From: Arthrobacter sp. UM1
GTDB taxonomy: Bacteria > Actinomycetota > Actinomycetes > Actinomycetales > Micrococcaceae
Reading direction: 5' to 3'
Length of the DNA stretch: 64,000 bases
Assembly (NCBI RefSeq): GCF_020483305.1
Contig: NZ_JACWAB010000004.1
Span: forward strand, 62,001 to 126,000
Every line of letters begins with the position of its first letter. Position 1 is the stretch's first letter. Of the stretch, positions 1 through 64,000 are shown piece by piece. The notes beneath the pieces are model-generated. The model saw only the letters and a program-made list of their open reading frames with translations, was not told where the DNA came from and made no database searches. Both the position numbers and the translations under genes were made by a program.

Positions 1-2
1 CC

Positions 3-398
3 TACGAGCAGCACATCGGGCGGCGGAGGCCCGGGCAGTCCTGTGCGGGCGACTTCCAGGTCTCCGCCTCCGCCACCGTCTCCATGCCGAGGGCGCAGGC
101 GGCGGAGGCGTTCGCGGCGCACATGGCGCAGTCCGGGGTGAAGGAGGGAGCTGTGGACGGCGTCCCCCTCGAACGGGAGCCCGCGCTCACAGGGACCGAG
201 CGGGCCCACTACTGGCGAGCCGCTCTCGCGGACGGGACGCGGATCAACGTCTCCATCACGGACAAGGCGCCCGCGAAGGACGGGACGCCCAAGACCGTCG
301 TGGGCCTGGGCCACGAGAAGATCGAGACCGAGAAGGACGCCGACCGCTGGCGGGCGTTCTGGAAGCCGCTCATGAAGGCCATGCCGCGCACCGCCTGA
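3..398 (+). CDS. C-terminal part of a DUF4287-family protein (5' truncated)
   Basis: The reading frame is open from the window edge and ends at 398, so the N-terminus lies outside. The visible 131 residues begin YEQHIGRRRPGQS, which matches the segment that follows the DUF4287 domain in actinobacterial proteins (usually '...VTVGYE...R.PGQ'). The rest resembles the SRPBCC-like half of those proteins: a G(T)RI/INVSI strand, a KTVVGLGHEKIE segment and a final D.WRAFWKPLM helix. Function is not established for the family; it is usually a small cytoplasmic protein. The assignment rests on these motifs only. Confidence 0.65.
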   Translation, partial: YEQHIGRRRPGQSCAGDFQVSASATVSMPRAQAAEAFAAHMAQSGVKEGAVDGVPLEREPALTGTERAHYWRAALADGTRINVSITDKAPAKDGTPKTVVGLGHEKIETEKDADRWRAFWKPLMKAMPRTA

Positions 399-638
399 CG
401 GGGCGGGCGGTGCGACGGCCGACAGGACGGCAGCGAGCCTCGCGGCCGCCGGGGCAGCAGCACGGCGGGGACAGGCAGGCGGCGCGGCCGTCGTCGCAGG
501 CTGACGCGCAGCGTCCCCGTCCGTTTCCGAGGTCACACGCCCCGCACTCCCCTCGCCGCGGTTCGCCCTGCCAGAATGGTTGTTCGGCGCCCTAGGGGTG
601 CTCCTCGTGCGAGACGACAACGAAAAAGGGGTAGACGG

Positions 639-1361
639 GTGGAGTCGACCGGCAAGTCCTACGATGCCGTGCTCCAGGACATCGAGCGGCAGCTGAGGTC
701 CGGAGAGCTCAAGCTCGGCGACCGCCTCCCCGGCGAACGCGCTCTGGCCGAGCAGTACGCGATCTCGCGCGCGTCCGTGCGCGACGCGGTGCGCATCCTC
801 GGCGTCCTCGGCGTGGTCCGCTCCAACCCCGGCTCCGGGCCGGAGGCCGGGACGCAGATCATCGCGGAGCCGAGCGTCGGGCTCACGAACGCCCTGCGGC
901 TGCACATGGCCTCCTCCTCGCTTCCGGCGAAGGACGTCATCGAGACCCGCGTCCTCCTCGAGTGCTGGGGCGCGCGCGAGGCAGCCCGGAAGGCGCGGGG
1001 GAAGCACGGAGCCGATCTCGCTCATCTGCGCGAGCTGCTCTGGCGGATGGACGCGCCGGGCATCAGCGCGGAGGAGTTCCACCTCCTCGACACCCAGTTC
1101 CACACCGAGCTGACGGCGCTGGCCGGCAACGCCGTGGTCGAGAGCGTCATGGGGTCCCTGCGCGGCGCCATCCGCACCTACGTCATGGAGGCGGTGGAGC
1201 GCCTCGAGTCCTGGACCGCCGTGGCCGACGGTCTCCGGGCAGAGCACCGCGCCATCCTCGAGGCCGTGTCTGCGGGCGACGGCGACGAGGCCGCCCGGCT
1301 CGTCGAGTCCCACATCCGCGGCTTCTACGCGATCCGCCGGGCCGCCATGGGCCTGGACTGA
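639..1361 (+). CDS. FadR-type (GntR/FCD) transcriptional regulator
   Basis: This encodes a 240-aa DNA-binding repressor. Residues about 8-75 form the winged helix-turn-helix typical of GntR proteins (GDRLPGERALAEQYAISRASVRDAVRIL), followed by the GSGPEAGT turn common in actinobacterial FadR members. Residues about 90-235 are an all-helical FCD ligand-binding domain (LDTQFHTELTALAGN; EHRAILEAV; RLVESHIRGFY) carrying the Asp/His residues that usually hold a metal. I chose GTG at 639 because AAGGGG stands about 8 nt upstream; the frame is open further back to 576 but without a ribosome site. The ligand is unknown, and no metabolic operon is adjacent to suggest one. Confidence 0.88.
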   Translation: MESTGKSYDAVLQDIERQLRSGELKLGDRLPGERALAEQYAISRASVRDAVRILGVLGVVRSNPGSGPEAGTQIIAEPSVGLTNALRLHMASSSLPAKDVIETRVLLECWGAREAARKARGKHGADLAHLRELLWRMDAPGISAEEFHLLDTQFHTELTALAGNAVVESVMGSLRGAIRTYVMEAVERLESWTAVADGLRAEHRAILEAVSAGDGDEAARLVESHIRGFYAIRRAAMGLD

Positions 1362-1411
1362 GGAGCGGGGCAGGTTTCTGGAGGGCGGTTCTGGAGACAG
1401 ACGGCCCCGAT

Positions 1412-1441
1412 TTGCACCGCTCCCGCGGGGCCGTGTAGAGT
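1412..1441 (+). promoter_or_regulatory. Promoter of tRNA-Gly
   Basis: A TTGCAC -35 (1412-1417) and TAGAGT -10 (1436-1441) are separated by 18 bp and end 11 nt before the mature tRNA, as expected for a vegetative sigma promoter. Confidence 0.6.
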
Positions 1442-1452
1442 CTTTTCTGTTC

Positions 1453-1523
1453 GCGGCTATAGCTCAATGGTAGAGCGCCTGCTTCCCAAGCAGGATACGT
1501 CAGTTCGATTCTGTCTAGCCGCT
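1453..1523 (+). tRNA. tRNA-Gly, anticodon CCC
   Basis: This 71-nt gene folds as a cloverleaf: acceptor GCGGCTA pairs with TAGCCGC, the D-arm is AGCTCAATGGTAGAGC, the anticodon stem CCTGC/GCAGG encloses loop TTCCCAA, and the T-loop is TTCGATT. The anticodon CCC reads GGG glycine codons. CCA is not encoded. It is followed at once by an intrinsic terminator. Confidence 0.96.
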
Positions 1524-1533
1524 CTGATGAGAA

Positions 1534-1561
1534 AGAGGCCCGCTTCGGCGGGCCTCTTTTT
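1534..1561 (+). terminator. Intrinsic terminator of tRNA-Gly
   Basis: A 10-bp stem AGAGGCCCGC/GCGGGCCTCT with a TTCG tetraloop is followed by a T run. It starts 11 nt after the tRNA. This is one of the few canonical terminators in the window. Confidence 0.9.
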
Positions 1562-1702
1562 GTGTGGCTGCGCCTCTCTGCGCCGCTCACGCTTCCGCCG
1601 GAGCCGCTCACAGGTGTGCCTGCGCCGCACACGTGCGTGCCGGTGCCGCCCGGGCGTCCCTGGTCCCGGAGCGGGCCCGGTCTGAGGGCCTGCGGAGCGC
1701 TA

Positions 1703-1755
1703 GTGCACCCGGATCGTTCGGTTTCAGGCCCAAAATCCGAACGATCCGGGTGCAC
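1703..1755. repeat. Long intergenic inverted repeat, family A copy 1
   Basis: Perfect 19-bp arms (GTGCACCCGGATCGTTCGG at 1703-1721 and its complement at 1737-1755) surround a 15-nt spacer that contains GGCC. No T-tract follows. The same arm design recurs at 50464-50522 and 59352-59410. The 1562-2073 gap around it contains no gene, only this hairpin, a family B hairpin, a 42-bp tandem repeat and a run of 12 C (1998-2009). Confidence 0.9.
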
Positions 1756-1835
1756 AAGCCGGGGAACAGGCTGCCCGGAGCTGCCGCCTCGCCCGCGCCG
1801 CCCACCCGCCCGCGCTTGTGCACCCGCTTCTCCCA

Positions 1836-1894
1836 CTTGCGCACCCTCTGGTGTCAGGATTCCGCCCGAATACTGACACCAGAGGGTGCTCAAG
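1836..1894. repeat. Long intergenic inverted repeat, family B copy 1
   Basis: 22-bp arms (CTTGCGCACCCTCTGGTGTCAG at 1836-1857, complement at 1873-1894) have one mismatch and a spacer of about 15 nt. The outer arm resembles family A (CTTGTGCACCC) but the inner half differs. It stands 80 bp after the family A hairpin, an arrangement repeated at 50464-50657. Confidence 0.88.
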
Positions 1895-1976
1895 CCCAGG
1901 AACAGGGTGCGCAAGCCTCGCGGACGGACCGCTGAGCCCAGGAACAGGGTGCGCAAGCTCAGCGGACGGACGCACA
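1893..1976. repeat. Two tandem 42-bp direct repeats
   Basis: The units (1893-1934 and 1935-1976) share 24 identical starting bases (AGCCCAGGAACAGGG, then TGCGCAAGC) and then a GCGGACGGAC core. GGGTGCGCAAG is the right-hand end of the neighbouring family B hairpin, so the repeat looks derived from hairpin half-sites. Confidence 0.8.
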
Positions 1977-2073
1977 GTCCGGGAACAGGCTGCTCAGCCC
2001 CCCCCCCCCGCACACACCGGATCAACCCTTCGGTGGAGCGCGCCGCGCCCCAGTTCGACCTACCGTAGAAGAC

Positions 2074-2568
2074 ATGAAGAAGCTCTTTGTCTCCTCCGCC
2101 GCATACGCAACCGTCGGCCTCCTCGGAGGCCTGTTCTACCGGGAGTTCACCAAGGCCGCCCACTTCACGGGCGAGACCCAGCTCTCGATCCTCCACACGC
2201 ACGCCCTGGCGCTCGGCATGATCGTGTTCCTCGTGGTCCTCGCGCTGGACAAGGCGTTCGACCTCTCCTCGGCCGCCTCCCCCGCCCGCAAGCTGTTCAA
2301 CCTGTTCTTCTGGTTCTACAACTCGGGCCTCGTGGTCACGCTCGCCATCATGACGGTCCACGGCATCATGCAGGTCAACGGCGCCGAGACCTCGGCCGCG
2401 GTGTCCGGCATCGCGGGCCTCGGCCACATCCTGCTGACCCTCGGCATCATCCACCTCTTCCTCGCGCTGAACAAGGCGATGAAGGCGGAGCACGGCGACT
2501 ACACTCGTACCCGTGCTTCGAACCATGCTGACAGCGAAGATCCATCGCGCCACCGTCACGCACGCTGA
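2074..2568 (+). CDS. DUF2871 four-helix membrane protein
   Basis: A 164-aa integral membrane protein with four hydrophobic helices, at about residues 5-22, 46-64, 82-102 and 118-140. The family signature is visible: [13 protein letters not shown], then [11 protein letters not shown] and HGIMQV.G. A charged tail follows the last helix. No reaction is known for DUF2871; the conserved His residues in HTHAL resemble metal or haem ligands, but that is inference. The ATG lies 7 nt after a TACCGT -10-like box with no ribosome site, so the mRNA may be leaderless. The end overlaps the start of panD by 56 bp. Confidence 0.85.
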
Positions 2569-2980
2569 CCTCCACTACGTCGGGTCGGTCACGGTCGACG
2601 AGGACCTTCTCGACGCCGCCGACATCCTCCCGGGCGAGCTCGTCAGCATCGTGGACGTCACCAACGGCTCCCGTCTGGAGACGTACACGATCGCGGGCGA
2701 GCGCGGCTCGGGCGTCGTCGGCATCAACGGCGCGGCGGCGCACCTGGTGCATCCGGGGGACATCGTCATCCTCATCGCCTACGGGCAGATGACGACGGCG
2801 GAGGCGCGGGCGTACGAGCCGCGGATTGTCCACGTGGACGCGGACAACCGGATCGTGCAGCTCGGCGAGGACCCGGGCGCCCCCACTCCCGGCACGGACC
2901 AGGTCCGCCCGCCGCTCTCCGTGCCGGCCGAAGAACACCAGCCCGGACAGGACTCCCCCGCCGTCGGAGCGCGGCCGTGA
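2513..2980 (+). CDS. panD: Aspartate 1-decarboxylase proenzyme
   Basis: PanD converts L-aspartate to beta-alanine for pantothenate and CoA synthesis, in the cytoplasm as a tetramer. The canonical start [15 protein letters not shown] is present with a GTG initiator. Self-cleavage should occur at Gly24-Ser25 in [11 protein letters not shown], where Ser25 becomes the pyruvoyl group; the later [14 protein letters not shown] and INGAAA.LVHPGD motifs form the active site. At 155 aa it is about 25-30 residues longer than typical enzymes because of a Pro-rich acidic tail. Its start lies inside the DUF2871 gene and its end overlaps the next gene, implying translational coupling. Confidence 0.95.
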
Positions 2981-3396
2981 GCGCCTTCGAGGCCTCGCTG
3001 GCTGACCTGATCGCCCAGGGCCGCTCAGGCACGCTCTCCCAGGCGGACTTCGCCCGGCGCTTCGCCGCCGTCCGGCTCATGATGCTGCTCGCCTCGGAGC
3101 CTGCGGGGGACGACGTCGAGCCGCTCGTCCTGGACCTGCCCTCCGGGGCGCCCGCCGTCGCGCTCTTCGCCGGCCCGGAGTACGTGGACGACGACTACCT
3201 GGCGGCCGCCCCGCACCCCATCGCGCTCACGGGGCGCGAGCTCCTCGAGATGCTGCCGCAGGGCGTGGGCCTCGCGATGAACCCCGGCCACGCGGACAGC
3301 CTCGTGCTGGAGCCGAAGGAGATCCCGAGCTTCGCGTTCGTGGCGCTCTCGCCGAAGACGGCGCAGGGCGTTCACGGGCTGTTCGTCCAGGAGTGA
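2977..3396 (+). CDS. SseB-family protein
   Basis: A 139-aa cytoplasmic protein matching the SseB N-terminal domain, seen in [31 protein letters not shown]-type sequence near residues 85-118 (the 'G.GL.INPG....L.L.P' signature). The family has no firm biochemical role; enteric SseB was named for serine-sensitivity effects. It starts with GTG overlapping the panD stop by 4 nt, so it is translated as part of the DUF2871-panD unit. Confidence 0.75.
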
Positions 3397-3432
3397 CCCT
3401 CAGCCCACAGGGCGCGCCGGTACGCTGGCGCT

Positions 3433-5193
3433 ATGGCAACCAAAGACGCAGCGTCTGACAACGGCCAGCTCAGCGAGATCGCGAGCGGCTACCAGTTCTC
3501 CGGCGAGACCCTGAAGCTCGGTGTGGCGATGGCGGACGGCCAGCCCCACCCGGACGTCCAGGTCTCCCTGCCGATGTCGATGATGAACCGCCACGGCCTC
3601 GTCGCCGGCGCCACCGGCACGGGCAAGACCAAGACCCTCCAGCACATGGCGGAGCAGCTCTCCGCGCAGGGCGTTCCGGTCTTCCTCGCGGACATGAAGG
3701 GGGACCTCTCCGGGCTCGCGGCCGCGGGCGAGGCGAACGAGAAGCTCACGGCCCGCACGGAGTCGCTCGGACAGCAGTGGACCGGCACGGGTTTCCCGGT
3801 GGAGTTCTTCACCCTCGGCGGCGAGGGCACGGGCGTGCCGATCCGCGCCACGGTCTCCTCGTTCGGCCCGATCCTGCTCTCCCGCGTCATGGACCTCAAC
3901 GCCACGCAGGAGTCCAGCCTCCAGCTCATCTTCCACTACGCGGACCAGCAGGGTCTCGAGCTCTACAACCTGGCGGACCTGCGCGCGGTCATCCAGTTCC
4001 TCACCTCCCCCGAGGGCAAGGAAGCGCTGAGCAGCCTCGGCGGCCTCTCCAAGGCGACGGCGGGGGTCATCCTCCGCGAGCTCGTGGGCCTCGAGGCCGA
4101 GGGCATGGACGCGTTCTTCGGCGAGCCCGAGTTCGACACCCAGGACCTCCTCCGCACCGCCCAGGACGGCCGCGGGATCATCAGCGCGCTCGAGCTGAGC
4201 GACGTCGCCTCCAAGCCGCAGCTCTTCTCCACGTTCCTCATGTGGCTGCTCGCGGACCTCTTCCACGACCTCCCCGAGGTGGGAGACGTGGACAAGCCGA
4301 AGCTCGTCTTCTTCCTCGACGAGGCCCACCTCCTCTTCAACGGCGCCTCCAAGGCGTTCCTCGAGGCCATCACGCAGACCGTGCGGCTCATCCGCTCGAA
4401 GGGCGTGGGCATCTTCTTCGTCACGCAGACGCCCAAGGACGTGCCGGGCGACGTGCTCGGCCAGCTCGCGAACCGCGTCCAGCACGCGCTGCGCGCCTTC
4501 ACGCCCGACGACGCCAAGGCCCTCAAGGCCACCGTCTCCACCTTCCCGAAGTCCGGGTACGACCTGGAGAAGGTCCTCACGAGCGCAGGCATCGGCGAAG
4601 CTGTGGTCACCGTCATGACCGAGACCGGCGCACCCTCCCCCGTGGCCTGGACGCGGATGTTCGCGCCCGAGTCCCGGATGGCGCCCGCCCCGGAGGCCGT
4701 CCAGGAGAACACCGGCAACAGCCCGCTCATGACCAAGTACGGGACCGTGGTGGACTCCTACTCGGCGTTCGAGAAGCTCTCAGGCCAGGGCGCTTCGGGT
4801 CAGGGTGCAGAGCAGGGCATGGGTGACGGCGCGGGCCAGGCGTCCGGAGGGAACGACGACGCCGGCGCGCCCGCCCCCAGCGACGAGAACGGCGGATTCC
4901 GGCCCTACGGCGAGCAGACCGGCTGGAGCCAGGACGGCTCCGGGCAGAGCGGCGAGGGCGGCGCAGCCCAGCCGAGCGCCGCGGACCGCAAGGCCGCCGA
5001 GCGCGCCGCTCGCGAGGAGGCAGCGCGGCAGAAGGCCGAGGAGCGCGAGCGCCAGAAGCGCAACGAGGCCATCATGCGCGTGGGCACTAACGTGGCCTCG
5101 ACGCTGGGCAGGGAGATCGTCCGCAGCATCTTCGGCACGTCGAGCCGCAGCCGCCGGCGCGGCGGTGGCGGCCTCGGCGGACTGTTCGGCTAG
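3433..5193 (+). CDS. DUF853 / HerA-like P-loop ATPase
   Basis: A 586-aa ATPase of the HerA/FtsK-like helicase group (DUF853). The Walker A GATGTGKT is at residues 59-66, followed by the family block PVFLADMKGDLSGLA; Walker B is near residue 290 (KLVFFLDEAHLLF), then an arginine-finger region (QTVRLIRSKGVGIFFVTQTPKDVP). Residues about 440-545 are a Gly/Ala/Gln-rich linker with a charged helical segment, and the C-terminus is an Arg/Gly-rich tail (SRSRRRGGGGLGG), plausibly for DNA binding. The ATG lies 6 nt after a TACGCT box, suggesting a leaderless mRNA. The physiological role of DUF853 proteins is not established. Confidence 0.88.
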   Translation: MATKDAASDNGQLSEIASGYQFSGETLKLGVAMADGQPHPDVQVSLPMSMMNRHGLVAGATGTGKTKTLQHMAEQLSAQGVPVFLADMKGDLSGLAAAGEANEKLTARTESLGQQWTGTGFPVEFFTLGGEGTGVPIRATVSSFGPILLSRVMDLNATQESSLQLIFHYADQQGLELYNLADLRAVIQFLTSPEGKEALSSLGGLSKATAGVILRELVGLEAEGMDAFFGEPEFDTQDLLRTAQDGRGIISALELSDVASKPQLFSTFLMWLLADLFHDLPEVGDVDKPKLVFFLDEAHLLFNGASKAFLEAITQTVRLIRSKGVGIFFVTQTPKDVPGDVLGQLANRVQHALRAFTPDDAKALKATVSTFPKSGYDLEKVLTSAGIGEAVVTVMTETGAPSPVAWTRMFAPESRMAPAPEAVQENTGNSPLMTKYGTVVDSYSAFEKLSGQGASGQGAEQGMGDGAGQASGGNDDAGAPAPSDENGGFRPYGEQTGWSQDGSGQSGEGGAAQPSAADRKAAERAAREEAARQKAEERERQKRNEAIMRVGTNVASTLGREIVRSIFGTSSRSRRRGGGGLGGLFG

Positions 5194-5234
5194 ACCGCAG
5201 CTCGGGCGGACCAGGGCGGCCGGACCGGCTCGTC

Positions 5235-6182
5235 CTAAGCCATTCCCCGGGGCCCGCGCCGTCGTCCTTTGAGGGCGATGGCGCGGAAGTCCTCGGCGCC
5301 CAACAGGAGGATGCGCTGCCCGGCCTCGCGGTACTGGGCGGCCTTCCTCTCCTTGGCGCTGCCGAGCGCGGGGTTGTACTCCTCCCCGATCCTGGCCCGT
5401 CCCGCCACGACGAGCACCGTGGTCCGCTTGGTCACGCCCTTCTCCACGTGACCGCCGCAGGCCGCGATCGCCTCGAAGGCCTCCCAGCGCGAGAGCCCCG
5501 GGACGTCGCCGGTGACCACCACCCGCTGCCCGTAGAGCAGGTGCGCCGGGTCGGCGTCGGGGCGGGGCTGGGGCAGCTCCGCCGTCGTCGCCGAATAGCC
5601 GCGGCCGGACCACCGGGAGGAGGAGCGCGGACGCGCGGGCGGCCAGAGCTCGTCCACCGAGGCGAGGCCGGCGCGCTCGGCGATCCGCAGCACGGCCTCA
5701 GCGGTGACGGCGGCGTCGGAGCCCGCGTCGTGATGCGCGTGCCCCTCGATCCCGAGGTGCGCGACGACGGTGCCCAGCTTGTGGTTCGGCAGACGAAGGT
5801 GGCGGCGGCTGAGGCCCACGGTGTCCAGCCAGCGCGTCTCGCGGACGGAGATGCCGCAGGAGGAGCAACTCGTCTCCCAGACGCGGCGGTCGAAGGAGGC
5901 GTTGTGGGCCACGTACGGGAGGCCGCCGCTGAACTCGGCCATGCGGGCGGCGGACTCGTGCCAGGAGAGCGGGCTGCCGGCGAGGAGGCGCTCGGGCGTG
6001 ATGCCGTGGATGCGCACGTTTCCGGGCTCGAAGTCCTCGAGGCCGGTGGGCGGCAGGACGAGCCAGTCTTCCACAGCCTCGACGACGCCGCCCCGCACGC
6101 GGGCGAGGCCCACCTGGCAGACGGAGTCGAGGCGGCCGTTGGCGGTCTCGAAGTCGACGGCGACGAAGTCCAGGCTGCTCAC
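5235..6182 (-). CDS. DnaQ-like 3'-5' exonuclease with BRCT domain
   Basis: A 315-aa nuclease. Residues about 4-170 are a DEDDh exonuclease like the polymerase III epsilon subunit: FVAVDFETANG (Exo I), AHNASFDRRVW (Exo II) and HHDAGSDAAVTAEAV (Exo III with its His). Residues about 220-300 are a BRCT domain (GQRVVVTGDVPGLSRWEAFEAIAACGG), a combination common in actinobacterial repair exonucleases. GTG at 6182 overlaps the pcp stop by 4 nt, so the two are co-translated. A stand-alone repair or nucleic-acid trimming role is more likely than replication proofreading. Confidence 0.9.
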   Translation of the reverse strand: MSSLDFVAVDFETANGRLDSVCQVGLARVRGGVVEAVEDWLVLPPTGLEDFEPGNVRIHGITPERLLAGSPLSWHESAARMAEFSGGLPYVAHNASFDRRVWETSCSSCGISVRETRWLDTVGLSRRHLRLPNHKLGTVVAHLGIEGHAHHDAGSDAAVTAEAVLRIAERAGLASVDELWPPARPRSSSRWSGRGYSATTAELPQPRPDADPAHLLYGQRVVVTGDVPGLSRWEAFEAIAACGGHVEKGVTKRTTVLVVAGRARIGEEYNPALGSAKERKAAQYREAGQRILLLGAEDFRAIALKGRRRGPRGMA

Positions 6183-6931
6183 CCGTCCATCATCCCGGGT
6201 TTCGGCGCGGGGCGCTGCGAGGCGGGATCGGCGGCCTGTGCGGAGACGTGGGCTGGGGACGGGGTGAGAACAGCGGCGAGCGCCTCCCGGAGGGCGCGGC
6301 CGAGGTCCTCGAACGTCAGCGGTGCGCCGGCGGGGGCCGAAGCAGGACCGGCCGAGACGCCTGCTCCGTCCGTCTCCTCGCCGATCCGCGCGCTGCCATG
6401 CGACCGCAGGGCGGGAACGTGGACGAACCCGGCCGGGATCCCGTGCTCCTCCCCGAGCCGCAGCGCCGCCCAGAACACGGCGTTGCAGACGAAGCCGCCG
6501 GCGTCGTCGGACGCCTCGGCGGGAACGCCCGCCGCGAAGACGGCGGCGGTGAGAGCATCCGCGTCCAGGGTCGAGGGACGGTCCGAGGCGCCGGGCTCGA
6601 GTGGGCGGGAGGAGGGCTGGTCGCCGTCGTTGTCCGGGATGCGGGCAATGAGGCGGTTGCGGGCGAGGCGCTCGGGCGTGACCGCCTGGCGGCCGCCCGC
6701 CTCGCCGACGCAGAGCACGAGGTCCGGCCGCCGGGCCTCGACAAGCTCGGCGAGCCGCTCGGGACCGCGGCGGAACCCCACGGGCAGGATCTCGGCCACG
6801 AGCTCGGCGGGACCGCTCGGGGTGAGGAGCGGCCGCTCGAAGACGAGTCGCTCGCAGGCGCGCACGGCCTCGCGGCTCGCGTTCTCGGCCTCGCCGCCGA
6901 AGGGCTCGAATCCGGTGAGCAGAATCCTCAT
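6179..6931 (-). CDS. pcp: Pyroglutamyl-peptidase I
   Basis: A cysteine peptidase removing N-terminal pyroglutamate from peptides. The family start MRILLTGFEPFGG is present; the catalytic Glu lies in VLCVGEAGGR, Cys in GGFVCNAVFW and His in GFVHVPAL. I chose ATG at 6931 because it gives the canonical N-terminus; in-frame starts exist at 6940 and 6967. At 250 aa it is longer than the usual 215 because of an Ala/Pro-rich tail that overlaps the exonuclease gene. Confidence 0.93.
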   Translation of the reverse strand: MRILLTGFEPFGGEAENASREAVRACERLVFERPLLTPSGPAELVAEILPVGFRRGPERLAELVEARRPDLVLCVGEAGGRQAVTPERLARNRLIARIPDNDGDQPSSRPLEPGASDRPSTLDADALTAAVFAAGVPAEASDDAGGFVCNAVFWAALRLGEEHGIPAGFVHVPALRSHGSARIGEETDGAGVSAGPASAPAGAPLTFEDLGRALREALAAVLTPSPAHVSAQAADPASQRPAPKPGMMDG

Positions 6932-6971
6932 GGAGTCCATCCTGCCCGGTCGGACAGGCCGCCGCACGCGG

Positions 6972-7003
6972 AAGCGCCCGCCTCCCGGAAGGGAAGCGGG
7001 CGC
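6972..7003 (-). terminator. Hairpin downstream of ferritin gene
   Basis: Stem AGCGCCCGC/GCGGGCGCT with an inner TCCC/GGGA stem lies 80 nt after the ferritin stop. No T-tract is seen. Between it and the stop codon are three 11-bp direct repeats GGGTGCCGGAC (7039-7071). Confidence 0.6.
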
Positions 7004-7083
7004 TGCGCGACGGGGTGCCGCACCGGCAGCCCAGAGGAGGGTGCCGGACGGGTGCCGGACGGGTGCCGGACTCAGTCCTCAGC

Positions 7084-7593
7084 TCAGGAGGCGTCCTCGG
7101 CGGCGTGGCGGTTGCCGAGCTCGCCGTCGAGCCGCATGAGGCCGCTGCCGTCCTTGCCGATGCGCTCGAGCTGCGCGACGAGGGCGCCAACGGTGGCCTC
7201 CTCCTCGATCTGCTCGTCGATGAACCAGTTGAGGAGCGGGATCGAGTCGATGTCCCCCTCCTTCTGGGCCTGGCGGTAGAGGCCGCGGATGGCCTCCGAG
7301 ACCTTCTGCTCGTGCTTGAGCGCGGCCTTGAAGGCGTCCAGGGCGGTGGCGGCCTTGACGGCGGGGGCCTTGATGTCCTGGATGCGCGGGTGCGCGTCGC
7401 GGTCCGTCATGTGGTCGATGAACTTGTTCGCGTGGACGATCTCCTCCTCGGCCTGGGCGCGGAACCAGCCCGCGATGCCGGGGAGGTCGATGACGTCCAT
7501 CTCCACCGCGAGCTGGCGGTAGACGATGGAGGCCTCGATCTCGAGGGTGACCTGGTCATTGATGGCCTGTGCATAGGCTCCGGTGAGTTCCAT
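7084..7593 (-). CDS. Non-haem ferritin
   Basis: A 169-aa iron-storage subunit that oxidises Fe(II) and stores ferric mineral in a 24-mer. Ferroxidase ligands are visible: Glu in LEIEASIVYRQL, the AEEEIVHANKF helix (Glu...His) and EQIEEEATV. Length and four-helix pattern match bacterial ferritins (Ftn/BfrB type), and there is no haem-Met motif of bacterioferritin. The ATG at 7593 is preceded by GAGGGG. No DtxR box is recognisable in the promoter gap. Confidence 0.93.
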   Translation of the reverse strand: MELTGAYAQAINDQVTLEIEASIVYRQLAVEMDVIDLPGIAGWFRAQAEEEIVHANKFIDHMTDRDAHPRIQDIKAPAVKAATALDAFKAALKHEQKVSEAIRGLYRQAQKEGDIDSIPLLNWFIDEQIEEEATVGALVAQLERIGKDGSGLMRLDGELGNRHAAEDAS

Positions 7594-7717
7594 GCCCCTC
7601 ACGGTAGTCACAGGTCGTGAGGAAAACCAGGAAGATGAGGCAATGCTCGTACAGGGCAGGCATACCTCAGCGGCGTTCCGGGCCGTCATGACGCGGATGT
7701 TGCGCCGCGTTAAGCGA

Positions 7718-7747
7718 TTGACACTTGTCAATGACTCGTGGTGTGCT
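7718..7747 (+). promoter_or_regulatory. Promoter with palindromic operator before GNAT gene
   Basis: TTGACA (7718-7723) and TGTGCT (7742-7747) are 18 bp apart and the -10 ends 6 nt before the ATG at 7754, giving a leaderless transcript. The -35 is half of a 14-bp dyad TTGACACTTGTCAA (7718-7731), which could bind a dimeric regulator. Confidence 0.5.
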
Positions 7748-7753
7748 GAGCGC

Positions 7754-8833
7754 ATGACCGAGTACCGATGGCTGGACTTCACCGCCGAGAACCCGAACCC
7801 GCCCGAGCTGGACGGCCTCTGCCACGTGCTCACCGCACCGAGCGAGCTCGTGTGGGGCGATCTCACCCTGCCGACCACGCCGGAGCTCCTCCAGTCCCGG
7901 CTCAAGCGCCCCGAGCAGCCGCTCTTCCTCCTCGCCGCGGTCGAGGCGGACGGCAAGGTGGTCGGCGCCGGCACTCTGCACCTCAACGAGGTGGAGAACC
8001 GGGATCTCGCGGAGATCGACGTCGCCACCGCGCTCGGCCGGGAGGGCCGCGGCATCGGATCGGAGCTCTTCAACCGGGCCCTGGAGCGGGCGCGGGATCT
8101 GGGGCGGACCAGGATCGAGGCCTGGACGGAGCACCGTCCGGAGGGCCTCACGCGCGACGACGACGCCGACTCCGCTCCCCTGCCCGAGACCGCGTGGAGG
8201 CTCAAGCGCAGCGACCGCGCCGTGCGGTTCGCCCTGGACCGCGGGCTCAGGCCGGGGCTCATGCAGCGCGTCTCGTCCGTCAGGGTCCGTGAGTCCGAGC
8301 GATTCCGGCGGTTCCTCGCCGAGACGCCGTCCGAGGCGCCGGCGGAGTACGAGCTGCACACGTTCGAGGGCGGCGTCCCCGACGAGCTCATGGAGGCCGT
8401 GTGCGGGCTCTTCTCCTCCTTCTCCACGGAGGCGCCGAGCGGCGAGATGGGCTGGGAGGCGGAGGTCTGGACGCCGGAGCGGGTGCGCAAGGCGGAGGAG
8501 GTGGCACTGGCGCGGAAGGAGACGCTCCTCTCCACGATCGCGGTCCACCGCAGCACCGGCGAGGGCGCGGCGTTCACGGCCTACGGGCGGTTCGCCACTG
8601 CGCCGCACCTGCTCCAGCAGAAGATCACGATGTCAGCGCCGGGCCACCGCGGGCACGGGCTCGGCGCCCTCGTGAAGCGGGCCAACGCCGTGGCGGCGCT
8701 CGAGCTCTGGCCCGAGGCCGAGGCGGTCCAGACCGACAACGCCGACCACAACGTCCACATGCTCCGGATCAACGAGGCCATGGGCTTCGAGACCGCCGGG
8801 GCGACGGTGGGGTGGACGGGGAGGATCGGCTGA
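7754..8833 (+). CDS. Tandem GNAT-domain acetyltransferase
   Basis: A 359-aa protein with two GCN5-related N-acetyltransferase folds. The first (about residues 40-160) has an acetyl-CoA P-loop REGRGIGSELF; the second (about 200-355) has PGHRGHGLGALVKR and the terminal NAVAALELWPEAEAVQTDNADHN pattern seen in mycothiol-synthase-like tandem GNATs. It is unlikely to be MshD itself because the context and motifs are generic. The substrate is unknown. The start is chosen from the leaderless promoter; no ribosome site precedes it. Confidence 0.82.
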   Translation: MTEYRWLDFTAENPNPPELDGLCHVLTAPSELVWGDLTLPTTPELLQSRLKRPEQPLFLLAAVEADGKVVGAGTLHLNEVENRDLAEIDVATALGREGRGIGSELFNRALERARDLGRTRIEAWTEHRPEGLTRDDDADSAPLPETAWRLKRSDRAVRFALDRGLRPGLMQRVSSVRVRESERFRRFLAETPSEAPAEYELHTFEGGVPDELMEAVCGLFSSFSTEAPSGEMGWEAEVWTPERVRKAEEVALARKETLLSTIAVHRSTGEGAAFTAYGRFATAPHLLQQKITMSAPGHRGHGLGALVKRANAVAALELWPEAEAVQTDNADHNVHMLRINEAMGFETAGATVGWTGRIG

Positions 8834-8969
8834 CGGGCCCTCGAACGGGCCGCTGGTCAACCGGCCGGGTCCGGCACGCCCTCGCATCGTTGCAGTTGCG
8901 TCACGGTTGCGCGCGCCGCTTGTCAGCGCAGGCGCGGGGAACGATGCTTGATATGGAGGTGCCCTGATC

Positions 8970-9725
8970 ATGCATATGTACAACCGGAAAGCCGGAACAG
9001 TCCTCGCCGCGGCGGCCCTCGCCGCGCTCCTCGCCGGCTGCGGCGGAGGGTCCGGCAGCGGATCCGATTCCGCCAGCCCGTCCCCGAGCTCCAGCTCGTC
9101 CTCAAGCGGCTCCGCCTCGGGCAGCCCCTCCCCGAGCAGCTCGTCGCCGAGCAGCGCGAGCCCGTCGGAGAAGCCGTCGTCGAACCCCTCCGCCTCCCAG
9201 AGCTCGGGTGCGAACGGCCAGGACCGCGCCGCGAAGCCCGGCCAGGGTGGCGGCGCCGCAGCCGGCGCCGTCCGCGAGTGCGCGGCCGTGGCCGGACAGA
9301 TCACGGCGTCGGCGTCCGTCGCCGGAGGCTCCGGCGGCATGGGCGGCTACGGGCTGGTGCTGACCGTCCGGAACGGCTCTACCCAGCCGTGCACGCTGAC
9401 CGGCTACCCGGGCGTGCAGGCGGCCGTGGCCGACGCAGGCCCTGCCCAGCCGCTCGGCGCGCCGGCGGAGCGGACGGGCCCGCGGCGGGTCGTCACCGTT
9501 CCGGCTGGCGGAACAGCGCAGGCCCAGATCCGGGTGAGCCAGGTGGGCAAGTACCCGGCTGCGACGTGCAAGCCGGTCCAGGGCAACACGCTCAACGTGT
9601 ACCTCCCGGCCGTGCAGGCAGGCGTGCAGAAGGCCCCCATCGCCGCGCCGGTGAGCGGCGGCCCGCTGACCGTCTGCGGCTCGCAGCAGAGCGTCCTCAA
9701 GGCCACGAGCTTCGGGGCGCAGTAG
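8970..9725 (+). CDS. DUF4232 lipoprotein
   Basis: A 251-aa exported lipoprotein. The N-terminus has a short charged segment, a hydrophobic helix and lipobox LLAGC (Cys about residue 26), then about 65 residues of Ser/Pro/Gly-rich linker. Residues about 95-250 match DUF4232: QPCTLTGYPGVQ, a basic strand, and paired cysteines (RECAAV, ATCKPV, TVCGSQ). The role is unknown; it is likely anchored on the outer face of the membrane. GGAGGTG precedes the ATG. Confidence 0.85.
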   Translation: MHMYNRKAGTVLAAAALAALLAGCGGGSGSGSDSASPSPSSSSSSSGSASGSPSPSSSSPSSASPSEKPSSNPSASQSSGANGQDRAAKPGQGGGAAAGAVRECAAVAGQITASASVAGGSGGMGGYGLVLTVRNGSTQPCTLTGYPGVQAAVADAGPAQPLGAPAERTGPRRVVTVPAGGTAQAQIRVSQVGKYPAATCKPVQGNTLNVYLPAVQAGVQKAPIAAPVSGGPLTVCGSQQSVLKATSFGAQ

Positions 9726-9769
9726 CGTCGGGCCGCGGCAGCGCGGCCGCCGTCGTCGTCGGCATGCGG

Positions 9770-9799
9770 AAGGCCCGCCCCGAAAAGGGTGCGGGCCTT
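9770..9799. terminator. Bidirectional hairpin between convergent genes
   Basis: Stem AAGGCCCGC/GCGGGCCTT with inner CC/GG lies between the DUF4232 stop (9725) and the purA stop (9847). It can serve both strands. Confidence 0.7.
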
Positions 9800-9846
9800 C
9801 GCTCGTCTCACAGGGGTCCGGCGGAGACCGCCGGGCCGGCGAGGGC

Positions 9847-11139
9847 TCAGTCCTCGTTGATGAGGTCGCGGACCACGATCGTCTGGTCCCGGTCCGGGCC
9901 CACGCCGATCGCCGAGAAGCGGGTGCCGCTCAGGCGCTCGAGGGCGAGGACGTAGTCGCGGGCGTTCTGCGGGAGGTCCTCGAGGGTCTTCGCCTCGGAG
10001 ATGTCCTCGGTCCAGCCGGGGAAGTGCTCGAAGACCGGCTTCGCGTGGTGGAACTCCGTCTGCGTCATGGGCATCTCGTCATGGCGGACGCCGTCCACCT
10101 CATACGCCACGCACACCGGGATCTGCTCGATGCCCGTGAGCACGTCCAGCTTGGTGAGGAAGTAGTCCGTGAAGCCGTTGACGCGGGACGCGTGGCGCGC
10201 CATGACCGCGTCATACCAGCCGCAGCGACGCGGGCGACCGGTGTTCACGCCGTACTCGCCGCCGGTCTTCTGGAGGTAGACGCCCATGTCGTCGAACAGC
10301 TCGGTGGGGAACGGGCCCGCGCCGACGCGCGTGGTGTACGCCTTGATGATGCCGATAGAGCGGCGGATCCGCGTGGGGCCGATGCCGGAGCCCACGGACG
10401 CGCCGCCCGCCGTCGGGTTCGACGACGTCACGAACGGGTACGTTCCGTGGTCCACATCGAGGAACGTGGCCTGGCCGCCCTCCATGAGGACCACCTTGCC
10501 GGCGTCGAGCGCCTCGTTGAGGAGGTACGTGGAGTCCACGACGAGCGGGCGCAGGCGGTCCGCGAAGCCGAGGAAGTAGTCCACGATCTCGTCCACGAGG
10601 ATGTCCCGGCGGTTGTAGACCTTGACGAGAAGCTGGTTCTTCTCTCGCAGAGAGCCCTCGACCTTCTGGCGGAGGATCGACTCGTCGAAGACGTCCTGGA
10701 CGCGGATGCCGAGGCGGGCCACCTTGTCCATGTACGCCGGGCCGATGCCGCGGCCCGTGGTGCCGATGGCGCGCTTGCCGAGGAAGCGCTCCGACACCTT
10801 GTCCAGCACCTGGTGGTACGGGGCCACGAGGTGGGCGTTGGCGGAGACGCGCAGGCGGGAGGTGTCCGCGCCGCGGGCCTCGAGACCGTCGATCTCCTGG
10901 AAGAGCGCCTCGAGGCTGACCACGCAGCCGTTGCCGATGATCGGCGTGGTGTTGGGCGAGAGAATTCCGGCGGGAAGGAGCTTCAGCTCATACTTCTCAC
11001 CGCCGACGACGACCGTGTGGCCGGCGTTGTTGCCGCCGTTCGGCTTGACCACGTAGTCCACGCGTCCGCCGAGCAGGTCGGTGGCCTTGCCCTTGCCTTC
11101 GTCCCCCCACTGGGCTCCGACAATCACAATGGCTGGCAT
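9847..11139 (-). CDS. purA: Adenylosuccinate synthetase
   Basis: A 430-aa cytoplasmic enzyme joining IMP and aspartate with GTP in the first step from IMP to AMP. Hallmarks: [16 protein letters not shown] (GTP loop and catalytic Asp/Lys), [13 protein letters not shown] with catalytic His, [14 protein letters not shown], and [15 protein letters not shown]; the C-terminal [14 protein letters not shown] is also typical. Length is standard. GGGAGGC precedes the ATG. A promoter and hairpin leader are listed separately. Confidence 0.98.
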
Positions 11140-11186
11140 GGGATGCCTCCCTTACGCGGCTGCTGGGCAGCCTTGACATGGAGCAA

Positions 11187-11221
11187 CCCCGGCGAACCGG
11201 GGCCCTTACAGCCTGAGTTTA
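11187..11221 (-). promoter_or_regulatory. purA promoter -10 and leader hairpin
   Basis: On the minus strand TAAACT (11221-11216) resembles a -10 element. It is followed by a leader of about 70 nt containing a strong stem CCCCGG/CCGGGG with a TTCG loop (11202-11187). I see no PurR-type or riboswitch motif. Confidence 0.4.
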
Positions 11222-11256
11222 CCGGACGGGGTGCGGGGGCGGGGGTGGTGGTGGCG

Positions 11257-12588
11257 TCAGGGGGTGCGGGCCCAGGCTCTGATACGGCCTATCAAGAGCA
11301 GGGCGAACAGGGCGCGGCAGACGAACATCGCCAGCCAGACATTGCCCGCCTCGGCATGTCCGGCCAAGGACAGACAGACAAGCAGAGAGGTGAGCACGCC
11401 TGAATAGACGCACAACGGGACGAGCCGGGCACGCGCCGACTCCTCGGCCACGGACAGGTACGAGTAGAGGACTCCCGCGAACGGCTCGATGACCAGCTGG
11501 AGAGCCATGAGGCTGACCATGAGCAGCGATATCGGGCCGATGATTCCAGCCGCGTCAACGAGGAGGAGCACGGCGGCGAGTCCCCAGAACAGTGGGATGG
11601 AACAGGCCACAGCGCGCTTGACCGAGTCCTCACGCGAGACAAGGCACCCGCCTGCAGGGCCCTTCCCAGACTGCTCCAACCACTCGGAACCCGCAACGAA
11701 GCCGAACCGCCTCGCCGGAATCACAAAAGTGCGCATGACCGAAACGCCTGCCGCGACCGCCGCTCCGTCCGGAACGGAATACGTGCCTGCAACCTGAATG
11801 GAAAGGGAGAACACGGTCATCAAGACAAGGCCGTCAACAGATCCCTTGAAAGATCTCCAGGCCTCAGAACGCCATCCGCGGGAGCCCCGGAACAACGTCA
11901 GCACTTCGAGCCGTCGCGAACCCTGGGGAGCACTTCGCCGCACAAAACGACGCCAGTGCGAGACCAGGGACGACGACGACGTCACTGCATACACGCTGCC
12001 GATGGCGCAGATGGTCGTTTCCGCGGACCACCCAGCCCAGATCGAACAGAAGCTGACGATCCCAATCAGCGAGACAGGCGACACCGCCCGGACAAGCTGG
12101 CGCGAAACCGAATCGGGAGCGCTCAATCCCGAGACGACGGAAACCCAAGGAAGAATCATCAACGCGGGGCCTCGGAACAGCCAATAGAAGAACAAGAGCC
12201 GGGGAACGCCGCCGTCAAAGAGGGACAGGACGGAAACGCCGCACATCCACAGAATTGCGATGACAAGCGAGAAGAACACGGCAGCGCCCTGCACGGGGCC
12301 CAGTTCTTTGGGGAGAAGGCCGATGCGCGGCCCCGGGTTCGCCCGCGCCGCACTGAGTGCCGCTCGTCTCGCCCGGACGTGCAAACCTCCGGTGGCGATT
12401 CTGACCGCGTTGGACACTGTGGCGGAGTACCCGATGACCAGGATGAACTCGAATCCATGCACGGGCCCGGCGATGGCAATGGCCACCGCCGCGGAGAACA
12501 TGGACAAATAGAAAGAAAGCGAAGATCCAAGCGAGCGCTTGAAAAGTCCCCTATCAAAAGGGAACAGGCTGAAACGTTTAGTTCTCAT
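11257..12588 (-). CDS. Polytopic membrane protein, possibly MATE/MOP-like
   Basis: A 443-aa protein with about 11-12 hydrophobic segments spread along its length and basic loops (HVRARRAALSAARANPG; RSRRLE-type). I do not recognise it firmly; spacing of helices suggests a polysaccharide/MOP flippase or MATE-like fold, but no signature confirms this. Codon use is less biased toward G/C at third positions than its neighbours, and the upstream region is AT-rich, both of which suggest transfer. No ribosome site precedes the ATG; TCTATA lies 5 nt upstream, so a leaderless start is possible. Confidence 0.6.
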   Translation of the reverse strand: MRTKRFSLFPFDRGLFKRSLGSSLSFYLSMFSAAVAIAIAGPVHGFEFILVIGYSATVSNAVRIATGGLHVRARRAALSAARANPGPRIGLLPKELGPVQGAAVFFSLVIAILWMCGVSVLSLFDGGVPRLLFFYWLFRGPALMILPWVSVVSGLSAPDSVSRQLVRAVSPVSLIGIVSFCSIWAGWSAETTICAIGSVYAVTSSSSLVSHWRRFVRRSAPQGSRRLEVLTLFRGSRGWRSEAWRSFKGSVDGLVLMTVFSLSIQVAGTYSVPDGAAVAAGVSVMRTFVIPARRFGFVAGSEWLEQSGKGPAGGCLVSREDSVKRAVACSIPLFWGLAAVLLLVDAAGIIGPISLLMVSLMALQLVIEPFAGVLYSYLSVAEESARARLVPLCVYSGVLTSLLVCLSLAGHAEAGNVWLAMFVCRALFALLLIGRIRAWARTP

Positions 12589-12800
12589 TTCGATATAGAA
12601 TTATTTTTACCCCGGAAGTTAGGTAGGCGTCAGATTCGGAAGAAACTGGGGTCGCCTCGACTGTCGTTCATCGTAGAACGATTGATCAATATTTCCAAAC
12701 GACTGTCAAAATAATTAGGAAAGCTATCCTTTCCATTTCTCGACGGACGGCCTCCGGACCCGATCATGAATGCGCCTCCCCGGCCCACTACGCTGGCCAG
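12589..12800. other. AT-rich divergent intergenic region
   Basis: This 212-bp gap is markedly richer in A and T than the rest of the window, with AATTATTTTTA near 12600 and a GGAAAG/CTTTCC dyad around 12719-12735. It separates the membrane protein (minus) from the EamA exporter (plus), whose ATG stands 6 nt after TACGCT (12789-12794). I see no gene in it. Confidence 0.6.
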
Positions 12801-13724
12801 ATGGCCGCCTCCCCTGCTCCCCGCGCATCTGTTCTCAAGGCCACGGGCCTCGTGGCCGCCGGATCGTTCGGCGTCCAGATCTCGGCCGCGGTCTCCGCAG
12901 GCCTGTTCGCGGCGATGGGACCGTTCGAGGTCAGCTCCCTGCGCATGCTGGTGGCAGCCCTCCTGCTCCTGGCCCTGTTCCGGCCGCGCCTGAGCGGACG
13001 GAGCCGCCGCGAGTGGACGGGGATCGTGGTGTACGGCATCGCCATGGCCTCGATGAACGTGGCACTCTACCTCGCCATCGAGCGCATCCCCCTGGGCATC
13101 GCCGTCACGCTCGAGTTCCTCGGCCCCACTGCGGTGGCGCTTGCGTCGTCCCGCCGAGTGCCCGAGTATCTGTGTGCACTCATGGCCCTCGGCGGCGTGG
13201 TGCTCATCTCCCTCGCCCCGGGCGGCTGGTTCGACCCGCTGGGATTCCTCTTCGCCCTCCTCGCCGGCGTCTTCTTCGCCGCGTACGCGGTGCTGGCAAG
13301 CCGAGTGGGCAAGTCCTCAGCCGGGTTCGGCGGCCTGGCGCTCTCGGTGACGGTCTCCTCCCTCTGCACGCTTCCGTGGGGAATCGGGCAAGCGTTCACG
13401 ACGACGCCGGAGCAGTGGGGGCTCGTCGCCGTTTCGGCGGTGCTCGGCATCGCGCTGCCGTTCACCGTGGACACCGTGGCCGGCGGGCTCACGAGCGCGC
13501 GCGTGGTGGGGACACTGTTCGCGCTGGACCCCGTCATCGGCTCGGTGGTTGGGCTCATCGTGCTGGGGCAGTCCCTCGACTGGGCGGCCTTCGCCGGCAT
13601 CCTGCTGGTGGCGGCCGCAGGCGCGCTGCTCGTCTGGAGCGCGGAACGGCCGGACAGCGGGCGGCTGGACGGCGAGCGGCTGGACGGCGAGCCCGGGGCG
13701 GCTCCTCCACCGCCTCCGGCGTGA
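12801..13724 (+). CDS. EamA-family (RhtA-like) exporter
   Basis: A 307-aa inner-membrane transporter of the drug/metabolite superfamily with ten helices in two EamA repeats (first about 12-140, second about 150-290). The LEFLGPTAVAL and TVDTVAGGLTSARVVGTLFALDPVIGSVVGL motifs match the RhtA threonine/homoserine exporter group, so amino-acid export is plausible but not proved. The last about 20 residues are a hydrophilic repeat-like tail (GRLDGERLDGEPG). The transcript is probably leaderless. Confidence 0.85.
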   Translation: MAASPAPRASVLKATGLVAAGSFGVQISAAVSAGLFAAMGPFEVSSLRMLVAALLLLALFRPRLSGRSRREWTGIVVYGIAMASMNVALYLAIERIPLGIAVTLEFLGPTAVALASSRRVPEYLCALMALGGVVLISLAPGGWFDPLGFLFALLAGVFFAAYAVLASRVGKSSAGFGGLALSVTVSSLCTLPWGIGQAFTTTPEQWGLVAVSAVLGIALPFTVDTVAGGLTSARVVGTLFALDPVIGSVVGLIVLGQSLDWAAFAGILLVAAAGALLVWSAERPDSGRLDGERLDGEPGAAPPPPPA

Positions 13725-13855
13725 GGGCGCCGCGAGCTCGCCCTGAGCGCACCCAAAGATCAGGCTTTGCCCAGTGTTCACCCAGTTCTCATGGAGGGGC
13801 CGACTCCAGGTGGTTAGTTAAGCAGGTCACATCACTTTCTCTGGAGGTCTCCTTC

Positions 13856-15877
13856 ATGACTTCGCCGTCGCGCCTTTCGCCGTCGCACTCCTCGCTTCGC
13901 GTGGCTGCCGCCTCCGCCGCAGCGCTCCTGCTCAGCGGAACCGCGCTCATCCCGGCCAGCGCCGAGAGCCCTGCCCCCGCTCCCCGGCCTATATCCACCG
14001 CTGCCGCGCATCCCGCTGCCACCCAGCCCGCGGCTGTCCGGAGTGCAACTGTCCCGGCCGCCGCGAAGGGCGTGCGGATCGCGGACATCCAGGGCACGGG
14101 CGATTCGACCCCGATGAACGGGCAGACCGTCACCACGGAGCCGGCGATCGTGACCGCCGTCTACCCGGCAGGGCCGGGAAGCTTCGGCGGGTTCGTCATC
14201 CAGGCGCCCGGCACGGGCGGACAGCGGGACCTCACCAAGGGCTCGGACGCGATCTTCGTCTACACGGGCACCACGCAGAGCACAGTCAAGAAGGGCGACC
14301 GCGTGCAGGTCACCGGCGTGGCCGGCGAGTACAAGGGGCTGACCCAGCTGGCGGGCAACATCGAGGTCACGCCGGTGAGCCAGAAGCTGGCGCCGATCCG
14401 GCCCGTCACGAACCCGTGGGCCTCCACCGCCGGGCACCGTGAGGCGCTCGAGTCGATGGTCTACGACTCGCACGAGCAGTTCACCGTGTCTGACACGTAC
14501 GGCCTCGGCAAATACGGCGAGCTGGGACTGTCCGCGGGGCAGGGCCTTCCGACGCAGCCCACCGAGGTCGCCCGTCCGAACACGCCCCAGGCCGCCGCGC
14601 AGGCCTCCTGGAACGAGGCCCACTCGGTCACCTTGGACGACGGCACCAACCAGGGCTTCGCCGCCTCCCCGAAGCAGGCCCCTCGCCAGGTTCCCTACAT
14701 GACGCCTCAGCGGCACGTGGCGGTGGGCGACGGCGCGCGGCTCACCGAACCGGTCATCATCGACTACCGATTCGACAAGTGGCGCTTCCAGCCGACCTCG
14801 CCCGCTGTCCCGGGCAGCGAGCCCGCCGCGATCAACCACCATGACGAGGCGCTTCCGGGCGTGGGCGGCCAGCTGCGGATCGCCTCGTTCAACGTGCTCA
14901 ACTACTTCACGACGACGGGCGACTCCCGCGGCTGCAAGGGCGCCAACTGGTCTGCGGATGGGACGTACAACGTGACGAGCGGCTGCGACGTGCGCGGTGC
15001 CTTCGATGCCGCTGATCTTGCGCGCCAGCAGGCGAAGACCGTGAGCGCCCTCAACCAGATGGACGCCTCCGTGGTGGGCCTCATGGAGGTGGAGAACTCC
15101 GCGAAGCTGGGCGAGCCGAAGGACGAGGCCCTCAACACGCTCGTGGCCGCGCTGAACAAGCAGGCGGGCTACCGGAAGTGGGCGGCCGCTCCGGTGCCGG
15201 CCGACCAGCTCGAGCCCGTCTCCGAGCAGGACTTCATCACCGCCGCGCTCATCTACCAGCCGGCGAAAGCACGCCTCGTGGGCCAGCCCCGTGCCCTGGG
15301 CTCCCAGGCCGGTCCGGGCCAGCCGTTCGCGGACGCTCGCACGCCGATCGCCGGGACGTTCGTGAGCACGCAGGAGAAGAAGGCCCGCCCGACGACGGTG
15401 GTGGTGAACCACTTCAAGTCGAAGGGATCCGCGCCGAAGAGCGGCCCGAATGCAGACCTGGGCGACGGCCAGGGTGCGTGGAACGCGGACCGCGTGCGCC
15501 AGGCGCAGGCTGTGGCGGCCTGGGTTCCTCAGCTGACCAAAGCCGCGGGTTCGGAGGACGTGGCCCTGCTGGGCGACTTCAACTCCTACTCGCAGGAGGA
15601 CCCGATGCAGGTGTTCTACCAGGCCGGATACACGGAGGCGGGCCGAGGCGAGCACACCTACGTGTTCGGCGGCCAGGTGGGCTCCCTGGACCATATGCTT
15701 CTCTCTCCTTCCCTGGCTCGGCGCATGACCGGTTCTGCTGCGTGGAACATCAACTCGGGCCAGTCGCCCCTGCTCCAGTACGCGCAGTACCGGACGACGG
15801 CGCTGGACTACTACGCGGCTGACCCGTACGGCTCGAGCGACCACGACCCCTTCCTGGCAGGATTCCGCTCGAAGTAG
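13856..15877 (+). CDS. Secreted ExeM/NucH-type endonuclease
   Basis: A 673-aa extracellular DNase. A signal peptide occupies residues about 1-40, ending ASA/ES. Residues about 75-190 form the OB-like N-terminal module (RIADIQGTGDSTPMNG; DRVQVTGVAGEYKGLTQL). From about residue 340 is an endonuclease/exonuclease/phosphatase domain: LRIASFNVLNYF, GLMEVEN (metal Glu), VVNHFKSKGS (His), LLGDFNSYSQEDP (Asp/Asn), SLDHMLLS and SSDHDPFLAGF. It has no sortase or membrane anchor, so it should be released. GGAGGTC precedes the ATG. Likely role: scavenging nutrients from extracellular DNA. Confidence 0.92.
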   Translation: MTSPSRLSPSHSSLRVAAASAAALLLSGTALIPASAESPAPAPRPISTAAAHPAATQPAAVRSATVPAAAKGVRIADIQGTGDSTPMNGQTVTTEPAIVTAVYPAGPGSFGGFVIQAPGTGGQRDLTKGSDAIFVYTGTTQSTVKKGDRVQVTGVAGEYKGLTQLAGNIEVTPVSQKLAPIRPVTNPWASTAGHREALESMVYDSHEQFTVSDTYGLGKYGELGLSAGQGLPTQPTEVARPNTPQAAAQASWNEAHSVTLDDGTNQGFAASPKQAPRQVPYMTPQRHVAVGDGARLTEPVIIDYRFDKWRFQPTSPAVPGSEPAAINHHDEALPGVGGQLRIASFNVLNYFTTTGDSRGCKGANWSADGTYNVTSGCDVRGAFDAADLARQQAKTVSALNQMDASVVGLMEVENSAKLGEPKDEALNTLVAALNKQAGYRKWAAAPVPADQLEPVSEQDFITAALIYQPAKARLVGQPRALGSQAGPGQPFADARTPIAGTFVSTQEKKARPTTVVVNHFKSKGSAPKSGPNADLGDGQGAWNADRVRQAQAVAAWVPQLTKAAGSEDVALLGDFNSYSQEDPMQVFYQAGYTEAGRGEHTYVFGGQVGSLDHMLLSPSLARRMTGSAAWNINSGQSPLLQYAQYRTTALDYYAADPYGSSDHDPFLAGFRSK

Positions 15878-15977
15878 GCCAAGGCCGACAGAGCGAGCGG
15901 TTCGACCCGGCTGCACATCGGTTAACCCCTTAACTGAACAGCGAGGCCTCTGGCGGCGAACCGCCACGGCTGGAGGA

Positions 15978-16024
15978 GCCGCGCGGCGGTACATCCCAGT
16001 TCACGGGATCTCCCGCCGCGCGGC
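15978..16024. repeat. Long hairpin between convergent genes
   Basis: Twelve-bp arms GCCGCGCGGCGG (15978-15989) and complement (16013-16024) enclose an inner ATCCC/GGGAT stem and a 7-nt loop. There is no T-tract. It lies between the nuclease stop (15877) and the thioredoxin-NHL stop (16174); the rest of this 296-bp gap shows nothing recognisable. Confidence 0.75.
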
Positions 16025-16173
16025 CGTGTCTGCGCTCTCTGGTTAGTGGTCCTTGGCTGGCAGTCCTTGGCCTGGCGCCCCAGCTGCGCCTCGGGCGCTT
16101 TCCTCGCCTCGACGCCCTCTCTGCGTCCCGACCCCGCACCCGGACAGCTTGTCCGTCGGGGGACGGAGCGGTG

Positions 16174-18186
16174 TCAGTTCACTCCGCGGAGATCCAGGAC
16201 GAGCTCGCCCTCGCCCTCCCCATCGGGGACGATCCGCACAGGGATGCCCCAATCCTGCTGATAGAGGTGGCACGCGGCGTGATCTGGAATCTCTCCACCC
16301 GGTTCGCCGTCACACGCTGCGGCTCGGGCCGTGATGTGGAGAACCCCCTCCGCATGGTCAGGATTGAGCTCCAGGGTCCGCTCCAAACCCGTGCTCGTCC
16401 CGGAGCCGCTCACGAGGAAGTCCTCCGGCGAGGCGCTGATCTTCAGCTGCGTCGGGTCACCCCAGCGGTCGTCCAGCTTCTGGCCCTTCGGGGCTGCGAA
16501 ACGGACCGTCAGCGGAAGTGTCCCCGCAGCAAACGGCGTCCTGGGGCGCTGAGTTGCCGCAGCGCCCTCGTCCACCGTGAGCGCTTCCTTGGGCAGGGGA
16601 ACGCGGACAACCTCATGCTTGTTGGTCTCCACGACGAGCAGATGGGGTTCGCCCTCCGTTGCCTCGAGCAGCACGTCCGAGGGTTCTGCGAGCCCGCGCG
16701 CCAGTGTGGAAACCGTCTTGCTCTCCGGCTCGTACCGGCGCACCGCTCCGTTGTATGTGTCTGCGAAGGCCACGGACCCGTCCGGGAGCACCGTGACACC
16801 GAGAGGGTGCTGGGCCCGTGCTTCGGAGGCCTCGCCGTCCCGGTAGCCGAAGTCGAAGAGGCCCACTCCGAGCGCAGTCTCCACCGTGACAGCGCCGTCC
16901 TCCGCAATCCGGAGCACACGAAGGGCGCTTGTCTCAGAGTCGGCCAGCCACACATTGCCGGCGACGTCCTCCGCCAACCCTGAGGTCTGGGCAAACCAGG
17001 ACCGGTCGGCAGGCCCGTCCACGAGCCCTTCGTTGCCCGTTCCGGCCAGAAGCTCAACAGCCTGGGCCACCGGATCGAACGCGAAGATCTGGTGCGTTCC
17101 GGCCATGGCCACCACGGCCTTGCCGAGCTTGCGGGACCACACGAGGTCCCACGGCGAGGACAGTGCCACCTCAACGGGATTCAGCTCTGCAAGGTTCGCG
17201 GCCTCGCGCGCCGCCGCACCCGGATCCTGGATCAGGCGCTGCACGCCGTTGCCGGCCACCGTGGTCACGTCACCGGTGGCCGTGTTGAGGCCGCGCAGCC
17301 TGTGGTTTACGGTGTCCGCCACCAAGACGTCATAGCCCGCCTTCTCCGCCACCTCTGCAGGCAGGGGAAGGATTCCCTGGGGCTCGTTGAACTGCGCTGA
17401 GTCCGCTCCGCCGTCGGCATAGCCCTTCTCCCCGGAGCCGAACGACCCGAGGAGGGTGGAGGCGTCTGCCGCAAGGTGTGTGATCCGGTGATGGCCGGAA
17501 TCTCCTACGAGGTACGTCCCATCCGCGAGCGCCGCGATCTTGCCCGGGAAGCGGAGATCCCCCGACTGCGGCGGCGAGGGCACGTAGGGGCCGTCCCCGC
17601 GATGAAGGGTGCCCTTGGCCTCATGCTCCTGAACCAGCTCTTCGATGAGACGGCCGAGCCCGTCCGCATGCCCCTCTCCCGAGAGGTTCGCCGCGATGTA
17701 GCCCTCCGGGTCAACCACCACCAGGGTGGGCCAGGCGCGCGCCGCATAGGCCTGCCACGTGACGAGCTCCGGGTCATCCAGAACCGGATGGTGGATCTCA
17801 TACCGCTCCACAGCGGCCGCGAGCGCGTCCGGATCCGCCTCATGCTCGAACTTGGGCGAATGCACGCCCACCGTGACCAGCACGTCCGAGTACTTCTCCT
17901 CCAACGGACGGAGCTCGTCCAGCACATGCAGGCAGTTGATGCAGCAGAACGTCCAGAAGTCCAGGAGGACCACCTTGCCGCGCAGCTTCTCCAGCGAGAG
18001 CTGCTCTCCCCCGGTGTTGAGCCAGTTGCGGCCCAGGAGCTCTGAAGCGCGGACACGCGAGCGCTCTCGCAGGGAGGAGCCCGAGTCCGGCGCAGGTGCG
18101 GAAGTCTGCGGCTGGGCCGGCTCAGCCGGATGGGCGTCAGGTGCGGCGTCCGCGCGCGCAGCGGCCTTGGCGTCCTCAGTGGTCAC
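16174..18186 (-). CDS. Thioredoxin-like NHL-repeat protein
   Basis: A 670-aa protein resembling NHLRC2. After about 45 disordered residues, a thioredoxin/TlpA-like domain (about 50-200) carries the WTFCCINCLHV redox motif (CINC) and the cis-Pro segment RAWPTLVVVDPEG. Residues about 220-540 form NHL beta-propeller repeats (DSGHHRI, DTVNHRLR, DSETSALR, DTYNGAVR), followed by a beta-rich C-terminal domain. No export signal is visible, so it is probably cytoplasmic. I chose GTG at 18186 because AGGAGGAA precedes it closely. The function of the bacterial family is not defined; thiol redox linked to protein binding is inference. Confidence 0.88.
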   Translation of the reverse strand: MTTEDAKAAARADAAPDAHPAEPAQPQTSAPAPDSGSSLRERSRVRASELLGRNWLNTGGEQLSLEKLRGKVVLLDFWTFCCINCLHVLDELRPLEEKYSDVLVTVGVHSPKFEHEADPDALAAAVERYEIHHPVLDDPELVTWQAYAARAWPTLVVVDPEGYIAANLSGEGHADGLGRLIEELVQEHEAKGTLHRGDGPYVPSPPQSGDLRFPGKIAALADGTYLVGDSGHHRITHLAADASTLLGSFGSGEKGYADGGADSAQFNEPQGILPLPAEVAEKAGYDVLVADTVNHRLRGLNTATGDVTTVAGNGVQRLIQDPGAAAREAANLAELNPVEVALSSPWDLVWSRKLGKAVVAMAGTHQIFAFDPVAQAVELLAGTGNEGLVDGPADRSWFAQTSGLAEDVAGNVWLADSETSALRVLRIAEDGAVTVETALGVGLFDFGYRDGEASEARAQHPLGVTVLPDGSVAFADTYNGAVRRYEPESKTVSTLARGLAEPSDVLLEATEGEPHLLVVETNKHEVVRVPLPKEALTVDEGAAATQRPRTPFAAGTLPLTVRFAAPKGQKLDDRWGDPTQLKISASPEDFLVSGSGTSTGLERTLELNPDHAEGVLHITARAAACDGEPGGEIPDHAACHLYQQDWGIPVRIVPDGEGEGELVLDLRGVN

Positions 18187-18352
18187 GGGTTCCTCCTCGT
18201 CAGCGGTTTCCCCCAGCTTCGCAGAAGGGGTGGACACTCTAAGAACACGCGCCCACGGTGCGAACATTCCCCGCGACCGTTCGCCGAGAAAGTTGTCCAC
18301 ATTGAGCCGAAGTCCTTGCCCGGCAGGGGCCGCCGAGGAGAACAATGGACGC

Positions 18353-19612
18353 ATGATCAGCCAGGAGAGCGTCCCGCAGCCACCGCACAGCGGCTACGCG
18401 CGCCGCTCTCCCGAATACCGGCGTCTGCTTGCCGTGCTCTTCGCGGTCGGGGTCGCCATGTTCGCGCAGCTCTACTCGCCGCAGGCGCTGCTGCCGGACA
18501 TCGCCCGGGACCTGGGCATCTCGCCGGCCCGCGCGGCGCTCATGATCTCCATGTCCACCATCGGGCTCGCCGTGGCCGTCCTGCCGCTCTCGGTCCTCGC
18601 AGACCGGGTCGGCCGCGTTCGGATGATCTGGGTCAGTCTGGCCGGAGCGACCCTGGTGGGAGCGCTCAGCCCGTTCGCCCCGTTCTTCGGGCTGGTCCTC
18701 GCGGGCCGCGTCCTCGAGGGCCTCCTGCTCGGCGGCGTCCCCGCTGTCGCGCTGGCCTATCTCAACGAGGAGGTCCACCGCACTGACGCCGCCCGTGCTG
18801 CTGGCGTGTACGTGGCCGGCACCACCATCGGCGGCCTCTCCGGACGCCTCATCGCTGCTCCCCTCGGCGAGCTCTGGGGATGGCGCGTCGGCGTGCTCTC
18901 CGTGGCGCTCGTATGCGGCGTAGCCACCGTCCTGTTCGCGTTGATGGCTCCCCGCTCTCGGGGGTTCACGCCCGGGCGGCAGGGCTCAGTCCGGGCTGTC
19001 CTCGTCAAGCTCCGCCGCGCGATGACACCGCGCCTCGGCGCCATGTACGCCCAGGGCGCGCTGCTCATGGGCGGCTTCGTGGCGGTCTACAACTTCATCG
19101 GCTTCCGCCTCACGGCTCCGCCCTTCAATCTCTCCCCCACTGTGGCGGCTTTCGTGTTCCTCGGCTACCTCGCCGGGACTGTGACCTCGACGCTCGCAGG
19201 CGGCATCGCGGCTCGACGCGGGCGCTTCCCCACGCTCCTCGCGAGCACCGGGGTCATGGCGGCTGGGGTCGCCTTGACGCTGGTCCACGCTCTCCCGCTC
19301 GTCATCGCGGGGATCATCCTGACGAGCGGCGGCTTCTTCGCGGCTCATGCCGTCGCGTCAGGCTGGGCCGGATTCGAGCCCGCCGAGGCCAGGACGCAGG
19401 CCACCGGCCTCTACAACGTCTTCTACTACGTCGGCTCGAGCTTCTTCGGCTGGGCCGTGGGCCTGCCGCTCCACGCCGTCGGCTGGACGGGAGCGGCCGG
19501 CCTGGTTCTGGCCCTGTGCGCGGCGGCGGCCCTGACCGGGATCGTTCTCCTCCGGCCCAGGACCGCCGGCGCCAGGGGCAGCCCGAAGGTCAGCTCTGGC
19601 CCGAGGAGCTGA
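18353..19612 (+). CDS. MFS exporter, YnfM-like
   Basis: A 419-aa transporter with 12 hydrophobic segments. The MFS motif A between helices 2 and 3 is LADRVGRVRM, and the start QALLPDIARDLGISPARAALMISM matches the YnfM/inner-membrane drug exporter group. Substrate unknown. GAGGAG precedes the ATG. It is divergent from the thioredoxin-NHL gene and its last 23 nt overlap the convergent NYN gene. Confidence 0.85.
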   Translation: MISQESVPQPPHSGYARRSPEYRRLLAVLFAVGVAMFAQLYSPQALLPDIARDLGISPARAALMISMSTIGLAVAVLPLSVLADRVGRVRMIWVSLAGATLVGALSPFAPFFGLVLAGRVLEGLLLGGVPAVALAYLNEEVHRTDAARAAGVYVAGTTIGGLSGRLIAAPLGELWGWRVGVLSVALVCGVATVLFALMAPRSRGFTPGRQGSVRAVLVKLRRAMTPRLGAMYAQGALLMGGFVAVYNFIGFRLTAPPFNLSPTVAAFVFLGYLAGTVTSTLAGGIAARRGRFPTLLASTGVMAAGVALTLVHALPLVIAGIILTSGGFFAAHAVASGWAGFEPAEARTQATGLYNVFYYVGSSFFGWAVGLPLHAVGWTGAAGLVLALCAAAALTGIVLLRPRTAGARGSPKVSSGPRS

Positions 19613-21164
19613 CGCTCTCGATCTCGTCCCAGAACACAGCCCTCATTTGCTCGCGATCCCACGGCGCGATGTCCATCTCCGGCTCGCCCATCGCCAGGCA
19701 GATGTCGATGAGAAGGGCCCTGTCGATGTCCGAGGGGATGTTCGGGCGGACGTAGCGCCGCATCAGCGAGTCCACCCGGCCCACGCGCACCAGCGTGCCG
19801 ACCGTCTGCTTCACCACCTGCTCGATCGCCGCGTGGAGCGTCTCGCTCGTCTGCCGCTCGTAGTCGTCGTAGCGCGCGCCGGGCACCGGAGGCCGGAAGG
19901 CCAGCCCTTGGCGACGGATCGGCACGGCGCTCGGCGTCATCGGCTTGGGCGGCCCTGCCGGTTCAGAGCCAGCGGCCTTCCCGCTCTCGCCCCCTTGCTC
20001 CTTCCGGGAGGTGCCGTCGGGACTCGGCTTCTCGTCCTTCGCGGCGTCAGCAGCCGTCGCACCCGTCGCGGATGCCGCTGACTTTCCCCCGCCGCTCTTC
20101 TTTCCCGACGACGACGGCGCTCCCGACTCGCCCCCGTCTGCCGGCTCTTCCCTGCCTGTCGGCCGAGCGCTTTCAGGCGTGGACCGGTCTGCGACGCCGG
20201 TCGCGTTGTCCGCGGAGCCGCGACCCGAAGCGTTCTCGGGAGTCCGGGCCGGAATCGCCTCCTCGGCCAACGCCGCCTCACCGGCGGCTGTGTCTGCGCC
20301 GGACCGCTCCAGCGAATACCCGTCCGCGGCATGAGCGGCTCCCGCCTCCGCCATCACCCCCGTGGCCTGGTTCGCCGTGGCCGCGGCATCGGAGGGGGCA
20401 GGCAGTTCGGCGTCGTCGGCCGTATGTGCAGCCGCGGCAGCCACCGCGTCCTCGACCAGCGAGACCGTCTCGGCACTCGCCGCCGGCGGAACTCCGGCAG
20501 CCGCTGCCGCCATGCGAGCAGCCGCCTCCACGCGGCCTTCGCCTTCGCCGGGGGTGTCTTCGGGCAGGGCCCGGGGGGCGATCGACGCCGCCCGCTTGAT
20601 GAGATCGGCGGAGATCGTGTGCCGCTCATCGGCCCGGCGTGCAAGGTTGGTGGCCGTGGAGTACAGGCCGAACTTCGCCTTGACCGGCGCGTCCTCGAGA
20701 GCGCCCACGTTGTACAGGTGCACCCGGACGCCGTAGTCCTGGGCGAGCTCGACGGCCTCCGTGAGGTCGTCGTCCCCTGAGACGAGATACAGATCCGTGA
20801 CGAGCCCGCGCATCGAGAGGTTGACGATGTCCAGGGCGAGCTTCACGTCCACGCCCTTCTGGTTGCCGAAGCTCGTGCGCCCGATCCGGGTCTTCGTGCG
20901 AGAGATTCCGTCGATGGCGAGGAAGGCCTCCTCAGCAATCCGCTTGCCTTCGAACTCTTCTGGCGGGGAGTCGTACCACTGCACTCGGAGCAGCTCCGCG
21001 CCTGGACTCTGGCCCTGCTGAAGCTCGTCGATCTCCTGCTTCATCTGCTGGACGAGCTTCTCCCAGGACACCTGGATCATGTTTCGGTTCGAGGATCCGG
21101 TCAGAACCCGGGCCATCGAGGCCAACAGGTACCCCGCATCCACCATGACGACGTACTTGTTCAT
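19590..21164 (-). CDS. NYN (PIN-like) domain protein with disordered linker
   Basis: A 524-aa protein. Residues about 1-175 are a LabA/NYN ribonuclease-like domain with acidic active-site residues (VVMVDAGYLL; GNQKGVDVKLALDIV; LVSGDDDLTEAVELAQDYG). Residues about 195-415 are a long Ala/Glu/Gly/Ser-rich disordered linker. Residues about 425-515 form a compact helical module (TLHAAIEQVVKQTVGTLVRV; RPNIPSDIDRALLIDICLAMG) that I do not recognise. By family, RNA cleavage is likely; targets are unknown. TTGAGGAAA precedes the ATG, and a CGAAAG/CTTTCG dyad lies at 21197-21215. Confidence 0.85.
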   Translation of the reverse strand: MNKYVVMVDAGYLLASMARVLTGSSNRNMIQVSWEKLVQQMKQEIDELQQGQSPGAELLRVQWYDSPPEEFEGKRIAEEAFLAIDGISRTKTRIGRTSFGNQKGVDVKLALDIVNLSMRGLVTDLYLVSGDDDLTEAVELAQDYGVRVHLYNVGALEDAPVKAKFGLYSTATNLARRADERHTISADLIKRAASIAPRALPEDTPGEGEGRVEAAARMAAAAAGVPPAASAETVSLVEDAVAAAAAHTADDAELPAPSDAAATANQATGVMAEAGAAHAADGYSLERSGADTAAGEAALAEEAIPARTPENASGRGSADNATGVADRSTPESARPTGREEPADGGESGAPSSSGKKSGGGKSAASATGATAADAAKDEKPSPDGTSRKEQGGESGKAAGSEPAGPPKPMTPSAVPIRRQGLAFRPPVPGARYDDYERQTSETLHAAIEQVVKQTVGTLVRVGRVDSLMRRYVRPNIPSDIDRALLIDICLAMGEPEMDIAPWDREQMRAVFWDEIESVSSSGQS

Positions 21165-21519
21165 CGCTGTTTCCTCAATCGTTATATATCAATTATCGAA
21201 AGTTCATCGCTTTCGCGCTCCACCCTAGCGGCATAACCCGGACAGTCGCTGTGTATATGGAGCGGCCACCGAGGCGTCTGCCTGCGGCGCCCGCTCGCCA
21301 GGCCTGCACAGGGGCCGCAGGCCGGCAGCCTCGTCTCTCTGCCCAGCTGCACGACCATGCCGCATGAGGCTCCGGAGGGCCCCACCCCCGCGAGGCGCCC
21401 TCCTCTCCACACCCTCTATCGCTTGACGACGACGATCAACACCCGCCCCCGCCTTCTCGCGACCGCGCACACCCGCTTCCCCACCCGCTTTCGCACAGTC
21501 ACACCGGTCCGCGCCCGCT

Positions 21520-21601
21520 CGTACAACCGCTTTCGCACGACCACGCCGCCCGCACCCGCTCGTACAACCGCTTTCGCACGACCACGCCGCCCGCACCCGC
21601 T
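21520..21601. repeat. Perfect 41-bp tandem duplication
   Basis: Two identical 41-bp units (21520-21560 and 21561-21601) begin CGTACAACCGCTTTCGCACG. Both contain ACCCGCT/CCGCTTTCGC cores that recur in the following hairpin modules. They lie in the 920-bp gap between the divergent NYN and betT genes, which has no credible gene. Confidence 0.92.
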
Positions 21602-21669
21602 TTCGCTCAAAAACCCGCTCGAAAACGGGTGTAAACGCCTCAAACCGGGTGTGATGGCGAAAACGGGTG
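21594..21669. repeat. Composite inverted/direct repeat module, copy 1
   Basis: Outer arms CACCCGCTTTCGC (21594-21606) and GCGAAAACGGGTG (21657-21669) enclose a CCCG/CGGG hairpin and a CCGGGTG half-site. The 53 bp from 21611 are repeated identically at 21876-21928. Confidence 0.85.
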
Positions 21670-21875
21670 CCGTGGCGGAACCGGGTGCGATGCCCACCCA
21701 TGTGCAGCCGGCGCGGCCTGTATGTACCAGCCGACTTGGCTGCGCGTCCGGCGGACTCCGAACAGGCGCAGGGGTCGAGTGGGACGCATGCGAGTCGAAG
21801 CGAACCCCTCGCCCTGCCCCCCCCTTCCACACCCGTTTCCGCTCAACGGCACCAGCCACACCCGTTTGCGCTCAG

Positions 21876-21928
21876 AAACCCGCTCGAAAACGGGTGTAAA
21901 CGCCTCAAACCGGGTGTGATGGCGAAAA
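21876..21928. repeat. Composite repeat module, copy 2
   Basis: These 53 bp are identical to the core of copy 1 (from 21611), 265 bp away. The flanking outer arms (CACCCGTTTGCGC on the left and a diverged right end) have begun to decay. Confidence 0.9.
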
Positions 21929-22032
21929 TGGGTACGAACACCTCGGCGGACAGGCGTGGAAGGAGGGCAGGCCTTGAGGGGGCGCAGGAATCGCCCCTCC
22001 CTCCCGTAAACTCCTTCCATATAGAAAGGAAA

Positions 22033-22049
22033 GCTAACCGTTTGGTAGC
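22033..22049. promoter_or_regulatory. Dyad upstream of betT
   Basis: A 17-bp inverted repeat GCTAACCGTTTGGTAGC with slightly imperfect 6-7 bp arms lies about 36 bp before the chosen betT start. It could be an operator; no choline-responsive BetI gene is present in the window. Confidence 0.35.
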
Positions 22050-22084
22050 CTCAAGTGGGTCTGACCAACGACGAAAGGACCCCC

Positions 22085-24340
22085 GTGAGCTCGTCCGTCG
22101 AGCAACCGCCCCACAGCCGCAGGCAAGCCGATTCAGCGCCCGACGGGCCGCGCCGGAGCGCCGCCCCCACAGGTGCCACTACCCCCGCCGGCACCACGAC
22201 GGGCAGCGAAGGCAGCGAGGGCAACGACCCCCGCCCCACCGGCACCGCCACCGAGTCGGATTCCCGCCCCACCGCCCCCCGCGTGAACCTGCCGGTCTTC
22301 ATCGGCTCGTCGGCGGGCATCCTGGCGATCACCCTGTGGGCCTTCCTCGACCGGACGGGCGCGGAGACGGCCATCACCGCAGCGGTGACGTGGGTCAGCA
22401 AGAACCTGGGCTGGTTCTACACGCTGGTGGTCACGGGCGTGCTGGCGTTCGTCGTCGCCGTCGGGCTCTCGAGGATCGGGAACGTGCGGCTGGGACCGGA
22501 CCACTCGCGGCCGCAGTTCGGCCTCTTCTCCTGGACGGCGATGCTGTTCGCGGCGGGCATCGGGATCGACCTCATGTTCTTCTCGGTCGCCGAGCCGGTC
22601 ACCCAGTACATGACCCCGCCGCACGGCCAGGGGCAGACGGTGGAGTCGGCCCGGCAGGCGCTCGCCTACACGCTCTTCCACTACGGCATCACCGGCTGGG
22701 GCCTCTACGCGCTCATGGGCATGGCCCTCGCGTACTTCTCCTACCGCCACAACCTGCCGCTCTCCATCCGCAGCGCGCTGCACCCGATCTTCGGCAAGCG
22801 GATCGACGGCGCGGTGGGCAACGGCGTGGACATCGCGGCGATGCTGGGCGCCATCTTCGGCCTGGCCACGAGCCTCGGCATCGGCGTGGCGCAGCTGGAC
22901 GTGGGCATCTCCCGGATGATCGGCATCCCGAGCGGCATGCCCATCCAGATCGGCCTCGTGGTCATCTCTGTGGTCATGGCCATCGTGAGCGCCCTCTCCG
23001 GCGTGGAGAAGGGCGTGCGGCGGCTCAGCCAGCTCAACATCATCCTGGCGATCGGCATGATGCTCTACGTGCTCGTGGCGGGCCGCACGAGCTACCTCCT
23101 CGACGGGATCGTGCAGAACGCGGGCGACATCCTCTCCCGCTTCCCCGGCATGACCATGGACTCGATGGCCTATGACCGCCCGGACGACTGGCTCCAGTCC
23201 TGGACCATCTTCTTCTGGGCCTGGTGGATCGCGTGGGCGCCGTTCGTGGGCCTCTTCCTGGCCCGCATCTCCCGCGGCCGCACCATCCGGCAGTTCGTCA
23301 TCGGCACGCTGACGGTGCCGTTCGCGTTCATCCTGCTGTGGATCTCGATCTTCGGCAACAGCGCGCTGGACGTGGTCCGCCACGGCGACAAGGCCTTCGC
23401 GGACCAGGTGGTCAACACCCCGGAGCAGGGCTTCTACTCGCTGCTGGAGCAGTACCCGGGCGCACCGCTGCTCGTCGCCGTCGCCACCTTCACGGGCCTG
23501 CTGTTCTACGTCACGAGCGCGGACTCGGGCGCGCTCGTCATGGCCAACTTCACCTCGAAGCTCTCCGACCCGGAGGAGGACGGCCCCAAGTGGGTGCGCC
23601 TCTTCTGGGCGGTGGCCACGGGCCTGCTCACGGTGGCCATGCTCATGGTGGGCGGCATCACCACCCTGCAGAACGCCACGGTCATCATGGGCGTGCCGTT
23701 CGCGGTGATCCTCGTCTTCATCATGATGGGCCTGCTCAAGGCGCTGCGGATCGAGGCGCAGTGGGCGGACTCGGCCCGCGCCGCCCTCCCAGCCCTCATC
23801 TCGGGCACCCGCGCCGTTCCGGGCGACCGCGAGCGCACCTGGCGCCAGCGCCTCGCCCGCACGGTCCGCTTCCACGACGCCCGCGCGGCCGAGCGCTTCC
23901 AGGAGACGACGACGGCGCCCGCCCTCAACGAGGTCGCCGCCGAGCTCCGCGACCAGGGCGTGGACGCCCAGGTGTCCCAGGAGTTCGTGGAGGCGTTCGG
24001 CATCCACGCGTACCACCTGGACGTGCCGTTCGAGGGCGAGCGCGACTTCCGCTACCAGGTCTACCCCGTCCAGTGCCGCATGCCGGCGTACGGAACGGGC
24101 CGCTCGTCCCAGGAGCACTACTACCGCATGGAGGTCTTCACGGGGCACGGCAGCCTCGGCACGGACGTCCTCGGGTTCACGCGGGACCAGCTCATCGGCT
24201 CCGTCCTGGACCTCTATGAGCGGCACCTCGAGTTCCTGCACCGGGCCCAGGCCCCCGGTCTCGAGACCCTGACCGTGGCCACGGGCGCCCGCACCCAGTG
24301 GATCGACGACTACGACACCAACCCGGAGGAGAAAGCATGA
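22085..24340 (+). CDS. betT: BCCT-family choline/betaine transporter
   Basis: A 751-aa membrane transporter for quaternary ammonium compounds, driven by an ion gradient. After a disordered N-terminus of about 60 residues, 12 helices follow; the BCCT signature is at GIGIDLMFFSVAEPVTQYM, and WTIFFWAWWIAWAPFVGLFLARIS contains the aromatic substrate box. About 170 cytoplasmic residues at the C-terminus (ALNEVAAELRDQGVDAQV...) resemble the regulatory tail of BetT-type choline transporters. I chose GTG at 22085 because AAAGGA precedes it; GTG at 22055 is also in frame. Its stop overlaps betB by 4 nt, tying it to choline oxidation. Confidence 0.92.
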   Translation: MSSSVEQPPHSRRQADSAPDGPRRSAAPTGATTPAGTTTGSEGSEGNDPRPTGTATESDSRPTAPRVNLPVFIGSSAGILAITLWAFLDRTGAETAITAAVTWVSKNLGWFYTLVVTGVLAFVVAVGLSRIGNVRLGPDHSRPQFGLFSWTAMLFAAGIGIDLMFFSVAEPVTQYMTPPHGQGQTVESARQALAYTLFHYGITGWGLYALMGMALAYFSYRHNLPLSIRSALHPIFGKRIDGAVGNGVDIAAMLGAIFGLATSLGIGVAQLDVGISRMIGIPSGMPIQIGLVVISVVMAIVSALSGVEKGVRRLSQLNIILAIGMMLYVLVAGRTSYLLDGIVQNAGDILSRFPGMTMDSMAYDRPDDWLQSWTIFFWAWWIAWAPFVGLFLARISRGRTIRQFVIGTLTVPFAFILLWISIFGNSALDVVRHGDKAFADQVVNTPEQGFYSLLEQYPGAPLLVAVATFTGLLFYVTSADSGALVMANFTSKLSDPEEDGPKWVRLFWAVATGLLTVAMLMVGGITTLQNATVIMGVPFAVILVFIMMGLLKALRIEAQWADSARAALPALISGTRAVPGDRERTWRQRLARTVRFHDARAAERFQETTTAPALNEVAAELRDQGVDAQVSQEFVEAFGIHAYHLDVPFEGERDFRYQVYPVQCRMPAYGTGRSSQEHYYRMEVFTGHGSLGTDVLGFTRDQLIGSVLDLYERHLEFLHRAQAPGLETLTVATGARTQWIDDYDTNPEEKA

Positions 24341-25839
24341 CCGCAGACACGGCAACCCTGTACATCGACGGCCGCTGGGAGGCCGCCGCGAGCGGCAAGA
24401 CCCGGGAGATCCGCTGTCCCGCCGACGGCGAGCTCGTGGGCCTCGTCTCCGAGGCGGGCCGCGAGGACACCGAGCGCGCCATCGCCGCCGCCCGCCGGGC
24501 CTTCGACGAGGGATCGTGGGCCGCCCTCCCCGCCGGCGAGCGCGGCGGCATCCTCCTCAAGGTGGCCGAGGGCCTCCGCGAGAAGAAGGCCGAGTTCGCC
24601 AAGGCGGAGTCCCTGGACACGGGCAAGCGGATCGTCGAGTCCGAGATCGACATGGACGACATCGCCAACTGCTTCGAGTACTTCGGCCGCCTCGCCGCGA
24701 ACGAGGCCGGGCGGCTCGTGGACGCGGGCGACCCGAACGTGGTCAGCCGCATCCAGTACGAGCCGGTGGGCGTCGTCGGCATGATCTCCCCGTGGAACTA
24801 CCCGCTGCTGCAGGCGGCGTGGAAGATCGCCCCGGCCATCGCGGCGGGCTGCACGTTCGTCCTCAAGCCGGCGGAGCTCACCCCGCACACGGCCATGCTG
24901 ACGATGTCCCTCCTCGAGGAGGCGGGCGTCCCGGCGGGCGTGGCCAACCTCGTCACGGGCGACGGCCCCAACGCGGGCGCCCCGCTCTCCGAGCACGAGG
25001 ACGTGGACATGGTCTCCTTCACGGGCGGCCTCGTCACGGGCAAAAAGGTCGCCGCGGCGGCCGCGGAGACGGTCAAGAAGGTGGCGCTCGAGCTCGGCGG
25101 CAAGAACCCGAACGTCATCTTCGCGGACGCGGACTTCGACGCTGCCGTGGACAACGCCCTCAACGGCGCGTTCGTCCACTCGGGCCAGGTCTGCTCGGCG
25201 GGCGCCCGGATCGTGGTGGAGGAGTCCATCGCCGAGCGCTTCACGGACGAGCTCGTCCGCCGCGCCAAGGACATCCGCCTCGGCGGCCCCTTCGACGACG
25301 CCGCGGAGTCCGGCCCGCTCATCTCCAAGGCCCACCGCGAGAAGGTGGACGCCTACGTCCGCGCCGGCGAGGCCGAGGGCGCGCGCGTGCGCTGCGGCGG
25401 CGCCTTCGCCACCGGCACGTCCGGCTCGAGCGATCTGGACAAGGGCTTCTACTACGAGCCCACCGTCATCGACCAGGTCAAGCAGGGCATGAGCGTCGTC
25501 GTCGACGAGGCGTTCGGGCCCACCGTCACCATCGAGACGTTCACGGACGAGGACGACGCCGTGCGGATCGCCAACGACACGCACTACGGCCTCGCGGGCG
25601 CCGTCTGGACGCAGGACGCGTCCAAGGCGCAGCGCGTGGCCAACCGGCTCCGCCACGGCACCGTCTGGATCAACGACTTCCACCCGTACCTCCCGCAGGC
25701 GGAATGGGGCGGATTCAAGCAGTCCGGCTCGGGCCGCGAGCTCGGCCCCACGGGCTTCGAGGAGTACCGCGAGGCCAAGCACGTCTACCAGAACATCAAC
25801 CCGGGCGTGACGGGCTGGTTCGAGGACCGCTCCGCCTGA
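24337..25839 (+). CDS. betB: Betaine-aldehyde dehydrogenase
   Basis: A 500-aa NAD(P)-dependent aldehyde dehydrogenase converting betaine aldehyde to glycine betaine, a compatible solute. The catalytic Glu252 (LELGGKNP) and Cys286 (SGQVCSAG) are in place, with ISPWNYPLLQAAWK and FTGG for cofactor binding and a C-terminal GFEEYREAKHV. ATG overlaps the betT stop (ATGA), indicating translational coupling. ALDH paralogues are hard to tell apart by sequence, but the flanking betT and betA make BADH the best call. Confidence 0.93.
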   Translation: MTADTATLYIDGRWEAAASGKTREIRCPADGELVGLVSEAGREDTERAIAAARRAFDEGSWAALPAGERGGILLKVAEGLREKKAEFAKAESLDTGKRIVESEIDMDDIANCFEYFGRLAANEAGRLVDAGDPNVVSRIQYEPVGVVGMISPWNYPLLQAAWKIAPAIAAGCTFVLKPAELTPHTAMLTMSLLEEAGVPAGVANLVTGDGPNAGAPLSEHEDVDMVSFTGGLVTGKKVAAAAAETVKKVALELGGKNPNVIFADADFDAAVDNALNGAFVHSGQVCSAGARIVVEESIAERFTDELVRRAKDIRLGGPFDDAAESGPLISKAHREKVDAYVRAGEAEGARVRCGGAFATGTSGSSDLDKGFYYEPTVIDQVKQGMSVVVDEAFGPTVTIETFTDEDDAVRIANDTHYGLAGAVWTQDASKAQRVANRLRHGTVWINDFHPYLPQAEWGGFKQSGSGRELGPTGFEEYREAKHVYQNINPGVTGWFEDRSA

Positions 25840-25929
25840 GCGGCCTCGGCCCGCCCGGCCAGCCTCCCCCGCCTCCCCCGGCCTCCCCTGGCCGCCCTGA
25901 CGAAAGAACACGAACGGAGAAGACGCACC

Positions 25930-27543
25930 ATGACGCAGACTGACGAGAACAAGGACCTGGCGTTCGACTATGTGGTGATCGGCGCGGGATCCGCCGGCGC
26001 CGCCGTGGCCGCCCGCCTTTCGGAGGACCCCTCGGTGACCGTGGGCCTCCTCGAGGCCGGTCCGCATGACAAGGACATCCCCGAGGTCCTCCAGCTCAAC
26101 CGCTGGATGGAGCTCCTCGAGTCCGGCTACGACTGGGACTACCCGATCGAGGAGCAGGAGAACGGCAACTCCTTCATGCGGCACGCCCGCGCGAAGGTCC
26201 TCGGCGGCTGCTCCTCCCACAACTCCTGCATCGCCTTCTGGCCGCCCAAGGAGGACATGGACGAGTGGGCCGAGCGCCACGGCGCGGAGGGCTGGGACGC
26301 CGAGTCCGTCTGGCCGCTCGTCAAGCGCCTCGAGACCAACGAGGACGCCGGCGCGGACGCCCCGCACCACGGCGACTCCGGCCCGGTCAAGCTCATGAAC
26401 GTCCCGCCGGAGGACAAGTCCGGCGTGGCGCTCCTGGACGCCTGCGAGCAGGCCGGCATCCCGCGCGCGCACTTCAACAACGGCACGACGACGGTCACGG
26501 GCGCCAACTTCTTCCAGATCAACCGCCGCCCGGACGGCACCCGCTCGTCCTCCTCCGTCTCCTACCTGCACCCGATCGAGGACCGCCCCAACCTGACGAT
26601 CCTCACGGGCGCCTGGGCCTCGAAGATCCTCTTCGAGCAGGGCGGCGGCGAGGGCGGCGAGCCGAAGGCCGTCGGCGTCGAGTTCGTGGACAACGCGTTC
26701 GGCCGCGCCCGCACGGTCACGGCGAACAAGGAGGTCATCCTCTCCGCAGGCGCCATCGACTCCCCGAAGCTGCTCATGCTCTCCGGCATCGGCCCGGCCG
26801 AGCACCTCAAGGAGCACGGCGTGGACGTCCTGGTGGACTCCCCCGGCGTCGGCGAGAACCTCCAGGACCACCCGGAGGGCGTCATCATGTGGGAGGCCAA
26901 GCTCCCCATGCCGGAGACGTCCACGCAGTGGTGGGAGATCGGCATCTTCGCGCCCGTGGACGGCAAGTCCGACCCGGACCACGAAGGCCGCTCGGACCTC
27001 ATGATGCACTACGGCTCGGTGCCGTTCGACATGCACACCGTCCGCCAGGGCTACCCGACGAGCGACAACGCGTTCTGCCTCACGCCGAACGTCACCCACG
27101 CCCGCTCCCGCGGCACGGTCCGCCTGCGCTCCTGCGACTTCCGTGACAAGCCGCGCGTGGACCCGCGCTACTTCACGGACGAGGGCGGCCACGACATGCG
27201 CACGATGATCGCCGGCATCCGCAAGGCCCGCGAGATCGTGGCGCAGGACGCCATGAAGGAGTGGGCCGGCGAGGAGCTGTTCCCGGGCAAGGACGTCCAG
27301 ACCGACGAGGAGCTCGCGGACTACATCCGCCGCACCCACAACACGGTCTACCACCCCGCCGGCACGGTGCGGATGGGCGCGGCCGACGACGCCGGCTCCC
27401 CGCTCGACCCGCAGCTGCGCGTCAAGGGCGTCTCCGGCCTCCGGGTGGCGGACGCCTCGGTCTTCCCCGAGCACACGACCGTCAACCCGAACATCACCGT
27501 CATGATGGTGGGCGAGAAGTGCGCTGACCTGATCCGCGGCTAG
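25930..27543 (+). CDS. betA: Choline dehydrogenase (GMC oxidoreductase)
   Basis: A 537-aa FAD flavoprotein oxidising choline to betaine aldehyde. The N-terminal Rossmann motif is VVIGAGSAGAAVAARLSEDP...LLEAG, followed by GMC signature 1 (KVLGGCSSHNSC) and signature 2 (GAIDSPKLLMLSGIGP). The active-site pair is visible as His in NTVYHPAGTVRMG and Asn in TTVNPNITVMMVGE. It follows betB by 90 nt with AACGGAGAAG upstream. With betT and betB it forms a full import-and-oxidise route for osmoprotection. Confidence 0.93.
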   Translation: MTQTDENKDLAFDYVVIGAGSAGAAVAARLSEDPSVTVGLLEAGPHDKDIPEVLQLNRWMELLESGYDWDYPIEEQENGNSFMRHARAKVLGGCSSHNSCIAFWPPKEDMDEWAERHGAEGWDAESVWPLVKRLETNEDAGADAPHHGDSGPVKLMNVPPEDKSGVALLDACEQAGIPRAHFNNGTTTVTGANFFQINRRPDGTRSSSSVSYLHPIEDRPNLTILTGAWASKILFEQGGGEGGEPKAVGVEFVDNAFGRARTVTANKEVILSAGAIDSPKLLMLSGIGPAEHLKEHGVDVLVDSPGVGENLQDHPEGVIMWEAKLPMPETSTQWWEIGIFAPVDGKSDPDHEGRSDLMMHYGSVPFDMHTVRQGYPTSDNAFCLTPNVTHARSRGTVRLRSCDFRDKPRVDPRYFTDEGGHDMRTMIAGIRKAREIVAQDAMKEWAGEELFPGKDVQTDEELADYIRRTHNTVYHPAGTVRMGAADDAGSPLDPQLRVKGVSGLRVADASVFPEHTTVNPNITVMMVGEKCADLIRG

Positions 27544-27577
27544 GGCCTGGCCCGGCTGGGGCCCCGCAGCCCCGAAG

Positions 27578-27629
27578 AATGGAGCGATCCGTGCGGTTTC
27601 GAGCCTGAAACTGCACGGATCGCTCCATT
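27578..27629. repeat. Long intergenic hairpin, family D
   Basis: Arms of about 23 bp (AATGGAGCGATCCGTGC, then GGTTTC; complement ending at 27629) with one mismatch and a 6-nt loop GAGCCT lie 35 nt after the betA stop. Only a short T stretch follows (ATTTCTG). It is probably a plus-strand terminator or mRNA 3'-end stabiliser. Confidence 0.85.
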
Positions 27630-27701
27630 TCTGTGCCTGGGTGGGCCGCTCAGCTCTCGTCCGGCCCCCAACTCTCGCCCCGTCCCCAACTCTCGCCCAG
27701 T

Positions 27702-27767
27702 CCCCTCGTCTGTTGCGAGTTGGAGGAATGGGACGTCTCTTTCCTCCAACTCGCAACAGATGAGGGG
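27702..27767. repeat. Long intergenic hairpin, family C copy 1
   Basis: 27-bp arms (27702-27728 and 27741-27767; core TCTGTTGCGAGTTGGAGGAA) enclose a 12-nt loop. The single mismatch is G opposite T, so it pairs as G:U in plus-strand RNA, the sense of the upstream betA gene. A second copy is at 39858-39917. The rest of the 27544-27863 gap is repeated CAACTCTCGCCC and AGGGGA runs with no gene. Confidence 0.9.
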
Positions 27768-27863
27768 TTGAGGGGAGAGCAGCCGAAGGGAAGAGCAGAT
27801 GAGGGGAAGGGCAGCTGAGGGCCGCCCCGGGGGGAACCGGAAACCGGGACAGAGAGCCCGGGC

Positions 27864-29825
27864 CTACTCCCCCAGGCGCCGGTCCGCGGCGGCCCGCCGC
27901 GCGAGCATCTCGTTGTAGGCGCGCAGCTCGGCGTCGTCGTCGCGCTCCGCCTTGCGGTCCTTGCGGGCGGTCTCCCGCGTGTCCGCACGGGCCCACATGA
28001 CCATGACGCCGAGGGCGACGACGAGGGTCGGGAGCTCGCCCACGCCCCACGTGATGCCGCCGCCGAGCTTCTGGTCCGAGATGGCGTCGAGACCCCAGGG
28101 GCGGCCCATGTTGCCGAACCAGAACGGCTGCAACAGCGTGTCCGATCCCATGAGCGTCACGCCGAAGAACGCGTGGAACGCCATCGTGGCGAAGAGCAGC
28201 ACGAGCCGCATCGGGTACGGGAAGCGCTTGGGCAGGGGGTCCACGCCGATCATCGTGAGGACGAAGATGTACCCCGTGAGCGTGAAGTGGACCACCATGA
28301 GCTCGTGGCCCACGTGGTACTTCATGGCCCAGAGGAACACGTCCGAGTAGTAGAAGATGATGATGGAGCCCGCGAAGTTGGCCGCCGCGAAAAGCGGGTT
28401 GGTCACGAGCCGGGACCACCACGAGTGCACGAACACGAGGATCCACTCGCGGGGCCCGCGCGAGCCGTCCCGCCGCGGGTGCAGCGCCCTCAGCGCGAGC
28501 GTCACAGGGGCGCCCATGACGAGGAACATGGGCACGAACATCGTGAGCGCCATGTGGTCCAGCATGTGCGTGGAGAACAGCACCATGCCGTAGACCGCCG
28601 GCGCGCCGGACGTGAAGTACGTCAGCGCGATGAGACCGAACACGAACGCCGCGAACCGGCCCACGGGCCAGCGGTCCCCGCGGCGGTGCAGCGCGAGCAT
28701 CCCTCGCACGTAGGCGATGAAGAGCCCCGCGCAGACCGCGATCCACATCCAGTCCGCGCGCCACTCGGTGAGATAGCGGATCGGGGTGAGCTCCGGCGGG
28801 AGCTCGTAGCCGGTGAGGATGCGGGCCGGCGTGGCGCTCGGCGGCAGCTGCTCGGGGCGCGGCGGGGCGGTGCGGGCCAGGCCCGCGGCGAGTCCGGAGA
28901 CGAGGCCGAGCACGGCCGTCTCGACGACGATGAGCCGCGTGAACAGCCGCGGCTCCTTCCCGATCCGCGGGATGGTGACGGAGCGGTGCAGCCAGCCGAG
29001 GTATCCGGCCAGCAGCGCCAGCACGGTCTTGAGGGCCACGATGGTGCCCCACGGCGAGAGCAGCTGGCCCAGGGAGGTGATGCGCAGCCCGGCGTTGACC
29101 ACGCCCGAGGCCACGACGAGCACGAGCGCGAGCGCCGCGATCGGCGAGTACCGGGCCGCGGCGGTCTCCGCGGCGGCGGCGTCCCTGCCGCGCCCCAGGA
29201 GGATTCCGCCGACGACGGCGAGCACGATCACGCCGCCCACCCAGAGGCTCGCGCCGAACAGGTGCAGGCCCATGGAGTTGACGGCGGCCATGTGGTCGTC
29301 GCCGCCCGCCGAGTGGCCCGTGATGGCCAGCGGCACGAGGCCGATGAGCGCCAGGATGAGCGTCAGCCCGATCGCGGTGAGGGACTCCACCGCGAAGACG
29401 AGCGTGCTCACCGCGCACGCGAGGATGAAGGCCACGAGCCAGGCCCGGCCTAGGTCGAAGTTGGTGAAGAAGTCTGCGAGCGCGTGCGTGTAGGCCGAGT
29501 CGCCGCGCAGGGCGAGGCCGGCCGAGTCCGCGTACGTGAGGATGCCGACGGCGGCCGCCGTCGCGGTCCACGCCATCGAGCCGATGCGGGCGAGGCGCAG
29601 GGAGAGGACGGAGCCGCGGGTCTGGTGCGGGAAGACGCATGCGGCGAAGACGAGGCCGGCGATCGTCGTCGCCGAGGCCACGTCGAAGACCGTCCGCGCG
29701 ATGGGAAGGCCCCAGCGGACGCCCGCGCCCGGGTCGCCGAGCTCCCGCGCCGCTGAGGCGCCGGTGAGCAGAAGGGCGCCCACCACGCCGAGGAGCGCGG
29801 CGGCGAGCGCGAGCCCCAGGGGCAT
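27864..29825 (-). CDS. CopD - CtaG fusion copper membrane protein
   Basis: A 653-aa polytopic protein. The first half (about residues 1-320) is CopD-like, with eight or so helices and the family's His-containing block TGHSAGGDDHMAAVNSMGLHLFGASLWVGG; the second half (about 340-620) is a CtaG/caa3-oxidase-assembly domain (YGMVLFSTHMLDHMALTMFVPMFLVMGAP; FHAFFGVTLMGSD). Such fusions are common in Actinobacteria and are linked to copper import or cytochrome oxidase maturation. It ends a four-gene copper operon, 130 nt after the PCuAC gene. The true start could be slightly upstream, as no clear ribosome site precedes this ATG. Confidence 0.9.
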   Translation of the reverse strand: MPLGLALAAALLGVVGALLLTGASAARELGDPGAGVRWGLPIARTVFDVASATTIAGLVFAACVFPHQTRGSVLSLRLARIGSMAWTATAAAVGILTYADSAGLALRGDSAYTHALADFFTNFDLGRAWLVAFILACAVSTLVFAVESLTAIGLTLILALIGLVPLAITGHSAGGDDHMAAVNSMGLHLFGASLWVGGVIVLAVVGGILLGRGRDAAAAETAAARYSPIAALALVLVVASGVVNAGLRITSLGQLLSPWGTIVALKTVLALLAGYLGWLHRSVTIPRIGKEPRLFTRLIVVETAVLGLVSGLAAGLARTAPPRPEQLPPSATPARILTGYELPPELTPIRYLTEWRADWMWIAVCAGLFIAYVRGMLALHRRGDRWPVGRFAAFVFGLIALTYFTSGAPAVYGMVLFSTHMLDHMALTMFVPMFLVMGAPVTLALRALHPRRDGSRGPREWILVFVHSWWSRLVTNPLFAAANFAGSIIIFYYSDVFLWAMKYHVGHELMVVHFTLTGYIFVLTMIGVDPLPKRFPYPMRLVLLFATMAFHAFFGVTLMGSDTLLQPFWFGNMGRPWGLDAISDQKLGGGITWGVGELPTLVVALGVMVMWARADTRETARKDRKAERDDDAELRAYNEMLARRAAADRRLGE

Positions 29826-29955
29826 GAGCCGGCGCAGGAAGGCGCTCGGCTCGAGCTCCTCCTGCTCGCGGGACGGGCGGGGGCCGGCCGCCCGGGAGCC
29901 CGAGGGGACGCGCCCCCGGGCCCTCAGACGGCCGGCCGAGTCCGAGCGGGTTCCG

Positions 29956-30513
29956 CTAGTGATGGTGCCCCCCGCTCGCCGCCTCGCCGACGGTCAGCTC
30001 GAGGTGGGCGGGGCCGGCGCTCGTCTTGAGGTTGACCACGATCTTGTCGCCCTTCTTGAGGTCCGCCTTCAGGCCCTTGACGGCGATGTGGTAGCCGTCG
30101 TGGGACAGGGTGAAGGTCTCGCCGGGCTTGATGGTCCAGCCCTTCTCGTCCACGGACATGGCGCCGTTGACGGTCTTGTGGAGCTCCACCGTGGAGGCGT
30201 AGTCCGAGGAGGCGGACTCGACGGTGATCGGCTTGTCGCCCTCGTTCTTGAGGCCGCCGAGCACGTAGGTCTTGCCGCCCTTCTCCGCCGCGCCGATCGT
30301 GGCGGACGCGCCCTCGATCGGAGCGTGGTGGTGCGGCTTGGTCTCGTCGACGTCGCCCGACGTCGAGGCGGACGCGCTCGGCGAGGAGCTCGAGGACTGG
30401 CTCGCCGAGGGAGACGAGCCGGAGCCCTGGGAGGAGCCGGAGCCGCAGGCCGTCAGGCCGAGGGCGAGCGCCGCGACGGCGGCGAGGGAGGTGAGGGTCT
30501 TGCTGTGCTGCAT
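29956..30513 (-). CDS. PCuAC copper-chaperone lipoprotein
   Basis: A 185-aa lipoprotein: hydrophobic leader with lipobox LTAC (Cys about 23), Ser-rich linker, then a PCuAC beta-sandwich. The family's copper-site region is visible as VELHKTVNGAMSVDE followed by FTLSHDGYHIAVKGL, although the classic HxM spacing is modified. Extra histidines occur in KPHHHAP and at the C-terminus (GGHHH). It probably carries Cu(I) outside the membrane toward cytochrome oxidase. It lies 6 nt after the CopC gene. Confidence 0.9.
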   Translation of the reverse strand: MQHSKTLTSLAAVAALALGLTACGSGSSQGSGSSPSASQSSSSSPSASASTSGDVDETKPHHHAPIEGASATIGAAEKGGKTYVLGGLKNEGDKPITVESASSDYASTVELHKTVNGAMSVDEKGWTIKPGETFTLSHDGYHIAVKGLKADLKKGDKIVVNLKTSAGPAHLELTVGEAASGGHHH

Positions 30514-30519
30514 GGAAGT

Positions 30520-31074
30520 TCAGTCCTTCTTCTTGCGCAGGCGGTAGCCGATGATGCTTCCGAAGATGCCGGCTGCCACTGCCGTGGTTCCGATGACGAA
30601 GAGCGGCCAGTTCACACTGGGCGTCTCGTTGTAGGGCTGGGTCTCCGTCTTGGCTTTGACGTTGCCGGACGGAGGCGCTGCAGACGCAGACTGGCTCTTG
30701 GTCGGATCGACCACGTTGAAGGTGATGATCCCGTCCACCGGATGACCGTCCGAGGAGACCACGCGCCACCGGATGCTTCCCTGCCCCGGGGGCAGGTCCT
30801 TCGGCATGTGGACGCGCACCTGATCTCGGGAGATCTTGGCGTCCACCGTGGTCCGCTTCCCGGATCCGTCCTCGACGACGATCTCCGAGCCGAACGTCTG
30901 GATCTTGTCCGAGTAGGTGAGGACGAAGTCCCGGTGCGTCGGCGGGATGTTCTGCCCGTCGCGGGGATCGGAGGAGACAAGCTGGTCATGGGCGGAAGCC
31001 GGTGCGGCCGCACCGCCCAGAACCGCGGCGAGGACGGCTGCTGAGGCAGCCCCTCGGCGAATCGCGGAGCTCAT
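30520..31074 (-). CDS. CopC-domain copper-binding membrane-anchored protein
   Basis: A 184-aa exported protein. The signal peptide ends ASA with His29 as the first mature residue (HDQLVSSDP), matching the N-terminal histidine brace of CopC proteins; the second ligand is His in VVSSDGHPVDG. Residues about 155-175 form a C-terminal transmembrane helix followed by KKKD, anchoring it to the outer face of the membrane. It should bind Cu(II) and hand it to the CopD protein two genes downstream. Confidence 0.93.
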   Translation of the reverse strand: MSSAIRRGAASAAVLAAVLGGAAAPASAHDQLVSSDPRDGQNIPPTHRDFVLTYSDKIQTFGSEIVVEDGSGKRTTVDAKISRDQVRVHMPKDLPPGQGSIRWRVVSSDGHPVDGIITFNVVDPTKSQSASAAPPSGNVKAKTETQPYNETPSVNWPLFVIGTTAVAAGIFGSIIGYRLRKKKD

Positions 31075-31116
31075 GGGGTTGGGGTCCTTTCGTGGTTGCG
31101 GGAGAGCCTGGCTGCG

Positions 31117-31782
31117 TCAGGCGGCCGGCGGCCCGCGGAGCCCCCAGGCGGCCACGTTGCAGAGGCCTGGGCGCAGGGAGAGCGGCTCCCGGGAGCCGCT
31201 CGGGGATGGACCCGCGGCCGCGTCCAGGCGGCGGCGGACGAGTGAGTACGCGTGCGAGACTGCGAGGGCCCCCGCGAGGACCGTCTCGGCGATCCAGGCG
31301 GGCAGCGCGGAGGCGCGCAGGGCGAGCGTGCGGACGACGGCGTCCGAGCGGTGCAGGCCCGCGAGGACCAGGCCCACGGAGAGCATCCACGCGGCGGCGT
31401 GGAGCAGGAGCATGGCGGGGTGGGCCAGGGAGTCCAGCGGCGTGGAGTCCACGGGAGGCCCGGCCTGCGGCGCGATGAGCTCGCCGTGGTGTCCCGCGCC
31501 CGGCGAATGGGCGTGGACGCGGCCGGCGGCGTGCCCCGAGACGGCGAAGATGCCGTGGAAGGCGAGCTGCCCCAGGCCGAGGATCGCGGCGACGCCCGCC
31601 GCGCTGTGGCGCAGGCGCATGAGGGCGGAGGCAGCGGAGCTCGCGATGAGCCACGCAAGCAGCACTCCCCCGAGGGAGAGCGGGTGCTCCTGGCCCATGG
31701 CGGCCCCGGCGACGACGTGTCCCGCCGCCGCGAGCACTGTGGCGGCGGTGGAGAGCACGACGACGCTCAGCAGTCGCGGCAT
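31117..31782 (-). CDS. His-containing membrane protein, first gene of copper operon
   Basis: A 221-aa membrane protein with five or six hydrophobic segments and a periplasmic-side loop rich in His (GRVHAHSPGAGHHGE near residues 86-100). I do not recognise the family. The ATG at 31782 is preceded by GGGGGAGG, so I prefer it to the GTG 21 nt upstream. It leads the CopC-PCuAC-CopD/CtaG operon (42-nt gap to CopC), so a role in copper binding or transport is inferred from position and histidines only. Confidence 0.7.
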   Translation of the reverse strand: MPRLLSVVVLSTAATVLAAAGHVVAGAAMGQEHPLSLGGVLLAWLIASSAASALMRLRHSAAGVAAILGLGQLAFHGIFAVSGHAAGRVHAHSPGAGHHGELIAPQAGPPVDSTPLDSLAHPAMLLLHAAAWMLSVGLVLAGLHRSDAVVRTLALRASALPAWIAETVLAGALAVSHAYSLVRRRLDAAAGPSPSGSREPLSLRPGLCNVAAWGLRGPPAA

Positions 31783-31818
31783 TCCTCCCCCTTCACGGGC
31801 CACATCAGGTACCCCGAC

Positions 31819-31835
31819 ATTCTACGCTCCGTAGA
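31819..31835 (-). promoter_or_regulatory. Putative copper-operon promoter/operator
   Basis: A 15-bp palindrome TCTACGCTCCGTAGA (31821-31835; 6-bp arms) overlaps a minus-strand TAGAAT -10 box (31824-31819), about 40 bp before the operon start. It could be a repressor site; the regulator is not in this window. Confidence 0.45.
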
Positions 31836-31953
31836 GGGGAGGTGGACAGACGGCGCCAGACTGCTCGCAGGGGCTGCACAGCTCCCCGGGCGGACTCGCT
31901 CCAGGGCGACCTCTCGAGGGGACCGGGCGGCTCGCCCACGCCCCGGACGCGCA

Positions 31954-31988
31954 GAGGCCGCCCCGCCCGTGAGGGGCGAGGCGGCCTC
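31954..31988 (-). terminator. Hairpin downstream of HU gene
   Basis: Stem GAGGCCGCC/GGCGGCCTC with an inner GCCC/GGGC part starts 16 nt beyond the HU stop on the minus strand. GC-rich, without a T-tract. Confidence 0.65.
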
Positions 31989-32003
31989 CGGCCAGGCGCG
32001 GTC

Positions 32004-32285
32004 TTACTTGGAGACGGCGGCCTTGAGCTTGGAGCCGGCCGTCAGCTTGACGCCGAAGCCCGCCGGGATCTCGATCTCGGCGCCGGTCTGCGGGTTGCGG
32101 CCCTTGCGCGCGGCGCGCTCGGTGCGCTCGACGGCGAGCCAGCCGGGGATGGTGACCTTCTCGCCCTTGGAGATCTCGGAGGTGAAGACCTCGAAGACGG
32201 AGTCGAGGACGCCGTTGACGGCGGCCTGGGAGTTGCCCGACTTCTCTGCGACGGCGGCGACGAGTTCGCTGCGGTTCATAGCCAT
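32004..32285 (-). CDS. hup: HU-family nucleoid protein
   Basis: A 93-aa DNA-bending protein. The whole chain matches HU: NRSELVAAVAEKSGNSQAAVNGVLDSVFEVF helices, then the beta arm GWLAVERTERAARKGRNPQTGAEIEIPAG and terminal KAAVSK. It is the short form without the Lys/Ala-rich tail of mycobacterial HupB. The start is fixed by AGGAGG six nt upstream. It is divergent from the secreted-protein cluster. Confidence 0.97.
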   Translation of the reverse strand: MAMNRSELVAAVAEKSGNSQAAVNGVLDSVFEVFTSEISKGEKVTIPGWLAVERTERAARKGRNPQTGAEIEIPAGFGVKLTAGSKLKAAVSK

Positions 32286-32511
32286 GATGTTCCTCCTATG
32301 AGGTTCGGTGTGTTCTTGAGCGCGAGGCTGTGCCCCGGCTACTGCCTTGAACATACCAGCGTCATGGCCAGTTCGCCGGAAAAATCCCTGGATTCCTGCG
32401 GATCTCCCAGGTTTTTGAAGGTTCCCGAGGGGTTCGAGGGGGCGTGTCGGGGGCTTCGCGGACGCCTGAAGGCGGTTCGCGGACAGGTAGTGAGGTTATC
32501 TAAGTACGTGC

Positions 32512-32561
32512 GTTCGTCCTATGATTGCCGCTGGCCCCCGAACGAACAGGAGCACCCTCAG
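32512..32561 (+). promoter_or_regulatory. Shared promoter/leader of secreted family, copy 1
   Basis: CGTCCTATGATTGCCGCTGGC and the following AACAGGAGCACCCTCAG recur before the paralogues at 33997 and 34914. TATGAT (32520-32525) would be the -10, 36 nt before the ATG; AGGAG is the ribosome site. The -35 region is not conserved between copies. Confidence 0.55.
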
Positions 32562-33320
32562 ATGGATCAACCCCGTCACCCTGCCCCCTCGCGCCGCCGA
32601 GTAGCCCAGGCCGCCTGGGCGGCGCCCGCCATCCTCGCCACAGCCGCAGCCCCGGCGACCAGCGCCTCGACGCCCAATGCGACGCCGACTCCGACTCCTA
32701 CTCCGACACCCAACCCCTACTACAACACCCCCGTGAACGATTCAATCGTGCGCAAGGGCACTGTCGTACAACAGCTCTTTTTCTACGACGGCGACAAGTA
32801 CTTCCACTACACGGGAAACGCGGCCACCAGCAAGAAAGTCACCGACGACAACTGGGCCATGGAACGCAAGACTGCGTCATGGCACAATCTCGTTCCCGGC
32901 CGCACTTACACCTTCCAGATCACCGCCAATGTAGGCCCAAAGGGGCACTGCCCAGCCGCCACGGTGAACAAGACAATGGAGATCTGGATCTCGAACGACG
33001 GTGGAGACAAGTGGCAGAACGTTGCCAACCTCCGGTCTAGCGACGACGCGGTGGCCTCTCCGAGGGCTGAGGTTCCTGCCACGACGCTGAAGTACCCCTT
33101 CCCCAAGGACTACTGCAACAACGACAAGAACGATGTGATCTGGGGCGAGCCGACGACCGTCACATTCAAGGGCACGGCCGGCCCAGACGGCGTCCTCAGG
33201 TTCCGGTACAACGCCTGGATGCAGCCGCAGCCCCCGGGCCAATACCCATATCCTTGGGGCGGCCACGTCAATTGGGGACCCGCGATCATGCGAGTGACCC
33301 ATCCCCGCATAGTCGACTGA
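32562..33320 (+). CDS. Tat-type secreted protein, family member 1
   Basis: A 252-aa exported protein of a family I do not recognise. The N-terminus has SRRRVAQAAWAAPAILATAAAPATSAS, a Micrococcaceae-style twin-arginine signal, then a Thr/Pro repeat linker (PTPTPTPTPN). The mature region shares with its neighbours a W.xERK.A.W.NLVPGRTYTF motif (near residue 107), a C-P-A-A..NK cysteine segment, a second Cys in FPKDYCNN and the end TVTFKGTAGPDGVLRFRYNAWM. The pattern suggests a beta-sandwich with a disulfide, secreted or wall-associated. It is first of a tandem cluster of three. Confidence 0.75.
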   Translation: MDQPRHPAPSRRRVAQAAWAAPAILATAAAPATSASTPNATPTPTPTPTPNPYYNTPVNDSIVRKGTVVQQLFFYDGDKYFHYTGNAATSKKVTDDNWAMERKTASWHNLVPGRTYTFQITANVGPKGHCPAATVNKTMEIWISNDGGDKWQNVANLRSSDDAVASPRAEVPATTLKYPFPKDYCNNDKNDVIWGEPTTVTFKGTAGPDGVLRFRYNAWMQPQPPGQYPYPWGGHVNWGPAIMRVTHPRIVD

Positions 33321-33329
33321 CCTTCCGCG

Positions 33330-33373
33330 ACGCGGCAGCCCGCCTCCTTCCTTTCCGAGGCGGGCCGCCGCGT
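33330..33373 (+). terminator. Hairpin after family member 1
   Basis: 17-bp arms ACGCGGCAGCCCGCCTC and near-complement enclose a 10-nt loop, starting 10 nt after the stop. One A/G mismatch; no T-tract. Confidence 0.65.
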
Positions 33374-33384
33374 TCCCCGCCGCA

Positions 33385-33850
33385 CCGTTGCCACAGGCTT
33401 TTGGGCGGCACCCGCCGCCGTCGCCCAGGTTGGGGCGCGATCGACTATTCCGGCCGCTGCATGAGCAAGCACGCCAACGACGTGGCGAGCACAGACTTCG
33501 AGAACAACTGGTTCGCGGCCCGCGCCAATCACGTCTGGCGAAACCCGACGCCCCGGAAGCTCCACACGTTCCCAATCACCACGAGGGGCCAGCCGTATGA
33601 CGCTCGCCCGGCCATGGGCTCAAGCCATACCGTCCTGGCCTAAAGCTCGAGCGGCTGCCGGACGAGGACCGAGAACGCCAAAATCCTGTCCCTGAAGACG
33701 GGCCCCACTTCGTCTGTGGCGACGACGGAGCTCCCCTACGGCATCGCAGAGGACGTCTGCAACGACGTTCGCCGGGAGACCTCGGGGTCCAAAGCAGACC
33801 GTCACCTTCCCGCAGACCGCGCGCCATGACGTTCCCACCGGAAATGAACG
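33385..33850 (+). pseudogene. Decayed copy of the secreted family (member between 1 and 2)
   Basis: Fragments in shifting frames align in order with the intact paralogues: ATGFWAAPAAVA (signal-peptide core), DFENNWFAARANHVWRNPTPRKLHTF (equivalent to DFHQHWAVERKEGVWQNLVPGKTYRF), PYDARPAMGSSHTVL, then an in-frame TAA at 33641, then ATTELPYGIAEDVCNDV and, in another frame, GPKQTVTFPQTA. There is no start codon or twin-arginine motif and at least two frame changes. This explains the apparently empty gap between members 1 and 2. Confidence 0.7.
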
Positions 33851-33946
33851 ATTTGAGCTGACCATTCCGGAGCTGGTCGGACTGGCCTGAGTCCCGACGA
33901 GGGCCGGAACGCTTGCACCCCTAACCAAACACGATGAGAACGTCTG

Positions 33947-33996
33947 TTCGTTCCATGATTGCCGTTGGCCTCCGACCAGAACAGGAACACCTCCAG
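33947..33996 (+). promoter_or_regulatory. Shared promoter/leader of secreted family, copy 2
   Basis: TCGTTCCATGATTGCCGTTGGC followed by AACAGGAACACCTCCAG matches copy 1 almost base for base; CATGAT (33954-33959) is 37 nt before the ATG. Confidence 0.5.
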
Positions 33997-34782
33997 ATGG
34001 ACCACCCTCACCTCCCAACCCCCTCACGTCGGCGTGTAGCGCAGGCCGCGTGGGCAACCCCTGCTGTCCTTGCCGCCGCAGCAGCGCCTGCGGCGAGCGC
34101 CTCAACTCCAGCCCCGGTACAGAGGTACGTCCAGGCCCCCACCGGAACGGAGAGCCAGGGCACGCTCGTGCTGGGCCGGCTCAGCAACCACTACAGCCCC
34201 ACCACAAACTCCACGTACACGAACCGCTCGGTGAACGCGATCTATCTGAACAAGCTCTCCGAGTCCTATACGACGAGCAGGTTCAGCGACGCCGACTGGG
34301 CCCTGGAGAGACGTGAGGCCTTCTGGGAAGGCTTGGTCCCAGGCAGGCTGTACACGTTCACGATGAGGGCGAGGTCCGCCCCGTACTACCGATGCCCCAC
34401 CGGCACCGCGGGAAAAGCCGTCCTCATCTCCAGCTCGCCAGACGGCAGCACGTGGAGGCAGCAGACGCATCTGCGCTCCCACCGGAAGGCGCCCAAGCCC
34501 GTGGGCGCCACGGCCCCCGAGACAGTCTTCGCTTCCTCTCTGCCGGACGACATCTGCGAAAAGGCGGACACGCTGTCCTGGAGCGAGTGGAAGCAGATCT
34601 CCTTCACCGAGACAGCAGGCGCCAAGGGCAGGGTCCACTTCCGCTATGACGCCTGGATGCCCCCGCGGGTCTGGGACAACGAAGTGCTGACCGCCTCCCC
34701 AGAGGATCCCGACGACACCGCGACAGAGTTCCCCACCGGCAACGCGTCCTTCCAGTGGAGCCGGCCCACGATTGTCGGCTAG
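33997..34782 (+). CDS. Tat-type secreted protein, family member 2
   Basis: A 261-aa exported paralogue. The signal is SRRRVAQAAWATPAVLAAAAAPAASAS. The mature part keeps DADWALERREAFWEGLVPGRLYTFTMRA, RCPTGTAGKAVLISSSPDGSTW, LPDDICEKADT and ISFTETAGAKGRVHFRYDAWM, ending WSRPTIVG. Two cysteines (RCPTG; DDICEK) are conserved with the other members, consistent with one disulfide. I chose the ATG at 33997 from the shared leader; an upstream in-frame ATG at 33934 would add a non-homologous extension. Function unknown. Confidence 0.75.
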   Translation: MDHPHLPTPSRRRVAQAAWATPAVLAAAAAPAASASTPAPVQRYVQAPTGTESQGTLVLGRLSNHYSPTTNSTYTNRSVNAIYLNKLSESYTTSRFSDADWALERREAFWEGLVPGRLYTFTMRARSAPYYRCPTGTAGKAVLISSSPDGSTWRQQTHLRSHRKAPKPVGATAPETVFASSLPDDICEKADTLSWSEWKQISFTETAGAKGRVHFRYDAWMPPRVWDNEVLTASPEDPDDTATEFPTGNASFQWSRPTIVG

Positions 34783-34863
34783 GCGGCCCAGCTCGGAGAG
34801 CAACGCGTGCGTTCTGAACGGAATAGCTCTACGCAGCCCTAACTAGGCCTTCTACGCACGCTC

Positions 34864-34913
34864 ATGCGTTCTATTATTGCTCTTGGGTCCGATCATGACA
34901 GGAGCGCTCTCTG
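34864..34913 (+). promoter_or_regulatory. Shared promoter/leader of secreted family, copy 3
   Basis: A more diverged version: GCGTTCTATTATTGCTCTTGG, then GACAGGAGCGCTCTCTG. TATTAT (34872-34877) is 36 nt from the ATG, the same spacing as the other copies. Confidence 0.45.
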
Positions 34914-35666
34914 ATGAACTCACTTAGCCGCCCACACCCCTCCCGCCGTCGCGTAGCCCAGGCCGCGTGGGCAGCGCCTGCCGTTCTCGCTGCCGCTGCA
35001 GCGCCTGCGGCAAGCGCCTCGACGCCGACCCCGAAGCCGCCGCTGCCGCCTGAATACCTCATGGATGTCTCGGGGACGTCGACTCTCCGGGGCAGGTTCG
35101 ACGAAGCCCTGAGAAACTTCCAGACGTACGGCACGATGTACGCGAACTACTCCGTCAACGACGTCTACGAGGTGGAGGACTTCCATCAGCACTGGGCCGT
35201 TGAGCGCAAAGAAGGAGTCTGGCAGAACCTCGTCCCAGGGAAGACCTACAGGTTCTCCGTCTCGGCTTCGAGCGCCCCGTATTTCGACTGCAGGTCCGGC
35301 ACCGCGAGCAAGACCCTGCTCGTCTTCAGCTCCCCCGATGGCATGAGCTGGGCGCAGAGCGCGAATTTCCGGTCCCAGGAGGGCGGCTCACGGCCGCCGG
35401 GCGCGTCCCGCCCGGAGACCACTCTGGCCCTCCCCCTCGCCACGACGTATTGCACCCAAGACTTCTCGAAGCGGCACTGGGGGCCGTCGAAGACCGTCAC
35501 CTTCTCCCAGACGGCAGGCCCGGACGGGAAGGTCCGATTCCGCTTCGACGCATGGCTCCGAACCCGCATTCGGAAAGATGTCTCAACCGTTCCCGGCAGC
35601 TATCCCACAAGCGCCACAACAGGAAACGCGTTCATGCGGTGGAGCCGGCCCGAGATCGTGGCCTGA
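34914..35666 (+). CDS. Tat-type secreted protein, family member 3
   Basis: A 250-aa exported paralogue. It has SRRRVAQAAWAAPAVLAAAAAPAASAS, then DFHQHWAVERKEGVWQNLVPGKTYRFSVSASSAPYFDC, TLLVFSSPDGMSW, TTYCTQD, TVTFSQTAGPDGKVRFRFDAWL and the terminal MRWSRPEIVA. Conserved cysteines match members 1 and 2. Identity between mature regions is moderate while the signal peptides are nearly identical, so the copies have diverged mainly outside the export signal. Confidence 0.75.
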   Translation: MNSLSRPHPSRRRVAQAAWAAPAVLAAAAAPAASASTPTPKPPLPPEYLMDVSGTSTLRGRFDEALRNFQTYGTMYANYSVNDVYEVEDFHQHWAVERKEGVWQNLVPGKTYRFSVSASSAPYFDCRSGTASKTLLVFSSPDGMSWAQSANFRSQEGGSRPPGASRPETTLALPLATTYCTQDFSKRHWGPSKTVTFSQTAGPDGKVRFRFDAWLRTRIRKDVSTVPGSYPTSATTGNAFMRWSRPEIVA

Positions 35667-35673
35667 CCGCCGG

Positions 35674-35800
35674 GGCCGGGACTGCACGTTCACGGTCTCG
35701 GCCCAGGCGGCTCCCGACGGCGAGTCCACGGCGATGGCCGATGCAGATCTCGGTCCCGACGGTCCCCGGTCCCCGGTCCTCGGCCCCGACGATCGTCAGC
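35674..35800 (+). pseudogene. Short remnant of another secreted-family copy
   Basis: Right after member 3, one frame reads GRDCTFTVSAQAAPDGESTA, matching GRLYTFTMRARSAP and YRFSVSASSAP of the intact paralogues; another frame then reads SSAPTIVS, matching the family C-terminus WSRPTIVG. The N-terminal half and most of the middle are missing. The match is short, so this is a probable rather than certain remnant. Confidence 0.42.
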
Positions 35801-35811
35801 CGAAACGCACG

Positions 35812-35841
35812 AAGGGCGCCACCCGAACGGGTGGCGCCCTT
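35812..35841. terminator. Hairpin between secreted cluster and rpsN
   Basis: A perfect 13-bp stem AAGGGCGCCACCC/GGGTGGCGCCCTT with a GAAC loop, 26 nt beyond the rpsN stop. Likely bidirectional. Confidence 0.75.
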
Positions 35842-35867
35842 CTCTGCTCTGGATCAGCCGGAGAGGC

Positions 35868-36173
35868 TTACCAGGAGGACTTGGTGATGCCCGGAAGCTC
35901 GCCCTTGTGGGCCATCTCGCGGAAACGCACACGGGAGATGCCGAACTTCTGGAACGTGCCGCGCGGGCGGCCGTCGATCTGGTCCCGGTTGCGGAGGCGA
36001 ACCGGCGAGGCGTTGCGCGGGAGCTTCTGGAGGCCCAGGCGAGCCTCCTCGCGAGCCTCATCCGTGGCGTTTTCATCCACGAGGGTCTTCTTCAGCTCAG
36101 CGCGCTTCGCGGCGTAGCGCTCAACGATGGCCTTGCGCTGCTCGTTGCGAGCAATCTTGGACTTCTTCGCCAT
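35868..36173 (-). CDS. rpsN: 30S ribosomal protein bS14, zinc-free form
   Basis: A 101-aa long-form S14 ([20 protein letters not shown]...[38 protein letters not shown]). It lacks the CxxC...CxxC zinc ribbon of the short form, so it is the C-minus type. It is the last gene of rpmB-rpmG-rpsN, 3 nt after rpmG, a cluster found in many Actinobacteria and often zinc-responsive. Confidence 0.97.
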
Positions 36174-36176
36174 GGT

Positions 36177-36347
36177 TTAGCGCTCCTCTCGGAAATCAAC
36201 GTGCTGACGGACGACCGGATCGTACTTCTTCATGACCAGGCGGTCAGGGTTGTTCCGGCGGTTCTTGCGCGTGACGTACGTGTAGCCCGTGCCCGCGGTG
36301 GACTTGAGCTTGATGATCGGACGGACGTCCTTATCCTTCTTTGCCAT
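36177..36347 (-). CDS. rpmG: 50S ribosomal protein bL33, zinc-free form
   Basis: A 56-aa gene between rpmB and rpsN. The translation starts [19 protein letters not shown] and has [28 protein letters not shown], matching L33. The cysteine pairs of the zinc form are absent. The ATG overlaps the rpmB stop by 1 nt (TGATG), and AAGCTCTGA-type spacing indicates translational coupling. Confidence 0.96.
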
Positions 36348-36583
36348 CAGAGCTTCACACCCTTCGCGAGCAGATCGGCGACAACGGCGTCAATGCCACG
36401 AGCGTCGATGACCTTGATGCCACGGGTGGACAGGGTCAGCGTGACGTTGCGGCGCAGGGACGGAACCCAGTAGCGCTTCTTCTGGATGTTCGGGTCGAAC
36501 CGGCGCTTGGTGCGGCGGTGCGAGTGGGAAATGCTGTGACCGAACCCGGGCTGGGCTCCGGTCACCTGGCAATGTGCTGCCAT
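36347..36583 (-). CDS. rpmB: 50S ribosomal protein bL28, zinc-free form
   Basis: A 78-aa protein starting [34 protein letters not shown], the L28 signature, with [19 protein letters not shown] at the end. Only one Cys is present, so it cannot form the CxxC zinc site. GAGGAG lies 5 nt before the ATG at 36583. It heads the three-gene ribosomal operon. Confidence 0.96.
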
Positions 36584-36989
36584 GATCACTCCTCAAAGAT
36601 GTAGTAACTTGCGGGGGTTCTTCTCAAACAGATCCCTCTGCGATCAAAAAGCGCCCCCGCCGCCAGTAGTGACACCGTGCGTACTGCAGCTTTCGAAGAG
36701 GGTGACCAAGCTGGGTGAGATCCAGCCGCGGCCCCTCGCCGCGAGAAAACGGTGAGAACCGACCTCCCGTTTTTCCCCAAGAGAGCGGTCCGCGATGCGG
36801 GTGCTGCGCCCCAGCCGCTGTTCTCCTGCCCGACAACGGGATGAAGACACGGCGAAGCGCGACTTAACGCCCCTCCATCTTAGTGGCGTCCTGTGTTAAA
36901 GCCAAACCGGGGCCGCATGGCCTCGGGCACACGGGCGGCAGCGCTCGAGCACCCGCGCCCCGCAGCGAACCGCCCGCCCCGGACATGCG
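36584..36989. other. Upstream region of rpmB, no gene
   Basis: About 400 bp without a credible gene. A minus-strand TTAAGT...TTAACA-rich stretch near 36865-36900 may contain the operon promoter (TAAGAT on the minus strand near 36882). I looked for a Zur-type inverted repeat (TGAAAATGATTTTCA-like) and did not find one. Confidence 0.5.
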
Positions 36990-37027
36990 GAAGGGCGGCC
37001 GCGCTGTCTCCAGCACGGCCGCCCTTC
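36990..37027 (-). terminator. Hairpin after MHS transporter gene
   Basis: Perfect 12-bp stem GAAGGGCGGCCG/CGGCCGCCCTTC with an inner GCTG/CAGC stem, 35 nt beyond the transporter stop on the minus strand. Confidence 0.75.
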
Positions 37028-37061
37028 TCAGACAGCTGACCCGCGGGCCGAACCCGTCAGG

Positions 37062-38741
37062 CTAGAGGGCCCGGCGCGGAGCGCCGTCGTCGTCGCCCTT
37101 GGGGGCCGGGGCACCCGACGGAGCGCCGGCAGCGGCGGCCTCCGGCTTGGCGCGGTGCGCGTGCTCGTCCTTCTCGAGGGAGCTCTCCGGGACCTCGACG
37201 GTCTCTGCCGCGTCCTCGGGCAGGACGTCCGGGTGGTGGAGGCGGACGACCTCGAGGGGCATGTCGTTGTGGTCGATGAGCTCGTCGTCCATCTGCGTGC
37301 GGACGATCTCGTGCGCCTCCTCCTCGGTTTCAACAGACGGCATGGCGCCCGGCAGCGGGCGGTTGGCCGACTCGCGGAGGAAGTAGATCGCGATGGCGCC
37401 GATCGCCGACGTGCCCATGAGCCAGTAGGCCGGCATCAGGTTGTCGCCGGTCGCCTTGACGAGCGACTCCATGATGAGACCCGCCGTGCCGCCGAAGACG
37501 GCGACGGCGATGTTGTAGGAGATGCCCATGCCGGCGTAGCGGGAGGCCGTGGGGAACTGCGCCGGAACGGCGGACGCGATGTTGGAGACGTAGCAGAGCA
37601 TCGAGAACGCCATGAGCGAGAGTCCCGTGGCCGTGGCCCAGACGTGGCCGAGCGCCATGAGCTTGAACGCCGGAATGGCGAACAGCACGCTGGAGAACGC
37701 ACCGATCCAGAGCACCGGGCGGCGGCCGATCTTGTCCGAGAGCTTGCCCGCGAGCGGGATGCAGAGGGACATCACGATGAGGACCGGGACGGTGACGGCA
37801 GTGCCCTTGAGGACGTCGTACTTCAGGCTGTCCGTGAGGTATGTCGGCATGTAGGACGTGAGGGCGTAGCCCACCGTGTTGGCGGCCGCCACAAGCATGA
37901 TGGCCACGATGATCTCGCGCCAGTAGTGCTTGAAGACTCCCTTGCTGCCGGACTCGGACATTTTCGGGTCCACAGCGTGCTGGTTCTGCTTCTCCGAGGC
38001 GTCCTGCGCGGCGGCGTACGCCGGGGACTCCTCGATCTTGAGGCGGAAGTAGACGGCCGCCGCGCCGAGCGGGATGGCCACGAGGAACGGGATACGCCAG
38101 CCCCAGGCCTCCATCGTGGCGTCGCCGAGCGTCACCTGGAGGACGGTCACCAGCAGCGCGCCGATGGCGAAGCCGAGGTAGGAGCCGAGGTCCAGGAAGG
38201 ACGCGAAGTAGCCGCGCTTGCGGTCCGGCGCGTACTCCGTGATGAACGTGGTGGCACCGGCGTACTCGCCGCCCGTGGAGAAGCCCTGGAGGAGCTTCAG
38301 GATGACGAGGATGATTGTGGCGGCAATTCCCCAAACACTCGCGTCAGGGAGGATGCCGATGATCGCGGTGGCCGAGGCCATCATGATGAGGGTCGTGGCC
38401 AGGACCTTCTGGCGGCCGATCTTGTCGCCGATCTGACCGAACACGACACCGCCGAGCGGACGCGCGAGGAAGGTCGCTGCGAACGTGGCCAAGCCGAACA
38501 GATTCTGCGCGGTGCTGGAGCCGTCGGGCAGGAAGATCTTGCCCATGGTCATGGCGAGGTAGCCGTAGATTCCGACGTCGTACCACTCCATGAAGTTGCC
38601 CACGAGCGTGCCGCTCATGGCCGTCTTCAGGGTGGGCTTGTCGACGACGTGGACGTCGTCGGCGCTGATGCGCCTCTTGCGGACCTTGACGTTCTTCGGC
38701 GAGGACGTGACGTCAGACTCGACCGGATGTGCGGGGGGCAT
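37062..38741 (-). CDS. MHS-family MFS transporter (ProP/ShiA-like)
   Basis: A 559-aa, 12-helix proton symporter. The MHS signature is clear: GNFMEWYDVGIYGYLA in helix 1, LARPLGGVVFGQIGDKIGRQKVL (motif A), GFSTGGEYAGATTFITEYAP, and LSDKIGRRPVLW in the second half. The family carries osmolytes, dicarboxylates or aromatic acids; proline/betaine is plausible given the bet operon but not shown. About 90 extra C-terminal residues are acidic, then His/Ala-rich, reminiscent of the regulatory tails of ProP. A GGAGAGAAGG site precedes the ATG. Confidence 0.9.
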   Translation of the reverse strand: MPPAHPVESDVTSSPKNVKVRKRRISADDVHVVDKPTLKTAMSGTLVGNFMEWYDVGIYGYLAMTMGKIFLPDGSSTAQNLFGLATFAATFLARPLGGVVFGQIGDKIGRQKVLATTLIMMASATAIIGILPDASVWGIAATIILVILKLLQGFSTGGEYAGATTFITEYAPDRKRGYFASFLDLGSYLGFAIGALLVTVLQVTLGDATMEAWGWRIPFLVAIPLGAAAVYFRLKIEESPAYAAAQDASEKQNQHAVDPKMSESGSKGVFKHYWREIIVAIMLVAAANTVGYALTSYMPTYLTDSLKYDVLKGTAVTVPVLIVMSLCIPLAGKLSDKIGRRPVLWIGAFSSVLFAIPAFKLMALGHVWATATGLSLMAFSMLCYVSNIASAVPAQFPTASRYAGMGISYNIAVAVFGGTAGLIMESLVKATGDNLMPAYWLMGTSAIGAIAIYFLRESANRPLPGAMPSVETEEEAHEIVRTQMDDELIDHNDMPLEVVRLHHPDVLPEDAAETVEVPESSLEKDEHAHRAKPEAAAAGAPSGAPAPKGDDDGAPRRAL

Positions 38742-38924
38742 CTATTGCCTTCTCTCCGTAGACAGATCGGAAGCGGGGCCGGCCCCAGGGGAGGCAACCG
38801 GCCTCGAACACGCGCATTGACGTTACCGGGCAGTCTTGCGATTGCCGAAACGAAGGGTGAACTGAGGGCGAGCAGGCCAGTTTTCATGACGCTGCATCCC
38901 AATGATGGCGCAGGACTTCCCGGA

Positions 38925-39779
38925 TTATGTGAGTTGAGTCACAAAATGGGGGTACTTGGGGGTCATGCCGTCTCCGGAGGACACCCCGCGCAGCCTGCGG
39001 CCCACCCACGGCACCAGGTGCTTGCGGGCCCAGGAGACGTTGTTCCGCAGGGCCTCGACGCGGCTCAGGATGGGAGCCTCGTCCAGCTCGGGGATGACGA
39101 CGTCGTCCGCCTTCTCCAGCGCCGCCAGCACGTTTGCGGCCATGACCTGATGACCGGTGGCGGAGAGGTGCAGGCGGTCCTCGTCCCACATGCGCCAGTC
39201 CTGGAGCTCCTTCATGCGCCAGAAGTCGATGAGGGCGAATCCGCAGTCCGCGGCGGCCTCGCGCAGCAGCTCGTTGTAGACGGCCGAACGGCCGCGAGTG
39301 GCGGAGAAGGTCTTGGAGGCGCCGGTGTCGAACGCGGTGAAGAGGGCCACGTCCGCACCCTGCGCCTTGAACCGGCTCATGGCCTCGGCGTAGCGGGCCA
39401 CAAGAGCGTCCAGGTCCACGCTGGCGCGCAGGATGTCATTGCCGCCGGCGTAGCAGGTGACGAGCGTGGGCTTGAGCTCGAGACCGGCAGGAACCTGCTC
39501 CTCGATGACCTGTCCGATCTTCTTGCCCCGGATGGCGAGATTGGCGTAGCTCCAGTCGCCGAGCGCGATCAGCTCCTCCCCCACCCGGTCCGCCCAGCCG
39601 CGGACGCCGTTGGGGCGGACCTCGTCCCAGTCGCCGACGCCCTCGGTGAAGGAGTCGCCGATGGCCAGGTAGCGGTTGGGCATGGTCTGCGGGGCGGCTG
39701 GGTACGGGGTGTGCGGGGTGTTCGGGGTATCCGTGGCCGGGTCTCCAGAGGGGCTGGGGAATGTCTCGCTCTCACTCAC
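38925..39779 (-). CDS. SGNH/GDSL hydrolase
   Basis: A 284-aa esterase/lipase-like hydrolase. Block I is YLAIGDSFTEGVGD (Ser nucleophile in GDSF), block III is CYAGGNDILR (Asn), and block V is DEDRLHLSATGHQVMA (Asp-His). No signal peptide is evident, so it is likely cytoplasmic. The start is uncertain: GTG at 39779 adds about 32 low-complexity residues ahead of MPNRYLAIGDS; neither has a strong ribosome site. Substrate unknown. Confidence 0.88.
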   Translation of the reverse strand: MSESETFPSPSGDPATDTPNTPHTPYPAAPQTMPNRYLAIGDSFTEGVGDWDEVRPNGVRGWADRVGEELIALGDWSYANLAIRGKKIGQVIEEQVPAGLELKPTLVTCYAGGNDILRASVDLDALVARYAEAMSRFKAQGADVALFTAFDTGASKTFSATRGRSAVYNELLREAAADCGFALIDFWRMKELQDWRMWDEDRLHLSATGHQVMAANVLAALEKADDVVIPELDEAPILSRVEALRNNVSWARKHLVPWVGRRLRGVSSGDGMTPKYPHFVTQLT

Positions 39780-39857
39780 GGGACAAGGCTACGCCGGGTT
39801 CAGGCCCGCCGGACCCTTCAGGAGGCCTCGGGTCCCCTCAGCAGGCCCATCGAGCCG

Positions 39858-39917
39858 CTCATCTGTTGCAAGTTGGAGGAATGGGCGTCCTCTTTCCTCC
39901 AACTCGCAACAGACGAG
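39858..39917. repeat. Long intergenic hairpin, family C copy 2
   Basis: 24-bp arms (core TGTTGCAAGTTGGAGGAA) with a 12-nt loop almost identical to that at 27729-27740. The two mismatches are A opposite C on the plus strand, which become G:U on the minus strand, the sense of the upstream siderophore gene. Confidence 0.9.
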
Positions 39918-39986
39918 GGGCGGGGCATGGCCGACGAGGGGCCGACGAGGGTCGGCGGAGGGCCGGCGGGCTGGAACGCCCCCCTC

Positions 39987-41240
39987 TTACGCCGCCTGGG
40001 CCTGGCCGCGCTTCCAGTAGCCCATGAAGGCCACGGAACGGCGGTCCACCCCGCACTCGCGCACGTAGAAGCGGCGGATGTCCCGGACGGCGCTCTGCTC
40101 GCCCGCGACCCAGACATACGTCTTAACCGGGGCCTTGGCGTGGCCGGACTCCCAGAGGAGGGCGTCGCCGTCGGGCTCGTCCAGGGCGGCCGAGGCCTCG
40201 AAAGATCCGCGAGGGGCCTCGGACGCGGCGGCGGGGGCTCCGGGAATGCCGACGGGCTCGTTCAGAGCGGGGGAAGTCTCGGGAGGGGCGACGCTGGCCT
40301 CGGAAGGAGCGGAGGCCACCCGGAGGTCGCCCGCGGTGGGGCAGCCGGAGAGGAACTCGAAGTGCTCGGCGCCGATCCGCCCGCCGAGGGCGTCCACGAG
40401 CGAGCGGCCGAGGTCTGAGCCGCTGCGGACCCAGTCGACGCGGACGGGCCCGGCGGCTGCAGCGAGACCAGACCCGGACTCCGCAGGGCCGGATGCGGGC
40501 TCGCGCTCAGCCCCGGGCCCCGGCCCGGCCAGGCTCGGGAGGTCCCGCTCGTCGTCGGGCGCGGCGACCTCCGCGAGGACCCGGACCTCGGCGCCGGGGG
40601 CGGCCACGCGCGGGAGGTCGCGGAGGATGGACTCGATGGCGGGCAGGGCGGTGGCGTCCCCCACGAGGACGATCCGCTCCGCCGAGCCCGGCTTGAACTC
40701 GGTGCCCGCGTACGGCTCCGGCTGGGCGGCCCAGTAGGCGAGGTTGGGGCCGATGACCTGGAGCTCGTCGCCCACGCGGGCCGAGGCGATCCACTGCGAG
40801 GCCGGCCCGAGGGCGCCGCCGGCGTGGGAGGCGTCGTGGAGGGCGAACTCGACGTCGATCTCCCCCGGCCGGGAGGCCACGATGCTGAAGGTGCGCATCG
40901 CGCCTCGGACGTCCGCGGGGGCGTCCCGCCAGTCGGTGTACCAGCGGGTGCCGCCGAGCTCCCCGGCCGGGATGCGGCCCTCGGGCGCGGCGCCGAAGAC
41001 GATCTTGATGCGGCAGTCGAGGTAGGGGGTGGAGTCGCCCATGAGGTCGAACTCCTCGGCGGCGAGCGTCACCCGCGCGAAGCCGGGGCTGCGGCGCTCC
41101 ACGCCGGCCACGCGCGCCCAGACGCAGCGCATCGGCTCGGGCTGCCGCCCGGCCTCGGGCGCACGCTCAGCAGCCCGCCCGGCCTCAGGCGCCCCGGACG
41201 CCCCCGGCGCAGACGCCCGCGCGCTCTCAGCGGCTTCCAT
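39987..41240 (-). CDS. Siderophore-interacting flavoprotein (ferric-siderophore reductase)
   Basis: A 417-aa cytoplasmic FAD/NAD(P)H reductase that releases iron from imported siderophores. The FAD domain (about residues 38-165) has FARVTLAAEEFD, MRTFSIVASRPGEIDVEFALH (RxxS..) and GPASQWIASA; the NAD(P)H domain has VLVGDATALPAIESIL and the C-terminal SIP motif YVWVAGEQSAVRDIRRFYV...FMGYWKRG. Low-complexity Ala/Glu/Pro/Ser segments interrupt the second domain (about residues 245-265 and 310-360). It ends the siderophore operon and overlaps the ATPase gene by 14 nt. Confidence 0.92.
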   Translation of the reverse strand: MEAAESARASAPGASGAPEAGRAAERAPEAGRQPEPMRCVWARVAGVERRSPGFARVTLAAEEFDLMGDSTPYLDCRIKIVFGAAPEGRIPAGELGGTRWYTDWRDAPADVRGAMRTFSIVASRPGEIDVEFALHDASHAGGALGPASQWIASARVGDELQVIGPNLAYWAAQPEPYAGTEFKPGSAERIVLVGDATALPAIESILRDLPRVAAPGAEVRVLAEVAAPDDERDLPSLAGPGPGAEREPASGPAESGSGLAAAAGPVRVDWVRSGSDLGRSLVDALGGRIGAEHFEFLSGCPTAGDLRVASAPSEASVAPPETSPALNEPVGIPGAPAAASEAPRGSFEASAALDEPDGDALLWESGHAKAPVKTYVWVAGEQSAVRDIRRFYVRECGVDRRSVAFMGYWKRGQAQAA

Positions 41241-42057
41241 GCGCGCTCCTCTCCGCCGCGGTGGTGGCCGGCACCACGAGCGGCTTGCCGGACTCCGGGC
41301 ACTCGATGACGGTGGACTCCAGGCCGAAGATCTCGCGGACGGACTCCGCCGTCAAGACCTCGCCGGGGGCGCCCTGGCCCACGATCCGCCCGTCCCGCAT
41401 CGCGATGAGGTGGTCCGCGAAGCGCGCGGCCAGGTTGAGGTCGTGGAGCACCATGACCACGCTGCCCTGGCGCTCCCGCTGCGTGTCCAGCACGAGGGAC
41501 AGGACGTCCATCTGGTGGGCGAGGTCGAGGTAGGTGGTGGGCTCGTCGAGGAGCAGGATCGGCGTCTCCTGGGCCAGGGCGAGCGCGATCCACACGCGCT
41601 GCCGCTGGCCGCCGGAGAGCTCGTTGACCTCGCGCTCGGCGAGCTCGAGCGTCCCGGTCACGGTGAGTGCGCGGCCCACGGCGTGCCGGTCCTCCGCGGA
41701 GAAGCGCCGGAACAGGCCCTGGTGCGGGTAGCGGCCGCGGCCCACGAGGTCCCTCACGGTGATGCCCTCAGGCGCGATCGGCTGCTGCGGCAGGAGCCCG
41801 AGCCGCTTGGCCGAGTCCTTGAGCGGCATGGCTGCGAGCCGCTCCCCCTCGATGAGGAAGTTCCCGCGCGTGGGCTTGAGCAGCCGCGCGAACCCGCGCA
41901 GGAGCGTGGACTTGCCGCACCCGTTGGGCCCGACGATGACCGTGACCTTCCCCTCCGGGATCCTCACGCTGAGGTCTGAGATGACCTCGCGGCTCTCGTA
42001 GGCGAGGCTGACCCCCTGCGCCTCGAGGGCGGCGGGGGCCAAGTCAGTGTGCGTCAT
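41227..42057 (-). CDS. Ferric-siderophore ABC transporter ATPase
   Basis: A 276-aa FepC-type ATPase powering ferric-siderophore import. Walker A GPNGCGKST, Q-loop LLPQQP, signature LSGGQRQRVWIALAL, Walker B ILLLDEPTTYLD and H-loop VLHDLN are all present. It overlaps the preceding permease gene by 4 nt (ATGA). Confidence 0.96.
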   Translation of the reverse strand: MTHTDLAPAALEAQGVSLAYESREVISDLSVRIPEGKVTVIVGPNGCGKSTLLRGFARLLKPTRGNFLIEGERLAAMPLKDSAKRLGLLPQQPIAPEGITVRDLVGRGRYPHQGLFRRFSAEDRHAVGRALTVTGTLELAEREVNELSGGQRQRVWIALALAQETPILLLDEPTTYLDLAHQMDVLSLVLDTQRERQGSVVMVLHDLNLAARFADHLIAMRDGRIVGQGAPGEVLTAESVREIFGLESTVIECPESGKPLVVPATTAAERSAHGSR

Positions 42058-43103
42058 GACGCTCCTTTCACGGCGCGGGCCTGGCGGCGTCCGCCCACGA
42101 GGACGGCGATGAGGACGGGCGCTCCCACCGCGCCCGTGATGATCCCGACGGGCAGGGACAGCTGCGGCAGCAGCACCACCGAGACGAACTGCGCCGCGAG
42201 CACGAGCGCCGCGCCCGTCAACGCCGCCGCGGCCAAGGACAGCCGCCGCCCGGTCAGCAGCCGGGAGAGCGGGCCCGCGAGGAAGGCGACGAAGGCGAGG
42301 GGCCCGGTCACCGACGTCGCCATCGCGGAGAGGAGGACGGCGGCGACGACGACGGCGAGGCGGGCCGCCGTGACGCTGACGCCGAGTCCCTGCGCGAGGT
42401 CGTCGCCGAGCTCGAGCATCCGCAGGCGCAGGACAATGAGCGCCACGGCCGGCACGAGCACCGCGAGCGCGAGGGCGAGGGCCCCGATCCGGTCCCACGT
42501 GGCGGCGTTGAGCGAGCCGTTGAGCCAGACCATCGCCTCCTGCGCCTTGTAGATGTTGCCGCGGGCGAGCAGCCAGTTGACGAGCGCGCTCATCATGGCG
42601 GCCATGCCGATGCCCGTCAGGATGAGGCGCCCGCTCGCGTGGACGGTGGAGCGGCCGCGCATGGACACCGCGTAGAGGACCGCGGCGGTGCCGAGCGCGC
42701 CGAGCACCGCGGCTGCGCCCACGCCCGCGCCGGAGAGGCCGAACGCCACGATCGAGGTGACGGCGGCCGCGGAGGCGCCGTAGTTGACGCCGATGATGTC
42801 CGGGCTCGCGAGCGGGTTGCGCAGCAGCCGCTGGAACAGGCTGCCGGAGAGGCCGAACGCGAAGCCCGCGAGCGCCCCGGCCACGGCCTGCGGGAGCTTG
42901 GACTCCATGACGATGAACGTGGCGCCTGGGATCTCCTCGCCGCCGAGGATGCGGAAGAAGTCCGGAATGGTGACGGTGTAGTCGCCGAGCAGGATCGAGC
43001 CGAAGAAGAGCAGGCCCACGGCGGCGGCGAGGACCGCGAGGACCCTGCCTCGCTGAGCCGTGCCGCTCTGAGTCGTGCCGCTCTGTGCCGTGCTGCGCCT
43101 CAC
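42054..43103 (-). CDS. FecCD-type siderophore permease (second)
   Basis: A 349-aa permease of about ten helices. FecCD motifs: SLFQRLLRNPLASPDIIGVNYGAS and VTGPLAFVAFLAGPLSRLL. GTG at 43103 overlaps the first permease by 4 nt. The N-terminus has a short SGTTQSGTAQ repeat that is likely cytoplasmic. Confidence 0.94.
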   Translation of the reverse strand: MRRSTAQSGTTQSGTAQRGRVLAVLAAAVGLLFFGSILLGDYTVTIPDFFRILGGEEIPGATFIVMESKLPQAVAGALAGFAFGLSGSLFQRLLRNPLASPDIIGVNYGASAAAVTSIVAFGLSGAGVGAAAVLGALGTAAVLYAVSMRGRSTVHASGRLILTGIGMAAMMSALVNWLLARGNIYKAQEAMVWLNGSLNAATWDRIGALALALAVLVPAVALIVLRLRMLELGDDLAQGLGVSVTAARLAVVVAAVLLSAMATSVTGPLAFVAFLAGPLSRLLTGRRLSLAAAALTGAALVLAAQFVSVVLLPQLSLPVGIITGAVGAPVLIAVLVGGRRQARAVKGAS

Positions 43104-44158
43104 GAGACCATCACCCGCCTCGAGCGCGCGAGCCACATGAGCACGGGCGCGCCGATGACCGCGGTCAGGACGCCGGCAGCCGTCTCCGCCGGGGGCGCGA
43201 TGACGCGGCCGAGCGTGTCCGCCACGAGCACGAGCACCGCCCCGCCGAGGAGGCTGAGCGGCATGAGGGAGCGGTGGTCGCCCCCGGAGAGCAGCCGGAG
43301 GATGTGCGGCGCGGCCAGGCCCACGAAGGCGATGGGCCCGGCCACCGCCGTCGCCCCGGCCGCGAGGAGCACGAACCCGGCGCCGACCACCCAGCGGGCG
43401 CGGGAGATGCTGACGCCGAGGCCCCGCGCGACGTCGTCCCCGAGGGCGAGCGCGTTGAGGGTGCCCGCGTTGGCGAGCACGAGCACTGCCCCCGCGAGCA
43501 GCAGCGGCAGCACGGGCGCGAAGGAGAAGTCGTTGACCGCCACCGAGCCCACCTGCCAGCGGCGGAACGTGTCCAGCGTGGCCTGGCTCGAGACGAGCAG
43601 CGCCCCGATGACGGAGACGCACCCCGCGGTCACGGCCGCGCCGCCGATCGCGAGATTGACGGCCGAGCCGTGCGAGGGCCCGAACTCGGCGATGAGGAAG
43701 ACGAGCGCACTCGCGAGCGCGGCGCCGAGGAGGGCGGCCGCCGTCGTGCCCCCGAGCCCCGCGACCCCGAAGAACGTCATGCCGACGACGACGGCGAGCG
43801 ACGCCCCCGCGTTGACGCCGAGGATCCCCGGATCGGCGAGCGGGTTGCGGGTGAGCCCCTGCATGCCCGTGCCCGCGAGCGCCAGGGCGGCCCCGACGCT
43901 CGCCGCGAGCACGGTGCGGGGGATGCGGGCGGCGGCCACGGCGGCGTCGTCGTTCGCGGGATCGCGGCCGGAGAGCTGGGCGAGCACCGCGCTCCACACC
44001 TCGTGCGGGGGGATGGCGCGGGCGCCGATGCCGAGGCTCGCGACGACGGCCGCCGCGAGGAGCACCGCCAGGATCAGGGCGGTGGCCCACACGGCGGCCG
44101 GCCGGCGAGCGGAGGGACGCTGGGCAGCAGGACGCTGGGCGGCCCGGGCTTCAGACAT
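43100..44158 (-). CDS. FecCD-type siderophore permease (first)
   Basis: A 352-aa permease forming a heterodimer with its neighbour. Motifs: GTGMQGLTRNPLADPGILGVNAGASLAVV and AGPIAFVGLAAPHILRLLSGGDHR. ATG at 44158 follows an in-frame GTG at 44161; neither has a strong ribosome site. The start is 27 nt after the binding-protein stop. Confidence 0.94.
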   Translation of the reverse strand: MSEARAAQRPAAQRPSARRPAAVWATALILAVLLAAAVVASLGIGARAIPPHEVWSAVLAQLSGRDPANDDAAVAAARIPRTVLAASVGAALALAGTGMQGLTRNPLADPGILGVNAGASLAVVVGMTFFGVAGLGGTTAAALLGAALASALVFLIAEFGPSHGSAVNLAIGGAAVTAGCVSVIGALLVSSQATLDTFRRWQVGSVAVNDFSFAPVLPLLLAGAVLVLANAGTLNALALGDDVARGLGVSISRARWVVGAGFVLLAAGATAVAGPIAFVGLAAPHILRLLSGGDHRSLMPLSLLGGAVLVLVADTLGRVIAPPAETAAGVLTAVIGAPVLMWLARSRRVMVS

Positions 44159-44185
44159 CACAGGGAGGTCAGTCCGCCTTTTCTG

Positions 44186-45244
44186 CTACTTGGACGCCTT
44201 GAGGGCGTCGGCGATCTTCGGGACCCACTTCTCGATCGCGTAGTCGATGCTGAGGACCGAGATGGCGGAGAGGGCGATGGTGTTCGTGTTGTCCGAGTCG
44301 AACACCGCGGCGCCCTTCTTGACCGCCGGGATCTGGCTGAGGAGCTTGTCCTTCTTGATGGCGTCCGCGGCCTTGGCGTCCGCCACCCAGCTGACGAGCA
44401 CGTCCGCGTCCAGCTTGCTCGCGTTCTCCGCGGAGAACGGCACGCTGAAGGAGGCCTTCTGCTTCTTCTCCGCCTCGGCGATGACGGGGGCCTGCTTGAG
44501 GCCGATCGACTCCATGAAGCGGGGGCGGTTGTCCGTGGAGGAGTAGGCGGTGATGCCGTCCGTCTTGCCCGGCTCGAGGGTGGCGAAGACGAAGCTCTTG
44601 CCCTTGAACTCGGGGTGGTCCTTGGCCACCTGCTCGAGCTTCTCCTTCTTCTCCTTGAGGAGCTTCTCCGCCTCGGCGTTCTTGCCGAGCGCCTTGCCGA
44701 TGGTGGTGAGCGAGTCCTCCCAGGACGTGCCGTAGGCGAGCTCCGGGTATGCGAGGGTCGGGGCGATCTTGGAGAGCTTCTGGTAGTCCTCCTTGCTCAT
44801 GCCCGAGTAGGTGCCGATGATGAGGTCCGGCGTGACCTTGGCGATCGCGTCGAAGTTGATGCCGTCCGCCTCCGAGTACTGGACCGGGGCCTTGTCCGTG
44901 CCGATCTCCGCGCCGAGCTTCTTGAGCGCCTCGTCCTTCCACGGGAGGGACTTGTTGGAGTTCTGGCCGAAGGAGTCCTCCGCCATGCCCACCGGGACCA
45001 CGCCGAGGGCGAGGACCACGTCCGCGTTGACCCAGGAGACCGTGGCGACGCGGGTGGGGCGCTTCTCGATCTTCGTCTCGCCGAACGCGTGCTTGATGGT
45101 CACGGGGTACTGCGAGTCCGAGCTGCTCTCGCCCGAGCCGGAGCCCTTCTTGTCCGACGACGAGCCCGTGGAGCAGGCCGAGAGCAGTGCGGCGAGGGAG
45201 GTGGCGCCGAACGCGGACAGGGCGGTGCGACGGTTGAGGTTCAT
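44186..45244 (-). CDS. Siderophore-binding lipoprotein
   Basis: A 352-aa FepB/FhuD-like extracellular binding protein. NRRTALSAFGATSLAALLSAC combines a twin-arginine pair with a lipobox (Cys about 23), followed by a Ser/Gly linker. The class III fold is seen in PTRVATVSWVNADVVLALGVVPVGM and TPDLIIGTYSGMS. I chose ATG at 45244, preceded by AAGG, over the ATG 6 nt upstream. It is the first gene of the operon binding protein - permease - permease - ATPase - reductase. Confidence 0.94.
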   Translation of the reverse strand: MNLNRRTALSAFGATSLAALLSACSTGSSSDKKGSGSGESSSDSQYPVTIKHAFGETKIEKRPTRVATVSWVNADVVLALGVVPVGMAEDSFGQNSNKSLPWKDEALKKLGAEIGTDKAPVQYSEADGINFDAIAKVTPDLIIGTYSGMSKEDYQKLSKIAPTLAYPELAYGTSWEDSLTTIGKALGKNAEAEKLLKEKKEKLEQVAKDHPEFKGKSFVFATLEPGKTDGITAYSSTDNRPRFMESIGLKQAPVIAEAEKKQKASFSVPFSAENASKLDADVLVSWVADAKAADAIKKDKLLSQIPAVKKGAAVFDSDNTNTIALSAISVLSIDYAIEKWVPKIADALKASK

Positions 45245-45297
45245 GGGCATCCTTGGTGCTCGGGGTCGGTGTCGGGAAAGGCTGACGTTGACCGGAC

Positions 45298-45316
45298 TGA
45301 GGCAACACTAACCTAA
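45298..45316 (-). promoter_or_regulatory. DtxR/IdeR iron box
   Basis: On the minus strand TTAGGTTAGTGTTGCCTCA matches the 19-bp consensus (TTAGGTTAGGCTAACCTAA) at 14 or so positions, with the left half perfect. It lies 54 bp before the siderophore-binding gene, so iron-bound DtxR/IdeR should repress the operon. Confidence 0.85.
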
Positions 45317-45532
45317 GCCGAGGGTATTAGAGAACGCAGATCTGCCCTAATTGGGTGTTCGGTTGGTCACGGGTGCGGGCGCCCCGCCGAGAGCGGAGAT
45401 TCCGCACCCGGCGGCTTCGGGGTTCTGCGGGCCAGAAGCACCCGGAGACCGCACCCTCGACAGCGCTGGTTCGGGAGCCTAGACTTCTCTCGTCGCGAAC
45501 ATCGGGTTCGCCCCTCTCGGAAGTCTCACTCC

Positions 45533-46141
45533 ATGCACAGCATCGCCCGGCGCAGCGTCGCGTCCGCCCTCCTCGCAGCTCCCCTCCTCCTCGCCGCGGC
45601 CGCCCCGGCCTCCGCGGCCCCGACCGTCCAGACCCGCGTCACGCCGTTCTCCGCCAGCCCCTCGACGGTCCGGGCAGGAGCGGCCATCACCGTCCGCGCC
45701 CAGACCCAGGCCCTCACGGCCGGCGCCTGGCGAGCCCGCGGCGGCACGCGCGCCGTCGTCTTCTTCGATCCGGACGGATCCGCCCCCGCCCGCGCGGTGC
45801 GCACGGTGACCACCGACGCCCGCGGCAACGTGGCCACGGGCTTCACCGCGACGGCGAGCGGCCTCTGGTACGTGGCGATCCCCTCGACGACGGCCCTCAA
45901 GTCCTCCGTCTCGGCCAAGGCCTACGTCCGGGTGACGCCCGCGCCGAAGCCGGCGCCGACCTCGGTCCGCCCGGCCGCAGGCAGCTGGAACTGCCCCAGC
46001 TGGGCCCCCATCAAGGGCAACGCGAGCAGCCGCATCTTCCACCGGCCGGGCCAGCGCTACTACTCGCGCACCAAGCCGGAGATCTGCTTCGCGAACCCGA
46101 CGGCGGCGATCCGCGCCGGGTACCGCGCCTCCAAGGTCTGA
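45533..46141 (+). CDS. Secreted sunset-domain protein
   Basis: A 202-aa exported protein. A signal peptide ends near residue 29 (APASAAPT). Residues about 35-135 look like an immunoglobulin-like beta domain (STVRAGAAITVRAQTQ; GTRAVVFFDPDG). The C-terminal about 50 residues, NCPSWAPIKGNASSRIFH then PGQRYYSRTKPEICFANPTAAIRAGYRASK, match the 'sunset' domain with its two cysteines. That module is typical of secreted actinobacterial proteins; its function is unknown. No operon partner. Confidence 0.8.
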   Translation: MHSIARRSVASALLAAPLLLAAAAPASAAPTVQTRVTPFSASPSTVRAGAAITVRAQTQALTAGAWRARGGTRAVVFFDPDGSAPARAVRTVTTDARGNVATGFTATASGLWYVAIPSTTALKSSVSAKAYVRVTPAPKPAPTSVRPAAGSWNCPSWAPIKGNASSRIFHRPGQRYYSRTKPEICFANPTAAIRAGYRASKV

Positions 46142-46167
46142 TCCGCGCGGGGCGGCCTCGGCCGGGT

Positions 46168-46229
46168 CCGGCTGACGAGGGCCCGGCTGACAGAGGTCCC
46201 GGCTGACGAGCGCCCGGCTGACAGAGGTC
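46168..46229. repeat. Two tandem 31-bp repeats
   Basis: Units 46168-46198 and 46199-46229 differ at one base; each contains CCGGCTGACGAG and CCGGCTGACAGAG, so the unit itself is an internal duplication of CCGGCTGAC. Located between the sunset gene and the MFS leader. Confidence 0.88.
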
Positions 46230-46281
46230 CCGCGGCACCCGCCTGCGGGCGGCGAAGACGGACGGCAAAGACGGACGGAAG

Positions 46282-46311
46282 TTGAACCGTCCGGACGCCC
46301 TTCCGTAGAAT
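46282..46311 (+). promoter_or_regulatory. Promoter of the MFS leader
   Basis: TTGAAC (46282-46287), an 18-bp spacer and TAGAAT (46306-46311). Transcription would start at about 46318-46320, i.e. on the ATG of the short leader ORF. Confidence 0.6.
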
Positions 46312-46319
46312 GGCTCCCC

Positions 46320-46409
46320 ATGTGGACGTTGACGACTCGCTCCGGCTCCTGCCGCGGTCGCCGTCCCGCTGGACTCGTGTGGATTGAGAGGACTGGCGGG
46401 TCGCGCTGA
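46320..46409 (+). CDS. Putative leaderless leader peptide (29 aa)
   Basis: ATG at 46320 sits 9 nt after the TAGAAT box with no ribosome site, and the frame runs 29 codons to TGA at 46409 (begins MWTLTTRSGSCRGRRPAG; rich in Arg, with two Trp). It is followed by a stable hairpin and the MFS gene. Short leaderless ORFs of this sort precede antibiotic-induced genes in Actinobacteria, where ribosome stalling changes downstream RNA folding. No homologue is recognised, so this is an inference from layout. Confidence 0.45.
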   Translation: MWTLTTRSGSCRGRRPAGLVWIERTGGSR

Positions 46410-46442
46410 CGCGCGGCCACCGCATGCTGCCCTCATCCGAAC

Positions 46443-46467
46443 GGCGCCTCCCTGTGCGAGAGGCGCC
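46443..46467 (+). promoter_or_regulatory. Leader hairpin before MFS gene
   Basis: Perfect 8-bp stem GGCGCCTC/GAGGCGCC with a 9-nt loop ends 20 nt before the MFS ATG. Without a T-tract it would act by masking translation rather than terminating. Confidence 0.5.
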
Positions 46468-46487
46468 TGAGACCATGCGAGTCTTCC

Positions 46488-47888
46488 ATGCTTTCTACAC
46501 CTTTCTCCTCCCCTGCCCGGAACAGGGGATCCGCATTCTGGCCGCCGATGCTCGTCATCGCCGCGGCACAGCTGATCGTCATCATGAACAACGCGATCGT
46601 GAACATCGCGCTGCCCCAGCTCACGGAGGACCTCTCCATCTCCGCGGGCCAGCAGTCCTGGGTCGTCACCTCCTACCTCCTGGTGTTCGGCTCGGTCCTG
46701 CTGGTCGGCGGCAAGGTCGGGGACGCCTTCGGGCACCGGCGGGCGTTCATCGCAGGCCTCATCGGCACCGCCGTGTTCGCGGCGCTGGCCGGCTCGGCCA
46801 CGGCACCGGCCTGGTACTTCCTGGCCCGGGCGGGCCAGGGCCTCTCCGCCGCGGTGCTGGCCCCGGCCGCCGTCGCGCTCCTCTCGACGACGTTCGCCGA
46901 GGGGCATGAGCGGGCCAAGGCGTTCGGGATCTACGGAGCCGTCACGGGCGCCGGCGCGGCCGTCGGCGTGCTGGCCGGCGGCATCCTGACCGACCTGCTC
47001 TCGTGGCGCTGGACCATGTTCGCGTCCGTCCCGCTCGCGCTCATCGCGGCGGGCGCGGCGCCGCTGGTCCTCTCCGCGGCGGACGCCCTGGACCGGACGC
47101 GCTGGCATCTGCAGGACGTGGCCATGGTGGTCGTCGGCGTTGCGGCGTTCCTCCTGGCGCTCACCGAGATGGAGCACGGCCGCGGCCTCCAGGCGATCGC
47201 GCTCACGGCCCTCGCGGCCGTGTCCCTCGCGGGATTCGCCCGCCGGCAGGTCCGCTCCCGGACGCCGCTGCTGCCGCCTGAGCTCGTGACGGACCGGGAC
47301 CGGCTGAGCGGCCTGATCGTCGTCGGCGCCGGAGGCCTCGGCCCCACCGGCGTGTTCGTGGTCCTGAGCCTGTACCTGCAGGAGACGCTGCACATGTCCC
47401 CGATGCAGGCGGCCCTGGCGACCCTCCCCTACCCGATCGGCATGATGGTGTCCTCTCAGTTCAGCGAGCGGCTCATCAGCCGGTTCGGGGCGGTCAAGAC
47501 GGTCGTCTGGGCGCTCGGGCTCTCGGGGCTCGGCCTGCTTCCGCTGGTCCTGGCCGGGCCCGGGGCGTCCTACCCCGCGCTCGTGCTGCCGGTCCTCGTC
47601 GTCATCAGCCTGACGATGGGCCCGGCGTTCGTGGCCGGCAGCCGCCTCGCCATGACCGGGGTGGCGGAGAGCCACTCGGGCGCGATGGGCGCCGCGATGA
47701 ACTCCAGCGCCGAGCTCGGAGGCGCCGTCGGCGTGACGCTCCTCAGCGCGCTGTCCCTCCTGCTGGGCACCGGCGGGACCGCCGGCTACGGCGCGGCCAT
47801 GGCGTCCGCCGGGGCGGTCCTCATCGCGGCCGCGTTCGCCGTCGCGCTCGTGTCCGGGGCGTTCCGCAGGGCGCACGCGCGGGCCTGA
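46488..47888 (+). CDS. DHA2-family MFS drug exporter
   Basis: A 466-aa, 14-helix proton antiporter. DHA2 features: LIVIMNNAIVNIALPQLTEDLSIS in helix 1, GGKVGDAFGHRRAFIAGL (motif A) and GIYGAVTGAGAAVGVLAGGILTDLLSWRW (motif C, drug antiporters). The substrate is unknown. It has a weak ribosome site and a complex leader (promoter, 29-codon ORF, hairpin), which suggests inducible expression. Confidence 0.88.
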   Translation: MLSTPFSSPARNRGSAFWPPMLVIAAAQLIVIMNNAIVNIALPQLTEDLSISAGQQSWVVTSYLLVFGSVLLVGGKVGDAFGHRRAFIAGLIGTAVFAALAGSATAPAWYFLARAGQGLSAAVLAPAAVALLSTTFAEGHERAKAFGIYGAVTGAGAAVGVLAGGILTDLLSWRWTMFASVPLALIAAGAAPLVLSAADALDRTRWHLQDVAMVVVGVAAFLLALTEMEHGRGLQAIALTALAAVSLAGFARRQVRSRTPLLPPELVTDRDRLSGLIVVGAGGLGPTGVFVVLSLYLQETLHMSPMQAALATLPYPIGMMVSSQFSERLISRFGAVKTVVWALGLSGLGLLPLVLAGPGASYPALVLPVLVVISLTMGPAFVAGSRLAMTGVAESHSGAMGAAMNSSAELGGAVGVTLLSALSLLLGTGGTAGYGAAMASAGAVLIAAAFAVALVSGAFRRAHARA

Positions 47889-48061
47889 CCGCCCGCCGGG
47901 TCCGGGGCTTCGGCTCCGGGCCCCGGGCTTGCGCCCGGCCCCCGCGCGCCGCGCGGTGACGCCTGCGCTTCGCGCGCTGGCTCTCTCGTGCGGCACGCCG
48001 TCTGCCGCGTTCCGCGCCTCCGCCTCCCCACCCCTTCTTCATTCCGCATTCCGCATTCCGA

Positions 48062-48082
48062 GGGGCCGCCTGCCGCGGCCCC
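48062..48082 (+). promoter_or_regulatory. Hairpin in the leader of the ABC-F gene
   Basis: Stem GGGGCCGC/GCGGCCCC with a 5-nt loop, 36 nt before the ABC-F start, preceded by three direct ATTCCGC-type repeats (48042-48060). A second hairpin CCGGGC/GCCCGG at 47923-47938 may end the MFS transcript. Confidence 0.4.
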
Positions 48083-48118
48083 ACTTCAGCTTGCCTTCAC
48101 TGGAAAGGACGACTCCCC

Positions 48119-49717
48119 GTGATCACCGCAACGGGACTAGAGCTTCGGGCAGGCGCGCGCCTGCTCATCGACAACGCCGACCTCCGGATCGAGAGGGGCG
48201 ACAGGGTCGGGCTGGTCGGCCGCAACGGCGCCGGCAAGACGAGCCTCGTGAGAGTCCTCGCGGGCGAAACCCTCCCGGCCCAGGGAACCGTCTCCCGCAC
48301 GGGCACCCTCGGGTACCTGCCGCAGGACCCGCGCGCGGCCGACCCCGGCCAGAGCGCCCTGGACCGCATCCTCGCGGCCCGGGGCCTCGCCGGCGCCGCC
48401 GCAGGGCTGCACCGCGCCGAGGAGGAGATGGGCTCCGCCGACCAGGCCGTGCGGGACCGCGCGCTCCGCCGCTACGACGGGCTCCAGGCCGAGTTCCTCG
48501 CCGGCGGCGGCTACGCAGCGGAGGCCGAGGCCGCCCGGATCAGCGGGCACCTCGGCCTGCCCCAGCGCGTGCTGGCCCAGCCGCTCGGCACGCTCTCCGG
48601 CGGTCAGCGCCGCCGGGTGGAGCTCGTCCGGATCCTGTTCTCCCAGGCGGACGTCCTGCTCCTCGACGAGCCGACCAACCATCTGGACCAGGACTCCCTC
48701 GCTTGGCTGCGCGAGTTCCTCGCCTCCTACCCGGGCGGGATCCTCATGATCTCCCATGACGAATCGCTCATGGAGGCGACGGCGACCCGGGTCCTCTTCC
48801 TCGACGCCGCCCGCAGCGCGCTCGACGTCTACGCCATGGCGTGGAGGGACTACCTGCGGCAGCGCGCCCAGGACGAGTCCCGGCGGCGGCGCGAGCGGGC
48901 CAACGCGGAGAAGAAGGCCGCGGCCCTCCTGAGCCAGGCGGAGTCGATGCGGGCCAAGGCCACCAAGGCCGTGGCCGCGCAGCAGATGATCCGCCGGGCC
49001 GAGCGGCTCACGGGCGGGCTTGAGGCGGAGCGGGCCTGGGAGAAGGTCGCGGCCCTGCGCTTCCCCGCCCCGGCGCGGTGCGGCAGGACTCCGCTGCGGG
49101 CCCGCGGCCTCTCGAAGGCCTACGGCTCGCTGGAGATCTTCGCAGGGGTGGACCTGGCGGTGGACCGCGGGTCCCGGATCGTGGTGCTCGGCCTCAATGG
49201 CGCGGGCAAGACGACTCTCCTGCGCATCCTCGCCGGCCAGACGGTTCCGGACACGGGCGAGGTCGCGGCGGGCCACGGGCTCCGGCTCGGGTACTTCGCC
49301 CAGGAGCACGAGACGCTCGACGGCGGACGCACCATCCTGGAGAACATGCGCTCCGCCGCGCCGGACGCGGACGACACGCAGGTGCGCACGCTCCTCGGCT
49401 CGTTCCTCTTCACCGGGGAGGACGTGGACAAGCCCGCCGCGGTCCTCTCCGGCGGCGAGAAGACCCGGCTGGCCCTGGCGGTGCTCGTGGCCTCCTCCGC
49501 CAACGTGCTCCTGCTGGACGAGCCGACGAACAACCTGGACCCCGCCTCCCGGGAGGAGATCCTCGGTGCGCTCCGCAACTACGAGGGCGCCGTGGTCCTC
49601 GTCTCCCACGACGAAGGAGCGGTCGAGGCGCTGCAGCCGGACCGCGTGGTGCTCCTGCCGGACGGGGTCGAGGACATGTGGGGGCCCGCGTACCGGGACC
49701 TGGTCTCGCTCGCGTAG
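48119..49717 (+). CDS. ABC-F family ribosome-associated ATPase
   Basis: A 532-aa cytoplasmic protein with two ABC domains and no membrane segment. Domain 1: GRNGAGKTS, LSGGQRRRVELVRIL, DEPTNHLD; domain 2: GLNGAGKTT, LSGGEKTRLALAVL, DEPTNNLD. The P-site tRNA-interacting linker (about residues 240-305) is a charged helical hairpin rich in Arg/Ala/Gln. The family acts at the ribosomal E site, either as housekeeping factors or as antibiotic-protection factors; motifs alone do not decide. Starts with GTG, with AAAGGA upstream. Confidence 0.93.
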   Translation: MITATGLELRAGARLLIDNADLRIERGDRVGLVGRNGAGKTSLVRVLAGETLPAQGTVSRTGTLGYLPQDPRAADPGQSALDRILAARGLAGAAAGLHRAEEEMGSADQAVRDRALRRYDGLQAEFLAGGGYAAEAEAARISGHLGLPQRVLAQPLGTLSGGQRRRVELVRILFSQADVLLLDEPTNHLDQDSLAWLREFLASYPGGILMISHDESLMEATATRVLFLDAARSALDVYAMAWRDYLRQRAQDESRRRRERANAEKKAAALLSQAESMRAKATKAVAAQQMIRRAERLTGGLEAERAWEKVAALRFPAPARCGRTPLRARGLSKAYGSLEIFAGVDLAVDRGSRIVVLGLNGAGKTTLLRILAGQTVPDTGEVAAGHGLRLGYFAQEHETLDGGRTILENMRSAAPDADDTQVRTLLGSFLFTGEDVDKPAAVLSGGEKTRLALAVLVASSANVLLLDEPTNNLDPASREEILGALRNYEGAVVLVSHDEGAVEALQPDRVVLLPDGVEDMWGPAYRDLVSLA

Positions 49718-49777
49718 CGGGACGGGCCCGTGCCCGGGCCCATGAGGGCGGGGCGGCGGAGCGCATAGTGTGGCCCC

Positions 49778-50347
49778 ATGAGCAACGAGCACACCGCGCC
49801 CCGCCCCTCCGCCAGCCCCGGTTCCGCGCCCGACGGCTCCCCGTCAGCGCCTCGCCCCGGAGTCATGCCCGGAAGCCGCTCGACCCCGGTCCGGCTCGTG
49901 CGGGACTCCGGCGTCGTCGCCTACACGGCGGAGGTGCCGGCGTCGCCGTCGGACCTGTTCGCCATCCTCGCCAACCCGCACCGCCACCACGAGCTGGACG
50001 GCTCCGGCTCCGTCCAGGCGGAGGTCCGCGGGCCCGAGCGGCTGGCCCCCGGCGACCGCTTCTCCACGCACATGCGCCTCTACGGCGTGCCGTACGTCAT
50101 CACCAACACCGTGAGCGCCGTCGAGGAGGACCGCCTCATCGAGTGGGTCCACCCCGGAGGCCACCGCTGGCGCTGGGAGCTCGAGCGCCTGCCCGACGGC
50201 GGCACCCGCGTCACCGAGTCCTGGATCGCCCGGGGCGCCCGCCTTCCGCTGCTGGCCTACCGGATCATGGGCGCGTACGCCCGGAACGACGACGGCATCC
50301 GGCAGTCGCTCGAACGGGCCGCCCGGATCATGGCGGGGCGGGTTTAG
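49778..50347 (+). CDS. SRPBCC-family protein
   Basis: A 189-aa cytoplasmic protein with a START/Bet v1-like helix-grip fold: VAYTAEVPASPSDLFAILANPHRHHELDGSG at the start of the domain (about residue 45), YVITNTVSAVEEDRLIEWVHP, then ELERLPDGGTRVTESW. A hydrophobic ligand or polyketide-like substrate is usual for the fold, but none can be named. The ATG lies 6 nt after TAGTGT (49766-49771), suggesting a leaderless mRNA. Confidence 0.85.
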   Translation: MSNEHTAPRPSASPGSAPDGSPSAPRPGVMPGSRSTPVRLVRDSGVVAYTAEVPASPSDLFAILANPHRHHELDGSGSVQAEVRGPERLAPGDRFSTHMRLYGVPYVITNTVSAVEEDRLIEWVHPGGHRWRWELERLPDGGTRVTESWIARGARLPLLAYRIMGAYARNDDGIRQSLERAARIMAGRV

Positions 50348-50463
50348 GAGTCCGGCGCTGGGAGGGTGCGGGCCTGGAGGGGGTGCGGGCCTGCGGAGGG
50401 CTTGCGGGGCCTTCCTGACCGCTCCGGCCCGGGCTGGGGCGGGCTGGCTCATCTGCCCCGTGG

Positions 50464-50522
50464 CTTGTGCACCCGGTTCGTTCGGTTTTTGGCCCGAAAA
50501 CCGAACGAACCGGGTGCACAAG
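50464..50522. repeat. Long intergenic inverted repeat, family A copy 2
   Basis: Perfect 26-bp arms (CTTGTGCACCCGGTTCG... at 50464-50489; complement 50497-50522) with a 7-nt loop. Compared with the other family A copies, GGATCG has become GGTTCG on the left with the matching change on the right. The 587-bp gap 50348-50934 has no gene, only this, a family B hairpin, and an AT-rich promoter-like stretch near 50738-50775. Confidence 0.93.
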
Positions 50523-50598
50523 GCAGGCGTGTGGGGCTGGACGCGACCCACGCCGAGCTGCAGACGGCGCCCTGAGCCCTGCCCCACCCTCCTCCGCC

Positions 50599-50657
50599 CT
50601 TGTGCACCCTCTGGTGTCAGGATCTGGCCGAAATCCTGACGAGAGAGGGTGCACAAG
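50599..50657. repeat. Long intergenic inverted repeat, family B copy 2
   Basis: 25-bp arms (CTTGTGCACCCTCTGGTG... and complement at 50633-50657) with three central mismatches and a 9-nt loop, 77 bp after the family A copy, the same order and spacing as at 1703-1894. Confidence 0.9.
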
Positions 50658-50934
50658 CAGAAGTACCGGGTGCACAAGCCTCCGAGCCGAGGAGCGAACC
50701 CGGGTGGGCGGCCCCGAGAGGGAGTCTCTCGGAGGCCTAATATAAATTGCTCGTCTGTACGGTTATCTCCTAAACTGGTGAGGCTCTCATCGAGAGCTTC
50801 CACCTCTCGGGGCCTGAGGAGCCGGACCTTCTCCGGCCCCGTTCGCTGCCCTTCTCGCCCTTCCGGACGCCGCAGGGCTGCTTCCGGGGACGACACAGGA
50901 CTGCGCCGGGCCCCTCGGCCTGAAAGCGCAGCAG

Positions 50935-52785
50935 ATGACCTCTTCATCCCAATCCAGCGCCTCCCAGTCCGGCACTGACCGGCCTCGGCGAGCCCGCCCC
51001 GCACAACACCTTCCCGGACAGCCCGCCCCCGCCCGGCGCATTCCCGCACAGCCCGGTCCCGGACAGCCGGGCCCGGCGCAGCCGCAGGGGTCTGAACCGC
51101 CCCGCCGGGGACAGGGCAGCCCCCGCAGGCCCGCTCCTCAGCAGCAGGGTCCCGCGCGCAGACCCGCCCCCGCCCAGAACAAGCCCACACAGAACAAGCC
51201 CACACAGAGCGAGCCCGCCAAGAAGCCCTCGCCCAAGCGGCCCGCCGCCACTGCGGCGCCGAGGGATGAGAAGGCGAGCGGCCGGGTCGCCGTCGTCGGC
51301 TCCGGATACGGCGGAGCGGTGGCGGCGCTGAGGCTGGCCCAGAAGGGCATCGGCGTGGACCTCATCGAGATGGGGCAGGACTGGGACGCCACGGCGCCGG
51401 CCGGAAGCCGCTTCTGCGCGATGACCTCGCCGGACCGGCGGGCCATGTGGTTCTCGGACGCCACGGACATGCCGTACCGGTACCTGGCCGGGCTGGACCT
51501 CATCAACCGCCGCGTGCCGCGCTACGCGGGCATCCTGGGGATCGAGCGCTTCGCCGGGATGAAGGTGTACCGGGGCGTGGGCCTCGGCGGCGGGTCGCTC
51601 GTCAACGGAGGCATGGCGGTGACGCCGCGGGAGTCGTTCGTCCGGCAGGTCATGCCGCAGATCGACTCGCGGGAGATGTTCTCCACCTACCTGCCGCGCG
51701 CCAACGCCGAGCTGGGGGTGGCGGAACCGGCGCCGGACGTCCTGGCGCACTCCCCCTACTACCAGTTCAGCCGGACCGGCGCGGCGCAGAACAAGAAGGC
51801 CGGGTACCAGACGGTCACCGTGCCGAACGTCTACGACTGGGACTACCTCCGCCTCGAGACCTTCGGCCGTGTGCCGGCCTCGGCCATCGCCAAGGAGGTC
51901 ATCTTCGGCAACAACCACGGCAAGAAGTCGCTCACGTCCACCTACCTGAAGGCGGCGCTCGCCACCGGGCGGGTCAAGGTCAAGGCGCTCACCGAGGTGA
52001 CCCGCATCCGGAAGAAGGGCGAGTCCTACGCGCTCACCCTCAAGACCATCCGCCCGGACGGAGGGGTGGCGTCAATCTCGGACGCGGTCTACCGGAAGGT
52101 GGTGCTGGCGGCGGGGTCGGTCGGAACATCGTCGCTGCTCGTGACGGCCAAGGCCCGCGGGGACCTCCCGGACCTGGACGCGGCCGTGGGCCGGAAGTGG
52201 GGGCCCAACGGGAACACGATGGTCGCGCGGAAGCTGCCGCTGTCCGTCAAGACGGGCCTGCCGCAGTCCTGCATCCCGGCGCAGGGGCTCATGGCCTGGG
52301 ACGACTCCCCGGGCTCGGTCTTCGCGGAGATCGCCCCGTTCCCGATCGGCCTGGAGACGAACACCCTCGGCTACCTCGCCATCACGAACAACCCGAACTT
52401 CGGCGAGTTCACGTACAACCCGAGGACCCAGAAGGTGGACCTCTCCTGGAACCGCCACTCGCACGCGCCGTCCGTCAAGGCCGCCGCGGCGGTCATGGCG
52501 CGGCTCAACGCGGCGAACGGCGGGCACGTCCGGACGGACATGCTGGAGCGCGGGCTCGCGTACTCGGACTACTTCACCTACCACCCGCTCGGCGGCTGCG
52601 TCCTCGGCGAGGCCACCGACCTCAACGGCGAGCTCAAGGGCGCCCCGGGCGTCTTCGTCATGGACGGCTCGCTCGTTCCCGCGAAGGTGGGCGTCAACCC
52701 CTTCGTCTTCATCACCGCCCTGGCCGAGCGCAACATGGACAAGCTCCTCGCCGCCGGCCGCTTCACCGGAGGACTCACCTCATGA
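50935..52785 (+). CDS. Cholesterol-oxidase-like GMC oxidoreductase
   Basis: A 616-aa FAD enzyme. Residues about 115-616 resemble class I cholesterol oxidases: RVAVVGSGYGGAVAALRLAQKGI...LIEMG (FAD), GVGLGGGSLVNGGMAVTP, and active-site His/Asn in YHPLGGCVLG and VGVNPFVFI. The first about 115 residues are a disordered Pro/Gln/Ala-rich extension (PGQPAPARR; QNKPTQNKPTQ) with no signal peptide, unlike the Tat-exported enzymes known for this class. The next gene overlaps by 4 nt and encodes a Tat-secreted protein, which could carry or cooperate with it. Sterol activity is inferred. Confidence 0.85.
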   Translation: MTSSSQSSASQSGTDRPRRARPAQHLPGQPAPARRIPAQPGPGQPGPAQPQGSEPPRRGQGSPRRPAPQQQGPARRPAPAQNKPTQNKPTQSEPAKKPSPKRPAATAAPRDEKASGRVAVVGSGYGGAVAALRLAQKGIGVDLIEMGQDWDATAPAGSRFCAMTSPDRRAMWFSDATDMPYRYLAGLDLINRRVPRYAGILGIERFAGMKVYRGVGLGGGSLVNGGMAVTPRESFVRQVMPQIDSREMFSTYLPRANAELGVAEPAPDVLAHSPYYQFSRTGAAQNKKAGYQTVTVPNVYDWDYLRLETFGRVPASAIAKEVIFGNNHGKKSLTSTYLKAALATGRVKVKALTEVTRIRKKGESYALTLKTIRPDGGVASISDAVYRKVVLAAGSVGTSSLLVTAKARGDLPDLDAAVGRKWGPNGNTMVARKLPLSVKTGLPQSCIPAQGLMAWDDSPGSVFAEIAPFPIGLETNTLGYLAITNNPNFGEFTYNPRTQKVDLSWNRHSHAPSVKAAAAVMARLNAANGGHVRTDMLERGLAYSDYFTYHPLGGCVLGEATDLNGELKGAPGVFVMDGSLVPAKVGVNPFVFITALAERNMDKLLAAGRFTGGLTS

Positions 52786-53504
52786 CGCACTCTTCCTCTC
52801 AGCACTCGCCCTCGCCGCGTTCGAGCGGGCGGCGCGTGCCCTCCCGCCGGAGCGTCCTCGCGGGCGCGGCCCTCGCGGTCCCGGCGCTGGCCGTTCCGGC
52901 CCTGACGCCGGCCTCGGCGGCCCAGGCTCCCGCGGGGCAGGTCCCCGCGGCCCTCTCGTCCGGGGCCTCCCTCCCGGGATCACGACGACGCCGGGGCGCC
53001 GCAGACCTGGCCCTGGCCCTCCTCGATCCGCCGGTCAGCGGCGAGCGGTCCACCCCGGTCCACTGGGGCAGCACCGGCCGCGTGGCCCAGCGGGGCGCGC
53101 TGCCGCCGGGGCTGAAGATCAGCAACGTGGGCTCGGAGGCGGTGAGCACGGCCACCGGGTTCATCGAGGTGCAGATGCAGAACGCGTTCGGCGCGGGGCA
53201 CCACCTGGCGTACCGGCTGCGGATCCGGTCCTCCCACGCGGGGTTCTCCTTGCTGGACACGACGCCGGGGATTCCCGCCACGAACGCCTCGCGGACGTAC
53301 CGGTGGACGCTGTCCCAGCCGCTCAAGCCCGGCGAGAGCACGGTCATCCCGTTCGAGTACTACACGCCCAAGACGTTCACCAACCCGGATTTCGCGGTGC
53401 TCGTCATGGCGCGCGTGGAGGACTCGGCCCGCGGAGACGGCAATGACGTCACCGCCCGCCTGGGCTCTGTCCCGGGGTACTCCTCCACTGTGTTCAGCCC
53501 TTAA
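52782..53504 (+). CDS. Tat-signal secreted protein paired with the GMC oxidase
   Basis: A 240-aa exported protein. The N-terminus contains PSRRSVLAGAALAVPALAVPAL, a clear twin-arginine signal with cleavage near ASAA. The mature part is a beta-rich domain (ALPPGLKISNVGSEAVSTATGFIEVQM; WTLSQPLKPGESTVIPFEYYTPKTF) resembling extracellular immunoglobulin-like or 'DUF11-like' modules, without a named family. ATGA overlap with the oxidase gene indicates coupled translation. Confidence 0.8.
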   Translation: MTHSSSQHSPSPRSSGRRVPSRRSVLAGAALAVPALAVPALTPASAAQAPAGQVPAALSSGASLPGSRRRRGAADLALALLDPPVSGERSTPVHWGSTGRVAQRGALPPGLKISNVGSEAVSTATGFIEVQMQNAFGAGHHLAYRLRIRSSHAGFSLLDTTPGIPATNASRTYRWTLSQPLKPGESTVIPFEYYTPKTFTNPDFAVLVMARVEDSARGDGNDVTARLGSVPGYSSTVFSP

Positions 53505-53514
53505 CTGAGGGCTC

Positions 53515-53581
53515 CTGCACACGTCCGAGGCGTGGACACGGGGTCCTTCCCGAGTTGCGCGCCTCGGACGTGAGCGTGCAG
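53515..53581. repeat. Long hairpin between the oxidase operon and the SAM riboswitch
   Basis: 18 paired positions (CTGCAC and ACGTCCGAGGCG with complements) with a 4-nt bulge on the right and a 27-nt apical region. It follows the stop by 10 nt and ends just before the riboswitch, so it probably isolates the two transcripts. Confidence 0.75.
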
Positions 53582-53593
53582 AGTGAATATCAC

Positions 53594-53682
53594 CAACCCA
53601 TCCAGAGCGGCCGAGAGACTTGGCTCGAAGACGCCGCAGCAACCCTGACCCGCAGGGTGCTTCCGCCAAGACCGATGGAGTG
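53594..53682 (+). promoter_or_regulatory. SAM riboswitch (S-box, SAM-I type)
   Basis: Core motifs are in order: AGAGCGGCCGAGAGACTTGGC, GAAGACGCC, GCAGCAACC and a GGGTGC/GCAGGG arm, closed by P1 CCATC (53598-53602) with GATGG (53674-53678). The GGAG ribosome site of the next gene (53677-53680) overlaps the 3' strand of P1, so SAM binding should hide it and block translation. No terminator hairpin with T-tract follows. Confidence 0.88.
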
Positions 53683-53689
53683 ATTCTCT

Positions 53690-55879
53690 GTGGTCGAATC
53701 TTCGGCAATTCCGCACACCCTCAGCACGGCCCGCGGCCAGGCAGACCAGCGCCTGCCGCGCGGCCCCCTCACGGCCCCGGCTCCGTCCCACCCCACGCTG
53801 GAGGACCGCTTCCTCGCCCACCCGGAGACCGAGGCCGAGCGCCTCGCCTACTGGGAAGCCGCGGCGGAGCGCCTCGAGTGGGAGCGCCGCTGGGATACGG
53901 TCCACACGGCCGAGCAGGACGGGGACGGCGTCCCCCGCTTCACCTGGTTCTCCGGAGGCCGGCTCAACGTGGCCCGCAACTGCGTGGACCGGCACGTCGA
54001 GGCCGGCCGCGGCGCCCAGGCCGCCTTCCAGTTCGAGGGCGAGCCCGGGGACCAGAGGACCGTCACGTTCGCCGAGCTGCAGCGCCGCGTGGCCCAGGCG
54101 GCCCACGCGCTGGAGAGCCTCGGCGTCGGCCCAGGAGACCGCGTGGTGGTCCACCTGCCGGTGCTGCTCGAGACCGTGGTCGCGGCCCTCGCCTGCACCC
54201 GGATCGGGGCCGTGCACGCGCTCGTCTTCGGCGGCTTCAGCGCGGCGGCGCTGCGCTTCCGGATCGAGGACACGGGCGCCAAGGTCCTCATCACGAGCGA
54301 CGGCCAGAACCGCCGAGGCCGCGCGGTGGCCGTCAAGCCCCTCGCAGACGAGGCCCTCGCGGGCGAGAACGCGGTGGAGCACGTCGTCGTCGTGCGCCGG
54401 ACCGGCCAGGACGTGCCGATGCGAGAAGGCCGGGACCTCTGGTGGGACCGCCTGCTCGAGGGGCAGCCCGAGACGCACGAGGCCCGCGCGTTCGAGGCCG
54501 AGCACCCGCTCTTCATCATGTACACGTCCGGCACCACGGGACGGCCCAAGGGGCTGGTGCACACGAGCGGCGGATACCTGGCGCAGTCGAGCCTGACGTT
54601 CGAGCAGCTGTTCGCGCACGAGGGCCGCCGCCTGCACTGGTGCACCGCGGACCTCGCCTGGGTCACGGCGCACACGTACGCGATCTACGGGCCGCTCTCG
54701 AACGGCGTCACGCAGGTGCTCTACGAGGGCACGCCGGACACTCCGCACGCCGGGCGGCACCTGGAGATCATCGAGCGGTACGGCGTGACCAGCTACTACA
54801 CGGCGCCCACGCTCATCCGCACCCTGCGCGCCGCGTTCCCCGGCGGGGTGCCCGAGCACTACAACCGCCGCAGCCTGCGGGTCCTCGGCAGCGTGGGCGA
54901 GGCGATCGACCCGGACACCCACGCCTGGTTCGCCGAGTCCCTCGGCCCGCTGCCCCACGTGGACACGTGGTGGCAGTCCGAGACCGGCGCCACGGTCTGC
55001 TCCCCGCTCCCCCACGAGTTCGACGCCCCTCCCGTCGAGGTCTCCGCCTTCGGCGGCACCGTCCTCGCCCCGCCCGTGCCCGGCGGCTCCGTCCGCGGCG
55101 CGCTCCCGGGGTCCCGCGCGCTCGTGGTGGACGACGACGGCGAGCCCCTCACCTCGCCCGGCAGCGGCCACCTGGTCCTGGGCGCGATCCCGCCGGGCAT
55201 CGCCCGCACGGTCTGGGGCGACCCGGCGCGGTACCGGGACTCGTATTTCAGCCGCTTCCGCTCGCACGGGTGGTTCGCCTCGGGGGACGCCGCCCGCCTC
55301 GACGAGGAGGGGCGCCTCTGGGTGACCGGCCGCAGCGACGACGTCCTCAACGTCTCGGGGCACCGGCTTTCGAGCATCGAGATCGAGTCGGCCGCGCTCA
55401 CCCTGCCGGAGGTGTCCGAGGCGGGCGCGTGCCCGGTGCCGGACGAGCTGACCGGCGAGGCCGTGGCCGTGTTCGCGGTGGTCCCGGACGGCTGGGACCG
55501 GGCCGGCTTCGAGGCGGACGCCGAAGACCGGCTCCGCGAGCGCGTCCGGGCCGCCGTGGCCCGGCAGATCGGGCCCGTGGCCAAGCCGAAGCACGTCATC
55601 GCAGTGCCGGAAGTGCCCAAGACGCGCTCCGGCAAGATCATGCGCCGTCTGCTCACGCAGCTCTGGACGGGCGAGGAGCTCGGGGACACGTCGAGCCTCG
55701 CCAACGAGTCGGCGGTCGAGGCCGTCCGGGCGGTACTGGCGCACCGAGCCGCCCGGACGGCGGAGCGAGCGGCAGAGAACACGGCGGAGCACGCGGCGGA
55801 CCGCGCCTCCGAGCAGGCCTCCGCCCGCGCCTCAGAACGCGCCTCGGACCGCGTTCCCGTCGGTGCTCACTCCGGCTGA
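53690..55879 (+). CDS. AMP-forming acetyl-CoA-synthetase-like acyl-CoA ligase
   Basis: A 729-aa ligase that should activate a small carboxylate with ATP and CoA. ACS-family motifs: MYTSGTTGRPKGLVHTSGGYL (P-loop), WCTADLAWVTAHTYAIYGPL, TWWQSETGA, GDAARLDEEG, GRSDDVLNVSGHRLSSIEIE and the acetylation-site motif PKTRSGKIMRRLL. The last about 45 residues are an unusual Ala/Arg/Ser/Glu helical tail (RASEQASARASERASDR). GTG start fixed by the GGAG site. Under SAM-riboswitch control with sulfur genes, so a sulfur-linked acyl substrate is possible; acetate is the family default. Confidence 0.85.
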   Translation: MVESSAIPHTLSTARGQADQRLPRGPLTAPAPSHPTLEDRFLAHPETEAERLAYWEAAAERLEWERRWDTVHTAEQDGDGVPRFTWFSGGRLNVARNCVDRHVEAGRGAQAAFQFEGEPGDQRTVTFAELQRRVAQAAHALESLGVGPGDRVVVHLPVLLETVVAALACTRIGAVHALVFGGFSAAALRFRIEDTGAKVLITSDGQNRRGRAVAVKPLADEALAGENAVEHVVVVRRTGQDVPMREGRDLWWDRLLEGQPETHEARAFEAEHPLFIMYTSGTTGRPKGLVHTSGGYLAQSSLTFEQLFAHEGRRLHWCTADLAWVTAHTYAIYGPLSNGVTQVLYEGTPDTPHAGRHLEIIERYGVTSYYTAPTLIRTLRAAFPGGVPEHYNRRSLRVLGSVGEAIDPDTHAWFAESLGPLPHVDTWWQSETGATVCSPLPHEFDAPPVEVSAFGGTVLAPPVPGGSVRGALPGSRALVVDDDGEPLTSPGSGHLVLGAIPPGIARTVWGDPARYRDSYFSRFRSHGWFASGDAARLDEEGRLWVTGRSDDVLNVSGHRLSSIEIESAALTLPEVSEAGACPVPDELTGEAVAVFAVVPDGWDRAGFEADAEDRLRERVRAAVARQIGPVAKPKHVIAVPEVPKTRSGKIMRRLLTQLWTGEELGDTSSLANESAVEAVRAVLAHRAARTAERAAENTAEHAADRASEQASARASERASDRVPVGAHSG

Positions 55880-56039
55880 CGCGCCCTGCGGTCAGCCAAC
55901 GCCGGCCGCGGACAGGCGAGGTCGGCCGCGCGCCGTCGTCGTCGTTCTCTGACCCCGCGCGCCCTTTTCACCCTTCACACCCCCTTTCCCGCACCCGATT
56001 CCACCCTTTCCACACCAGGATCCACACCAGGAGGAAGCC

Positions 56040-57335
56040 ATGAGCACCACCGCATCCGCCACCACCCCCGCAGCCGGGACCGCACCGGCGGCCCGCAGCT
56101 CGGCCCCGGGCGTCACCGCCCCGGTCGAGTCGCTCGAGACGCCGCTCAAGTTCGCGTACTGGGTGCCGAACGTCTCGGGAGGGCTGGTCGTCTCGACGGT
56201 CGAGCAGCGCACCGACTGGGAGTTCGAGTACAACAAGCGGCTCGCCCGGATCGCCGAGAACTCGGGCTTCGAGTACGCCCTGACGCAGACCCGCTACGCC
56301 GCGAGCTACGGCGCGGACCGGCAGCACGAGCCCACGGCGTTCAGCCTCGCGCTCCTCGGCGCCACCGAGCGGCTCAACATCATCTCCGCGATCCACCCGG
56401 GCATGTGGCACCCGGGCGTGCTCGCCAAGTGGCTTATCACCGCGGACCACCTCTCGGGCGGCCGGGCGGCGGTCAACATCGTCTCGGGCTGGCTCAAGGA
56501 CGAGTTCGTGAACTTCGGGCTCGAGTGGCTGGAGCACGACGAGCGCTACGTCCGCACCGAGGAGTTCATCCGGGCGCTGCGCGGGCTTCTCACCGAGGAG
56601 GGCTACTCGCAGGAGGGCGACTACTACTCCATCAAGGACTTCACCCTGAGCCCCAAGCCGCTCGCGGTCCCGGGGCGCCCGCACCCCGAGATCTTCTTCG
56701 GCGGGAACTCGACGGCGGCGCAGGCCGCGGCCGGCCGCACGGCGGACTGGTACTTCTCCAACGGCCGCTCACTCGAGGGGTACCAGGAGAACGTCCGCGG
56801 GGTCTTCGCCGCCGCCCAGGAGGCCGGACGCTCGCCGAAGTTCGGGCTCAACGGGTTCGCGATCGTCCGCGACTCCCAGAAGGAGGCCGAGGAGCAGCTG
56901 CGCGAGATCATCGCCCACGCGCACCGGCCCGCCGTCGAGGGCTTCCAGCAGGCCGTCAAGGAGGCCGGGCAGTCCGCGCGGGACGGCAAGGGCATGTGGG
57001 CGGACTCGAGCTTCGAGGACCTCGTCCAGTACAACGACGGGTTCAAGACGAAGCTCATCGGCACACCGGAGCAGGTGGCGGAGCGGATCGTCGAGTACAA
57101 GAAGATCGGCGTGAACCTCTTCCTCACGGGCTACCTGCACTTCCAGGAGGAGGTGGCCGCGTTCGGCCGGGACGTCCTGCCGATCGTCCGCGAGCTCGAG
57201 GCGGACCTCGCCCGCCGGCACGGGACCGAGCTGAACACCTCCCTCATCCCGGACGTCCCGGGTGTGAGCGCGGCTGAGGCGTCGTCGTCGGCCGCAGAGT
57301 CCCTCAAGCACAAGACCGAGAAGGAGGCGGCATGA
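56040..57335 (+). CDS. sfnG: Dimethylsulfone monooxygenase, SfnG-like
   Basis: A 431-aa FMNH2-dependent luciferase-like oxygenase that converts dimethylsulfone to methanesulfinate and formaldehyde. The family start KFAYWVPNVSGGLVVSTVEQRTDW is present, with the flavin-binding ISAIHPGMWHPGVLAKWLITADHLSGGRAAVNIVSGW and PEIFFGGNSTAAQ. It needs a separate flavin reductase, not found here. An AGGAGGAAG site precedes the ATG. Its place before metY indicates use of organosulfur when sulfur is scarce. Confidence 0.92.
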   Translation: MSTTASATTPAAGTAPAARSSAPGVTAPVESLETPLKFAYWVPNVSGGLVVSTVEQRTDWEFEYNKRLARIAENSGFEYALTQTRYAASYGADRQHEPTAFSLALLGATERLNIISAIHPGMWHPGVLAKWLITADHLSGGRAAVNIVSGWLKDEFVNFGLEWLEHDERYVRTEEFIRALRGLLTEEGYSQEGDYYSIKDFTLSPKPLAVPGRPHPEIFFGGNSTAAQAAAGRTADWYFSNGRSLEGYQENVRGVFAAAQEAGRSPKFGLNGFAIVRDSQKEAEEQLREIIAHAHRPAVEGFQQAVKEAGQSARDGKGMWADSSFEDLVQYNDGFKTKLIGTPEQVAERIVEYKKIGVNLFLTGYLHFQEEVAAFGRDVLPIVRELEADLARRHGTELNTSLIPDVPGVSAAEASSSAAESLKHKTEKEAA

Positions 57336-58678
57336 CCGAGGAGCGCACGTTCGGGCTCCGCACCCGCGCCCTGCACGCCGGCGGCACGCCCGACGCCGAG
57401 CACGGCTCCCGCGCGGTGCCCATCCACCAGACCACGTCCTACGTCTTCCGGGACACGGCGGAGGCGGCGAACCTCTTCGCCCTGCAGACGTACGGCAACA
57501 TCTACTCCCGGCTCGGCAACCCGACGGTCGCGGCGTTCGAGGAGCGCATCGCGGCCCTCGAGGGCGGGATCGGCGCGGTGGCGACGGCGTCCGGCATGTC
57601 CGCGATCTTCGTGACCCTCGCGGCGCTGGCCCAGACGGGAGACCACATCGTCTCCTCCGCGAAGCTGTACGGCGGGACGGTGACGCAGCTGGACGTCTCG
57701 CTGCGGCGGTTCGGCATCGAGACGACGTTCGTGGACAGCGACGACGCCGCCGACTTCGAGCAGCACATCCGCCCGGAGACCAAGGCGATCTTCACCGAGA
57801 CCGTGGCCAACCCGTCCGGCAGCGTGGCGGACATCCGGGGCCTCGCAGCGCTGGCGGACAAGCACGGCATCCCGCTCATCGTGGACTCCACGCTGACCAC
57901 GCCGTGCCTCATCCGGCCGCTGGAGCTCGGGGCGGCGATCGTCATCCACTCCGCCACGAAGTTCCTGGGCGGCCACGGGACCACGCTCGGCGGCGTGGTG
58001 GTGGAGTCCGGCCGGTTCGACTGGGGCAACGGGAAGTTTCCCGGCCTCACCGAGCCGGTGCCGAGCTACGGCGGCATCCGGTGGTGGGGCAACTTCGGCG
58101 AGTACGGGTTCCTCACCAAGCTGCGGTGCGAGCAGCTGCGCGACTTCGGGCCGTCCCTCGCCGCACAGTCCGCGTTCCAGCTCCTGCAGGGCGTGGAGAC
58201 GCTGCCCCTGCGGATCGAGGAGCACGTGCGGAACGCCCGGCGCGTGGCCGAGTGGCTCCGGGCCGACCCCCGCGTGGAGGAGGTGGCCTACGCCGGCTTC
58301 GAGGACCACCCGCAGGCCGAGCGCGTGCGGGACCTGCTGCCGGACGGCGTGGGCTCCGTGTTCAGCTTCCGCCTGCGCGGGGGCCGCGAGGCGGGGGCGG
58401 CGTTCATCGACGCGCTGCAGCTCGTCAGCCACCTCGCCAACGTGGGCGACGCCAAGACGCTCGCCATCCACCCCGCCTCGACCACGCACCAGCAGCTCAG
58501 CCCCGAGCAGCTCGCCGCGGCGGGCGTGCCGGAGGACCTGGTGCGGCTGTCGATCGGGCTCGAGGACGTGGACGACATCCTCTGGGACCTGGACCAGGCC
58601 CTCACCGCGGCGGAGGGCACGACGGCGGCCGGCGTCGTCGCCTCCCCGGAGCAGCCCGAGGCCGGGGGCCGGGCATGA
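57332..58678 (+). CDS. metY: O-acetylhomoserine sulfhydrylase
   Basis: A 448-aa PLP enzyme making homocysteine from O-acetylhomoserine and sulfide for methionine synthesis. TRALHAGGTPDAEHGSRAVPIHQTTSYVF is the family start; the PLP lysine is in HSATKFLGGHGTTLGG; YGGIRWWGNFGEYGF and SHLANVGDAKTLAIHPASTTHQQL are typical of the MetY group. It overlaps sfnG by 4 nt (ATGA). Confidence 0.95.
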   Translation: MTEERTFGLRTRALHAGGTPDAEHGSRAVPIHQTTSYVFRDTAEAANLFALQTYGNIYSRLGNPTVAAFEERIAALEGGIGAVATASGMSAIFVTLAALAQTGDHIVSSAKLYGGTVTQLDVSLRRFGIETTFVDSDDAADFEQHIRPETKAIFTETVANPSGSVADIRGLAALADKHGIPLIVDSTLTTPCLIRPLELGAAIVIHSATKFLGGHGTTLGGVVVESGRFDWGNGKFPGLTEPVPSYGGIRWWGNFGEYGFLTKLRCEQLRDFGPSLAAQSAFQLLQGVETLPLRIEEHVRNARRVAEWLRADPRVEEVAYAGFEDHPQAERVRDLLPDGVGSVFSFRLRGGREAGAAFIDALQLVSHLANVGDAKTLAIHPASTTHQQLSPEQLAAAGVPEDLVRLSIGLEDVDDILWDLDQALTAAEGTTAAGVVASPEQPEAGGRA

Positions 58679-59271
58679 GCGGGGCGGTGGAGGCCGGACG
58701 GGCCTGGCAGGGGCCGAGCGCGCCGGAGCGGCTCGGGATCCTGCGGGCGGCGCGGTCTATTGCGATCGTGGGCGCGAGCGGCAACCCGGCCCGGGCGAGC
58801 TACTTCGTGGCGACGTACCTGCAGGGTTCGGCCCCGTACCGCCTGTACTTCGTCAACCCGAGGGCGGACGAGATCCTGGGCCAGAAGGCCTACGCCTCGC
58901 TCGCCGACCTGCCGGAGGTCCCGGACATCGTGGACGTCTTCCGCAAGGACGCCGACCTGCCGGGCGTGCTGGACGAGGTGCTCGCGCTCGGAGAGGCGGG
59001 TAGTTCGGGGACCGGTGTCTCTGAAGCGAGCGGGTCTGTGCCGGGAAGGTCTGTGCCTGGCAGCAGCTCCCCTGACTCGCTTCGCCGGCCCGTCCTGTGG
59101 CTGCAGCTCGGATCCTGGAACGAGGACGTGGCCCGCCGCGCCGAGGCCGCCGGCCTGCGGGTGGTCATGGACCGGTGCGTGAAGATCGAGCACGCCCGCT
59201 TCCACGGCGGCCTGCGGCTCAACGGGTTCAACACGGGCGTGCTCTCGAGCCGGAGGCAGGTGTTGGCCTAG
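58675..59271 (+). CDS. CoA-binding (YccU-like) protein
   Basis: A 198-aa cytoplasmic protein with a CoA-binding Rossmann fold: SIAIVGASGNPARASYFVATYLQG, PDIVDVFRK and LWLQLGSWNEDVARRAEAAGLRVVMDRCVKIEHAR. A Ser/Gly insertion of about 30 residues (EAGSSGTGVSEASGSVPG...) splits the domain before the last strand. It overlaps metY by 4 nt; such proteins are often next to metY or metX in Actinobacteria, so a role in homocysteine synthesis or its control is likely but undefined. Confidence 0.88.
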   Translation: MSGAVEAGRAWQGPSAPERLGILRAARSIAIVGASGNPARASYFVATYLQGSAPYRLYFVNPRADEILGQKAYASLADLPEVPDIVDVFRKDADLPGVLDEVLALGEAGSSGTGVSEASGSVPGRSVPGSSSPDSLRRPVLWLQLGSWNEDVARRAEAAGLRVVMDRCVKIEHARFHGGLRLNGFNTGVLSSRRQVLA

Positions 59272-59351
59272 AGCGGGCCAGACAAGTGCAGACCGCGCCT
59301 CCCCCAAGGCGGCCCGGGCGTGGGCCGAGAGTACTGTGCCCAGTCCAGCGC

Positions 59352-59410
59352 CTTGTGCACCCGGATCGTTCGGATTCAGCCCTGAAAACCGAACGAATCG
59401 GGTGCACAAG
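59352..59410. repeat. Long intergenic inverted repeat, family A copy 3
   Basis: 22-bp arms CTTGTGCACCCGGATCGTTCGG (59352-59373) and near-complement (59389-59410) with one G:U-type and one A/A mismatch and a 15-nt spacer. It follows the CoA-binding gene by 80 nt; no family B partner is present here. Confidence 0.9.
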
Positions 59411-59491
59411 CGTGGCGGGGCGGGCGGGACCGGGCGGGAAGGGTCGGGGGAGGCAGGGCCTGAACGAGCGCCTCCCAACCGCACCCCTTAT

Positions 59492-59506
59492 TGCGAATGA
59501 CTCTCA
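59492..59506 (+). promoter_or_regulatory. Putative Zur box before aztD-like gene
   Basis: TGCGAATGACTCTCA matches the actinobacterial Zur 15-mer TGAAAATGATTTTCA at 11 positions, 21 bp before the start codon. A second, weaker DtxR-like motif overlaps at 59510-59528. The zinc assignment is favoured by the gene it precedes. Confidence 0.5.
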
Positions 59507-59527
59507 GTCTTAAGGTAAGGTTTCCTC

Positions 59528-61006
59528 ATGACTCACACCTCACCTCAGACTTCTCCGCTGCAGGACAGCGCCTCGCAGCGGACCGGGGCCCGCCCCGGGC
59601 ACAACTCCGCCCGCCACCACACCTGCAGCCCTGCCTCCGACCAGACCCGCCGCCACACCCGCCGTCGCACACGGACTCTCGTCTCGGCCGCGGCCCTGAC
59701 CGCCGCAGGCCTGGTGCTCTCGGCCTGCTCGGGGCAGTCGGGCGCAGGGCAGTCCGACTCGGACGCGAAGCCGAGCGGGGGCGGGTCGGCGTCGTCGTCG
59801 GCATCCCAAGGAACGCTCGGCTCCACGGGAACGGAGCAGGCCCGGGCGATGCCGCGCCTCGTGGCCACGTACGAGGGCGGCATCATGACGCTCGACGCGG
59901 CCACCCTCAAGACCGTCAAGGACGAGAAGAAGGACGGGCTCCTCCGGGTCAACCCCGCCGGGGACGGGCGCCACGCGTTCGTGACCACGGGCGAGGGGTT
60001 CCAGCTGCTCGACACGGGCACGTGGTCGGTGCCGCACGGCGACCACTCGCACTACTACACCGCGCCGCCGCAGCTCACGCCGGCCACGGTGAAGGCGGAC
60101 AAGGCCGGGCACGTGGTCTCGCACGCGGGCCGGGCCGCGCTCTACGCGGACGGCACGGGCACCACCACGCTCCTCGACCTCGCGGCCCTCGCCAAGCAGG
60201 ACCCGAACGGCGAGATCAAGGACGCCGGCTCCTACACCGCGCCCACCGCCCACCACGGCGTCTCCGTCCCGCTCGAGGACGGCCGACTCCTGACCACCCG
60301 CACCCAGGGCGAGGAGCGCGTGGGCGTGACCCTCCTGGACAAGGACCTCAAGACCGAGGCCGGCCACTCCGACCAGTGCCCCAGCGTCCACGGCGAGGCC
60401 GCCGCGCAGGGCGGCGCGGTGGTCTTCGGCTGCGAGGGCGGCGTGCTCGTCTTCAAGGACGGCCGCTTCACGCTCGCGAAGGCGCCGGGCGGCCACGGCC
60501 GCGTGGGGACGCAGGCGGGCAGCGAGGCCTCGCCGATCGTGCTCGGCGACTTCAAGGTCAAGGCCGACGGCGGCAAGCGCGAGCACCCCACGAAGGTCTC
60601 GCTCACGGACACGCGCACGGCCACGATGCGCGTGGTCGACCTGCCCGCGAGCTACTCGTTCCGCTCGCTCGGGCGGGCCTCCAACGGCGATGCGCTCGTG
60701 CTCGGCACGGACGGGAAGCTGCGCGTCATCGACCCGAGCTCCGGCCGCGTCACCCGCGAGATCCCCGTGACCGCACCGTGGACCGAGCCCGAGGAGTGGC
60801 AGGCCGCGCGCCCCACCCTCTTCACGGACGGCCAGACGGCCTTCGTCACGGAGCCGACCTCGCGCAAGCTGCACCGCGTGGACCTCCGCACCGGCAAGGT
60901 CACCGCCACGACGACGACGCCGCAGCCGCTCAACGAGCTCACGGGCGTGACGGGCGTGAACCCCGAGTCCAAGGGGCGCGAGAAGGCCGGAAGCCACGAC
61001 CACTGA
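59528..61006 (+). CDS. AztD-like zinc metallochaperone lipoprotein
   Basis: A 492-aa exported beta-propeller protein. An unusually long N-terminus (about 45 residues, His/Arg-rich, RRHTRRRTRT) precedes the hydrophobic helix and lipobox LSAC. The AztD features are VPHGDHSHYYTAPPQLT (His cluster near residue 175), GVSVPLEDGRLLTT, and QCPSVHGEA with Cys/His; the end is KAGSHDH. AztD passes zinc to the AztC binding protein of an ABC importer; no aztABC genes are in this window. An upstream Zur-like box fits zinc-starvation expression. Confidence 0.85.
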   Translation: MTHTSPQTSPLQDSASQRTGARPGHNSARHHTCSPASDQTRRHTRRRTRTLVSAAALTAAGLVLSACSGQSGAGQSDSDAKPSGGGSASSSASQGTLGSTGTEQARAMPRLVATYEGGIMTLDAATLKTVKDEKKDGLLRVNPAGDGRHAFVTTGEGFQLLDTGTWSVPHGDHSHYYTAPPQLTPATVKADKAGHVVSHAGRAALYADGTGTTTLLDLAALAKQDPNGEIKDAGSYTAPTAHHGVSVPLEDGRLLTTRTQGEERVGVTLLDKDLKTEAGHSDQCPSVHGEAAAQGGAVVFGCEGGVLVFKDGRFTLAKAPGGHGRVGTQAGSEASPIVLGDFKVKADGGKREHPTKVSLTDTRTATMRVVDLPASYSFRSLGRASNGDALVLGTDGKLRVIDPSSGRVTREIPVTAPWTEPEEWQAARPTLFTDGQTAFVTEPTSRKLHRVDLRTGKVTATTTTPQPLNELTGVTGVNPESKGREKAGSHDH

Positions 61007-61356
61007 GGCCGACCCGCTGGGAGGACCGCGGCGGTGGGGGGCTGCGTCCAGATCCTGAGACAATTCAGAAAAAGCAGACGGTTGATCTGACAATCTGCCA
61101 GACAAGCGTTAGGATTTTCCGTGTGGCCGCCTGACGTGCATGCCTTTTCCACCGGCATGGGCCACATGGACCGGGCAGACATTGGGGAATGAGCTGTCCG
61201 GGTGCCATGCTCCTCGGTCTCCTTGCCGTGCATGGCTGCGCCGCGGTCCTACTGGGGATCATGGGCCGCGGCGCCCTCACGTCACTTCCGTGATCCGGTC
61301 ACGGCTCCGCCTTTCGGGGCCGAGTCCGGAGCGGCGGCGCCCCGGGCGCGGCTGGT
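61007..61356. other. Intergenic region, no firm gene
   Basis: About 350 bp between the AztD-like gene and the convergent encapsulin gene. The first 120 bp are AT-richer than average. A 28-codon frame at 61207-61293 (MLLGLLAVHGCAAVLLGIMG...) faintly resembles the N-terminus of an Mrp/Mnh antiporter subunit but stops at once. Confidence 0.4.
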
Positions 61357-62196
61357 TCAGCTGTTGCCCGGGGCGCCGTCGTCTTCCTCATCGTCCGAGG
61401 AGGGGTCCAGGCGGACCGCCGCCTCCGGGGAGAGGTTGAGGAACGTGAAGGTCTCCGTGAAGTAGAGGCGGACGGACTCGGCGTCGTGCGAGTCGTAGCC
61501 GATGGCCAGGTCCTGGCCGAGCACGAGCTGGAAGTCCCCGCCGCGCCCCGAGACCACGTAGGCGCCGTCCACCGCGGGCGCCCAGAGGATCTCGCCGTCG
61601 ATGACCCGGCGCAGGTGCTCCAGCACCGGGTAGCCGTGGTCCGTGACCTCGGCGAGGCGGGTGTACGGCTCGGCGCCGAGGACGAGCGAGTAGGGGCCGT
61701 CCACCGACTCGAGCCGCAGCGCGCTCACACCCTGCGCCACGGCGTCCGGGAAGTCCCGGACGTCCTCGGGGAGCTCGAGGAGGGCGCCGGCGTCGTCGTC
61801 GGAGAGGCCGCGGATGCCCGCGCTCTCGAGGCCCTCGAACACCGCGGCGTCCTCCGCGAAGGCCGCCTGCTGCGCGGCATCCACCACCGGGCTCCAGTCC
61901 GGGTCCTGGGCCCCGCGCTCGACGGCGTCCACCTCGTCCCGGCTCACCGTGAACGGCACACGGAGCTCCACGAGCTGCTGGGCCGAGCGCAGCGCGGCGT
62001 GCACGCCGTCCTGACCCGAGTCGATGCGGGTGCGGCGGCCCGTGCTCACAGCGGCCGCGTCCGGGCCGAGCGGACCGGTGACGTCCGCGATGCGGCGGCC
62101 GGCCACGTTGCGGCGGAAGGAGCGGCGGGCCTCGGCCTCGAGGTCGGCCCAGGCCGCTGCGGAGATGGGGGCGAGTTCGCGATGAAGGTTGTCCAT
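61357..62196 (-). CDS. Family 1 encapsulin shell protein
   Basis: A 279-aa HK97-fold subunit that assembles into a protein nanocompartment. The start MDNLHRELAPISAAAWADLEAEARRSFRRNVAGRRIADV is the encapsulin signature; later motifs are SSADWxPVVDAA-like DPDWSPVVDAAQQAAFAEDAAVFEG, YSLVLGAEPYTRL and the shell-closing GGDFQLVLGQDLAIGYDSHD...LYFTETFTFL. The acidic C-terminus (DPSSDDEEDDG) would face outward. The DyP cargo gene lies 122 nt upstream in the same direction. Confidence 0.96.
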   Translation of the reverse strand: MDNLHRELAPISAAAWADLEAEARRSFRRNVAGRRIADVTGPLGPDAAAVSTGRRTRIDSGQDGVHAALRSAQQLVELRVPFTVSRDEVDAVERGAQDPDWSPVVDAAQQAAFAEDAAVFEGLESAGIRGLSDDDAGALLELPEDVRDFPDAVAQGVSALRLESVDGPYSLVLGAEPYTRLAEVTDHGYPVLEHLRRVIDGEILWAPAVDGAYVVSGRGGDFQLVLGQDLAIGYDSHDAESVRLYFTETFTFLNLSPEAAVRLDPSSDDEEDDGAPGNS

Positions 62197-62318
62197 GATC
62201 ACGTCTTCCTGTGCTCGAGTGCTCGGTCTGGGCTGTGCTGAGTGCGGTGTGGTTGTGGGCCGCGCGATGGGCGCGGTGTGGCCCCGGGCGGCGCGGTATC
62301 GCGCGGCGACGCGCCGGT

Positions 62319-63422
62319 CTAGGGCCTCCGTTGCGGCTGCCCCTTGAGGGAGCCGATGCCGAGGCACCCGTCCGGGAGACAGGCGGCCTCCGACCCGGAC
62401 GGCTCCGCGCCGGGCTCCGCTCCCGGGTCCTCCTCGGCGCGGGCGGAGGCGGCCGCCGTCGTCGTCCCCTGATCCCCCGCGCCGGGCGCGGGCGGAAGGC
62501 CGTCGAGGAAGTCGAGGGAGGGCGCGAAGAAGTTGCCGCCGGTGTGGGCGGTGGAGAAGTCGAGGAGGCGGTCGTGCTGGCCGGGCGGGCGGCCGATGAA
62601 CATGTTGCGCAGCATCTCCTCCGTGACGTCGATGTCCGAGGCGTAGGAGATGAAGTACGTCCCGAACTCGCCGGAGCCGGGGCGGCCGAACGGCATGTTG
62701 TCGCGGAGGATCTTGCGCTGGACGCCGTCCTCGTCCTCGATGGTCGTGATGGACGAGTGCGAGTTGTCCGGCTTGACGCCGTCCTCCATCTCCACGTTGT
62801 CCCACTTGTGCCGGCCGATGGCGCGCTCCTGCTCCTCCACGCTCACCCCGTTCCACGCGTCCATGTCATGCGTGTACTTCTGGACGGTGGCGTAGCTGCC
62901 GCCGGCGAGCTCGGCCGGCTCGGCGGCGGGGTCGACGATCGCCGAGTCCGCGATCTCGTTCACGCCCGGGTTCTCGGTGCCGTCCACGAAGCCGATGACG
63001 TCCCGCGCGTCGAAGTAGCGGAACCCGTGCGTCTCGTCCTGGAGCTCGACGGCGCCCGCGAGCTTCCCCGCGAGGACCGTGGCCAGCTCGAAGCAGAGGT
63101 CCATCGAGTCGGCGCGGAGGTGGAAGAGGAGGTCGCCCGGAGTGGACGGGGCGCTGTGGACGGCGCCCTGCAGGGGCGGGAACGGGTGCAGCTTGGAGGG
63201 GCGGGGGCCCGCGAAGAGGCGGTCCCACGCGGCGGACCCGATGCCGACGACGCCCGTCACCCTCCCCTGCGGCGCCCGCGAGGCGACGGTGCGAACATAG
63301 CCGGTGAACTCGCCGAGGACGTCGCGGACCTGGTCCTCGCCGCCGGGGCGGACCGTGTAGACGAGGAAGATCGCGGACTTCGTGAGCGGAGTGAGGACGG
63401 GCTGGGGCGTGGCGGGGTCCAT
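62319..63422 (-). CDS. DyP-type peroxidase with encapsulation peptide
   Basis: A 367-aa haem peroxidase, the cargo of the neighbouring encapsulin. Catalytic Asp lies in GFVDGTENPG, proximal His in KPDNSHSSI and distal Arg in KILRDNMPFG. After a linker of about 50 disordered residues, the C-terminus carries DGCLGIGSLKG, the targeting peptide (usual form DGSLGIGSLKG), with Cys replacing Ser. No export signal is present, fitting cytoplasmic encapsulation. The pair is thought to resist oxidative stress. Confidence 0.96.
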   Translation of the reverse strand: MDPATPQPVLTPLTKSAIFLVYTVRPGGEDQVRDVLGEFTGYVRTVASRAPQGRVTGVVGIGSAAWDRLFAGPRPSKLHPFPPLQGAVHSAPSTPGDLLFHLRADSMDLCFELATVLAGKLAGAVELQDETHGFRYFDARDVIGFVDGTENPGVNEIADSAIVDPAAEPAELAGGSYATVQKYTHDMDAWNGVSVEEQERAIGRHKWDNVEMEDGVKPDNSHSSITTIEDEDGVQRKILRDNMPFGRPGSGEFGTYFISYASDIDVTEEMLRNMFIGRPPGQHDRLLDFSTAHTGGNFFAPSLDFLDGLPPAPGAGDQGTTTAAASARAEEDPGAEPGAEPSGSEAACLPDGCLGIGSLKGQPQRRP

Positions 63423-63596
63423 GGCCCTCACGCTACGCCGAGAGGCGGGCGCCGTGAAGGGGGTGTTGAGGCGCGTGAGGGCCGACGCCGTCCGCCGTCG
63501 TCTGGAGGGGCGTCCTCCCCCCCCCCCGTCGTCGTCTGGGGCGCCGTCCGCCGTCGTCGTCTGCCGTCGTCGGGGCCCCGGTGAGATCATGGGTCC

Positions 63597-64000
63597 ATGA
63601 CGCTTCTCAAGACCGTGCTCCTCTTCGGGGCGGCAGCCGTGTTCGAGATCGGCGGGGCCTGGCTCGTGTGGCAGGCCGTGCGGGAGGGGCGGCCGTGGTG
63701 GCTCGCGGGCCTCGGCGTCATGTGCCTCGGCGCCTACGGGTTTGTGGCGGCGTTGCAGCCGGAGGCGTCCTTCGGGCGAGTGCTCGCGGCGTACGGCGGG
63801 GTCTTCATCGCGGGCTCGCTCGTGTGGGGCGTGGTGGCCGACGGGTTCCGCCCCGACCGCTGGGACCTGGCCGGGGCGGCCGTGGTGGCTCGCGGGCCTC
63901 GGCGTCATGTGCCTCGGCGCCTACGGGTTTGTGGCGGCGTTGCAGCCGGAGGCGTCCTTCGGGCGAGTGCTCGCGGCGTACGGCGGGGTCTTCATCGCGG
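63597..64000 (+). CDS. YnfA-family membrane protein, C-terminus disrupted and 3' open
   Basis: A small multi-helix membrane protein: [41 protein letters not shown] and [19 protein letters not shown] match YnfA (UPF0060; about 108 aa). After DLAGAA the expected end (helix 4 and stop) is replaced by a frameshifted copy of an earlier part of the same gene, so the frame runs off the window. As written the protein is broken; this may be a real duplication or an assembly error. Confidence 0.8.
63686..63813 (+). repeat. 128-bp direct repeat, first copy (inside ynfA-like gene)
   Basis: Identical to 63873-64000, offset 187 bp. It begins GGGGCGGCCGTGG, a sequence expected independently at both sites, so the junction falls in microhomology. 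Confidence 0.97.
63873..64000 (+). repeat. 128-bp direct repeat, second copy (runs to window end)
   Basis: Every base from 63873 to 64000 equals 63686-63813. The offset is not a multiple of three, so it shifts the YnfA frame. The true length is unknown because the window ends inside it. Confidence 0.97.

Follow-up and report, generated by a model that had tools for sequence, protein, structure and literature searches.

Three intact genes (T1, T2 and T3) and a decayed fourth copy lie between rpsN (S14) and an HU gene in the 64,000-nucleotide stretch of DNA analysed here (the window), which comes from a 2.39-Mb genome of Arthrobacter sp. UM1, whose genus appears to belong in the Micrococcaceae. 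An earlier, sequence-only reading had described three intact genes with products of about 250–260 amino acids, and open reading frames of 252, 261 and 250 amino acids are indeed present; the interval it gave begins at 32512 and so includes the first promoter. The features, with window coordinates, are as follows.

32513-32561, + strand: T1 leader, with a -10-like TATGAT (32520-32525), a conserved 5′ leader and a ribosome-binding site
32562-33320, + strand: T1, 252 aa, with a Tat signal (aa 1-36), a Thr/Pro-rich linker, a mature domain predicted to be a CBM4-like jelly-roll and two conserved Cys
33330-33373, + strand: hairpin, probable terminator, 9 nt downstream of the T1 stop codon (-37.6 kcal/mol and z -5.0 for the fold of 33318-33385)
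about 33378-33881, + strand: decayed remains of a fourth copy, situated between T1 and T2, broken across several frames and interrupted by an internal stop (tblastn against T3, E 8.65e-9)
33378-33437, 33476-33766 and about 33780-33881, + strand: signal remnant, core and C-terminal remnant of the decayed copy
33947-33996, + strand: T2 leader, with a -10-like CATGAT (33954-33959)
33997-34782, + strand: T2, 261 aa, with a Tat signal and a mature domain
34865-34913, + strand: T3 leader, with a -10-like TATTAT (34872-34877)
34914-35666, + strand: T3, 250 aa, with a Tat signal and a mature domain; aa 60-120 weakly match Pfam CBM_4_9
35811-35842, unstranded: strong hairpin that separates T3 from rpsN and probably terminates transcription in both directions (-40.9 kcal/mol and z -6.5 for the fold of 35800-35865)

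The first 36 residues of the three products are 75–81% identical and carry the signal SRRRVAQAAWA(A/T)PA(I/V)LA(T/A)AAAPA(T/A)SAS, which bears out the description of almost identical twin-arginine signals. Both cysteines, the W.xER...W..LVPG..Y.F core and the TVTF..TAG..G..RFRYDAW end reported from the sequence are likewise conserved in the three-way alignment. The proteins terminate in RPEIVA, RPTIVG and HPRIVD; the features of sortase substrates (a C-terminal LPXTG, helix and basic tail) are absent from all three, and no wall anchor is visible.

The -10-like elements TATGAT, CATGAT and TATTAT end 36, 37 and 36 nt upstream of the start codon, the spacing that had been noted. A + strand scan for sigma-70 promoters gave none with an identifiable -35 box, so the promoter assignment is drawn solely from the conserved -10. 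The three genes had been thought to share one promoter; what they share is not a common promoter, because the leader is repeated in front of every gene. A pattern derived from the three leaders, TKCGTYCYATKATTGCYNNTGG, has a chance expectation of 0.04 within the window and occurs in the whole genome at the T1–T3 leaders only, even when 3 mismatches are allowed. The proposed genome survey for dispersed members with this leader thus yields nothing besides the three tandem copies; the dispersed item is the signal class, found on unrelated cargos with different leaders. Given their own leaders and the strong hairpins after T1 and T3, the three genes look monocistronic, as separate parallel transcription units. 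A riboswitch or other RNA element in the leader was rejected, with no Rfam match and folding no better than that of shuffled sequences.

Beside the HU gene lies a copper cluster (window 27864-31803, - strand) that encodes a CtaG/CopD fusion, a PCu(A)C chaperone and CopC, together with an unannotated 228-aa protein weakly conserved in a sibling species (G001).

Divergence and distribution of the family

The mature parts of T1–T3 are 32–40% identical, compared with 75–81% for the signals, in agreement with the earlier observation that they diverge far more than signals and leaders. Differences at third codon positions are about equal in the signal (0.39-0.61 among T1–T3 pairs) and the mature part (0.51-0.60), which indicates that dS is saturated; because this applies to the signal too, its likeness does not stem from recent duplication. 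NG86 dN/dS values, unreliable at such divergence, are 0.53-0.68 for the mature part and 0.06-0.23 for the signal, all below 1. With synonymous sites saturated and dN/dS below 1, the data give no support to positive selection, and the suggestion of diversifying selection falls away. Instead, purifying selection looks to hold the signal and leader while the cargo diverges quickly.

Searches with the mature part agree with the view of an unrecognised tandem Tat-type family. No Pfam or NCBIfam family matched T1–T3 above cut-off; a profile of the three found no relative among PDB sequences, and single-sequence PDB matches were at chance level (E 0.06 and above). Among 395 genomes of the bacterial family there were two short, chance-level matches and nothing further, the two sibling species of the genus held nothing above chance level, and a pattern scan of 84,980 species genomes gave no match. 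To the extent of the genomes examined, the mature family is an orphan of its own species. Two possibilities were rejected: a phage or mobile origin, with no match in phages or viral contigs, and homology to other Tat cargos of the genus, with an hhalign probability of at most 1.2% and a best hmmsearch E value of 0.33 (filters off).

The rpsN–HU interval (window 32355-35867) has three different contents among three species of one genus. It spans about 0.2 kb and is empty in sibling G001 (8715-8900 of its contig), and in sibling G002 it is filled by a PadR-type regulator and a membrane protein (3508-4880; read from sequence alone). The interval may be an insertion-tolerant site.

Predicted fold of the mature domains

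Structure prediction from three-row alignments gave a jelly-roll β-sandwich for both T1 (pLDDT 65.6, pTM 0.70) and T3 (pLDDT 65.5, pTM 0.67); the two models are not fully independent, because the same three sequences underlie both. In VIA-align the T3 model matched a hyaluronan-binding module (4d0q, Z 9.2), CBM4-2 (2y6j, Z 9.1) and SGBP-B (7kwc, Z 9.0), and the T1 model matched CBM, GH101 and MAM domains (Z 8.0-8.7). The top rows for the two models together comprise CBM4-2, hyaluronan-binding, GH101-associated, SGBP-B and MAM domains at Z 8.0-9.2, where Z 8-9 is barely above the stated VIA-align background for unmatched models and model confidence is low to medium. CBM4-2 (2y6j) scores Z 8.2 with T1 and 9.1 with T3, at a pLDDT of about 65 and a Z margin of less than 1 over other jelly-rolls, and Foldseek TM-scores reach at most about 0.46. 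The models agree with the sole Pfam lead of T3, a sub-threshold match to CBM_4_9 (E 0.094, 13.5 bits against a cut-off of 25.9 bits) for which T1 and T2 are unlisted.

On these models, the mature parts of T1–T3 are probably sugar-binding-type β-sandwiches. What the models point to is a fold class, not a family, and glycan and protein binding are not separated by it: Eph and MAM domains, which bind proteins, score about as well as glycan-binding modules. The sequence-only reading had recognised no known domain, which holds at sequence thresholds and gives way, at the level of predicted fold, to a CBM4/MAM-type jelly-roll.

Two known modules illustrate the likeness and its limits. CBM4/9 (PF02018; CBM4-2 of the Rhodothermus marinus xylanase, 2y6j and 1k42) resembles T1 and T3 in predicted jelly-roll and similar size, with 136-137 residues aligned; however, T1–T3 fall below the Pfam cut-off, show 10-13% identity to 2y6j where T1 and T3 were aligned to it, and are predicted to be stand-alone Tat-exported domains rather than enzyme modules. 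The top T3 match, the hyaluronan-binding module of pneumococcal hyaluronate lyase (4d0q), aligns over 131 residues with an rmsd of 3.3, but it shares 10% identity with T3 and belongs to a large enzyme.

A Tat signal class and exopolysaccharide genes

A search with T3 recovered the same signal on many beta-rich proteins whose mature parts are unrelated. When 31 signals were aligned, RR, W, P and AAPA-x-A-S proved near-invariant, and the signal RRxVxxxAAWxxP...AAPAxAAS is, as judged from this conservation, a distinct Tat class. By profile, the class has 9 members in the T1–T3 genome, 17 in G001 and 9 in G002 (82% complete); other genomes of the family have 0-7, with none in 41 of the 61 family genomes, and in an order-level sample the class occurs in 22 of 119 genomes. 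The features of Tat substrates (twin-arginine, a weakly hydrophobic h-region and an A-x-A site) are present in T1–T3 and common to the generic Tat models, NCBIfam TIGR01409 and Pfam PF10518, neither of which is listed for the three proteins at E up to 1; the present class differs in its conserved W-x-x-P and AAPA-x-A-S. TatC is encoded in the T1–T3 genome (E 2.9e-53), and each of the three species of the genus has tatC. We found no published description of the signal motif in a search of the literature outside subscription journals.

The cargos of the class form several families unrelated by hhalign, and fusions behind the same signal suggest that modules are shuffled among them. A tandem array of five genes lies elsewhere in the T1–T3 genome (contig C16, 5255-11637, - strand). 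Their products, of 337-369 aa, carry a signal of this Tat class, an N-module that contains Cys, a Pro/Thr linker and a C-module whose relatives are stand-alone Tat proteins in the sibling species; most of the five genes have in common a leader of their own, CTGAGAAGAAGGNTCACCCCCGTGAC. One G001 protein joins the N-module of this family to the C-module of another Tat family, a case of domain shuffling behind the same signal.

Positions of class members were compared with those of Wzz/BY-kinase genes in the 27 genomes that have both. A member lies within 5 kb of Wzz/BY-kinase in 11 of the 27 (0.38 expected) and within 10 kb of Wzz in 14 (0.75 expected), the latter representing 10 genera by their labels; none of 200,000 simulations reached the observed proximity under a simple null of uniform placement, in a set of genomes that are related to one another. 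Loci read in detail have Wzz/BY-kinase and a low-molecular-weight (LMW) tyrosine phosphatase followed by tandem Tat genes, with genes for pyruvyl transferase, glycosyltransferases, flippase, Wzy and LytR-CpsA-Psr nearby. The arrangement of Wzz/BY-kinase, LMW tyrosine phosphatase and Tat-signal genes recurs in several Micrococcales families. Proximity to exopolysaccharide (EPS) genes holds for other genera, whereas the T1–T3 cluster itself lies outside any EPS locus; its genome has no match to Wzz at 1e-5, and the single Bac_transf gene lies on a different contig (C11:119281).

PEP-CTERM proteins offer a functional analogy, not one of membership. They occur several to many per genome, with a shared sorting signal, cargos of little homology either mutually or to known proteins, mostly single-gene operons and an association with EPS genes, and were not found in Actinomycetes (Haft et al. 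2006, PMC1569441). The Tat class likewise combines many diverse cargos, a shared signal and an EPS association, but its signal is an N-terminal Tat signal and its hosts are Gram-positive actinobacteria; the C-terminal Pro-Glu-Pro, transmembrane helix and basic cluster of PEP-CTERM are absent from T1–T3. The repeated placement of the class beside EPS genes in related bacteria suggests a set of matrix proteins that has apparently never been named.

Candidate roles of T1–T3

We tentatively favour, at slightly less than even confidence, a reading in which T1–T3 are Tat-secreted single-domain glycan- or matrix-binding proteins of an EPS-associated secretome. Each gene would form a transcription unit of its own behind its copy of the leader, and its product would fold in the cytoplasm, be exported by the Tat translocase through the specialised signal and be cleaved by signal peptidase after A-x-A. 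The released protein, a single jelly-roll domain of about 200 aa behind a short Thr/Pro-rich linker, would probably hold one disulfide and, lacking a wall anchor, would most likely bind glycan, either the cell's own extracellular polysaccharide or a surface glycan in its niche. The binding and matrix role is proposed because of the fold class and the genomic company of the signal class. T1–T3 would then be one lineage-specific cargo family in a wider, signal-defined and EPS-associated Micrococcales secretome in which the signal is conserved and cargos turn over, a turnover suggested by mature families unrelated by hhalign and by a site that is empty in G001 and differently filled in G002.

A jelly-roll of the MAM or Eph-ligand-binding kind could instead serve secreted protein-binding adhesins or receptors in cell–cell or host contact, which we consider unlikely. 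Eph ligand-binding and MAM domains are among the top Foldseek ranks, VIA-align places a MAM domain at Z 8.7 and meprin MAM at Z 8.0-8.2, and species-specific, quickly diverging cargos would suit such a role. Against it, CBM4 and hyaluronan-binding modules have a slight edge for T3 (ties within Z 1), CBM_4_9 is the sole Pfam lead, members of the signal class elsewhere lie close to EPS genes and the proteins show no visible wall anchor.

That the cluster is a newly captured, largely decaying orphan of no great functional importance, retained only through a leader that remains active, is improbable. In favour are the pseudogene among the four copies, the differing state of the site in two siblings (empty in one, otherwise occupied in the other) and a GC3 lower in the cluster (0.79-0.84) than in its neighbours (0.84-0.97). 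Against it, three full frames persist with about 40% identity between them, and core residues, signals and leaders remain conserved; such survival at saturated synonymous sites would need long purifying selection. It is more doubtful still that the three are not binding proteins but secreted jelly-roll enzymes, for example lyases or cyclases like HpiC1: HpiC1 entries do appear in the VIA-align list (Z 7.7-7.8), but not among the best rows, and no catalytic motif was identified. Toxin-like or competition effectors under diversifying selection would account for the tandem arrangement, the fast divergence, the small size of the secreted products and the lack of homologues, but are very improbable, since Pfam and NCBIfam give no toxin domain, no recognised immunity gene sits beside any copy, the genes look monocistronic, dN/dS is below 1 with dS saturated and the predicted fold is a binding one; the earlier label 'toxin-like' is left without any support.

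The glycan- and matrix-binding reading of T1–T3 has a broader extension, which we regard as possible though rather doubtful: that a dedicated Tat signal class marks a fast-turnover repertoire of EPS-associated matrix proteins in Micrococcales. Such a system would parallel PEP-CTERM sorting, at the N-terminus and in Gram-positive bacteria, and it might have a recognition or processing partner of its own; T1–T3 would be one lineage-specific jelly-roll branch of it. If the class truly marks matrix proteins, its N-terminal motif would list candidates in many actinobacteria, among cargos without homology or a curated family, and the PEP-CTERM system of Gram-negative bacteria would have a parallel in actinobacteria. 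The question of why folded, Tat-exported proteins serve matrix building would also become testable. The T1–T3 family would be an extreme case of this design, an orphan in which tag and leader are conserved and the cargo changes fast.

Follow-up and report, generated by a model that had tools for sequence, protein, structure and literature searches.

Positions 50464-50657 of the 64,000-nucleotide stretch of Arthrobacter sp. UM1 DNA analysed here (the window, meaning the whole stretch) contain two long palindromes, one of a family that we call A and one of a family B. The original prediction held that the A palindrome has perfect 26-bp arms and that, relative to another copy, GGATCG had become GGTTCG with a matching change on the opposite arm; both statements are borne out, the first at 50464-50522 and the second by comparison with copy 1 at 1700-1758. 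Compensatory substitutions are commonly regarded as the strongest sign that an RNA structure is under selection, and the locus raises the question of whether pairing itself is selected or the arms are kept equal by gene conversion, the two options that the prediction offered, and of what kind of element these palindromes are. This one genome has four palindrome families with more than 80 copies, among which compensated changes stand beside half-converted and uncompensated ones, and it thus allows selection on pairing to be weighed against mutational homogenisation.

Palindrome families in the window and the genome

The features of the window to which we refer are as follows:

1700-1758: family A palindrome, copy 1, with GGATCG on both arms
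1814-1825, + strand: half-site 21 bp beyond the left arm of B copy 1, inward-pointing
1836-1894: family B palindrome, copy 1
1905-1916, - strand: half-site 21 bp beyond the right arm of B copy 1, inward-pointing
1947-1958, - strand: half-site 63 bp (3 x 21) beyond the right arm of B copy 1, inward-pointing
27575-27632: family C palindrome (AATGGAGCGATCCGTGC allele)
27705-27764: family E palindrome, adjoining C
39858-39917: family E palindrome
49778-50347, + strand: upstream gene, SRPBCC-type (Pfam Polyketide_cyc2), with its stop 116 nt ahead of A copy 2
50464-50522: family A palindrome, copy 2, 59 nt long, with perfect 26-bp arms that both carry the GGTTCG allele
50599-50657: family B palindrome, copy 2, 59 nt, with pairs 15-17 altered side by side (half-converted)
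50668-50679, - strand: half-site GCTTGTGCACCC, 21 bp beyond the right arm of B copy 2 and pointing toward B
50935-52785, + strand: downstream gene, GMC-type FAD oxidoreductase
59352-59410: family A palindrome, copy 3, with arms GGATCG / GATTCG, not homogenised

Copy 2 of A reads CTTGTGCACCCGGTTCGTTCGGTTTT ... AAAACCGAACGAACCGGGTGCACAAG, its 26 perfect pairs being followed by one mismatch, and its RNA fold is predicted at -50.7 kcal/mol (z -10.7). Its neighbour, B copy 2, carries an uncompensated three-base block, with TCTGGTG on the left arm and TCTCTCG on the right, and the arms of A copy 3 differ by two uncompensated bases. Between B copy 2 and the GMC oxidoreductase gene, at 50709-50822, lies an imperfect long stem (GGCCCCGAGAGG ... 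CCTCTCGGGGCC) flanking an A+T-rich stretch; it has a fold z of -2.7 and matches no Rfam family.

The source genome is small (2.39 Mb in 17 contigs, Micrococcaceae, estimated completeness 99.2%) and related to Kocuria and Rothia; for a window protein, the best named relatives are an Arthrobacter metagenome-assembled genome at 75% and Kocuria/Rothia at 55-61%. The genome carries 21 A and 20 B palindromes, all 41 of exactly 59 nt, with a constant distance between arm starts, as searched, of 37 nt in A and 34 nt in B. A scan of 1.54 Mb revealed two more families of like size: C, 58 nt as counted, with 23 copies of which 22 are distinct, and E, 60 nt, with 19 copies in the analysed DNA, 25 genome-wide and one arm distance throughout. 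The motif CACCC is identical in all 82 A and B arms; between copies, arms of A and B are 90-92% identical and loops 57-67%. Pair 23/37 of the A 59-mer, which bounds the arm, is a mismatch (T-T or A-A) in 18 of the 21 copies. This mismatch is kept while neighbouring pairs stay equal, and it lends the element a polarity. Long poly-C/poly-G palindromic runs at contig ends (C12:196614 onward, C1:31 onward) are possibly assembly artefacts.

The exact pair GTGCACCC-N37-GGGTGCAC occurred in 1 of 395 Micrococcaceae genomes searched, the source genome only; paired arms with up to two mismatches were absent from 58 relatives, and an exact-pattern scan of a collection of genome contigs gave no match, these searches detecting near-identical arms only. 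A plasmid or phage origin was rejected, as blastn of 50440-50700 had no match in plasmids or phages. Iteron arrays are known from plasmid and phage replication origins, and three viral contigs (L293, L294, L295) do match GTGCACCC-N37-GGGTGCAC; the match falls within a phage gene that has iterons of its own, 22-23 bp long. In that gene, which by reading rather than by family search looks like a replication initiator, GTGCACCCCGTTC is repeated every 22-23 bp and resembles the half-site found around B; we take the likeness to be probably convergent. We found no description of such repeats in Micrococcaceae and related actinobacteria in the openly licensed literature.

Arm covariation and the equality of arms

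We aligned the family A copies, counted compensatory against disruptive differences and extended the comparison to the other families. Arm covariation exceeded that of shuffled alignments in A and also in B, C and E: pairs with double changes numbered 6 in A against a shuffled mean of 1.8, 5 against 2.5 in B, 8 against 5.8 in C and 5 against 2.5 in E, and among 500 shuffles the covariation score was reached by none for A, B or C and by two for E. Counting as deviating every cell that departs from the commonest pair, so that cells count sequences and not events, the four families have 161 deviating cells, of which 66 are compensated, 25 are one-sided changes to a wobble pair and 70 are unpaired (both-sided/one-sided/unpaired: A 12/7/14; B 9/6/22; C 36/5/14; E 9/7/20). 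The differences are thus not mostly unpaired and random, and by hand tally 56 of the 70 unpaired cells belong to the outer ends of the arms (pairs 1-6 for A, B and E; pairs 1-4 for C). Variants were classed as rare if no more than a quarter of the arms had them. In 38 cases such a variant was present on both arms of a single copy, where independent draws of arms would give about 7.6, and in 56 cases on one arm.

Equal arms could also be a passive legacy, with a few founder palindromes having been duplicated and then decayed, and subfamilies that spread as finished palindromes would look compensatory too. Position 14 of A, at which 12 of the 21 copies have A-T, 7 have T-A and 2 are mismatched, suits this account, as the seven T-A copies could be one subfamily and may reflect one inherited event; local duplicates also exist, at 162436/162966 on contig C12 and 80785/81167 on contig C15. 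However, the double changes at A positions 13, 15 and 19, and at 1 and 4 together, are each private to single copies, the loops and flanks show a divergence that is not seen in the arms or in the length, and the 21-bp phasing described below is found in 20 of 20 B copies. We regard purely passive descent as highly improbable.

The type of the double changes bears on how they arose. Several have no path through a wobble pair (A1, A14, B12, B15, B16, C2-4, C9, C13, E5 and E15), and several require two transversions: A14 A-T to T-A, B15 G-C to C-G, B16 G-C to T-A, C9 C-G to A-T and E15 G-C to C-G. Changes at B15/16 and C2-4 come as blocks, and half-converted copies exist in which the two arms are mixed, namely the B palindrome at 50599 and a C palindrome at C12:130017, in which one arm has TTTG but its partner AAAAG. 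When mismatches in co-directional gene contexts were classified by transcript strand, 18 were G-U, 10 A-C and 25 other (7, 5 and 18 for A and B alone); there is no clear RNA-wobble excess among them, and the 18:10 tilt points in the direction of an RNA role. According to passages of PMC8794818 and PMC8604942, template switching homogenises the arms of inverted repeats and yields multibase compensatory changes. Because double changes of the types A-T to T-A, G-C to C-G and T-A to G-C lack a G-U intermediate, blocks and half-converted copies occur and wobble is not clearly preferred, the evidence leans to a process acting on the DNA, template switching or gene conversion at a quasi-palindrome, as the main reason why the arms stay equal; selection on pairing is also compatible.

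Neither process accounts for everything. Pure selection on pairing is disfavoured because parts of the A and B sequence are invariant. Against a reading by homogenisation only, covariation at weakly constrained positions is also a prediction of hairpin selection, and the A 23/37 mismatch, present in 18 of the 21 copies, is left unexplained by unrestricted homogenisation if the priming stem does not begin immediately beyond it. Taken together, the changes in blocks, the pairs of transversions, the copies caught half-converted, a core that does not vary and loops that have diverged lead us to homogenisation combined with selection on sequence: template switching or gene conversion would mainly keep the arms of a copy equal, and the CACCC core and the fixed length would be preserved by selection on sequence. 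The dichotomy in the original prediction was thus a fair one, and the coordinated change on which it rested recurs at several positions in four families; of its two options, the evidence leans to homogenisation of the DNA. The compensatory change in the window is one instance of concerted evolution and is, alone, no proof of a selected RNA hairpin.

Half-site arrays, gene context and chromosomal position

We searched the surroundings of A and B for the half-site GCTTGYGCACCC, allowing up to three mismatches. Every B copy (20/20) has at least one inward half-site at an exact multiple of 21 bp, with 22 half-sites at 21, 14 at 42, 4 at 63, 2 at 84 and 1 at 105 bp, and half-sites at B point inward far more often than outward (59 versus 8). 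Around A, 3 of 21 copies have a half-site at a multiple of 21 bp, and the orientations are 20 inward versus 18 outward. Of the 66 exact occurrences of GCTTGYGCACCC in the genome, 65 are located at A or B loci, and one array comprises 5.8 tandem units. In all 12 pairs of palindromes less than 400 bp apart, A and B alternate, which 9 of 20,000 label shuffles matched; this statistic overstates independence, several pairs belonging to one locally duplicated cluster. The A-B spacing varies from 83 to 316 bp, with up to four palindromes per gap. A further type of repeat, F, with the half-site RCACCCGYTTYYG, occurs as 30 clusters between genes of the analysed DNA; 22 of these have both orientations, facing inward in 22 of 22, with a central spacing of mostly 27 nt. 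In the window, F-type CACCCGYTTYYG half-sites lie at 21593-21671 and 21829-21898.

B thus has the layout of a protein-binding dyad array, in which half-sites are helically phased and aimed at the dyad. Our preferred account, to which we give a probability of roughly one half, is that A and B are scattered DNA elements with dyad symmetry that serve as putative protein-binding sites, and that homogenisation of their arms takes place on the DNA. They would be candidate sites for a lineage-specific DNA-binding protein. B is the centre of a small array (a palindrome with half-sites GCTTGYGCACCC at 21-bp multiples, or two helical turns, mostly inward), and A is a lone palindrome alternating with it. 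It counts against a protein site that 22-bp arms are long for one half-site.

The positions of the palindromes relative to genes bear on a second account, in which they are RNA hairpins selected for pairing, either transcription terminators or stabilisers of 3' ends. The folds are very stable and the arms covary. By refined gene calls, none of 83 A, B, C and E elements in the analysed DNA lies inside a gene; 30 are flanked by convergent genes, 42 by co-directional and 7 by divergent ones, and the other 4 are located where a contig or stretch ends. Relative to the share of intergenic length, convergent contexts are enriched (30/79) and divergent ones depleted (7/79), which suits a role at 3' ends. 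The account fits C and E well, with median distances to the nearest facing stop of 41.5 and 63.5 nt. A and B are more broadly placed, with medians of 101.5 and 99 nt and a long tail, 10 of the 21 A copies and 10 of the 20 B copies being at most 100 nt from a facing stop, and their gaps hold as many as four palindromes.

A sister genome of the same genus (G001) carries its own palindromes, CCCCTCGTYTGGCRTNYGCC, shortly after stops. Among orthologues in its analysed part, with loci grouped by hand, a palindrome with arms of at least 14 starting at most 120 nt past the orthologous stop was found at 10 of 14 loci for C/E and at 3 of 8 for A/B. The baseline figure for 3' ends in that genome is 72 of 215, and the A/B value is at this level. 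At one orthologous 3' end, the source genome has an E element where the sister genome has a palindrome of its own type. The exact arm cores of A, B, C and E and the F motif were absent from 0.8 Mb of the sister genome. There were no terminator-like sites in 50340-50960, by reading no T-run follows the stem in A or B flanks, and within the window no A or B palindrome matched Rfam above gathering score, the only hits being tRNA and, at 53595-53681 on the + strand, a SAM riboswitch (RF00162). Sub-threshold miRNA matches at palindromes are generic hairpin matches. C and E look like repeat-family terminators; A and B, unlike C and E, do not look terminator-like. With no clear G-U signature, no T-run, no clear link to terminator positions in the sister genome and half-site arrays that extend beyond a hairpin, we rejected an RNA role for A and B, and consider selected RNA hairpins decidedly unlikely as an explanation of them.

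A and B are also unevenly placed in the genome. Clusters of parS, marking the origin, lie at 45-51 kb of contig C13 and at 1.154-1.160 Mb in the sister genome, to whose 0.90-1.42 Mb region contigs C12-C16 and C3 map (C1 is ambiguous). Of the 41 A and B palindromes, 36 are on C1, C3 and C12-C16 (0.81 Mb, around the origin) and 5 on C9-C11 (1.45 Mb), and the 24 placed E copies are split evenly, 12 on each set, with one more on the unplaced C17. Gene coverage is 0.65-0.83 on origin-side contigs versus 0.85-0.89 on the other set; this lower gene density accounts for part of the A/B bias, yet it acts equally on E. The bias may reflect either the origin or a generally more variable region.

More speculatively, A, B and the F-type CACCCG arrays could be parts of a fast-evolving, undescribed chromosome-organising system in this Micrococcaceae lineage. 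Its sites would consist of a dyad with inward, helically phased half-sites, A and B being concentrated on both sides of the replication origin. The sister genome has the same kind of layout in unrelated sequence, its palindromes being accompanied by half-site runs at 40-bp spacing (three loci on its C1: 528842, 530133 and 1439815), as if the site and its binding protein co-evolve and are replaced together. We hold this broader reading to be unlikely.

Comparison with known systems

Iteron arrays, of which the phage gene gives an example, resemble the B arrays in having GTGCACC-containing half-sites repeated every ~21-23 bp. The phage iterons differ in lying inside a putative replication-initiator gene, whereas the arrays at A/B loci are dispersed and intergenic. 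Intrinsic transcription terminators are likewise long hairpins in 3' intergenic space, which suits C and E; A and B differ in having no U-tract and in showing no clear connection with stop codons or with the places of terminators in the sister species. Quasi-palindromes maintained by template switching, as treated in passages of PMC8794818 and PMC8604942, share with the present families the homogenisation of arms, multibase compensatory changes and intermediates. Template switching is a mutational process, however, and leaves the sequence conservation, phasing and distribution of A and B unexplained.

The closest parallel in form is with REPINs and BIMEs, which passages of PMC3116915 and PMC2817692 describe as having inverted arms at fixed distance, a less conserved spacer, alternation, species specificity and compensatory changes. 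A and B have several of the traits by which REPs and REPINs are recognised: they are extragenic, dispersed, palindromic and multi-copy, with constant spacing and a variable spacer. As in the REPINs of PMC3116915, two conserved inverted sequences flank a spacer kept mainly in length, form a hairpin and undergo compensatory changes. As in the BIMEs of PMC2817692, two palindromes alternate in intergenic clusters, with hybrids, complementary changes that keep the symmetry and species specificity, here with the exact pair in 1 of 395 genomes. On these grounds A and B could be miniature mobile elements, palindromic doublets of fixed spacing spread between genes by a transposase acting in trans.

Several observations oppose such spread. 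The Y1 transposase family (PF01797, RAYT) had no match in the 99.2% complete genome, in a search whose controls were positive in 5 of 14 genomes. A non-palindromic head of the GTAG/GTGG type, for which we took the REP sequences in Table 1 of PMC2817692 as comparison, is absent, A and B beginning with CTTGTGCACCC and their flanks having just a weak G at -1. Target-site duplications, by which MITEs and insertion sequences are recognised, did not exceed shuffles at any k from 2 to 10. Transposase-driven spread was rejected because the genome has no Y1_Tnp of its own and no target duplications. The loops have strongly diverged, and the inward half-sites phased at 21 bp around B are not part of the REPIN description in the passages of PMC3116915 considered. 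From the BIMEs, as portrayed in PMC2817692, A and B differ in being two sequence families and not one REP in alternating orientation, in their spacing of 83-316 bp and in having no transposase. As RAYT, head and target duplication are lacking, we do not file A and B as REPINs, and think a REPIN- or BIME-like mobile origin unlikely; they may function like REPINs. BIMEs are bound by proteins in E. coli, according to passages of PMC2817692. Among REP-like repeats it would be unusual to find a dyad with phased half-sites, alternation of two palindromes and a concentration near the origin; together these features suggest a DNA-binding function that is directly testable.
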